DNA from: an uncultured Bacteroidota bacterium
GTDB taxonomy: Bacteria > Bacteroidota > Bacteroidia > UKL13-3
Direction of reading: 5' to 3'
Assembly (NCBI GenBank): GCA_903850915.1
Contig: CAINMV010000032.1
Location: 1 to 35,017, forward strand
DNA length: 35,017 bases
In this document: positions 1-35,017 of the stretch, piece after piece
Numbering within the stretch: position 1 is the stretch's first letter
Layout: every line of letters starts with the position of its first letter
Notes under the pieces: model-generated
Seen by the model: only the letters and a program-made list of their open reading frames with translations
The model's database searches: none
What the model was told of the DNA's origin: nothing
Translations under genes and position numbers: made by a program

Positions 1-722
1 ATAAAAGGTGCTTTTAACCAAATCCTGAAGGTGAAGAACAACATGAATGAAAGTAAGATGACATTTAAAACAACAAAACTTGCATTTTGTGATATTGTCA
101 AAACTCCATTTACCAACCTTGTTTGATTGGATAGCACAACTAACAAATTTACAGTGGCAAAAACCATCAATAAAAGAGGAAAAATATCCCGCTTCGAAAC
201 TTGATTCATCTTTTCATTTTGATTTACATTGAATACAATGGCTATAGCATACGCTAACACACAAATCATAGCAACACCAATAGTATATCGTATTGCAAAG
301 CTTTCCTGCATGATGTTGTTACGAATAGCATAGGCTGCTATGGCAATTTCAAGCAAAGCAAAGATGAGACAAAATGCAATGCTCCTAAAGATAATCCTGT
401 TTGTCAATCTAATTTTATGCGCTTCATATAGTGTTACAATTAACAAAAGCAATGCCATCAAACCAAGTATACGATTTAAAAAAACCAACATCGTCTTTAT
501 CGAATCGAAATTTACACCACTAGGATAACCATTGTTTTTATAGAGCTCATGATAATTTGCTGGCAACTTGCAATCACAGGTTGGCGGCAACCAAAAGCCA
601 AAACACTTCGGCCAATCCGGACATCCCATGCTACTCTCAGTTACATAAATTAACCCTCCTACCCCAATTAATAAAAAAAGAACAATTAAGGTGGTGAGAC
701 TGATTTTTTTGAAATTTCTCAA
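1..722 (-). CDS. ctaA: CtaA/COX15-like heme A synthase family protein, partial
   Basis: This open frame runs off the left edge, so only the first 240 or so residues are present and no stop is seen. A TTG at 722 is chosen as start because AAGGTGG lies 8 bases before it; a GTG at 734 is an alternative. The hallmark GCPDWPKCFG motif follows the first membrane segment, then a loop containing LPANYHELY as in Bacteroidota COX15 proteins, and five further hydrophobic segments. The family converts heme O to heme A for aa3-type oxidases, and the position just downstream of oxidase subunit I fits that role. Oddly, the Glu/His of the usual EYxHR or HTWIEYINR region is replaced (KTMLVFLNR), and the next-helix histidine region reads FAIRYTIG, so catalytic ligands are not visible in this half. 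Family membership is likely; activity is uncertain. Confidence 0.75.
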   Translation of the reverse strand, partial: MRNFKKISLTTLIVLFLLIGVGGLIYVTESSMGCPDWPKCFGFWLPPTCDCKLPANYHELYKNNGYPSGVNFDSIKTMLVFLNRILGLMALLLLIVTLYEAHKIRLTNRIIFRSIAFCLIFALLEIAIAAYAIRNNIMQESFAIRYTIGVAMICVLAYAIAIVFNVNQNEKMNQVSKRDIFPLLLMVFATVNLLVVLSNQTRLVNGVLTISQNASFVVLNVILLSFMLFFTFRIWLKAPF

Positions 723-806
723 ACCCGCTTCCACCTTATAAAACTTCGTTATGAATAAAAAACGAATTTAACATCCCAAAAACAGGATATTATGGTTTTT
801 TATACT

Positions 807-2711
807 TTATAAAACGCCTAAACGCAATCCTAGTTTTTTAAACCAACTAAAATGCACTACAGCTTCTTTTTTTGCATCTGTTTCTGGCGATGTATTATGC
901 CCGTTAGATGAAGCATGAGGATCACCTGCCCATTCTGCAGGAACCACGTCGTCTGGTACATTTTGAGGTACAAAGTCAGAATCAGCGTCCGGACGGCTAT
1001 AATCATATGGCCAACGATATACTTTTGGGACCTCGCCAGGCCAATTGCCATGCAATTGTTCAACAGGGGCTGTCCATTCTAATGTATTCGAATCCCATGG
1101 ATTCTGAACTGATTTCTTACCAAAGAAAATACTATATACAAAGTTGTACAAAAATATTAATTGACCGGCAGCACCAACGATTGCTCCAATTGTGATAAAT
1201 TGATTCATATCATTCCAAACTGCAAATTGATCCCAAGCAGTGAAGGCATAATAACGACGAGGAACACCACCAAGACCCATAAAGTGCATCGGAAAGAAAA
1301 CCATATAAACTGCAACCAAACTAAACCAAAAGTGAATGTAACCTAATTGAGGACTCATCATTCGACCAAACATTCTAGGGAACCAATGATAGATACCACA
1401 TAACAATCCAAAAATAGCAGAGCTACCCATTACGATGTGAAAGTGAGCTACCACAAAATAACTATCATGTAATGGAATATCCAAAGCGGCATTTCCTAAA
1501 AATATACCTGTAAGACCACCGGTAACAAACAAAGAAACCAATCCGATACCAAATAACATTGCAGGTGTAAAACGGATATTACCGCGCCACATTGTAGCTA
1601 AGTAATTAAAGGTTTTAACCGCAGAAGGAATAGCAACAAGGAACGTGATAAACATAAATACTGATCCTACCAATGGGTTCATGCCTGTAATAAACATGTG
1701 GTGACCCCATACGAAGAATGATAGGGCTGCGATTCCCATGATAGATCCAATCATCGCTTTATATCCAAAAATTGGCTTGCGAGAATTTGTTGCAACTACT
1801 TCGGAAGTGATACCCAAAGCTGGCAAAATAATGATATAAACTTCTGGGTGACCTAAGAACCAGAACAAGTGTTGCCATAAAATAGGGCTACCACCTGCAT
1901 TGGATAAGGCATGCCCATCGATGAAAATTTCAGATAGGTAAAATGAGGTACCAAAGCTTCTATCAAAAACCAACAATAAGCTTCCACTTAATAAAACAGG
2001 GAAAGAAAGAATCCCTAAAACTGCTGTAAAGAAAAACGCCCAAATTGTTAACGGTAAACGCGTCATTGTTAAACCATGGGTACGCATATTCAATATCGTA
2101 ACCACATAGTTTATACCACCTAATAAAGAAGATCCAATAAAGAAAATCATTGAAACCAACCAAAGCGTCATGCCAATACCTGAGCCTGGCATTGCTTTTG
2201 GAAGTGCACTTAAAGGGGGGTAAACCGTCCAACCACCCGATGCAGGACCAGTCTGAACAAAGAGTGAAGACATAAGAACTATACTCGATGTTAAGAAAAA
2301 CCAATAAGAGAGCATGTTTAAGAACGGAGAAGCCATATCGCGGCAACCAATTTGGTATGGGATAAGTAAATTACTAAATGTTCCACTTAAGCCAGCAGTG
2401 AGCACAAAAAACACCATGATTGTTCCGTGCATTGTGACCAAAGCCATGTAAAAATCCGGGTTAATATGTCCATCCGTTGCCCATTTACCTAATAATGTAT
2501 TAAAAATGGGGAAACTTCTGTCGGGCCAAGCAAGTTGCATACGGAACAAGATTGACATTAACATTCCTATCAATCCCATAATCAATCCTGTGATCAAGAA
2601 TTGCTTGGAGATCATTTTGTGATCCATGCTAAACACGTACTTGGAAATAAAACTTTGTTCGTGATGCCCGTGATCGTCGTGGTGCATTGTATCAGAAACC
2701 GAGTTACTCAT
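807..2711 (-). CDS. ctaD: Cytochrome c oxidase subunit I (heme-copper oxidase, A1 type)
   Basis: This is the catalytic membrane subunit of the terminal oxidase. It reduces O2 to water and pumps protons in the inner membrane. The 634 residues show about twelve hydrophobic segments. Visible ligands are His95 (MHGTIM) and His425 for low-spin heme, His423 (VAHFH) for the high-spin heme, and His288, His337 and His338 for CuB, with Tyr292 of HPEVY as the cross-linked tyrosine. Glu290 in the same motif places it in the A1 subclass. Asn114, Asp125 and Asn132 match D-channel positions. The N-terminus is His-rich (HHDDHGHHE). It lies 34 bases downstream of subunit II and is followed after about 84 bases by the ctaA-like gene, so the three probably form one operon. 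Confidence 0.97.
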   Translation of the reverse strand: MSNSVSDTMHHDDHGHHEQSFISKYVFSMDHKMISKQFLITGLIMGLIGMLMSILFRMQLAWPDRSFPIFNTLLGKWATDGHINPDFYMALVTMHGTIMVFFVLTAGLSGTFSNLLIPYQIGCRDMASPFLNMLSYWFFLTSSIVLMSSLFVQTGPASGGWTVYPPLSALPKAMPGSGIGMTLWLVSMIFFIGSSLLGGINYVVTILNMRTHGLTMTRLPLTIWAFFFTAVLGILSFPVLLSGSLLLVFDRSFGTSFYLSEIFIDGHALSNAGGSPILWQHLFWFLGHPEVYIIILPALGITSEVVATNSRKPIFGYKAMIGSIMGIAALSFFVWGHHMFITGMNPLVGSVFMFITFLVAIPSAVKTFNYLATMWRGNIRFTPAMLFGIGLVSLFVTGGLTGIFLGNAALDIPLHDSYFVVAHFHIVMGSSAIFGLLCGIYHWFPRMFGRMMSPQLGYIHFWFSLVAVYMVFFPMHFMGLGGVPRRYYAFTAWDQFAVWNDMNQFITIGAIVGAAGQLIFLYNFVYSIFFGKKSVQNPWDSNTLEWTAPVEQLHGNWPGEVPKVYRWPYDYSRPDADSDFVPQNVPDDVVPAEWAGDPHASSNGHNTSPETDAKKEAVVHFSWFKKLGLRLGVL

Positions 2712-2745
2712 ATTATATAAAGTAATTTAAAACTTTTGTTATTAA

Positions 2746-4248
2746 TTAATTAGATGCTGTTGTTTTGTTTGATGTGGAATCTGCGGCGGTAGTTGCAGGG
2801 GCATTATCCATTTTATATGGCGCTTTCAAGGTTTTTAACCAAGCATCATACTCCTCTTTTGTTTCTACGATTACCACCATTTTCATCATATAGTGTGATG
2901 CCCCACAAATTTTATTACAAAGCATCATATAATTCCAATCGTTGTAGATATCATCATTTGGATGTTCTTTTTGCAAACGAGCACGCATTTCCTTTGTTGT
3001 AACAATAGGTGTAAAAACTTGAGATGTTGGCATTCCTGGTACCGCATTCATTTGAACACGTAAGTTCGGGATAAAGGCTGAATGTATTACATCTTGAGCA
3101 CGAAGATTCATCACAACTGGCTGATTAACAACTAAATGAACCTCTCCAACATTTGTGATGTCATCATGACTATCGGCATCATTATAATCCATACCTACTG
3201 TATTTGCACCTTCAATTTTGTGATAATCATGTTTGCCTAGTTTACCGTCAACACCCGGATATCTAACAGTCCAATCAAATTGACGTGCATAGATTTCAAT
3301 TTCGTAGGCATCTGCCGGTTTCTCTTGCATTGTAATACCGTTCCATGTTTTTAGGCCATAAACTAACAAACAAATCAAAACAATAGACGGAATTATCGTC
3401 CACCAAAATTCAACTTGATTGTTGTGAGGATAATAGAACCCTTTGGTTCCTGTACCCTTGTGACGATAAAAATAAGGAAACGTAAATGCCAAAATCTGGC
3501 ATATAATAAATACTATGCCAGTAATATATAAAGTTACCATGAACATATCATCTAATATGAGGCCATGTGCAGAACCAGACCCAACAGAGAAATACGTATA
3601 TGGTGAATATCTAGTAAAATAATAATATATATAAATAGATCCAGCAACAAGCATTATTGGAAACATCGTTGCATTTATTTTGTTCCAATTAATAAGCTCT
3701 TTTCCTAACAAACGAGACACTTTGTTTTCAATGCTGAAGAGCAAGTTAAGTAAAGCGAATAGAAGAACACAAACAAAGATATAAAGCCAAAGGCTCACTT
3801 CTTCAGTGGCTGGAGCATTTGCACCTGCGTCGATTGCTGAGGCTGACTTTGCGGAGGCTGCACCTGCCACAGGCGCATTTTCGATATAAACAACAATGTT
3901 TTTTATTTCTTCATCAGAAAGATTCGGAAATGCCGTCATAGCTACCTGGTTGTATTCATTATAGATAGCAATCGCCTCCGGATCGTTGGCTGCACGTAAT
4001 TTTGAGTTGTCCTTAACCCATTTAATGATCCAAGCTTCTTTTCTTCTGCTCGAAACACCGCGTAAAGCCGGCCCAATAACTTTTTTATCTATTGCATGAC
4101 AAGTAAGGCAATTCGTCTTAAATGTTTTTTCGCCACTCAAATATCCGGGATCCTTTGACATATCAGCACCTGCAGCAAAAGTGCGAATGCTTAGGACTAA
4201 AATTACGGATAAAAATGCAAATACTTTTTTCGTGTTAAAATGCAGCAT
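2746..4248 (-). CDS. ctaC: Cytochrome c oxidase subunit II with N-terminal cytochrome c domain
   Basis: The 500-residue protein begins with a signal peptide (about 1-26), then a class I cytochrome c domain with CLTCH at 47-51 and a probable axial Met104 (MTAFPNLS). After an Ala-rich linker come four hydrophobic segments near 152-173, 192-211, 233-260 and 281-299, followed by the periplasmic CuA cupredoxin domain. CuA ligands are His389, Cys444, Cys448, His452 and Met455. The usual Glu of CxExC is Lys here, which I recall as common in this phylum. The heme domain would pass electrons to CuA. In caa3 oxidases the fused cytochrome c is normally at the C-terminus, so the N-terminal placement is unusual. 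The C-terminal 20 residues are low-complexity Ala/Thr/Ser. It is the first gene of the oxidase operon in this window. Confidence 0.95.
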   Translation of the reverse strand: MLHFNTKKVFAFLSVILVLSIRTFAAGADMSKDPGYLSGEKTFKTNCLTCHAIDKKVIGPALRGVSSRRKEAWIIKWVKDNSKLRAANDPEAIAIYNEYNQVAMTAFPNLSDEEIKNIVVYIENAPVAGAASAKSASAIDAGANAPATEEVSLWLYIFVCVLLFALLNLLFSIENKVSRLLGKELINWNKINATMFPIMLVAGSIYIYYYFTRYSPYTYFSVGSGSAHGLILDDMFMVTLYITGIVFIICQILAFTFPYFYRHKGTGTKGFYYPHNNQVEFWWTIIPSIVLICLLVYGLKTWNGITMQEKPADAYEIEIYARQFDWTVRYPGVDGKLGKHDYHKIEGANTVGMDYNDADSHDDITNVGEVHLVVNQPVVMNLRAQDVIHSAFIPNLRVQMNAVPGMPTSQVFTPIVTTKEMRARLQKEHPNDDIYNDWNYMMLCNKICGASHYMMKMVVIVETKEEYDAWLKTLKAPYKMDNAPATTAADSTSNKTTASN

Positions 4249-4616
4249 ATCTAATAGTATAACGGTTGATTATATTTTCTGATCTATAAAATGACAATAA
4301 GTTGACAATATTATAAAATCGCGGGCAAAGTTATTTTAAAAATCTAAATAAATAAAAGAAAAAATCAAGAATTATTAACACCCCAAAAGCCTCTATAATA
4401 AGCCATTTTGACATTTTGCCACCTTTTTTACATTAATTAATGTGATGTCAGATGGCTATCCGAAAGCAAATCAAATCTAACAAGCCGAATTGCGAAATTA
4501 TATTCTTTTACTCAATCCTTTAGGATGTAATCTATGATTTTCATCATTTGAACTTATAAAATGATTCTTCTGCGGTTAATTCCATGTTCGAAATTTGGGT
4601 TCAAAGAATCTCCCTT
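4249..4616. other. Intergenic region upstream of the oxidase operon
   Basis: This is a 368-base AT-rich stretch between the start of ctaC and the end of the secreted hydrolase gene, both on the minus strand. It should hold the oxidase promoter and the 3' end of the hydrolase transcript. I see no open frame with coding character and no clear hairpin followed by a T-run. No convincing TAnnTTTG box was found near ctaC. The main structured element is the inverted repeat listed separately at 4409-4450. Confidence 0.6.
4409..4450. repeat. Nested inverted repeat, possible operator
   Basis: TGACAT at 4409-4414 and ATGTCA at 4445-4450 are exact inverted copies. Between them lies a perfect 14-base palindrome, ACATTAATTAATGT, at 4430-4443. 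It sits about 160-200 bases upstream of ctaC. It could be a regulator site for the oxidase operon or a transcript-end structure for the hydrolase gene. Function is inferred only from symmetry and position. Confidence 0.4.
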
Positions 4617-7600
4617 TTATTCATGAACAACGATCAATTCACGTCGAAATTCATAGTCATTTATTTGTATTTTAATAAAATAAAACCCATTTTCAAGTTC
4701 AGATGTGTTCAACTTAATCTTGCCCCCAGTTAATATTGAAAAATCTGCATGGAATTTCGCGCCGAGCATATTGGTGATGGAGATAGACCGAAGTTCATTA
4801 GCATTCATTCCCGATATTTCGACATTCAACAATTGGTCCACAGGTGTTGGGAATAGCGTTACGTCGGATTCATGGAGTTTTCCTTGATAAATTGGTTGAT
4901 CTGAAGCATTGCCATCTTGGATATTTGCTAAATCCCCAATAAGTAAACTATCGGAATTACCAACAGTGCCAATATCCCAGATATTTCCATTGGTGACGAC
5001 GGAACAATTGGAATAGGATGCACCTACAATGGCATTAGTAAGCAAGGTTCCTTTATAAATTGCAGTTGGTGTAATTATATTGAAGTTGTAGGTGCTAGGA
5101 TTTGCAAAAGGGTTTGGGCTCCAAAAATTATTATCAACCGACAAAAAACTAGGCGAAGTGCTTTTGGGGGATGTGACATTGAATAGCATATCGCCGTATA
5201 AAAAGTTAGTCTTAATTTTGGAATTGCCTTGAACTAAATTGTTATTCCCATTCAACAAGTCAATTGTGCCATTTTGCATTGCAAAATAATAGCTATTGTT
5301 GAGGAAGTTACAATCACCACCTGCTATTAAAAAGTCTTTGTCCTGCTTCAACCTACTTAAATTAATATTGCCTTCGGCATAGACAGCCATATTGCAATTT
5401 TTAAAGGCACTACATGCAATTGTAATAGAGGAATTGTTATTCTTTTCTTCCACCGCGGTTGTATTAAATCTAAAATCGCAACCTTTTACTACTGCACTCA
5501 AACCACTAGCGCCATTATATTGGACTCCTGTGGCATTATTTGAGAAGCTCGTAAATTCTATTTTTAATTGAGCACATTGGTTTGCAATAATGCCAATAGT
5601 ACAATGCAAAAAATTGCTATTTCCAATAGTAATTGGCAACTTAGAAAGAGATGCTCCAGCAAAACATTGGCTAAATAAATTATGATTGATAATAACCATA
5701 TCGCCAACATTATAGGTTTCATCCACTTTAAGCCCAGTACCAAAATTTTGAAATCGACAATTTGTGATTGAGATATTGGGTTGTCCAAAAAGCACCACTC
5801 CTAGATTGTTAATTTGCGCCCCTTCACCTTTGAAATTAATGAATGAAAAACTGATAGCAGCGTCCGATAGTAGCGACGAGTTTTTATCGATTTCTACTTC
5901 GCCTTGTTTAAAAATCAAAGCTACGAAGCCATTTGCTGCTTGCCTATAGCTCCCGCGAATTTGCAATGGCCCACCGGTTACTCTCGCTATTTTAGAAGCA
6001 ATGCCAGATCCTAGTAATTCAATAACATTGTTTGAATTGGCACTCGTAATGTTAGGCGAATTAACGAAATCAATAAATCCATGCCTCTGGCCTGGACTAT
6101 TTGAAAAAGTAAATTTCGAGTCGGCATCAGGCATGATTACCTCGCCTGCAATTTGGAGAATTGCTTCGCCTCCATCCAAAATAATTTTTGCCCCTTTATG
6201 ATATATAAACTGTGCCCCTTTTTCGATGACAAGCACACTTCCATTTAAAATATGTAATGTGGCACCCTCCATCAATTCTAATTTGCTTTCTTTTCGGAAA
6301 TACGTTACCGTCTTTCTTTCATTACCATCGCCCAACTCAAATAAACCACCTGCATTAATAACAACATGCGTTGGCTCACAGCTTTCCGTAGTAAACAACT
6401 CAAAGGTTGCCTTATCCATCGGCTTGTTGACGGAAGCATAAAACTGCTCTTCGAAGCCAGCATGCCTATTTTTATATCCTATAAAATCATTGGCAAATAC
6501 CTTAAGTGCGCAGTCGGTATTGACCGTTATAGAATGTAATCGATTGAAATTTAAATTACCGAAATTATAATTACTGCCTGCAGGACTCGATGCCGTTAGA
6601 TGACTCTCATAATCTCCCATCTGAAGGTCCTCAATGGCCCACTGTATAAGCCCTTGAGAGATGTAAACATGTGGCTCATTACCTTCGAAAGTATATGGGC
6701 CGTAAATAGCATCGAATGGACTAATACTATAATTAGGCTGGTGGAATTTAATAGCATTGATGCCAAAGTTGTTCACTACATTAAATAATGGGCCATCCTT
6801 TTTTTGCCAAACCTCCGGATAAATACCTAGTGCACTTACCGTAGGAATGAAACCAAAGTTAGAATGGTATGCAATCCCTGGCGATATCGATAACCATTTT
6901 GATATTTGCACCGTTTGATCCAAAGCCAAAATACCATCATTTGTTCCTCCAGGTGCAAAGTCAAAACCAAGCCCTTGAAATCGAATGTTTTCGCAACTTA
7001 TTTTACCAATGGGGAGGAGACGGTTTATCAAATAATACTCGCGTTTGGCAGAAAACACAAAGCGGCTTGTTAAGTCGGAATTGCATTGGGACGCCTTTAA
7101 TGTTGATCCATCCTCTGCGAAAATCTTTGCAGTAAAACTTGATTTCAATTTAGTAAATACATTCAAAGGCAAGTATAGCTCAGCAAGTAATTCACCACCG
7201 CTATAAACATTGTGGCTGGTTCCAAAATCTTGTAATGTTGAAATAAGAGATCCATTGGCGATTGCCACTTTACGGCATTTTGTGGGGTAACTTCCCATTT
7301 CTGTCATCTGACTATAGAAGCTGTAATAATCGGGGTGCGCTTTACTTTTATACTTCTCAGAATGATGATAAATTAGAAGTTGCTTTGAAGCTGAACGATC
7401 GAGTTTGCGCTCTAAATTATCTATACTCGCTTTGAAGTTATTGAAAGAATGTATATTGTTATCGGCAGTCCACTTTACAAAATGCTGTAAGCCAAGGGCG
7501 ATGTTTGCTCCTTCGTTGGGCGAATCGAAACTCACCCATTCCCGAACACAATGATTAACTTTATTTAGCTCCATATCTAAAAGTGCATACCGAGATACCT

Positions 7601-8933
7601 GCCCTCCCATACTTGCACCAAGAATCACAATTTCATCGTAAGATTTCCCACAATAGCAATTGCTACCAGAAAGGGAATTGCTATTCATACTCACAATAAA
7701 TTCTTCAAGTAATTTGCCATTCAATCCAATGTCGGCAGCACCATAAAGCATGTCAAAAAAAATTATATCATAGCCGGCATCTGTTGCCTTCTTAACAAAA
7801 TCAGGAGCATTCACAAAAACAAGATCATTGGTTTCTTCACCAGTAATGGGATTTATATTTTTAGCTCGAGCAATGTTTTCAAAACCCAAAGTGTTACATT
7901 TATTACCCCAACTAAAATACTCGTCCACATGGTTTTCATATCCAAAGTCGATGCCATCAACAAAAATCAGGGGCTTCTTCAGGCACCGATGTTTAGTTCC
8001 ATCTCTTTTATCTCTGCCAAGCTGAATAGAGACAAGGCTTTTCATATACACCGGAACTACAGCATGCGTAATAATTGTATTGCCATTTACATCATAGCCG
8101 GAAAACAAACTCTGATTCTCATATCTTAATACCGTTCGATCGGAGTTAAACATAAAACGGCAATCCGCATAGTCTGCGGAGGGCTTATCATCTTTTACAG
8201 TGATTGACTCCAATAAAATTTCCACAGGCTCATTAGCACCATTCACATCTAAGTAAACTTTTATACCGCGAGTGCCCGGTGAACTATAATGTACAATTAC
8301 CGTATCGAAGGCCGCTATAGATTGCGGTCCTTTACCATCATCAAAATCAAATTGAATTTTCTTTGGTCTGGGCCGATTGGTTAAGTAAAGGCGAGGGTCA
8401 TATACAAAACGAAAGGTTTGATTGGAAAAATGCGTGTAATTTAAAGCGGCCGTTTTCAATACTTTTGGTTCATATGGACTTACCCCTCCTATCACAGTAT
8501 CCTTCCAATAATATCCGGAAGTATCGATGAGCCCAGATTGAATGGCGTTAAATTTCATCTTGTGGTAATCGAAATCCATTATAATAGGAACCACCAATTG
8601 ATGTTGATTATGCTGATGGTAAATTTCTTGAATCTCCTCTTTATTTGCAATGGATAGCGATGTCAACTTCATATTGTTTAACGCAAAGGGAATCGTTAGA
8701 ATCGCATCAAATGTTATTGGTGTGCTTTGATTGCCGTCGTAATCGTCCAAATCTACAAATGGAGATAGCGTTTTGTCGGCCAACAATCCTGATGAAATCA
8801 GGTTGGTGTCGAGTTTCGAAAGCAAGGTGTCGATAAAATTTTGAGGCCCAATGGAGTCGGATTGAGCGTGCCCTGTTTTTGTTTTAGTTAGGGCAAAGCA
8901 AACCCATAAGAGCAGTAAAATTGGTCTTTTCAT
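4617..8933 (-). CDS. Secreted alpha/beta-hydrolase plus beta-helix protein with T9SS sorting domain
   Basis: The ATG at 8933 (MKRPILLLL) is preferred over the TTG two codons upstream because it directly begins a signal peptide of about 23 residues ending at HAQ. The product has 1438 residues. A lipase/PGAP1-like hydrolase region spans roughly 300-720: VDGIDFG near 325, the nucleophile elbow GASMGG with Ser441, SFDSPNEGA near 470, and DFAPGG and FIPTVSALG near 658-703, which look like the later active-site regions of such enzymes. Residues about 880-1290 are Asn/Gly-rich short strands typical of a right-handed parallel beta-helix. The last 80 residues (LFPTPVDQLLNVEIS to the end) are a type A T9SS signal, implying export to the surface or medium. 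Substrate is unknown; an ester or acylated polysaccharide is only a guess. Confidence 0.85.
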   Translation of the reverse strand: MKRPILLLLWVCFALTKTKTGHAQSDSIGPQNFIDTLLSKLDTNLISSGLLADKTLSPFVDLDDYDGNQSTPITFDAILTIPFALNNMKLTSLSIANKEEIQEIYHQHNQHQLVVPIIMDFDYHKMKFNAIQSGLIDTSGYYWKDTVIGGVSPYEPKVLKTAALNYTHFSNQTFRFVYDPRLYLTNRPRPKKIQFDFDDGKGPQSIAAFDTVIVHYSSPGTRGIKVYLDVNGANEPVEILLESITVKDDKPSADYADCRFMFNSDRTVLRYENQSLFSGYDVNGNTIITHAVVPVYMKSLVSIQLGRDKRDGTKHRCLKKPLIFVDGIDFGYENHVDEYFSWGNKCNTLGFENIARAKNINPITGEETNDLVFVNAPDFVKKATDAGYDIIFFDMLYGAADIGLNGKLLEEFIVSMNSNSLSGSNCYCGKSYDEIVILGASMGGQVSRYALLDMELNKVNHCVREWVSFDSPNEGANIALGLQHFVKWTADNNIHSFNNFKASIDNLERKLDRSASKQLLIYHHSEKYKSKAHPDYYSFYSQMTEMGSYPTKCRKVAIANGSLISTLQDFGTSHNVYSGGELLAELYLPLNVFTKLKSSFTAKIFAEDGSTLKASQCNSDLTSRFVFSAKREYYLINRLLPIGKISCENIRFQGLGFDFAPGGTNDGILALDQTVQISKWLSISPGIAYHSNFGFIPTVSALGIYPEVWQKKDGPLFNVVNNFGINAIKFHQPNYSISPFDAIYGPYTFEGNEPHVYISQGLIQWAIEDLQMGDYESHLTASSPAGSNYNFGNLNFNRLHSITVNTDCALKVFANDFIGYKNRHAGFEEQFYASVNKPMDKATFELFTTESCEPTHVVINAGGLFELGDGNERKTVTYFRKESKLELMEGATLHILNGSVLVIEKGAQFIYHKGAKIILDGGEAILQIAGEVIMPDADSKFTFSNSPGQRHGFIDFVNSPNITSANSNNVIELLGSGIASKIARVTGGPLQIRGSYRQAANGFVALIFKQGEVEIDKNSSLLSDAAISFSFINFKGEGAQINNLGVVLFGQPNISITNCRFQNFGTGLKVDETYNVGDMVIINHNLFSQCFAGASLSKLPITIGNSNFLHCTIGIIANQCAQLKIEFTSFSNNATGVQYNGASGLSAVVKGCDFRFNTTAVEEKNNNSSITIACSAFKNCNMAVYAEGNINLSRLKQDKDFLIAGGDCNFLNNSYYFAMQNGTIDLLNGNNNLVQGNSKIKTNFLYGDMLFNVTSPKSTSPSFLSVDNNFWSPNPFANPSTYNFNIITPTAIYKGTLLTNAIVGASYSNCSVVTNGNIWDIGTVGNSDSLLIGDLANIQDGNASDQPIYQGKLHESDVTLFPTPVDQLLNVEISGMNANELRSISITNMLGAKFHADFSILTGGKIKLNTSELENGFYFIKIQINDYEFRRELIVVHE

Positions 8934-8991
8934 AAGCAATTAAAAAATTTAGTATAACGTTTTTATTAAGGACGGTTATTATTTTGACTGG

Positions 8992-9606
8992 CTAATAGTA
9001 AAGTTCAAAAACCTTGGTTTGTGATTTTGGAATATTATAGGGGATTTTAATTGTTTCTTGTTTTGAATGAGTGTAGTCATTGACCTCATATTCGAAAGTA
9101 TCATTAACATCCGCGGACACCTTTCCACAGCAAAAAACACTGTCGAATTTGGCATAACCTCCACAGCCTGAAAAAATATGTTTATCGCTAAAGCAGATTA
9201 CATAGTTGTCAGTAACCAAGCCAGTATCCTTAATATGAACTTTAATATATGCTAATGGTTGTATATGAATATCCTGAATATTTATTTTTTCTCCATTGAT
9301 ATTTATATGTTGGCTTTTCGACTCGAATAGCGGATGACTCGCCGAGATAAAACCTGAATACTTGTAATTATTATCCAAAACAAATTGAAAACTACCATCT
9401 ATTCCGCTCATCACTGTTTTATCAGCTATATATGGGCAGTCACGACATATTTGTGTAAAACTAATCTTTACATCTGGAATTGGAATATTTGTTGTAGCGT
9501 CGAAAACTTTGCCTTGAATAACAAACTCCTTGTCTTTGGAACAATTGTTAAGAAGCAGCACAAGGATTAGGCTAATGGCGAATAGCGTAAGGTGTTTTTT
9601 ATACAT
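8992..9606 (-). CDS. Lipoprotein with carboxypeptidase-regulatory-like domain
   Basis: The start is set at the ATG at 9606 (MYKKHLTLF), which gives a normal 20-residue lipoprotein signal ending LLLNNC with lipidation at Cys22; a TTG seven codons upstream is less likely. The 204-residue product then shows VIQGKVFDATTNIPIPDVKI, the start of a carboxypeptidase regulatory-like (CarboxypepD_reg) beta-sandwich of about residues 28-110, followed by a Cys-rich C-terminal half (FSGCGGY, VFCCGK). Such lipoproteins sit in the envelope of Bacteroidota; no enzyme motif is seen. It ends 58 bases before the secreted hydrolase gene on the same strand and may be co-transcribed with it. A 60-base repeat lies 51 bases upstream of the start and could act in its control. 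Confidence 0.75.
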   Translation of the reverse strand: MYKKHLTLFAISLILVLLLNNCSKDKEFVIQGKVFDATTNIPIPDVKISFTQICRDCPYIADKTVMSGIDGSFQFVLDNNYKYSGFISASHPLFESKSQHININGEKINIQDIHIQPLAYIKVHIKDTGLVTDNYVICFSDKHIFSGCGGYAKFDSVFCCGKVSADVNDTFEYEVNDYTHSKQETIKIPYNIPKSQTKVFELYY

Positions 9607-9656
9607 AAAATTAATATTAATGTACAAGTATATTACTTAAAATATCGCTAATGAAT

Positions 9657-9716
9657 ATGACTTTGAATTCGTCACGTTTCACACCTGATTCGATGGATAT
9701 GAACTTGAATTCGTTT
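9657..9716. repeat. 60-base element with 21-base period, copy A
   Basis: The element carries GAATTCG, then GATTCG, then GAATTCG, each 21 bases apart. Its first 16 and last 13 bases are identical to copy B at 9893-9952, and 45 of the 60 positions agree without gaps. It lies 51-110 bases upstream of the lipoprotein ATG. It may be a protein-binding array, with three sites two helical turns apart, or a remnant of a dispersed repeat. Confidence 0.6.
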
Positions 9717-9783
9717 GAGGTTGGCATTTCTAATGTAACGACAAGCTAATTTTATTAACGATATAAATAAATAATAAACAAAA

Positions 9784-9810
9784 AGCCCTGGCGAAATCAA
9801 TGCCAGGGCT
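9784..9810 (-). terminator. Rho-independent terminator of the kinase/LytTR operon
   Basis: AGCCCTGGC at 9784-9792 and GCCAGGGCT at 9802-9810 form a perfect 9-base-pair GC-rich stem with a 9-base loop. Read on the minus strand, the stem is followed by TTTTTGTTTATT. It lies about 160 bases downstream of the regulator stop codon. There is no T-run on the plus strand, so it acts in one direction. Confidence 0.9.
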
Positions 9811-9892
9811 CATAGTGTTTAAGATAAGTATTTATTCACAAAAGAGTGATTTGAAGAATTCAAATAAAAAGTAAATTACGCAACAATTTGCG

Positions 9893-9952
9893 ATGACTTT
9901 GAATTCGTGAAGTTTTGGAATGGATTCGCAGAGTTTGGGCTTGAATTCGTTT
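9893..9952. repeat. 60-base element with 21-base period, copy B
   Basis: This is the second copy of the element at 9657-9716, 236 bases away in the same orientation and just past the stop codon of the LytTR regulator. It keeps the same GAATTCG/GATTCG/GAATTCG array at 21-base spacing. Most differences fall between these cores. Confidence 0.6.
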
Positions 9953-9968
9953 ATGCGCCAATAATATT

Positions 9969-10703
9969 TTACATTTTATCGATGAACATTAGAAACTCAT
10001 CTTTTCGCCGGAGCGAGATGGGCAATTCCTCACCATTGCTCATTACAACGCTGCTATTGGACTTGTTGTATTTTCGGATATACTTTCCATTTATTAAATA
10101 AGATTGATGTATACGGAAGAAATCATGCTTCTCTAGCATCTCTGAAGTCTCTTTAAGGCCGCGACTTACAACGATTTTCTTTCCATCAATTAATTTATAA
10201 ATGGTATAACTATTGTCGCTTTGGCAAAAAACAATTTCACCAATATCAATAAAAGAGAAGCCCTCATTGGTTGGCAACGCAAGATTAGTTCGAGTGCCCT
10301 TATGCTGGTTTATTTCGGTAGATGATGGCAAAAGCACATTGGCTTGTGCCCGATTTATTGCTAAAATAAGTTCTTCTTTATCGATTGGCTTTAACAAAAA
10401 ATCGAATGCGGCATATTTTATTGCCTTAATTGCATATTCGGTATATGCAGTTGTGAAAATCGTTTTGAAATTTAATGTCTCAAATTTATTTAAAAACTCA
10501 AATCCATTTAATTCCGGCATGGCGATATCTAAAAACAAAATATCAGGTCGCAAATCATGCACTAATCCTATCGCTTCCAATGGGTTCTGACATCGAGCTA
10601 CTACGATTACGCCTGGACAATATGCCATAATCATCCGATCGAGTGCGTCAATGTTTAGTGCTTCATCATCAAGTATAATTGCTTTAAGTTTGGGTATGGT
10701 CAT
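9969..10703 (-). CDS. LytTR-family response regulator
   Basis: The 244-residue protein has an N-terminal receiver domain with acidic pocket Asp12-Asp13-Glu14, phospho-acceptor Asp59 (LFLDIAMPELNG), Thr84 and Lys105-Pro106. After a linker it carries a LytTR DNA-binding domain from about residue 140, with FIDIGEIVFCQSDNSYTIY, FFRIHQSYLIN and a C-terminal PISLRRKDEF segment typical of the family. It controls transcription when phosphorylated by a LytS-type kinase. The kinase gene is directly upstream, 52 bases away, and both read into the terminator at 9784-9810. Targets are not visible from the sequence; nearby envelope genes are possible. Confidence 0.95.
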   Translation of the reverse strand: MTIPKLKAIILDDEALNIDALDRMIMAYCPGVIVVARCQNPLEAIGLVHDLRPDILFLDIAMPELNGFEFLNKFETLNFKTIFTTAYTEYAIKAIKYAAFDFLLKPIDKEELILAINRAQANVLLPSSTEINQHKGTRTNLALPTNEGFSFIDIGEIVFCQSDNSYTIYKLIDGKKIVVSRGLKETSEMLEKHDFFRIHQSYLINGKYIRKYNKSNSSVVMSNGEELPISLRRKDEFLMFIDKM

Positions 10704-10755
10704 GTTTTATCCTTACATTTAATCCAACTGGTTTTTTCGGTAATGATACAAAAAA

Positions 10756-13752
10756 CTAATCAAAAAAAACATTGGAGATTTTTGCGATTGGAATACGAAT
10801 TTCAACAGTTGTACCTGTTGGGTCCCCGGCATCATTATGTTTATCGATATAATTGAGAAAAGTTTCAACTTTATATTTCTTTGAAAGGTAATCAAGGCGC
10901 TGTCCTGTGAGTAGCATTCCTTTAGAAATGTTCGCTTTTAGAAACGGATTCACAATACTTGAGCTGGCTTTCCTTCCTTTCCCATCGTCACTTACAGTGC
11001 AGTCTAAGGCAGCTATACCTTCTACTATAGTATAACTAATGTGCAAATTACCGCTCTCGGATTTCGGAAACAAACCATGAATCAATGCATTTTCAATTAA
11101 TGGCTGCAGCACCAAAGCAGGAATTTGGATTGAAGTATCTAACTTTGGTGAGACGCTAATTTTCCAATGAAACTTATTCTCAAATCGCAATTCTTCAAGC
11201 TCCAGATAGTCGCCAACCCATTCAATCTCTTGTTGAAGTGTGATCGTCTCCACGGTTGAGTATTCTAGTACTCTTCGAAGTAGCTTTGCGAATTTATTGA
11301 GATAATGCGCTGCAGTTTCAGATTTATTTTGGATGATGTGGCTTTGGATGGAATTGAGCGAATTGAAAATAAAGTGCGGATTAAGTTGCGATTTGATCGC
11401 CTTCAACTCACTTTCCAAAATCATAAACTCCTGTTTCTTCTGTTTTTCAAACCTTAGCTTAAGTAAAAGATACGAAAGATAGATTAACCCTATGGCTAGA
11501 AAAGCATAAATTGTTTTCGCCCAAAGCGTAAGATGCCATGGAGGAAGAATATTTATAAAGACGCGCACTGGCTCTGGGTCCCAAATACCAAGACTATTGC
11601 AGAGATAAACTTCCAATGTGTAATTCCCATGGGGCAGATTTTTATAAATAATTTCATTTGTTTTCTCCACCAGCACAAAATCAGCATCATAGCCAACAAG
11701 TTTGTATTTCAACTTGATGTCGTTAGCATCGTCTAGTATCGTATTCGCAAGAGTAAATCTCAAATTGTTGCTATCATGAGGCAGAATCAATTCTGAATTA
11801 GAAAAAATCAAACCTGATTTCTTTTTCTCATTAACCGTTAATTCACAAAAAATAGTTTTTGGTGCAAGATTATTTATTTTTGTGATAAGCTCATTCGTCA
11901 TTATTTCAGAAAAGCCTCCCTTTCCGGCTATGAACAAACTACCAACCTCATCTGCAAACATTCCGTGAAATGACGCTTCAATAGGCAATGCAAAACTACT
12001 TGTCTTAAAAGAGAATGAAGCACCATCTTGCCTTAAATATGTTATCCTATCTTGAGAATTAATCCAAAGATTTTTGCCATCGCTAGATTCAACTTGAAAG
12101 GCCTTTTGAATGCTTGGTATTGGAGATGTTACTTCTCCTGTTAATAAATTTACTTTTCTAAGGCCTTTATCTTGAAAGGCAATGAAGAGTGAATTGCCAA
12201 CAACTTTAGATGACCATGCCCTTCCATTAAGAACAGCGAAGGAATTAAAAACATCTTCTTTTGGAATAAACATTTGTCTGCTGACATCAAAAACCACTAA
12301 GCCCTCTAATGAGCTTATTAACAAGTAATTTCCATAAGGTTCTATATCCCAAAAGCAGTTAGCTTGACCTTTTGAACTTACAAACTCAAAAGTTCTTTTC
12401 AATTCAGCTTGTTTATTAAATAATAGAAGAAAAGAAGATTTATCTGTATTACAAACTACCCAAAAGCAATTCTTAATATAAGCTATGTCCCATACTCTTC
12501 CAGAAAAAGGAATGGGTATTGTTCTATTTCCAAAAATACTTATTCCGGAATTACTACCAAGCCAAAGTCGATGTTGATTATCTTCGAATATCTTATTTAG
12601 ATTAGAGGATTGTGCATCTTCAAACAATGAATTAGGATACCTCTCAATTTTCAGATTCAGTTTATCACCTAATTTACATGTAAATTTACCATCCCCATCA
12701 TTACTAAAATGTATTAAACCTGACTCAATGTCTGAATAAATACAACGCAGAGATACTTCCCGGTCATTTATCTTATTCGACAGATCAAAATGCTTAATTG
12801 AAAAAGTATTACATTGAATTAATCGAAACAAACCAAAATAATTAGAAAGAAGGTAATTATCACTTAGTTTGTTGTAAAAAATATCGAAGGTTTGATTTGA
12901 AGCGGAAATGCTTAAACCACTTAGAGAATATGTAAGTTTTTCAAACTTATGATTAAATGGATTCTTTATATACGTTGAATTATTGGTGAAGAGCCATAGC
13001 TTATTATTGCAAAGTCTTATGTGATGGGCATCTTCGCCTTTTGGAGTTAGAAATTTATCAATGATCATTCTGTTTTTAAAATCAAAACATACGTATTCCA
13101 AAATTGAAATTAATGAAATACAGGAATCATGAACAGCTAAATCTTCAAGATTAAAACCATCAAGTATTTTTGTTTTTAATAACGTTCTTGTGTTTAACAA
13201 ATAAACGGAATGGTCATTCGTATAGACTAATTGGGTATCAGAGATTGGGATTACCTTATCAGCCCTAATTCCATCAAAGCTTTTTCGAATTTCTAAATTA
13301 TTCTTTACTAAGGCACATTGAAATATTCGTTGTTGTTTTTTACTAGCCAAAAAGATTTGATTTTGACCAATAAGATTGACGCAATTTACCGGTAAAGTGG
13401 CTTGAGGTATTGCAACATTTGTCTGCTTAAGCTCTGCGATATCAAAAAGTCTTAATTCCTCATCCCCATAATTAAGAAGGATTTTCCGGCCAAGTATAAA
13501 CGCATCTTTTAGTCTAAAGTCTGGCTGAATAATTTCATCAAATGATTCTATTTGCTCTCCATTGAATCGAAAAATTCTGCTAAATGTCCTCATCCAAAGC
13601 ATACCTGAAGTATCAGAATAAAACTTCCTCACATAGTCTTCTCGAAAATCTATTTTGTGAGGGAATTCTCTAACAATAAAGTCAGATTGCCCATAAATTG
13701 AATTTATAGAAAAAAAAACTATTAGACAATAGATAAATATTACTTTTCGCAA
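10756..13752 (-). CDS. Propeller-type sensor histidine kinase (LytS/YehU class)
   Basis: The 998-residue protein starts at a TTG, since no ATG is available before the signal peptide (about 1-21, ending IYGQ). Residues 22 to about 630 form a diverged beta-propeller sensor with Reg_prop-like stretches such as GMLWMRT and HRLWLGSNSGISIF. A Y_Y_Y domain follows at about 650-735, then one membrane helix at about 744-766 and a His_kinase domain with phospho-acceptor His793 in NPHFIFNSLN. The ATP-binding domain shows LIENALIHG near 885-893 and DDGKG at 922-926. The sensor half is therefore periplasmic. Unlike hybrid two-component systems of this phylum, the receiver and output domain are in a separate gene 52 bases downstream. 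The ligand is unknown; a glycan is a common ligand for related sensors. Confidence 0.93.
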   Translation of the reverse strand: MRKVIFIYCLIVFFSINSIYGQSDFIVREFPHKIDFREDYVRKFYSDTSGMLWMRTFSRIFRFNGEQIESFDEIIQPDFRLKDAFILGRKILLNYGDEELRLFDIAELKQTNVAIPQATLPVNCVNLIGQNQIFLASKKQQRIFQCALVKNNLEIRKSFDGIRADKVIPISDTQLVYTNDHSVYLLNTRTLLKTKILDGFNLEDLAVHDSCISLISILEYVCFDFKNRMIIDKFLTPKGEDAHHIRLCNNKLWLFTNNSTYIKNPFNHKFEKLTYSLSGLSISASNQTFDIFYNKLSDNYLLSNYFGLFRLIQCNTFSIKHFDLSNKINDREVSLRCIYSDIESGLIHFSNDGDGKFTCKLGDKLNLKIERYPNSLFEDAQSSNLNKIFEDNQHRLWLGSNSGISIFGNRTIPIPFSGRVWDIAYIKNCFWVVCNTDKSSFLLLFNKQAELKRTFEFVSSKGQANCFWDIEPYGNYLLISSLEGLVVFDVSRQMFIPKEDVFNSFAVLNGRAWSSKVVGNSLFIAFQDKGLRKVNLLTGEVTSPIPSIQKAFQVESSDGKNLWINSQDRITYLRQDGASFSFKTSSFALPIEASFHGMFADEVGSLFIAGKGGFSEIMTNELITKINNLAPKTIFCELTVNEKKKSGLIFSNSELILPHDSNNLRFTLANTILDDANDIKLKYKLVGYDADFVLVEKTNEIIYKNLPHGNYTLEVYLCNSLGIWDPEPVRVFINILPPWHLTLWAKTIYAFLAIGLIYLSYLLLKLRFEKQKKQEFMILESELKAIKSQLNPHFIFNSLNSIQSHIIQNKSETAAHYLNKFAKLLRRVLEYSTVETITLQQEIEWVGDYLELEELRFENKFHWKISVSPKLDTSIQIPALVLQPLIENALIHGLFPKSESGNLHISYTIVEGIAALDCTVSDDGKGRKASSSIVNPFLKANISKGMLLTGQRLDYLSKKYKVETFLNYIDKHNDAGDPTGTTVEIRIPIAKISNVFFD

Positions 13753-13856
13753 GTTTACATTGTTATTTAAGATACAAAGTAAAGATTTTTTTCAATTTGA
13801 CTTCAGCTAAATTTAATTCCATATAAATGACAAATCTCTGTTTTGAAAAAAAAACA

Positions 13857-13864
13857 TATTTTTG
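13857..13864 (+). promoter_or_regulatory. Possible Bacteroidota minus-7 box (TATTTTTG)
   Basis: TATTTTTG matches the TAnnTTTG minus-7 consensus of Bacteroidota sigma-70. It ends 4 bases before the methyltransferase ATG at 13869, so a transcript would be leaderless or nearly so. No good minus-33 TTTG occurs at the usual 19-21 base spacing, which weakens the call. Confidence 0.3.
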
Positions 13865-13868
13865 AAGC

Positions 13869-14588
13869 ATGATTATCCCAAAATACAGTAAAATACCGGC
13901 AAAAATAAAGGGCGTCTTTTTTTACCTTAGATTACATTATTTATTTGGCGGTCTCTCTAATACATTTATTTTCTTAGGAAACATCTCTAGGCTTTCAAAA
14001 TGGATTTCAGACCATAAAAATGTTGGGTACACTACGTTTTATCGATTCAAGTTTAACTATAATGATAGGTTTAAACTTCACGAACATATTATAAAAACCG
14101 AGAAACTTCAAGAAATCAATTATCTTGAGTTTGGTGTTTTCGATGGAGGCTCATTCTTATGGTGGGCAGATAAAGTCAAAGCATCTAACACAAAATTCTA
14201 TGGGTTTGATACTTTTGAAGGTCTGCCTGAAAATTGGGGCGCTTTTAAAGCTGGTGAGATGGAAAGTGGAATTCCAAAAACTGACGATGATCGATGTGTG
14301 TTCGTTAAAGGTTTGTTTCAACAAACTTTACCCGGATTTTTAAAATCATTTGACAACAGTAAAAGAATGGTGATCCACATGGATGCGGACCTGTTTTCGT
14401 CGACTCTTTTTGTATTGACATCAATTGCTCCCTTCCTTAAATCTGGAGATATCATAATGTTTGATGAATTCAATGTGCCTAATCATGAATTTTTCGCGTT
14501 CGACATTTTTGTTAAATCATATTACATAAAATATGAAGTATTAGGGGGGGTAAACAATTATTATCAAGCAGCTATTAAAATCCTTTAA
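13869..14588 (+). CDS. TylF/MycF-like SAM-dependent O-methyltransferase
   Basis: The 239-residue protein matches the macrocin O-methyltransferase (TylF) family by motif. The SAM site is LEFGVFDGGS at 86-95, followed by FDTFEGLPENW at 113-123, KGLFQQTLP at 147-155, HMDADLFSST at 170-179 with candidate metal ligands Asp172 and Asp174, and FDEFN at 198-202. Family members methylate a sugar or small-molecule hydroxyl using a divalent metal. In Bacteroidota they often act on surface glycans, but no glycan gene is adjacent, so the substrate is unknown. It is divergent from the sensor kinase with 116 bases between starts and stands alone on its strand. Confidence 0.85.
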   Translation: MIIPKYSKIPAKIKGVFFYLRLHYLFGGLSNTFIFLGNISRLSKWISDHKNVGYTTFYRFKFNYNDRFKLHEHIIKTEKLQEINYLEFGVFDGGSFLWWADKVKASNTKFYGFDTFEGLPENWGAFKAGEMESGIPKTDDDRCVFVKGLFQQTLPGFLKSFDNSKRMVIHMDADLFSSTLFVLTSIAPFLKSGDIIMFDEFNVPNHEFFAFDIFVKSYYIKYEVLGGVNNYYQAAIKIL

Positions 14589-14728
14589 GCTCGATTAAAT
14601 CCTTTTATTTACTCAAACTTATTTGAATTAAATTCATCATCTTAACCATAAGGAAGGTTATAAGGTTATTGTCAGGGTCATTAGATACAACCAACCCTCA
14701 CAAAACAAAAGTTGTAATACTTTGATTT

Positions 14729-15490
14729 CTATACATCGAGGAAGGTAGAGAAGGTGTCGCCTCGCAATCCTAATCGTAAGGTCTCTAAAGGTATAACCTC
14801 GTTGGGTGCTATATTCCCTAAGTTTACATTGGCCCCCATCTCTTTTATAAACCACACTTGCTGGCCTTTTTGAGGTGCCTCCCAAATTACATTCTCTTTA
14901 GGGATAAAATGGGCTATCTCATGGACTAAACCCATCCGAGCTTCACCGTTGCTTCTATATACGCCTACATTGCCACTTTCTCGTGCCTCCGCAATAAGTT
15001 TCCATGCACCTGCTTCACTCTCCTTTTTCATGAATTCAACCCATTCGTATGGGGCATAAATTTTTTCTGCATCTTTACTTCCCACTTCACTGAGAACCAC
15101 CGCATAATTGCAAAGCTTGCGGATATATTCGCACTTTACATCATGTGGCATCTCTAAACTACCATCGCTCATCTCTACATGGGTAATACCAAATTTCTCG
15201 ATGAGCTTTAAATAATCATCAAATCGCTTGCGCACTATAAATGCCTCTAACAAGGTGCCGCCGAAATAAACTGGGATGCCAGCGCTTTTATATAAATTGA
15301 TTTTATCTTGTAAATGTGGCGTTACATAGGAGGTGCCAAAACCTAACTTCAATAAATCGGTATGTATCGATGATACACTTAGAAAATCTTCTACCTCGCG
15401 AACGCTTAGTCCTTTATCCATCACCATCGTGATGCCCTCGTTTCTTGGCTTTAACGGCCGAAAAGGGATTTGATCCAACTCAAAATTCAT
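14729..15490 (-). CDS. comA: ComA-like phosphosulfolactate synthase
   Basis: The 253-residue protein matches the ComA family (PF02679), TIM-barrel enzymes that add sulfite to phosphoenolpyruvate to give phosphosulfolactate. Recognisable segments are LLKLGFGTSYV near 46, VYFGGTLLEAF near 74, HVEMSDGSLEMPH near 104, VLSEVGSKD near 131, WEAPQKGQQVWFI near 203 and EVIPLETLRLGLRGDTF near 231. The length is normal. In archaea this is the first step to coenzyme M. In Bacteroidota, where coenzyme M is not expected, the product may feed sulfolactate or another sulfonate; that part is inference. No ComB or ComC homologue is adjacent. It is divergently transcribed from the propeller protein at 15705. 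Confidence 0.88.
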   Translation of the reverse strand: MNFELDQIPFRPLKPRNEGITMVMDKGLSVREVEDFLSVSSIHTDLLKLGFGTSYVTPHLQDKINLYKSAGIPVYFGGTLLEAFIVRKRFDDYLKLIEKFGITHVEMSDGSLEMPHDVKCEYIRKLCNYAVVLSEVGSKDAEKIYAPYEWVEFMKKESEAGAWKLIAEARESGNVGVYRSNGEARMGLVHEIAHFIPKENVIWEAPQKGQQVWFIKEMGANVNLGNIAPNEVIPLETLRLGLRGDTFSTFLDV

Positions 15491-15704
15491 GATTTACTAT
15501 TTTTAAAATGTTATGCGAAAATAGGCATTCTCAGTTTTATGTGCTTCCTTTTTTCATTTTACCCCATATTTCTTTCATTTGGTGCTTTTTTTCTCGATGT
15601 TTTCTGCTTTATTTGTATTATTCAATAAATATCCACCGTAAGGAAACTGTTGGATCAACGAAACTGTATTTTCACCATCTTACGTTTAAAAACATTCGAT
15701 ATCT

Positions 15705-17804
15705 ATGATCAGGAGTTTATTAATAGCCTGCCAATTGCTTATCTCATTCATAATGTGCGCTCAATCGCCCATCCGAATGTGGGATAAACGTTTTGCTGGT
15801 GACACCATCGACAACTTAAACGCCATTCGCAGAGCGACAAATGGAAACCTTTTCTTGGCAGGAAAAAGCAATTCGAAGAACTCCGCCGAAAAAAGCCAAA
15901 CTAGCAAAGGCGGCTACGACTATTGGGTGGTGAAAACCGATAGCAATGGCAATAAATTATGGGATGTTACACTCGGAACTACAAGTAACGAAGAGTTATT
16001 TTCGGTTGCACCTACAGCCGATGGAGGGTGCCTTGTCGGTGGATACACCAGTGGTGGCATTTCAGGAGATAAAAGTCAGGCTAATATGGGCTCCTACGAT
16101 TATTGGGTGGTGAAGCTTAACGCAAATGGAGTAAAACAATGGGATAGTGCCTATGGCGGAAACAGCTACGAAGAGTTGCATTATATTGAACCAATCGCCG
16201 GTGGAGGTTATTTATTAATAGGCTTGTCCTACTCCGGAAAATCGGGAAACAAAAAGAGCCCAAACAAAGGTGATGCCGACATTTGGGTGGTAAAAATTGA
16301 CAGTGTGGGGCGTATGCTTTGGGATAGTAGCTATGGAGGCAAGGGCTTCGACAACTGTTGGGAAGGACATCAAACCAAAGATGGGGGCTTCCTGCTCGCA
16401 GGCTGGTCTAAGTCGCCTATCAGTGGCAACAAATCCATCGATAGTATTGGGAATAGCGATGTATGGCTTTTGAAGATTTCGTCCACCGGTGTAGTCCTCT
16501 GGGATAAAGTTTATGGCGGTGCTAATGTGGATGAGATTCTTACCTTTATTGAACTTAAAGATGGAGGATTCCTTTTGCCAGCCTACTCCAACTCCGGCAA
16601 ATCGGGCAATAAAAATGTTTTTTCCAAAGGGAACACAGATACCTGGCTAATTCGTACCGACGCCTTAGGCAATAAATTATGGGAAAGAGCCATTGGTGGC
16701 AATTCTGACGAGAAATGCTGTGCCATTGTGCAAACCTCCGAGGGCCGTTTTGTTATGGGTGGCTACTCCTATTCAGGTACCGGCGATAGAAGTAAATTCA
16801 ACTATGGTGGACTAGATTATTGGGTAATAAAAGTAGATTCTGGCGGCAAGCCTTTATGGGACGAAACATTAGGCGGCAAAAGGGATGATTATATGCAAGA
16901 TATGGTTTTAACTCCAGGCGATAATATCGTATTAGCCGGATATTCAAAATCAAGTAAGGGTCTTGATAGAACATTAGATACCCTTGCTGGAGGAAATTAT
17001 GATTATTGGATAACGAAAATCAAACAACCAAACTTCTACATTAACAAACACGACACCCAACTATGCCCTAACGACGCCGTTTTTGTGCATTATGTAACAA
17101 CGAATACATTTGCCGACACTAATAAAATTTTCCTTCAGCTTAGTGATGGTTACAGCAACTTCACTACTATTGTAAATGTCGGATTTAAAATTGGCACAAA
17201 ACTCAAAACAGATAGCATTTTGGCGCTTATTCCATCTACAGTAGGTGCTGCGCCTTATTATAAATTTCGATTTGTAAGTACCGCACCGAAGGACACAAGT
17301 CTTTGGAGTTTTGCTGTGAAAGTTTTAGCCTTGCCTAAAAAACCAATAGTAATTCATTACCTCGACACATTACTTTGCAGCAATAGCAATGGCGTTAACT
17401 ATCAATGGCTAAAAAACAACGTAGCCATTCCAGGAGCCACTCAGCGCAAATACAGGCCAACAGTGCCTGCGTATTATAGCGTAAGGGTAGATAGCCCAAT
17501 GGCATGCCCATACACCTCCGATCCATTGGCTATAAATAACATTGGAATTGATTTAAAAGCCGGTAACATAGCCATTGAGGCCATTCCTAATCCATTTAAC
17601 AGTTTTGTGACTTTAAAGATATTGCACGATATTGAAGAGAACACGCAAGTAGAAATATTAAGCATGGATGGGAAGCAAGTTTATATAGGTACAACAAGTA
17701 AAAAAGAAACTCGGATTGAAACCTCGGATTTCCATCGTGGATTATATTTTATTAAAGTCAGAACTAGCCAAGGAATTGGAATACTAAAACTGATTCATCT
17801 GTAA
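15705..17804 (+). CDS. Secreted seven-repeat beta-propeller protein with T9SS sorting domain
   Basis: The ATG at 15705 starts a signal peptide of about 20 residues ending MCAQS. Residues 24 to about 443 hold seven repeats of roughly 60 residues built on LWDxxxGG, DGGxLLxGxSxSGxSGxKS and DYWVVKxDSxG, as expected for seven propeller blades. Residues about 445-610 form a probable Ig-like region with a SNGVNYQWLKNN stretch. The last 75 residues (AIPNPFNSFVTLKIL onward, with GLYFIKV) are a type A T9SS signal. The 699-residue product is therefore predicted to be exported and attached to the surface or released. No catalytic motif is seen; a binding or adhesion role is possible. Gene neighbours give no clue. 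Confidence 0.85.
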   Translation: MIRSLLIACQLLISFIMCAQSPIRMWDKRFAGDTIDNLNAIRRATNGNLFLAGKSNSKNSAEKSQTSKGGYDYWVVKTDSNGNKLWDVTLGTTSNEELFSVAPTADGGCLVGGYTSGGISGDKSQANMGSYDYWVVKLNANGVKQWDSAYGGNSYEELHYIEPIAGGGYLLIGLSYSGKSGNKKSPNKGDADIWVVKIDSVGRMLWDSSYGGKGFDNCWEGHQTKDGGFLLAGWSKSPISGNKSIDSIGNSDVWLLKISSTGVVLWDKVYGGANVDEILTFIELKDGGFLLPAYSNSGKSGNKNVFSKGNTDTWLIRTDALGNKLWERAIGGNSDEKCCAIVQTSEGRFVMGGYSYSGTGDRSKFNYGGLDYWVIKVDSGGKPLWDETLGGKRDDYMQDMVLTPGDNIVLAGYSKSSKGLDRTLDTLAGGNYDYWITKIKQPNFYINKHDTQLCPNDAVFVHYVTTNTFADTNKIFLQLSDGYSNFTTIVNVGFKIGTKLKTDSILALIPSTVGAAPYYKFRFVSTAPKDTSLWSFAVKVLALPKKPIVIHYLDTLLCSNSNGVNYQWLKNNVAIPGATQRKYRPTVPAYYSVRVDSPMACPYTSDPLAINNIGIDLKAGNIAIEAIPNPFNSFVTLKILHDIEENTQVEILSMDGKQVYIGTTSKKETRIETSDFHRGLYFIKVRTSQGIGILKLIHL
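15774..17033 (+). repeat. Seven tandem ~180-base coding repeats (propeller blades)
   Basis: Seven consecutive units of about 58-60 codons encode the repeats of the propeller protein. Each begins near LWD or its variant and ends with a [DN]xWxxK segment. Units 2-5 are the most alike and units 1, 6 and 7 are more diverged. Confidence 0.8.
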
Positions 17805-17869
17805 CGTTATTTTGGTGAGAGAAAAAACCTTATTAATCAAACTTCTCCAACTCCTTATTTCGATTAATC

Positions 17870-18601
17870 TTAATTCGCTTTTACCACACGAATTAACATA
17901 TTCGGGGTAAGTATCACATCCGAACTACGTCCGCTTGCAAAAAGCTCCACCTTTATTCGAAACGAATAGCACGACCATATCATTTTACGCAGTATTTCTT
18001 TTATCGGATTTTGAATGCGAATAAGTGACGGCAAAACGGCAACCTCACCGTACCCGCAGTTTAACATTAATTGCTTGGCAGAAGATGGGTTAAGGTAGTT
18101 TTCGTGAGTAAAATCGCCATTAGCATAGATGGTAGAATAAGGCGCATCCAGGTTGGGTGTCCTAAATATAGCAATGCCTCCTGGCTTCAAAGCCTCTTTA
18201 ATTTGCAATAGCAAATTCACTAATTCATCCTTCGTAAAATGTTCAATGATGTCGATTCCGGTAATCACATCAAAGTGATTTTTATGGGCTTTTAAAAATT
18301 CCGTGATATCGCCTTGTGTCACCTGATTAATTTGTAGTTGATGCGCCACATTTACCATCTCCTCACTCACGTCCACACCACTGCTTTGGCTGTAGCCAGA
18401 TGTTAAAAACATACTTACTAAAGAGCCTATGCCACAGCCCAAGTCAACAATTATACCATCTTTATTGGATGGCATAAGTGGTAATATCTCGCGTTGCAAT
18501 TGCGACGTTTCTTCCTTTAATTTCTTATTGTAATTAACAGATTTACGTCCCAATTGGCTGCTGTAATATTGCTTGTAAAAAAGTTCCCGGTATTGAAGCA
18601 T
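17870..18601 (-). CDS. Class I SAM-dependent methyltransferase (UbiG-like)
   Basis: The 243-residue protein has a Rossmann methyltransferase fold: motif I IVDLGCGIGS at 51-60, acidic Asp77 in GVDVSEEM, QGDITEF near 96-102, DVITGIDIIEHF at 111-122 (the HF form common in UbiG/Methyltransf_23 proteins) and LKPGGIAIFRTPN at 138-150. A C-terminal part of about 85 residues, with PYSTIYANGDFTHENYLNP, resembles glycan- or lipid-modifying members of the group. The acceptor cannot be read from the sequence. It is convergent with the propeller gene and divergent from rnhB, whose start is 57 bases away. Confidence 0.8.
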   Translation of the reverse strand: MLQYRELFYKQYYSSQLGRKSVNYNKKLKEETSQLQREILPLMPSNKDGIIVDLGCGIGSLVSMFLTSGYSQSSGVDVSEEMVNVAHQLQINQVTQGDITEFLKAHKNHFDVITGIDIIEHFTKDELVNLLLQIKEALKPGGIAIFRTPNLDAPYSTIYANGDFTHENYLNPSSAKQLMLNCGYGEVAVLPSLIRIQNPIKEILRKMIWSCYSFRIKVELFASGRSSDVILTPNMLIRVVKAN

Positions 18602-18658
18602 AGGTGCGAAAATACCATTTATTCAAATTATGTCGATAGCAAATATTATTTTTACATT

Positions 18659-19258
18659 GTGCTTAAACTACACTCTCAAAGTAAACTCCTCGAAGCCGGC
18701 ACCGATGAAGCAGGCCGAGGATGCCTTGCGGGCCCTGTATTCGCGGCTGCCGTAATTCTACCGAAGCGCTTCAAAAACAAAATTCTCAACGACAGCAAAC
18801 AAGTATCGGAAAGCAATCGCGATGCACTACGCGCGTTAATTGAAAAGGAGGCCGTAAGTTTTGCCGTAGCTCAAATTGATGGGGCTGAAATTGACAAGAT
18901 AAACATTTTAAAGGCAAGCATCAAGGCAATGCATCACGCTATAGGAATGCTAAATGTTAAACCAGAATTTATCATCGTAGATGGCAATCACTTTTACCCT
19001 TTTCCTGATATAAAACACCGTTGTTATGTTAAGGGCGATGGCCTTTTTCTTAATATTGCAGCAGCAAGTATTTTAGCCAAAACATACCGCGACGAATTTA
19101 TGATGCAAGCGCACCAAACATTTCCGCACTATCATTGGGATAAAAACAAAGGCTATGGAACCAAGTCGCATGTCGACGCTATTCGTGAATTTGGATATTC
19201 ACCATTGCATCGAAAAACATTCGTGGTAAAGTCATTACAACAGCTAAATTTATTCTAA
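18659..19258 (+). CDS. rnhB: Ribonuclease HII
   Basis: RNase HII cleaves RNA in RNA/DNA hybrids and removes misincorporated ribonucleotides from DNA. A GTG at 18659 is chosen as start because it gives 199 residues with the catalytic Asp16-Glu17 (TDEAGRG) at the normal distance. The longer frame to an ATG at 18554 would overlap the divergent methyltransferase and add a non-homologous leader. Other landmarks are NDSKQVSES, VDGNHF with Asp108, and ASILAKTYRDE with Asp145. It is complete. It lies 45 bases upstream of the acyltransferase on the same strand and may share a transcript with the four-gene acyl cluster, probably without a functional link. Confidence 0.95.
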   Translation: MLKLHSQSKLLEAGTDEAGRGCLAGPVFAAAVILPKRFKNKILNDSKQVSESNRDALRALIEKEAVSFAVAQIDGAEIDKINILKASIKAMHHAIGMLNVKPEFIIVDGNHFYPFPDIKHRCYVKGDGLFLNIAAASILAKTYRDEFMMQAHQTFPHYHWDKNKGYGTKSHVDAIREFGYSPLHRKTFVVKSLQQLNLF

Positions 19259-19303
19259 TTTCGAAGTCACGTTTAATCGGCTAAGGTTAGCGAAATCAAA
19301 AAA

Positions 19304-19927
19304 GTGAATTCAATTCAAAAAGTGGCTCACCAAATCCGCATCCTTATTAGAACGCTATTTTCATATCGCTTCTATCACTATCTGCTATTTTCAATATACA
19401 AGGGGTTTCAACACTACTTGTTTATTGCAAAGGCGAAACAACGCTTCCCCAACACTACCCTTCACGACGACCTTTTAATGCCAAATCCAGAGCGTGTAAG
19501 CATCGGCGAAAGGTGTATTATTAGTCCTGGATGTTATTTTAACTGTGGCTTTGCGCCTTATTGGGGCATCATAAACATGGGAAGTAATATCACAGTTGGT
19601 TATAATGCATGCCTTTATGCTGGTGGTGGGAAAATCATAATCGGTGATCATGTTGACTTGGGAATAAATTGTATCATCACAACACAAACACGCAGCATGA
19701 CGCAACACCCAGTTCAAAATCGGACAAATTTCGAACATCATTTCGGCGAAGTAATTGTTGGAGAAGGAACGCTTGTAGCCTCTAATGTTACCTTACTTGC
19801 AGGTACAACTTTAGGGAAATATTGTAATGTTGTGGCAGGCGCGGTGGTGCAAGGTAATTACCCTGACAATACCACGCTGGTGGGCAATCCAGCTCGACCT
19901 GTACCACGAATTGAGATTAAATCGTAA
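19304..19927 (+). CDS. Hexapeptide-repeat (LbetaH) acyltransferase
   Basis: The 207-residue protein begins at a GTG and has a basic, partly hydrophobic N-terminus (RTLFSYRFYHYLLFSIYKGF) suggesting membrane association. From about residue 60 it shows left-handed beta-helix hexapeptides: VSIGERCIISPG, ITVGYNACLYAGG, KIIIGDHVDLGINC, VIVGEGTLVASNVTLL, then the closing VVAGAVVQGNYPDNTTLVGNPARPV typical of WbbJ/NodL/Maa acyltransferases. Members transfer an acyl group from CoA or carrier protein to a sugar or similar hydroxyl or amine. It is the first gene of a tight plus-strand set with an acyl carrier protein, a reductase and an acyl-activating ligase, so a carrier-bound acyl donor is plausible. 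Confidence 0.88.
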   Translation: MNSIQKVAHQIRILIRTLFSYRFYHYLLFSIYKGFQHYLFIAKAKQRFPNTTLHDDLLMPNPERVSIGERCIISPGCYFNCGFAPYWGIINMGSNITVGYNACLYAGGGKIIIGDHVDLGINCIITTQTRSMTQHPVQNRTNFEHHFGEVIVGEGTLVASNVTLLAGTTLGKYCNVVAGAVVQGNYPDNTTLVGNPARPVPRIEIKS

Positions 19928-19936
19928 AATGAAAAA

Positions 19937-20230
19937 ATGAAAAAACCAACAGAAAAAGTGGTAACAGATGCGTTAAGTATACTCTACCATGAACTTCGCA
20001 TTGAAATGCCTATCGATAGCGATACAATAATTTACGGCACAAGCAGCTTGCTTAATTCACTCTCCTTGGTTCGCCTTATCGTGGAAATTGAAGATGCCAT
20101 CTTATTATCAACAGGACAACAAATTTTAATTGCCAACGACCGTGCATTGAGTTTAAAACACTCACCATTTTACTCCGTTGCTACCCTATCAGCTTATATC
20201 AACACCTTGCTCAATGACACAAATTCTTAA
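19937..20230 (+). CDS. Acyl carrier protein
   Basis: The 97-residue protein fits a phosphopantetheine carrier. YGTSSLLNSLSLVRLIVEIE aligns with the DSL-containing helix start of ACPs, with Ser41 as the predicted attachment site; the usual Asp before it is Asn. The C-terminal TLSAYINTLL helix also fits. It is longer and more diverged than housekeeping AcpP, which indicates a specialised carrier. It starts 9 bases after the acyltransferase stop, and its own last 17 bases overlap the start of the reductase gene, pointing to translational coupling. A tiny ATGAAAAAATGA frame immediately precedes the chosen ATG. Confidence 0.85.
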   Translation: MKKPTEKVVTDALSILYHELRIEMPIDSDTIIYGTSSLLNSLSLVRLIVEIEDAILLSTGQQILIANDRALSLKHSPFYSVATLSAYINTLLNDTNS

Positions 20231-20921
20231 GCCCACAATACTGATTACCGGGGCAAGTAAAGGCTTAGGAGCTGAAATTGCCGAGCACTATCTAAACCAA
20301 GGACACAAGGTGGTTTCTTTGAGCCGAAGTGCTTCCGTAGTGCATGAAAATCACCTTCAATATCAAGCAGACATTTCAATTGAAGCAGATATATTGTATG
20401 TGATTAAAGATTTGAAAAGCAAGAAAATTCCGATTGATGTGCTAATCAATAACGCTGGAATTGCAAGTATGAATTTTATGGTGAGCACCCCGCTTACCAC
20501 TGCTGCTTCAATATTCAACACGAATGTTCTCGGCTCATTTTTAGTGACACGCGAAATTTCCAAAATGATGATTTTACAAAAAGCAGGTCGCATCATCAAC
20601 ATCTCTTCTGTTTCCTTGCCTCTGCATCTAGAATGGCAAAGTATCTATGCCTCATCAAAGGCCGCCTTAGAAGAATTTACACGCATCATTGCAAAGGAAT
20701 TAGCCCCTTTTAATGTTACAGCGAATATCCTTGGACCCAATCCCATGGCTACCGACTTAATTCATGGTATTCCTGAGTCTAACTTAAATAAAGTGCTCGA
20801 GCGGCAATCCATCAAAAAAATGGGGATGCCTTCGGATGTAATTCATTGTTTGGATTTTTTTATGAGCGAAAAAAGCACCGCCATCACGGGTCAAACGATT
20901 TATTTAAATGGTGTATTTTAA
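20214..20921 (+). CDS. Short-chain dehydrogenase/reductase (FabG-like)
   Basis: The start is placed at the ATG at 20214 (MTQILKPTILITGAS), not an upstream ATG inside the carrier gene. The 235-residue product has the classical NAD(P)-binding TGASKGLG at 12-19, NNAG at 79-82, Ser132 (INISSVS), and catalytic Tyr145 and Lys149 (YASSK). The last residues (GQTIYLNGVF) fit the FabG-type end. It probably reduces a 3-oxoacyl group on the adjacent carrier protein, an inference from neighbours. Its first 17 bases overlap the carrier gene and its stop is only 2 bases before the ligase ATG. Confidence 0.92.
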   Translation: MTQILKPTILITGASKGLGAEIAEHYLNQGHKVVSLSRSASVVHENHLQYQADISIEADILYVIKDLKSKKIPIDVLINNAGIASMNFMVSTPLTTAASIFNTNVLGSFLVTREISKMMILQKAGRIINISSVSLPLHLEWQSIYASSKAALEEFTRIIAKELAPFNVTANILGPNPMATDLIHGIPESNLNKVLERQSIKKMGMPSDVIHCLDFFMSEKSTAITGQTIYLNGVF

Positions 20922-20923
20922 TT

Positions 20924-22231
20924 ATGGAAACCTTACTAAAGCATTGGCGAAACTTTGGCGAATCCATTGCTATCATTGAGGATGAGGAAAAATTCAGCTT
21001 CAATACATTCATTGTCGATATTGAAAAGACGAGTCACGAAATAACATCTCAAATAAACACAAATAATACCGCCTTCGTTTGGAACTATTCGCCGTGCTAT
21101 TCGAATGTAGTTTTACTATTCGCTATTGCTCGATGTGGTGGTATAATTGTACCCGAAAATAGTGCACATCGTATATTTAGTTCAAAGGTAGAAAACCGCA
21201 TCCATCTTGGTGAAAGTAGCTTAAGCACTTTCCAAATTGAAGATTTTGAATTAACATTGGAGCTAAAAAAAAGGCAATCTTCCGGCATAATTATTTCTAC
21301 CTCTGGCACAAGCCAACAACCTAAAGATGTACTTCTCGATTTTAGTCTGCTCTGCCTAAAGTACTTAAAATTGCAATCGAAGTTTGTCTCTGTATTAACC
21401 TTTAGTTTAGAACATATCTCAGGCATCGAAACGTTAATTAGCATACTCTCTCCAGGAGGCACTATTGTTCTGCCAACGGGCAGAAATCCGCATCAAATAG
21501 CGGACGCCATTAAACAAAATAAAGCTTCGCTACTTTCGTGTACGCCCTCCTTTTTAATACAGCTTCATCTTAAAAACTTACTAAATCAGGAGTACTTTGA
21601 AACCATAAAAATCATTAACTGCGGTGGTGAGCCTTTGCGTGAAATATGGCAAAAGAAATTTCAAGAAAAAATCCCAAACGTGAATATTCGACAGGCCTTT
21701 GGAACCACAGAATCCACCAATTTAAGAACAAGCACACACCCTACAAACAGCCGATTGTTTAAGCCCGGCTTGCACAATGAAGACTTTATCATTAAACAAA
21801 ATCGATTGCTGCTAAGGAGCCTAGGTTACCTCATTGGAGATTGGAATAAAGGCTTTAAAAACAATGACGCTTGGATTGAAACGGGTGATATGGTAGTTGA
21901 AGCTGAAGACGGATTTTTGGAAGTGATAAATAGATGGGATACCTTAATTTTGGTGGGTGGCAATAAAGTTAATGCCCAGGAAGTGGAAGAGATTATACTT
22001 CAACTTCCCATAGTGCAATTTGCTCGTGTATATGGCGAGAGCAATTTGATCCTTGGGCAAATTGTAGTGGCCGATGTTGTATGTGATGCCAACGCAGATC
22101 TGCTGGCACTAAAGTCAATAATCCGACAACATTGCTACACGCATTTAGATGACTTTAAAGTACCGGTGAAAATAAAAAAACTTAATGAACTCCCCTTGAC
22201 AACGCGAATGAAATACGATGCGGCACAATAA
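20924..22231 (+). CDS. ANL-family acyl-activating enzyme (AMP-binding ligase)
   Basis: The ATG at 20924 (METLLKHWRN), 2 bases after the reductase stop, gives 435 residues; the frame is open further upstream but overlaps the reductase. Adenylation motifs are present in order: STSGTSQQPK at 125-134 (A3), QAFGTTES at 257-264 (A5), TGD at 320-322 (A7), NRWDTLILVGGNKVN at 336-350 (A8) and a C-terminal TTRMK with Lys430 as the likely catalytic A10 lysine. It is shorter than usual acyl-CoA synthetases (about 500-550 residues), mainly in the N-terminal half. It should form an acyl-adenylate and load it on CoA or on the neighbouring carrier. The acid substrate cannot be read from the sequence. Confidence 0.88.
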   Translation: METLLKHWRNFGESIAIIEDEEKFSFNTFIVDIEKTSHEITSQINTNNTAFVWNYSPCYSNVVLLFAIARCGGIIVPENSAHRIFSSKVENRIHLGESSLSTFQIEDFELTLELKKRQSSGIIISTSGTSQQPKDVLLDFSLLCLKYLKLQSKFVSVLTFSLEHISGIETLISILSPGGTIVLPTGRNPHQIADAIKQNKASLLSCTPSFLIQLHLKNLLNQEYFETIKIINCGGEPLREIWQKKFQEKIPNVNIRQAFGTTESTNLRTSTHPTNSRLFKPGLHNEDFIIKQNRLLLRSLGYLIGDWNKGFKNNDAWIETGDMVVEAEDGFLEVINRWDTLILVGGNKVNAQEVEEIILQLPIVQFARVYGESNLILGQIVVADVVCDANADLLALKSIIRQHCYTHLDDFKVPVKIKKLNELPLTTRMKYDAAQ

Positions 22232-22255
22232 AGAACAAAAGGTAATATTATGTTA

Positions 22256-22948
22256 CTAAACTTGAGGCTTGTTGTGATCGGAATAGTCGATTAAACCATC
22301 CTTTAAGCGTATAATGCGCTTAGCAAAACGAGCAATATCCTCTTCATGTGTAACAAGAATTATTGTATTCCCTTTCGAATGTAATTCATCAAAAAGATGC
22401 ATTATCTCTACCGACGTTTTAGAGTCTAAGTTCCCAGTAGGTTCGTCGGCCAACAATAGTGAAGGGTTATTAACCAAAGCCCTAGCCACAGCCACTCTCT
22501 GACGCTGCCCTCCAGAAAGTTCATTGGGTTTATGCATCATCCTATCTGTTAGCCCAACGCCAGCTAAGGTAAGTTTTGCCTTTGCCTCACGATCAGCTTT
22601 GTTAACGCCGGCATAGATAAGGGGCAACGCAACATTTTCTAACGCAGATTGCCTTGGCATTAAATTGAAGGTTTGAAAAACAAAGCCGATTTCATTATTT
22701 CGAATTTCTGCAAGTGCATTATCACTCATGCCGCTTACATCATGTCCATTTAAAATATAGGTGCCTGATGTTGGAGAATCTAAACATCCTATCATATTCA
22801 TCAAGGTGCTTTTGCCAGAACCAGAAGGTCCCATGAGGGCAACATATTCGCCCTTCTCAATAGTTAAGTCGATACCTCTCAAAACTTGAAGCACTTCTTT
22901 TCCCATCACATAATTTTTGGTGATGGCTTTTAGTGAAATTAACGACAT
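22256..22948 (-). CDS. ABC transporter ATP-binding protein (LolD/MacB type)
   Basis: The 230-residue ATPase has Walker [10 protein letters not shown] at 40-48, Q-loop Gln92 (FVFQTFNL), signature LSGGQRQR at 144-151 and Walker B LLLADEP at 164-170, followed by TGNLDS, typical of the LolD/MacB/FtsE group. Such ATPases drive lipoprotein release from the inner membrane or mechanotransmission efflux together with FtsX-like permeases. No permease gene is adjacent in the window, so the partner lies elsewhere. It lies 61 bases downstream of korB on the same strand and converges with the ligase gene, 24 bases away. Confidence 0.93.
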
Positions 22949-23009
22949 AAATAATAAGAAAAATTACAGCAACGAAAATGCATAAAAAAAGAAAACGGTC
23001 AAGGATATA

Positions 23010-24038
23010 TTATCCAACCATCCAGGTTTCTCTGCCTTTGAGCAATTTGTCTAAGTCACCAAGTCCCTTTTGCTGTGCCCTTTCAATTTGCTCATTAACG
23101 CCATCTTCATAAGTTCCACGCTCTTCGGTATAGAAGATGCCGAAAGGACGCGGCAAATGATTTTCCATTACTGGATTGTCGAAGAAGCGAGTTAAGATCG
23201 TAGCTTTTACACGATCAGTTTCGTCATGAATCCAAAGGTCGTTGGCGCTTGCGCCACCAGCAATATCCACCACTATAGGCTTAAAGCCATCCAAACGAAT
23301 TCCTTTATCGCCGTTCTCTCCAAAAATAAGTGGTTTGCCTTGCTCCATAAATAATGTTTCAAGCTTTTTAGAACCCTTTTCAGTAAAAATCTCAAAAGCA
23401 CCATCATTGAATACATTACAGTTTTGATAGATTTCCACCATACTGGTGCCTTTATGCCCGTAGGCGCGCTTTAAAACGGATTGCAAGTGTTTTGGATCCC
23501 TGTCCATGCTTCTAGCCACAAAGGTGCTATCGGCGCCCATGCAAAGTGCTGCTGGGTTAAATGGATGATCTACCGAACCCATTGGGCTAGACTTTGTTAC
23601 CTTGCCTGCTTCTGAGGTTGGAGAATATTGGCCCTTGGTTAGGCCATAAATTTGATTGTTAAATAACAAGACATTTACATCGAGATTACGACGCAATAGA
23701 TGAATGAAATGACCTGAGCCAATACTTAATGCATCTCCATCGCCAGTAACAATCCAAACGCTAAGATCGGGACGGCTAATTTTTAGACCAGAAGCAACAG
23801 CTGTGGCACGACCATGAATCGTGTGCATTCCATACGTTTCCATATAATATGGGAAACGAGAAGAACAGCCGATACCGCTTACAAAAACGAATTCTTCTTT
23901 TGGTCGTCCAAAATCAGGAAGTACTGTTTGAACTTGCTTAAGAATACTGTAATCGCCACAGCCTGGACACCAACGCACTTCTTGGTCGGTTACTAGTTCT
24001 TTCGATGTAAATAATGGAGTCTGTGTTTCGGTAGCCAT
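23010..24038 (-). CDS. korB: 2-oxoacid:ferredoxin oxidoreductase, beta subunit
   Basis: The beta subunit binds thiamine pyrophosphate and one 4Fe-4S cluster and, with the alpha/gamma subunit, oxidises 2-oxoacids such as 2-oxoglutarate to acyl-CoA with reduction of ferredoxin. The 342-residue protein shows the cluster cysteines in CPGCG (Cys24, Cys27), Cys58 (GIGCSS) and Cys207 (YQNCNVF). The thiamine pyrophosphate motif starts with GDGDALSIGSG at 99-109 and ends near NNQIYGLTKGQYS at 127-139. The length is normal for the KorB type. The alpha/gamma subunit gene, usually adjacent, is missing on both sides here: a lipoprotein gene lies upstream and an ABC ATPase downstream. Confidence 0.93.
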   Translation of the reverse strand: MATETQTPLFTSKELVTDQEVRWCPGCGDYSILKQVQTVLPDFGRPKEEFVFVSGIGCSSRFPYYMETYGMHTIHGRATAVASGLKISRPDLSVWIVTGDGDALSIGSGHFIHLLRRNLDVNVLLFNNQIYGLTKGQYSPTSEAGKVTKSSPMGSVDHPFNPAALCMGADSTFVARSMDRDPKHLQSVLKRAYGHKGTSMVEIYQNCNVFNDGAFEIFTEKGSKKLETLFMEQGKPLIFGENGDKGIRLDGFKPIVVDIAGGASANDLWIHDETDRVKATILTRFFDNPVMENHLPRPFGIFYTEERGTYEDGVNEQIERAQQKGLGDLDKLLKGRETWMVG

Positions 24039-24178
24039 GGTTATATTGAAATTGTTTTATAGCTTAATGATATTTTTTTGTATCTTTAGTAAGGTTATAC
24101 GATTGGGTTACAAACCTACATAATTTTCGAGACATTACGAGAATTGGAACGCCAAAATTGACAAACATCATACATTTA

Positions 24179-24781
24179 TTAATGTCCAAAGGATGGCTTC
24201 TTTACGCCTGCTTTAACGGCTTGGCTCAGAACATTCTCCTCTGGAACCAGCGGACAGCTCCACTTATAGCTGTAAGCGCAGTTTGGATTATAGGCATAGT
24301 TAAAGTCAATTTCCGTTTTAGCTCCTTTTAATTCAATGTCTAAATACCTGCCGCCCTCGTATGTTTCTGCATCGTTGGTGGCATCTTTAAATGGAACAAA
24401 CGCCATTGAATTGCCTTGCTGTGCGGTATCCGCTGTTAAAAACACGGTCAAATGACAGGAATCATTATTAAGTTTAAAATGAACCCTCCCCCATCGAATA
24501 AATGGATATTTCCGATTTAATGTATGGTTTATTTCCACAAGCTGCGCGGTATCAAACTTTTCTAATCGTGCAGCAATAAGATAATTTTTGTCTACATCAT
24601 AATAAGAAAGCCCCTCAAAGGTTTTAAGCTCCTCATCATTAAGTGGCGTGGTACTTTCATTCGAGAAGATTTCATCAATTTCCCGTCTATTTTCGGCTAA
24701 TTTAGAATAATAGTCATTTGCATTGTTTTTACATGCAAAAAAACAGAGCATCAAAAAGGCGATTTTAAAATATTGATGCAT
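24179..24781 (-). CDS. DUF1684 lipoprotein
   Basis: The 200-residue protein has a short lipoprotein signal ending CFFAC with lipidation at Cys17. The rest matches DUF1684 from memory: an N-terminal charged helix (ENRREIDEIF), TFEGLSYYDVD, and the conserved C-terminal part FVPFKDATNDAETYEGGRYL, DFNYAYNPNCAYS and WSCPLVPEENVL. The function of the family is unknown to me. It follows the Omp28-like gene by 12 bases and is the last gene of a three-gene envelope operon. Confidence 0.82.
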   Translation of the reverse strand: MHQYFKIAFLMLCFFACKNNANDYYSKLAENRREIDEIFSNESTTPLNDEELKTFEGLSYYDVDKNYLIAARLEKFDTAQLVEINHTLNRKYPFIRWGRVHFKLNNDSCHLTVFLTADTAQQGNSMAFVPFKDATNDAETYEGGRYLDIELKGAKTEIDFNYAYNPNCAYSYKWSCPLVPEENVLSQAVKAGVKKPSFGH

Positions 24782-24793
24782 ATTCCTCCAAGT

Positions 24794-25678
24794 TTAAAGG
24801 ATTTTTTTCTCTGCGCAGTGAATGACGTCGATACGAGAACTACTTTTATGAAGTATTCCCACCACATTACAATTGTTTACATTCCAGCTTGTGGGCAAGG
24901 TATATTTAAATACGCGAATTACCACTTGTTTTGAGTTTAATACAACTGTTGATGAGTTAATGCGAAGACCTGCTTTCGCTGTTAGCATTTTTCGAAAGAT
25001 ATGGTTATGAGGGTAATTCTGTATCGTATCAATTCCCGACTTCTGTGTTCCAATAATTTCATTTTCGGTGATACCAACACTCAAATACACCGTATCTGTA
25101 ACATTCTGGGTACATTCCATTTTCACCACGGCGGTTACCTCTCTTGTGACCGCATTATAATTATTCATCACACTCAAATTTATTGGCGTTGCAATTGCTA
25201 ACTCGGAGTTAACATATCCACTCCATTTAGAAAAAGGCAAATACCTGTTCGACTCTGACGGGAAGAACCTCCGATTGACTGCTCCTTGTGGCAGTGCCGA
25301 AGGGTTTCCTAGCAATTGGGTTACAATATAGTCGGCAGTTGAATCTCTAAATTCAGGATAGCCAAAACCTGAAGAAACAATAGGGTCGGTGAAAATCGGA
25401 TTCGAGAATGCGTGTAGAGCAAGAACCACAATACGTCCAGGATTCGCATCACTAATTGATTTAGCTACATCGTGCGATTGAGGACAATTAGGGCAGCGAA
25501 CACCTGTGATATCTTCTAATAAAATATTACGCGCCTGTGGTACCACCAAGATGCTGTCGACAAAGGCCGTGTCGCCTTGCAATGGCGTTGATTTTGCGGT
25601 AAAATCAATAAATGGCGCATCTTCCTTGCACGCATTTAGAAGTGCAATTGACAGTAAAAAAAAGATATATTTTTTCAT
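24794..25678 (-). CDS. Omp28-family outer membrane lipoprotein
   Basis: The 294-residue protein starts with a lipoprotein signal ending LLNAC (Cys17). Residues 50-200 resemble the Omp28 family: LLEDITGVRCPNCPQSH with a CPNC pair at 62-65 in a thioredoxin-like setting, VVLALHAF, and SALPQGAVNRRFF. The C-terminal third is beta-rich and includes NPITE-like VYLSVGITENEIIGTQ and the NYPHNHIFRKML stretch often seen in these proteins. It is anchored in the envelope; a thiol-redox role is possible because of the CxxC pair but unproven. It lies 13 bases after the barrel gene and 12 bases before the DUF1684 gene. Confidence 0.82.
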   Translation of the reverse strand: MKKYIFFLLSIALLNACKEDAPFIDFTAKSTPLQGDTAFVDSILVVPQARNILLEDITGVRCPNCPQSHDVAKSISDANPGRIVVLALHAFSNPIFTDPIVSSGFGYPEFRDSTADYIVTQLLGNPSALPQGAVNRRFFPSESNRYLPFSKWSGYVNSELAIATPINLSVMNNYNAVTREVTAVVKMECTQNVTDTVYLSVGITENEIIGTQKSGIDTIQNYPHNHIFRKMLTAKAGLRINSSTVVLNSKQVVIRVFKYTLPTSWNVNNCNVVGILHKSSSRIDVIHCAEKKIL

Positions 25679-25691
25679 AAAACGAGTTACT

Positions 25692-27338
25692 TTAAAAAGT
25701 ACTTGACAAGGTTAGTTTTACTCCGTTAAAGGCTGGCTCATAACGGCAAATACCACCGTTACAATTGAACCCGGCTAATTGTTTTACATAAGCCAATGCT
25801 ATACGAGATGCACCTTCGGTATAGGCCGCAAACAAGGTGTAATAATTAATCTTATCTCCACCCGATTTGGGTATTACGTTAATCATATCCCCTGCCGACA
25901 AACTCCAATGTGGTGCAATATTTAAATCAATCAACACATTCACAAAGCTTCCCGAATCTTGTTTGGTGCTTAAATATTGTGCTTCAATACGCATCGACTT
26001 TTTGCTGTTTATGTCATAGTTCAATTCTGTAAAAGGCGTAATCGTATAAACATTTTCAGCACCTGGCTCACCTTGCAACACAGCCTGATTAAACATCACT
26101 GATTGTATTCCGAATAGCATCTTAAACTTTTCGTTGTATTGATGCAACCAATCAAAATAAAGCTCATGGAATAATTCTTGACTGTTTATTCCAGTAACAT
26201 AACTACCGTTAAGTTGCAACATGTTTTTCTCATTATGTGTGTACATAATGTCGGCTTGAACCGTTTGCTCATTATTAAACTGCGTAACCGCATTATAGCG
26301 CGCCATCAATCGATAGGTATTTTGGCGTGTGATAGACGGCAGGTAGTTAACTAAGCCTGTCAAGCCATTTTCTAATGGTGAAATGCGGTATTCGAAATTG
26401 CTAAGTTTACGATATTGCAAGTTTATGCCAACACCACGTTTGCCAACATGAGACCATGAGAAATTACTTTGAATAAACTGTCCTGTTTTTCCAATCATTT
26501 GCGTGCTTGTGGCATTTTGTATGACGTCTTTTGTTTTTCCAGCATATTCCAAAGCAAGCGTAAAATCCTTCACGTAAAAAGTTCCATATCCTTGGTATGC
26601 AAACTCATTGTATTTAGGGATAAACCGATCAACTAATTCATAATTGTTTATATTATCGGCAATGGCATTCATAGTTGACTTATTTAACGTTCGATTCATC
26701 AAACCCGCCCCAACGGTGGCGTTGATATTGTGTTTCATTGAGATACTTTGCTCTGCATTAATTCCTTTTAATACAGGCTCAAAGCTTCCGAAACGATATT
26801 TTTGTTTTCCACTAATCGCCTTTATTGTCAAGTTGTTTGTTGGCCTAAAAATAACACGTGCACCTTGCACCGCATTATCAATACCAATAAATGGTTCCCA
26901 ATAGGCCCTGAAAATACTTCCACTTCCAAATTGATCGTAGATACTTCCTACGGTAATATCTAGCTTGTCGATGGTTTTGTTAATCTGCCAATAGCCAATA
27001 CCACTATTGGTATAGGGCTCATTGGGTTGCAATAAATTGCTATTGTTATAAAAATCATAACGTAGGCTAACATTCACCAATCGGCTATTGTAATTCGCGT
27101 TAAACCATCCTTCCACTGCACTCAACGACTGGGTGTAAAGTGGTGTGGTTGCACCTATCTTTTTGTCGCGTATAAAACCATTGGTATTGCTATAAAAACT
27201 GCCTGAAAAGGTTCCTGAATTATTAGAAGGGACAGCCTCCGAAATAGACGCTATCAAACTTTTTGTAGTGTCTGATTGGCTCTTGGTATTCAAGGAAAAC
27301 AGAACACCGAAAATTAGGATTAATTGAACTTTCATCAT
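25692..27338 (-). CDS. DUF6029-like outer membrane beta-barrel protein
   Basis: The start is set at the ATG at 27338 (MMKVQLILIFGVLF) because it begins a signal peptide ending TKSQ; a TTG twelve codons upstream is unlikely. The 548-residue protein consists mostly of alternating hydrophobic/polar strands with aromatic ends, as in outer membrane barrels. Recognisable stretches are RLVNVSLRYDFYNN, LDITVGSIYDQFGSGSIFRA and TIKAISGKQKYRFG, which I recall from DUF6029 proteins of Bacteroidota. The final residue is Phe (LSSTF), the usual barrel-insertion signal. It is the first gene of the operon with the Omp28-like and DUF1684 lipoproteins. The family name is less sure than the barrel prediction. 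Confidence 0.72.
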   Translation of the reverse strand: MMKVQLILIFGVLFSLNTKSQSDTTKSLIASISEAVPSNNSGTFSGSFYSNTNGFIRDKKIGATTPLYTQSLSAVEGWFNANYNSRLVNVSLRYDFYNNSNLLQPNEPYTNSGIGYWQINKTIDKLDITVGSIYDQFGSGSIFRAYWEPFIGIDNAVQGARVIFRPTNNLTIKAISGKQKYRFGSFEPVLKGINAEQSISMKHNINATVGAGLMNRTLNKSTMNAIADNINNYELVDRFIPKYNEFAYQGYGTFYVKDFTLALEYAGKTKDVIQNATSTQMIGKTGQFIQSNFSWSHVGKRGVGINLQYRKLSNFEYRISPLENGLTGLVNYLPSITRQNTYRLMARYNAVTQFNNEQTVQADIMYTHNEKNMLQLNGSYVTGINSQELFHELYFDWLHQYNEKFKMLFGIQSVMFNQAVLQGEPGAENVYTITPFTELNYDINSKKSMRIEAQYLSTKQDSGSFVNVLIDLNIAPHWSLSAGDMINVIPKSGGDKINYYTLFAAYTEGASRIALAYVKQLAGFNCNGGICRYEPAFNGVKLTLSSTF

Positions 27339-27500
27339 TAAATTCAAATAAACGCAATAAAAAAGTATCCGCAAAACGGAATTATACTAAAGTGATGTTT
27401 TTGTTTTATTGCGTTGCTTTGTGCTGACGTCCTACGAAATTCAAAAGCCATATTGCGTTGGCCCAAGTTATGCATGCTTTTTAAAATAATGAAAAAAGGC

Positions 27501-27508
27501 TAATTTTG
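27501..27508 (+). promoter_or_regulatory. Candidate Bacteroidota minus-7 box (TAATTTTG)
   Basis: TAATTTTG fits TAnnTTTG exactly and lies 46 bases before the ATG of the small lipoprotein gene at 27555, leaving a leader of about 40 bases. No clear minus-33 TTTG is seen at the normal spacing; a T-run occupies that place. Confidence 0.4.
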
Positions 27509-27554
27509 CCATAATTAAATCTATTCGCTACCTATACACTGAAAATCTATTCGA

Positions 27555-28016
27555 ATGAAACGTACCCCATTTATAATTTGCTTGCTTGTAATTTCAACAT
27601 ATTTTGGCTGTAAATGCGACTGCCCAAGTGGCGACTTAAATTCCATCTTTTTTGCGTTTAGAATTGGATCTAGCGCAACAAGTTTTACTGAAGCAGAGGT
27701 AGACACCATCGTACTTTATAAATTAACCAAGAGCACTGAGAAAAAAGTGGATTCTGTTAATATTTATTCGAAGAAATTTACACTTAGTGAAACTGGTCTT
27801 TATTTTAACGGAGGCAGCTATTGGGAAAACGATTATCTCGTTAAAACCCAAGGCAATAAAGAATTCAAGATAACCGACATTCAAATTGAATCGGCTCAAG
27901 ACAAGAGTCGATGTAAGTGTTTTGTAAATGTCAATAAAAAACTAAACGTAGACAATATGGCTATTGATCTCACTGGGAAACTCTGGAACGACAGCAACGT
28001 TGAACTTACGCGATAA
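27555..28016 (+). CDS. Small lipoprotein of unknown function
   Basis: The 153-residue protein has a clear lipoprotein signal (MKRTPFIICLLVISTYFGC) with lipidation at Cys19 and a CKCDC cluster directly after it. The mature part is beta-rich with a second cysteine pair near the end (SRCKCF). I recognise no family. It is flanked by convergent and divergent neighbours and appears to be a single-gene unit with the promoter candidate at 27501. Confidence 0.75.
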   Translation: MKRTPFIICLLVISTYFGCKCDCPSGDLNSIFFAFRIGSSATSFTEAEVDTIVLYKLTKSTEKKVDSVNIYSKKFTLSETGLYFNGGSYWENDYLVKTQGNKEFKITDIQIESAQDKSRCKCFVNVNKKLNVDNMAIDLTGKLWNDSNVELTR

Positions 28017-28062
28017 AAAATCAAAAAGGATATTATTGTTGATTACAGCATTTCGCCTAAAA

Positions 28063-28938
28063 TTAACAATGACCTGTTGGCTCAATATGTATTAGAATAT
28101 CGGCGATATTTGGCAACTCGGCTTTGAGCTTGTCTTTGAGGCGATGAGATATTTCATGCCCTTCTCTAACCGAGATGTCTGCATCCACAGTAGCATGAAG
28201 ATCAATATAATATTGCATTCCAGCCTTACGAATGAGGCACTTTTCGGTATTCACCACACCTTCTACTTTTTGCGCAACTTCACGAACTTCAGCCACTACA
28301 TCATCATATAAATGCTCATCCATTATTTCACCCAAGGCTGGGCGCAAAATCAAATAACTATTGTAAAGTATAAATCCAGAACTAAAAAGTGCTGCCCAAT
28401 CGTCTGCCGCTTCGTAACCTTTGCCCATAATTAGCGCAACTGAAATGCCAATAAACGCAGCTACTGAGGTGATGGCGTCGCTACGATGGTGCCAGGCATC
28501 TGCTTTTAAGGATGAGCTGTTGGTTTGCTTGCTCTTTTTCATCACATAACGATACGACAACTCCTTCCAAATAATGATACCCCCCAAAACCAAAAGTGTG
28601 AATGGCTTAGGCATTTCATGCGGCATTTTAATATTCTCAATGCTATCGTGCGCAATAATGGTGGCAGAAACAATAAGAAAGCACGCCACAAGAAATGTTA
28701 TTAGTGTTTCAGCTCTTCCATGTCCGTAAGGGTGGTTTTCATCGGCTGGACGACTTGAATATTTAATGCCAAACAAAACCAACAAGGAAGAAAAGATATC
28801 CGTTGTCGACTCAATAGCATCAGCTATTAGGGCATACGAATTGCCAATAGAACCCGCTAGCCACTTAACCGCAGCTAATAGGATATTGCCAATAATGCTA
28901 AAATAGGATGCCTTTAACGCGGTTTGGTATTTGGTCAT
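28063..28938 (-). CDS. Cation diffusion facilitator metal efflux protein
   Basis: The 291-residue protein is a CDF family exporter of divalent metals driven by proton exchange in the inner membrane. It shows six hydrophobic segments. Metal-site residues lie in helix 2 (LIADAIESTTD, Asp40 and Asp47) and helix 5 (KADAWHHRSDA, His150 and Asp154), and the loop motif ENHPYGHGRAE is present at 67-77. The C-terminal cytoplasmic domain from about 205 has the HATVD and HRLKDKL region of the family. Which metal it moves is not clear. It converges with the small lipoprotein gene. Confidence 0.94.
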   Translation of the reverse strand: MTKYQTALKASYFSIIGNILLAAVKWLAGSIGNSYALIADAIESTTDIFSSLLVLFGIKYSSRPADENHPYGHGRAETLITFLVACFLIVSATIIAHDSIENIKMPHEMPKPFTLLVLGGIIIWKELSYRYVMKKSKQTNSSSLKADAWHHRSDAITSVAAFIGISVALIMGKGYEAADDWAALFSSGFILYNSYLILRPALGEIMDEHLYDDVVAEVREVAQKVEGVVNTEKCLIRKAGMQYYIDLHATVDADISVREGHEISHRLKDKLKAELPNIADILIHIEPTGHC

Positions 28939-28958
28939 CTTGATTTATTCCGTGTAAA

Positions 28959-28992
28959 AAAAAACTGCTCCTTAATCTAGGAGCAGTTTTTT
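28959..28992 (-). terminator. Strong Rho-independent terminator
   Basis: AAAAAACTGCTCCT at 28959-28972 and AGGAGCAGTTTTTT at 28979-28992 are perfect inverted copies around a 6-base loop. On the minus strand the stem is followed by a run of nine T, and it lies 24 bases past the stop of the giant HYR protein gene. The A/T tails make it usable in both directions, but only the minus strand has a gene ending here. Confidence 0.93.
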
Positions 28993-29016
28993 GTTTAGAG
29001 ATTAAAGAAAATAGGT

Positions 29017-32000
29017 TTAACGTTTTGTCACTATTACTTTCTTATACATTGTTTTACCAGCCATTTCCACTTTAACCATGTAATAAGTAGAAGCTACATC
29101 ATTTAAGTCAATTAACACCTTGTCGGTTCCAGTGAAATCAGGTTTGCTAATTGTCTGTATTTCTTGGCCTAAATAGTTGTATATGGTTATTGTTAATGGA
29201 CCTTGCAAGTCAGATTTTATGTCAACATTAAATGCTCCTGAAGTAGGATTCGGGAATACATTCAAGTCAACCTTGCCTTTAGGCTCTGCTGGAGTTTGTG
29301 ATGTTGAATTTGGTGAAGTCTTACCTAAACCACAATAACCATCTGTAGAATTAACGGTAAAGCTACATGTTGTTGCAGCTCGCACACCATCAGTGCCACT
29401 AAGCGTTACTGTTGTCACTCCATAATTAAAGGTAGGAGTTGCTGTTGAACTATAGGCAATACCTGATTGTGAACCACTTGTTGCCCCCGATAAAGTGTAA
29501 CCCCATTTCAATGATGAGCTAGTGCAATTATCAGAAATAGGACTCGCAATTATTGATGAACAACCACTGCTTACCGTTCTGTTGCTAGGGCATGCTATTG
29601 TAGGTGCTACACCATCATCAACAGTAATTGTGTAGGCACACGTAGCGTTGTTTCCGGAAATGTCTGTTGCTGTTATTGCAATATTATTCACGCCTCTATT
29701 CAACTGCTGATATCCACTTTGAGCGCCAGAAAGATAATTCGAACCAGAACCTGTTGTGGCACCACTAACTACATAAGACCATTTAGGATTGCTACAATTA
29801 TCTGTTATTGTAATAGCTGGTAATTTATATGTAGCTGCAGTTGCACAAGTAGCAGAGGCTACAGAGACTGTAATGTTGCTTGGGCAACTAACTGCTGGTG
29901 GAACGTTGTCTCTAACGTTAATGGTATAGGTACAGCCACTTGCTGTGTTTCCAGAAGCATCCACACCAGAATAGGTTACGGTTGTTATACCAGGGTTAAC
30001 AGTCACGGTAGCATTCGTTCCTTGTGCAATATTTAATCCAGAACCAGAAGTAGCTCCAGTTAATGTATAACTCCATTTAGCGCCAGTACAATTGTCTGTA
30101 ATTGGAGAAGTTAACACTTGGCTAGTGGCAACGCAAGAGGTAACAGTTTTATTTGAAACACATGTTATTGTCGGTGCGTAATTGTCAATTACAGTAACAC
30201 GGAAGGCACAGGTATTTGCTGCATTCGTTCCATCGGTTCCACTTAATGCAATTGAAGTAATTCCTTTATTCAAGCTAAGAGGTCCGCTTGAAGTGCCATC
30301 TGCGATAGCGGAAGCTGAGCCTGATGTTGCACCAGCTAAAGTGTAATTCCATGTTGCTCCTGAACAATTATCAGAAATAGGATCTGCAATGGTATAAGAG
30401 CCTGTAGAACTTGACCCAGTATAAATTGTTTGATAGCTAACGCATGCAATCACAGGAGCTTGGTTGTCTTTTACTACAATTGTAAAGCTACAGCCTGTTG
30501 CATTATTTCTACCATCTGTACCACTTAGTGTTATCAAGTTTGAACCTTTATTTAATGAAACTGTTCTATTTCCACTTCCATCAGATATTCCATCAACGTT
30601 TGCTGTTGTAGATCCACTAATGATATAACCCCAAGTTGAGCCATTACAATTGTCTGTAATTGGATCTACAATGGTATAATTAGCCGCACATGTATTTGCA
30701 ATTACATTAATAGTTTGGTTACTTCCACAAACCAAGGTAGGTGCTTGATTATCTAGAACAGTTACAGTAAAGCTACATGGTGTTGCATTCGAAACTCCAT
30801 CAGTAGCATTCAATGTAACCGTTGTAATGCCTTTATTGAAAGTTATTGAGCCACTACTTGTACCATCAGCAATGTTGGAAGCACCACCGGAGGTAACACC
30901 CGAAAGTGTATAACTCCATTTAGCATTGTTTCCATTGTCGGTTAACGGATCATTAATAGTATAGGTCGACGTGCATGTCGCAGTTGCATAAATGGTTTGA
31001 TTGCCTGGACAAGTAACAATTGGCGCTTGATTGTCGATTACAGTAACAGTAAATGAACAACCAGTTGCCAAGTTTGATGAGGCATCATGACCCGATATGG
31101 TAACCAATGTAACACCCTTATTAAACGAAACAAGCCCGCTTCCGTCACCATCATTAATATTAGATGCTGACCCGCTTGTTGCCCCACTTAATACATAACT
31201 CCATACAGAACCGGTACAATTATCATTAATAGGATCAGTGATAGTATAATTTGCTGCATTGGTATTTGTAATAACATTCATCGTTATATTACTTGCACAT
31301 GTAATTGTTGGAGCAATATTATCAACTACATTTATCACTGTTGAGCAGGTATTTGTATTGCCTGAAGCATCAGTTACCGTCCAAACAATGGTATTTGTGC
31401 CTTTGTTAAGGACGGCGCCACCTAGGGAAGAACTACGATTATTGTCATTAGAAACGGTAATTGTTCCGGTACAATTATCTGAATATGTAGGGTCAAATTC
31501 TGTGCCACTTACAGTATAAGTGCAAAGACCTGCATTGGTACATCTTGATTGGTTTATAGCACAATTAATGGTTGGCGCTTCTAGGTCAACAATAGTGATA
31601 TTTGTAGAACATGTGGCTAAATTTCCAGAGGCGTCGGTAACAGTCCAAAGAACCGTTGTTGTACCTTTAGCAAATACAGCACCACTTAATGAAGTTCCAT
31701 TATTGTAATTATTGCTAATAGTAGCACCTGTACAATTATCATCAAATGTTGCTGGGTTAAATTCAGATCCGCTAACTACATAAGTACAGCCCGTATTGGT
31801 TCCTCGAGTTTGTGAAGACAAGCAAGACATGGTTGGATTTTCATTGTCAATGATTGTTACTACAAACGAACATGTAGATGTGTTTCCAGCACCGTCGGTA
31901 ACTGTCCATACTACTGTGGTAGAACCTTTCCCGAAGCTAGCTCCATTTAAAGAAGCGCTTGAGTTGTAGTCGTTCACAATAGAGGCTGATGAACAATTAT

Positions 32001-35000
32001 CACTATACGAAGAAGGATCGAATTCGGCTCCATCCACTTCATATGAGCAAGAAGATGCATCAGTGTTTCTGGTTTGATTTCCAACACAGGTAATTGCAGG
32101 GGCTTGATTATCAACAATAACAACATTAAAGCTACAAGTAGTGGTATTTCCAGAAGCATCTGTTACTGTCCAAATCACAGTTGTGATTCCTGCAGGGAAA
32201 GTAGCACCTGCTAAAGTACAGCAACTATTGTTGTAATTGTTTGTTATTGCAATAGTAGAAGAAGAGCAGTTGTCACCATAAGAAGAAGGATCAAATTCAG
32301 TTCCAACTGCAGTGTAAGAACAAGTTGCAGAAATGTTTCTGGTTTGATCTCCAACGCAGTTAACTGTCGGAGGAGTATTATCAATAACTGTAATTGTATA
32401 TCCGCACTCAATTGCATTGTTATCTCCATCAGTTGCAGAAATAGTAACTAAGGTAATGCCGGTATTGAATTCGATTGTAGCGCTGTTAGATCCATCAGCA
32501 ATTGATGAGTCCGTTGCTATTGTAGATCCACTTAAGCTATAGCCCCAAGTAGCATTTGTACAGTTGTCACTTACCGGATCTAAAATTATGTGATCCGATG
32601 TGCATCCACTAATGCTTGTGTAAATTGTTATGTCAGAAGCACATGATAATGTAGGAGACTGATTGTCAATAACAGTAATGGATGTCATACATGTTGTTTG
32701 ATTTCCATTAGCATCTGTTGCAGTCCATACAACCTCTGTTGTTCCTTGTGGCAATGTATTACCCGCAAGAGAAGAACCCGAACTTAAATTATTACTTAGA
32801 GTAGAACCTGAGCAATTGTCATCAAAGGTTGGATCTAACTCGTCACCAATAACTAAATAATCGCAACTGTTTAAGGTTGTGTACCTTGATTGACTTCCAA
32901 TACAACTAATAGTTGGTGACTCAAGGTCAATAACAATTATTGTTGATGTGCATGATGCTGTGTTTCCAGAAGCATCTGTAACCATCCAATTAACAATGGT
33001 CGTACCCGTGAAATAAGCATCAGCCAATGTACTTGAACTATTATAGTCGTTGTATAACGTTGGAATTCCGCAATTATCTGACGTGAGTGGATCTAACTCA
33101 TCACTAATTGCCACATATCCACACATGCCTGTTGTTGAAGCTACCGTTAATGTTCCTGTACAGCTAATACTTGGTGCAAAATTATCCGCTACGAATACTT
33201 CGAAGCTACAGATCGTTTCATTGTCTGACGCATCTCTAATTGTCCAAAATACTGTTGTTGTTCCTTCAGGGAATTCGGCTCCGTCTAATGTTGTTCCTGA
33301 TTGATAATCATTGCTTATTATTTCTCCAGAGCAATTATCGCTATGATTTGGATCAAATTCAGCACCTGAAACCGTATAATTACATCCCGTGCTTAAATAT
33401 CTAGTCTGATTGTTAACACATGTAATTGTTGGCGTCTGATTGTCAAATACAGTAACGATAAAGCTACATGTAGCAGTATGGCTTGAAACGTCAGTAACAG
33501 TCCATGTAACAGTCGTAGCTCCAACAGGGAAAGTACTTCCACTTAACGAAGAACCAGAGTTATGGTCATTGGTAATGATACAAGTTGCTGTTTCATTATC
33601 TGTAAACGTAGCATCAAACTCATCTCCAATTACAGTGTAATAGCAATTAGCATCATCTGTTGAACGACCATGGTCTCCAACACATGCTATAGTAGGACTC
33701 TGATCATCACTAATTAATACTGATGTTTCGCATGTTGCGGAGTTTCCAGAAGCGTCAGTAACAGTCCAGTGAATGGTGTGTGATCCTAAAGCTAGGATTT
33801 CACCATTTAAACTCGCCGAACTATTAACGTCATTTGTTATTGTAGCTCCTGTGCAATTGTCATCAAATGCTGGATCTAATTCAGTACCATTTACAGTATA
33901 GTCATTAAATCCAATATCAGTAGCTCTAGTTTGAGCATCTACGCATGAAATTGTAGGGTTAACATCATCTATTACCGTAACATTCATGCTGCACGAAGCA
34001 GTATTTCCTGCGGCATCAGATACACTCCAAACAACATTGGTAGTTCCAACAGGGAAGATGTCAGATAGAGACCTCGCGCTATCACTTCTTACGGCTGTTA
34101 CTGAGGTAACTCCGCAATTGTCGCTATATGTCGGAGTAATTGAATAGTCCACTTTAAAGTTCCTAATCGTGGCTGATGCGGCTCCATTCATTCCATCCAC
34201 TGATGATATGTTAAATGAAAACACCTGTCCTTTTGAAACATGAATAGACCTACTACCCGAATCAGTTATTTCAGTTCCACCAACAATTGGATTTAGAACT
34301 CCATTAATTGTGTAACCAAATGGATCAAAAGATGCTGCTTCTGCTTCATCTACAGTAGTATAGTTATAATCGAAGGAGATTTTAGCATCACAAGGAATTT
34401 CTATTGAATAGTCCGTTTGTTCTAAAGCGCCTTCCCCACTATTTGATCCATGTAATATTAATTCACTTGAATCTACTTTAGTTATAGATGCGTCACCTTC
34501 AGTTAATTCTGTCCAATTAGCAAAAGCATAGGCTCCTTTAAAGTCGGACTCACCTGCACATAAAGTTGCACCACAAGCTGCTAAATCCATGGATACAGTT
34601 ACATCAGCAATGCAATTTATCGTTGGTGTTTGGTCATCATAAACTACAATCGTTTGACTTACCGTAGTGCTATTGCTTGAGGCATCCGTACTTGTCCACA
34701 CAATCGTAGTTGTACCTTTATCAAAGATTGCACCATCTAGGGTAGTACCTGAGTTAAAGTCATTCGTAATAGTATAGCCGGAGCAATTATCACTAAACGT
34801 CGCATCCCATGATGAGCCTGTTAACGTATACGTACATTTACCTGGATCAGATGATACCGATTGGTTGCCTGCACTGGTGATCGTTGGTGTTTGGTCATCA
34901 TAAACTACGATCGTTTGACTTACCGTAGTGCTATTGCTTGAGGCATCCGTAATCGTCCACACAACCGTAGTCGTGCCTTTTTCAAAGATTGACCCTGCTA

Positions 35001-35017
35001 AGGTTGAACCTGTAACA
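29017..35017 (-). CDS. Giant HYR-repeat surface protein with T9SS sorting domain, 5' end missing
   Basis: The frame is open to the right edge, so the start and signal peptide lie outside; about 2000 residues are present. At least 19 full HYR-type (Ig-like) units of 80-95 residues follow each other, each opening with a DNQAPTITC-like strand and closing with DASGNxxTCSFxVTVID or a variant. Units come in two subtypes, and one carries an inserted domain of about 140 residues (34135-34560). The last 85 residues (LNVFPNPTSGAFNVDI onward) are a type A T9SS signal. Such proteins are long surface stalks or adhesins. Asp/Asn-rich loops suggest calcium binding (inference). It is terminated by the hairpin at 28959-28992. 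Confidence 0.93.
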   Translation of the reverse strand, partial: VTGSTLAGSIFEKGTTTVVWTITDASSNSTTVSQTIVVYDDQTPTITSAGNQSVSSDPGKCTYTLTGSSWDATFSDNCSGYTITNDFNSGTTLDGAIFDKGTTTIVWTSTDASSNSTTVSQTIVVYDDQTPTINCIADVTVSMDLAACGATLCAGESDFKGAYAFANWTELTEGDASITKVDSSELILHGSNSGEGALEQTDYSIEIPCDAKISFDYNYTTVDEAEAASFDPFGYTINGVLNPIVGGTEITDSGSRSIHVSKGQVFSFNISSVDGMNGAASATIRNFKVDYSITPTYSDNCGVTSVTAVRSDSARSLSDIFPVGTTNVVWSVSDAAGNTASCSMNVTVIDDVNPTISCVDAQTRATDIGFNDYTVNGTELDPAFDDNCTGATITNDVNSSASLNGEILALGSHTIHWTVTDASGNSATCETSVLISDDQSPTIACVGDHGRSTDDANCYYTVIGDEFDATFTDNETATCIITNDHNSGSSLSGSTFPVGATTVTWTVTDVSSHTATCSFIVTVFDNQTPTITCVNNQTRYLSTGCNYTVSGAEFDPNHSDNCSGEIISNDYQSGTTLDGAEFPEGTTTVFWTIRDASDNETICSFEVFVADNFAPSISCTGTLTVASTTGMCGYVAISDELDPLTSDNCGIPTLYNDYNSSSTLADAYFTGTTIVNWMVTDASGNTASCTSTIIVIDLESPTISCIGSQSRYTTLNSCDYLVIGDELDPTFDDNCSGSTLSNNLSSGSSLAGNTLPQGTTEVVWTATDANGNQTTCMTSITVIDNQSPTLSCASDITIYTSISGCTSDHIILDPVSDNCTNATWGYSLSGSTIATDSSIADGSNSATIEFNTGITLVTISATDGDNNAIECGYTITVIDNTPPTVNCVGDQTRNISATCSYTAVGTEFDPSSYGDNCSSSTIAITNNYNNSCCTLAGATFPAGITTVIWTVTDASGNTTTCSFNVVIVDNQAPAITCVGNQTRNTDASSCSYEVDGAEFDPSSYSDNCSSASIVNDYNSSASLNGASFGKGSTTVVWTVTDGAGNTSTCSFVVTIIDNENPTMSCLSSQTRGTNTGCTYVVSGSEFNPATFDDNCTGATISNNYNNGTSLSGAVFAKGTTTVLWTVTDASGNLATCSTNITIVDLEAPTINCAINQSRCTNAGLCTYTVSGTEFDPTYSDNCTGTITVSNDNNRSSSLGGAVLNKGTNTIVWTVTDASGNTNTCSTVINVVDNIAPTITCASNITMNVITNTNAANYTITDPINDNCTGSVWSYVLSGATSGSASNINDGDGSGLVSFNKGVTLVTISGHDASSNLATGCSFTVTVIDNQAPIVTCPGNQTIYATATCTSTYTINDPLTDNGNNAKWSYTLSGVTSGGASNIADGTSSGSITFNKGITTVTLNATDGVSNATPCSFTVTVLDNQAPTLVCGSNQTINVIANTCAANYTIVDPITDNCNGSTWGYIISGSTTANVDGISDGSGNRTVSLNKGSNLITLSGTDGRNNATGCSFTIVVKDNQAPVIACVSYQTIYTGSSSTGSYTIADPISDNCSGATWNYTLAGATSGSASAIADGTSSGPLSLNKGITSIALSGTDGTNAANTCAFRVTVIDNYAPTITCVSNKTVTSCVATSQVLTSPITDNCTGAKWSYTLTGATSGSGLNIAQGTNATVTVNPGITTVTYSGVDASGNTASGCTYTINVRDNVPPAVSCPSNITVSVASATCATAATYKLPAITITDNCSNPKWSYVVSGATTGSGSNYLSGAQSGYQQLNRGVNNIAITATDISGNNATCAYTITVDDGVAPTIACPSNRTVSSGCSSIIASPISDNCTSSSLKWGYTLSGATSGSQSGIAYSSTATPTFNYGVTTVTLSGTDGVRAATTCSFTVNSTDGYCGLGKTSPNSTSQTPAEPKGKVDLNVFPNPTSGAFNVDIKSDLQGPLTITIYNYLGQEIQTISKPDFTGTDKVLIDLNDVASTYYMVKVEMAGKTMYKKVIVTKR
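34135..34560 (-). other. Non-HYR domain inserted inside an HYR unit
   Basis: About 142 codons interrupt one unit between its second strand (AACGATL) and its SDNCG turn. The insert contains LILHGSNSGEGALEQTDYSI, ISFDYNYTT, DPFGYTINGVLNPI and VSKGQVFSFNISSVDG. It looks like a beta-sandwich (jelly-roll or lectin-like) module seen in other surface proteins. The host unit resumes afterwards with its normal TNVVWSVSDAAGN end. Confidence 0.65.
34621..35017 (-). repeat. Near-identical 261-base tandem repeat at window edge
   Basis: A 261-base unit starting at 34621 begins again at 34882 and runs to the edge. The first 70 bases of the two copies differ at one position, and the following 65 are more diverged. 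This is far closer than other HYR units in the gene, which indicates a recent duplication or gene conversion and probably more copies to the right. Confidence 0.85.

Follow-up and report, generated by a model that had tools for sequence, protein, structure and literature searches.

Which acyl group would a row of acyltransferase, carrier protein, reductase and ligase genes handle, and what would receive it? The window, i.e. the whole 35,017-nucleotide stretch of DNA that was analysed, carries four such plus-strand genes, all intact and tightly packed (AT, ACP, SDR and LIG; see Table 1). Nine bases separate AT from ACP, the ATG of SDR lies within the ACP gene with an overlap of 17 bases, and two bases separate SDR from LIG. 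These coordinates agree with the initial annotation, whose family names are likewise borne out, by Pfam for AT (PF00132), SDR (adh_short) and LIG (AMP-binding/AMP-binding_C) and by family profile and hhalign for ACP. Both flanking genes are also present in the four other genomes of the genus (G001-G004; G000 denotes the window genome, giving five congeneric genomes in all). The GC of the four cassette genes (0.38-0.42) is unremarkable, and promoter and terminator scans of the locus gave signal no higher than that in shuffled sequence.

Table 1. Genes of the cassette and its flanks, in window coordinates.
Feature	Coordinates	Strand	Details
RNase HII (flank)	18668..19258	+	PF01351 7.5e-39; 45 bases upstream of cassette, same strand
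LbetaH acyltransferase (AT)	19304..19927	+	207 aa, GTG start; PF00132 hexapeptide 4.5e-8
Diverged acyl carrier protein (ACP)	19937..20230	+	97 aa; attachment Ser41; SPF motif residues 76-78; family profile vs PDB, hhalign
FabG-like SDR	20214..20921	+	235 aa; ATG at 20214; adh_short 2.2e-40
Short ANL ligase (LIG)	20924..22231	+	435 aa; AMP-binding 1.5e-17, AMP-binding_C 1.7e-10
LolD-like ABC ATPase (flank)	22256..22948	-	ABC_tran 2.9e-35; convergent, 24 bases past LIG

Searched as a single sequence, the window ACP hits neither a carrier model of Pfam or NCBIfam nor any PDB chain. A family profile of 11 sequences matches 49 PDB chains at E<=1 (best E 7.8e-4), 44 of which are named carrier proteins or ACP. 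When 20 cassette carriers were compared with 14 housekeeping ACPs using hhalign, the probability was 52%, with Ser41 aligned to the AcpP serine; 20 column-shuffled carrier alignments reach at most 0.8%. Ser41 is conserved in all 20 carriers, window included, in keeping with the private ACP and conserved attachment serine that had been proposed. It is also present in 12/12 sequences of alignment A5, which includes the pTML1 and Bradyrhizobium ACPs left out of the 20-carrier alignment. Also outside the latter are an ACP-like match in G146 and weak class-level matches in G060, G065, G066, G076, G077, G080 and G086. The SPF motif is found in 19/20 carriers. The residue preceding Ser41 is N, D, S or H among the 20, and the Asn of the Asn-Ser-Leu site is thus not diagnostic, contrary to what the initial annotation implied. 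A single-sequence AlphaFold model made without an alignment (helices 6-19, 42-59 and 81-96) adds nothing because its quality is too poor (pLDDT 49). Judged by profile-level similarity and the invariant attachment serine, the ACP family is a carrier family. G000 encodes one PPTase (a single PF01648 match above its cut-off), which would convert ACP at Ser41.

The catalytic residues of LIG (S127, D322, R337 and K430) are intact in 12/12 sequences, and those of SDR (N104, S132, Y145 and K149) are present in 9/9 aligned sequences. SDR scores 152.5 bits against a TIGR01830 cut-off of 297.75, which is below the level of a housekeeping FabG; G000 has a separate FabG scoring 333 bits. In trees, which have long branches and open forks, the SDRs of the cassettes group in a 13-row clade (100/99) that excludes both housekeeping FabG and the SDR of pTML1; the SDRs of G043 and G050 fall outside it, and the joining of the G050 ligase is weakly supported. 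AT has an N-terminal stretch preceding its hexapeptide repeats, and orthologues are found in eight genomes, namely: G001, G007, G008, G016, G020, G029, G073 and G520. Seven of the 16 AT matches, with E-values from 1.4e-16 to 7.7e-13, are left out of this orthologue set. A candidate active-site residue, His145, is present in 7/9 orthologues with a gap in the other two; His135 is not conserved, and no catalytic His is fully conserved among the nine sequences. AlphaFold without an alignment gave a pLDDT of 40 for AT.

Co-occurrence was scored with thresholds chosen after seeing the E-values (ACP 1e-18, SDR 1e-42, LIG 1e-20 and AT 1e-25), with AT searched in 196 genomes and the other three in 97; the associated p values take no account of kinship among the genomes. 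Among the 97 relatives, ACP is present in 11/11 SDR genomes, 8/8 AT genomes and 12/14 LIG genomes, the two exceptions being G043 and G050, which have ligases without ACP. G029 has no SDR at threshold, and the ligase match of G073 is weak (3.6e-9). A contig scan with LIG was uninformative: its single match in a relative is 24% identical and lies within a 2170-aa frame. The full four-gene row is found in only two of the five genomes of the genus (G000 and G001), and elsewhere the genes are mostly split, as four unrelated genes in a chance neighbourhood might be. That explanation is highly improbable, however, since the unlinked copies co-occur across genera and ACP-SDR-LIG recurs in distant lineages. 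By their co-occurrence in relatives, the four genes are one functional set, as first proposed.

The expectation that they would be conserved together is borne out in part, and for the most part favourably: it holds for co-occurrence across genera and for AT-ACP, and fails for the row as a whole. ACP lies directly 3' of AT in 8/9 AT-orthologue genomes (G000, G001, G007, G008, G016, G020, G029 and G520); in the ninth, G073, the two are on separate contigs. AT and ACP remain adjacent in relatives where SDR and LIG have moved away. In three congeners, SDR-LIG lies beside a different LbetaH protein with ACP elsewhere. In a survey of 395 genomes across the phylum, AT is found at E<=1e-20 in none but the window, and ACP at E<=0.001 in six besides it. 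Four of these six (G184, G200, G287 and G303) have SDR and LIG at the same locus, and at 1e-10 no ligase is matched in G146 or G270.

What, then, would the set make? With PPTase having converted the carrier, LIG would adenylate a short carboxylic acid and load ACP with it. The hydroxyl would come from SDR and NAD(P)H, either by reduction of a keto group on ACP or through a hydroxy acid made first, as in mupirocin, and AT, partnered with this ACP, would then move the hydroxyacyl group to an amine or hydroxyl of a glycan precursor. The chain length of the acyl group, like its loading, reduction, transfer and acceptor, is something we infer. We give roughly even odds to this reading, of a hydroxyacyl donor line built on a private carrier, with AT passing the acyl group to a glycan precursor. 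Counting against it are the ligases without ACP in G043 and G050, the lack of SDR at threshold in G029, the weak ligase match of G073, the three congeners with ACP away from SDR-LIG, and the absence of a fully conserved catalytic His in AT.

The part assigned to SDR bears on one alternative, namely that the acid is loaded and transferred unreduced while SDR acts elsewhere, e.g. on a sugar or a later intermediate. SDR is indeed unlinked from AT-ACP and LIG in G007, G008, G016 and G020. Against this, all 11 SDR genomes carry ACP, and ACP and SDR lie side by side in G000, G001, G035, G090, G200, G287, G303, G520 and G073, and at both the G184 and the second G003 locus, which makes transfer of an unreduced acid quite improbable.

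The neighbours of the genes bear on the acceptor of the hydroxyacyl group. An ACP-SDR-LIG unit is found in G035, G200, G287 and G303, and a Rhizobium locus has the same with one inserted gene. An acyltransferase adjoins the module in six of the eight module loci other than those of G000 and G001; among the eight, the G200 locus stops at a contig edge and the surroundings of G090 were left unscanned, and the Bradyrhizobium and pTML1 loci, which have PKS genes, were excluded. The acyltransferases differ in kind: GNAT in G035, the second G003 locus and G184, an AAC(3)-like enzyme in G287, a PglD-like enzyme in G303, and both a GNAT (slightly below its cut-off) and an LbetaH protein in Rhizobium. 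In addition, the module loci of G035 (DegT, nucleotidyltransferase and dehydratase) and G184 (DegT) are sugar loci. The acceptor is probably a glycan precursor.

Among the window genes scanned with Pfam, no sugar-nucleotide aminotransferase or other sugar gene is linked to the cassette. A DegT aminotransferase gene overlaps the ACP gene in G002, G003 and G004. DegT was rejected as the missing partner in G000, which lacks a close orthologue (best match 32%). No DegT is found at E<=1e-40 in seven other genomes with cassette genes (G007, G008, G016, G020, G029, G073 and G090), and at the same threshold DegT is frequent without the cassette (51/97 genomes). Likewise, a 403-aa protein encoded beside LIG in G016, of which the protein beside LIG in G007 is a 30% relative, was rejected as a constant partner; it is found in 24/97 genomes and is absent from G000-G004.

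In one genus (g5; G008, G020 and G029), a GGGPS/PcrB gene follows AT-ACP in the same-strand order PlsY-AT-ACP-GGGPS/PcrB, and in G008 and G020 it overlaps the ACP gene. This lipid link speaks against a glycan acceptor. The same donor line could thus serve a lipid, e.g. an isoprenoid glyceryl phosphate of the GGGPS/PcrB family or a glycerolipid. PlsY is also nearby in G002, G004 and G520, and AT weakly matches the heptaprenylglyceryl phosphate O-acetyltransferase model (35.6 bits, cut-off 300), although other LbetaH models score it equally well or better. We consider a lipid acceptor unlikely, given that the GGGPS link was seen in that genus only, that the PPTase-PlsY-M48 row of G000 contains no cassette gene, and that two module loci are sugar loci.

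The initial annotation recognised no known pathway, but a precedent exists. In mupirocin biosynthesis, MupQ, MupS and MacpD make a 3-hydroxypropionyl starter on an ACP from malonyl-CoA (PMC10098928). Neither a keto acid nor a ketosynthase is therefore strictly required, contrary to the earlier view that a keto acid substrate or housekeeping elongation would be needed. As in the mupirocin and pTML1 cassettes, the ANL ligase, SDR and ACP genes are contiguous in the window, although in reversed order. LIG falls within an 18-row clade (95/93) that also holds the pTML1 thiomarinol ligase, and sits there in a separate 6-row subclade (99/98). The genes of the pTML1 cassette are named TmlQ, TmlS and TacpD. 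Its SDR matches MupS (4yxf) at 1.4e-94, whereas the window SDR (29% identical to the pTML1 SDR) is from another lineage outside the MupS/TmlS branch, and was rejected as a MupS on the basis of the tree. The window ACP is 20% identical to that of pTML1; the two share Ser41, but the pTML1 protein lacks the SPF motif. The window set would thus work in the manner of the mupirocin cassette but is not counted as a member, because its SDR and ACP belong to other lineages.

Furthermore, the acyl group here would pass to an acyltransferase and not, as in mupirocin, to a ketosynthase. A role as starter cassette in polyketide or fatty-chain synthesis, with AT releasing or capping the product, would account for the ligase clade shared with pTML1 and for the KSIII genes at two relative loci (the second G003 locus and G184). 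It is nevertheless very unlikely, with no ketosynthase found among the Pfam-scanned window genes and none in the G001 row.

Three further systems resemble the window set by description, each in the accessible part of its report. The Flavobacterium psychrophilum genes wfpC-wfpG, predicted to place 3,5-dihydroxyhexanoyl on UDP-Qui2NAc4N, include an O-PS-specific ACP, a 3-ketoacyl-ACP reductase and a PglD-like acyltransferase; unlike the window, they use two ketosynthases, and no ligase is named in that part (PMC6519341). In the Aeromonas group II flagellin glycosylation island, orf1-orf3, which lie between pseudaminic acid genes, encode an ACP, a 3-oxoacyl-ACP reductase and an AMP-dependent synthetase, but the island also carries luxE and luxC (PMC7874193). 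FdhC and QdhC transfer 3-hydroxybutanoyl to a sugar-nucleotide amine, but the text available mentions neither a ligase nor an SDR or private ACP alongside them (PMC4869667). Searches of paper listings yielded no direct precedent for an O-antigen locus that combines an ACP, a ligase and 3-hydroxybutyryl.

Taken together, ACP-SDR-LIG with a MupQ-type ligase may be a portable hydroxyacyl donor module, one evolutionary kit for hydroxyacyl decorations of surface molecules and for antibiotic starters, a proposal to which we give somewhat less than an even chance. Equally tentative is the corresponding picture of one ligase lineage that would feed ketosynthases in antibiotic/PKS clusters and swappable LbetaH, GNAT and AAC(3)-like acyltransferases in Bacteroidota and Rhizobium. 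If this is right, an SPF-type ACP, a MupQ-type ligase and an SDR together would be a recognisable mark of hydroxyacylated glycans or lipids in chemically unanalysed genomes, and a ligase of antibiotic starter units would be connected with the chemistry of surfaces.

The initial annotation's positions and gaps for the four cassette genes, encoding an LbetaH acyltransferase (AT), a diverged carrier protein (ACP), a FabG-like SDR and a short ANL ligase (LIG), were correct, and the genes belong to the four families it assigned. The genes are real, and their grouping goes beyond chance clustering. Active-site residues are intact in both SDR and LIG. As a single sequence, the window ACP is too diverged to be recognised as a carrier by Pfam, NCBIfam or PDB search; the profile of its family matches carrier proteins in the PDB, alignment of the family to housekeeping ACPs, with shuffled controls, supports carrier identity, and the predicted attachment residue, Ser41, is present in 20/20 cassette carriers. 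Judged from sequence, this is a carrier family. Elsewhere in the window are a ComA-like phosphosulfolactate synthase gene (PF02679, 2.3e-89), a Y_Y_Y-domain histidine kinase gene adjoining a LytTR response regulator, and two genes whose large products carry a Por_Secre_tail sorting domain at the C-terminus, marking them as type IX secretion cargo.

Among 97 relatives sampled for co-occurrence (AT was searched in 196 genomes), ACP was found in 11/11 genomes with SDR, 8/8 with AT and 12/14 with LIG. ACP is present in 7 of 53 genera, including 6/6 SDR genera (p = 3e-7) and 5/5 AT genera (p = 7e-6), with thresholds set post hoc and kinship ignored. The cassette genes are one functional set. AT adjoins ACP in the relatives G007, G008, G016, G020 and G029, with SDR and LIG located elsewhere (the relatives search found no SDR in G029), and in G520, from another family, AT-ACP-SDR lie together with the ligase on another contig. 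Since the AT-ACP linkage persists, it points to AT drawing its acyl group from the cassette ACP. In G007, a PPTase-like gene (24.1 bits, cut-off 25) adjoins AT-ACP in divergent orientation.

The slot between RNase HII and a LolD-like gene is occupied by such genes in all five genus genomes examined (window, L032, L039, L040, L041), in two acyl-cassette types: AT-ACP-SDR-LIG in the window's genome (G000) and its congener G001, and SDR-LIG plus a 188-aa protein, with ACP absent there, in congeners G002, G003 and G004. The 188-aa protein is LbetaH by Pfam in the G002 copy, the sole one scanned. Ligases of the two types have separate placements in the tree. In G001 only, LIG is followed by a luciferase-like (alkanesulfonate monooxygenase-like) gene, whose product could oxidize the acyl chain. 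Away from the slot, ACP belongs to a PPTase-PlsY-M48-DegT-ACP locus in G002 and G004, and in G003 a DegT-ACP pair lies where the contig stops; the DegT-type (LegC-like) aminotransferase and ACP genes overlap by 14 bases in all three. The PPTase-PlsY-M48 locus is without ACP in G001 and without DegT and ACP in G000. In the lineage leading to the window, the carrier gene seems to have relocated to the cassette.

Uninterrupted ACP-SDR-LIG also occurs in G035, G200, G287 and G303. A metallo-beta-lactamase-fold gene and KSIII are inserted within this module at a second G003 locus, more genes break it in G184, and in G090 ACP adjoins SDR with a ligase nearby on the opposite strand. In plasmids, the window ACP had no match; the LIG and SDR searches converge on one Rhizobium locus, whose ACP-like gene is matched by the G003 carrier (31%, E 3e-3). 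Bradyrhizobium loci gave better E-values in the LIG search, with smaller query coverage. A gene annotated as halogenase CmlS comes after the Rhizobium module, which may therefore belong to a natural-product cluster. Outside G000 and G001, 6/8 module loci also contain an acyltransferase, with three superfamilies represented; the GNAT call in G184 is by BLAST, and the Rhizobium GNAT scores slightly below cut-off.

The thiomarinol plasmid pTML1 has the order LIG-SDR-ACP-PKS, and its SDR matches MupS (4yxf) at 1.4e-94. Its ligase falls in a 9-row module-ligase clade (100/99) and the window LIG in a 6-row clade (99/98). Both clades sit in an 18-row group (95/93) that excludes the remaining ANL enzymes of the tree, although the branching order within it is not resolved. 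In contrast, the pTML1 and Bradyrhizobium SDRs lie outside the cassette SDR clade (13 rows, 100/99), which is also distinct from FabG, and their ACPs are without the SPF motif (residues 76-78) found in 19/20 cassette carriers. The primary study of such starters reportedly used the phrase 'priming cassette'. According to PMC10098928, MupQ, MupS and MacpD convert malonyl-CoA to a 3-hydroxypropionate starter, and the thiomarinol primer is 4-hydroxybutanoyl.

Coordinates of the loci and genes discussed
Feature	Location	Genes
DegT-ACP overlap loci, G002-G004	L160:782-2207, L161:8671-9967, L162:8610-10035
Rhizobium plasmid module	L061:8016-13669	ACP, GNAT, SDR, LIG, LbetaH (in this order)
AT-ACP-GGGPS/PcrB loci	L151:5238-6978, L152:7927-9606, L154:7713-9498
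Luciferase-like gene, G001	L032:4616-5581
ComA-like gene	window 14732-15490 (-)
Histidine kinase and response regulator	window 9969-13752 (-)
Type IX secretion cargo	window 4617-8939 (-), 15705-17804 (+)

The cassette product would be a hydroxyacyl group, because an SDR is present and there are precedents in MupQ and in the F. psychrophilum wfp O-polysaccharide genes (PMC6519341). We infer a glycan as the probable acceptor from the relatives' module loci, with amino-sugar genes beside the module in G035 and G184, and from an Aeromonas island in which the same three annotations as in the module (ACP, reductase and ligase) stand beside pseudaminic acid genes (PMC7874193). Against a glycan count the lack of a linked sugar gene in the window and of a close DegT orthologue in G000. 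A lipid acceptor is a less likely but live alternative, suggested by the genus of G008, G020 and G029, where AT-ACP is directly upstream of a GGGPS/PcrB-family gene; PlsY lies upstream in these three genomes, and ACP and GGGPS overlap in two. G000 encodes a housekeeping ACP, a housekeeping FabG and one PPTase match outside the cassette, so the cassette is supplementary to fatty acid synthesis.
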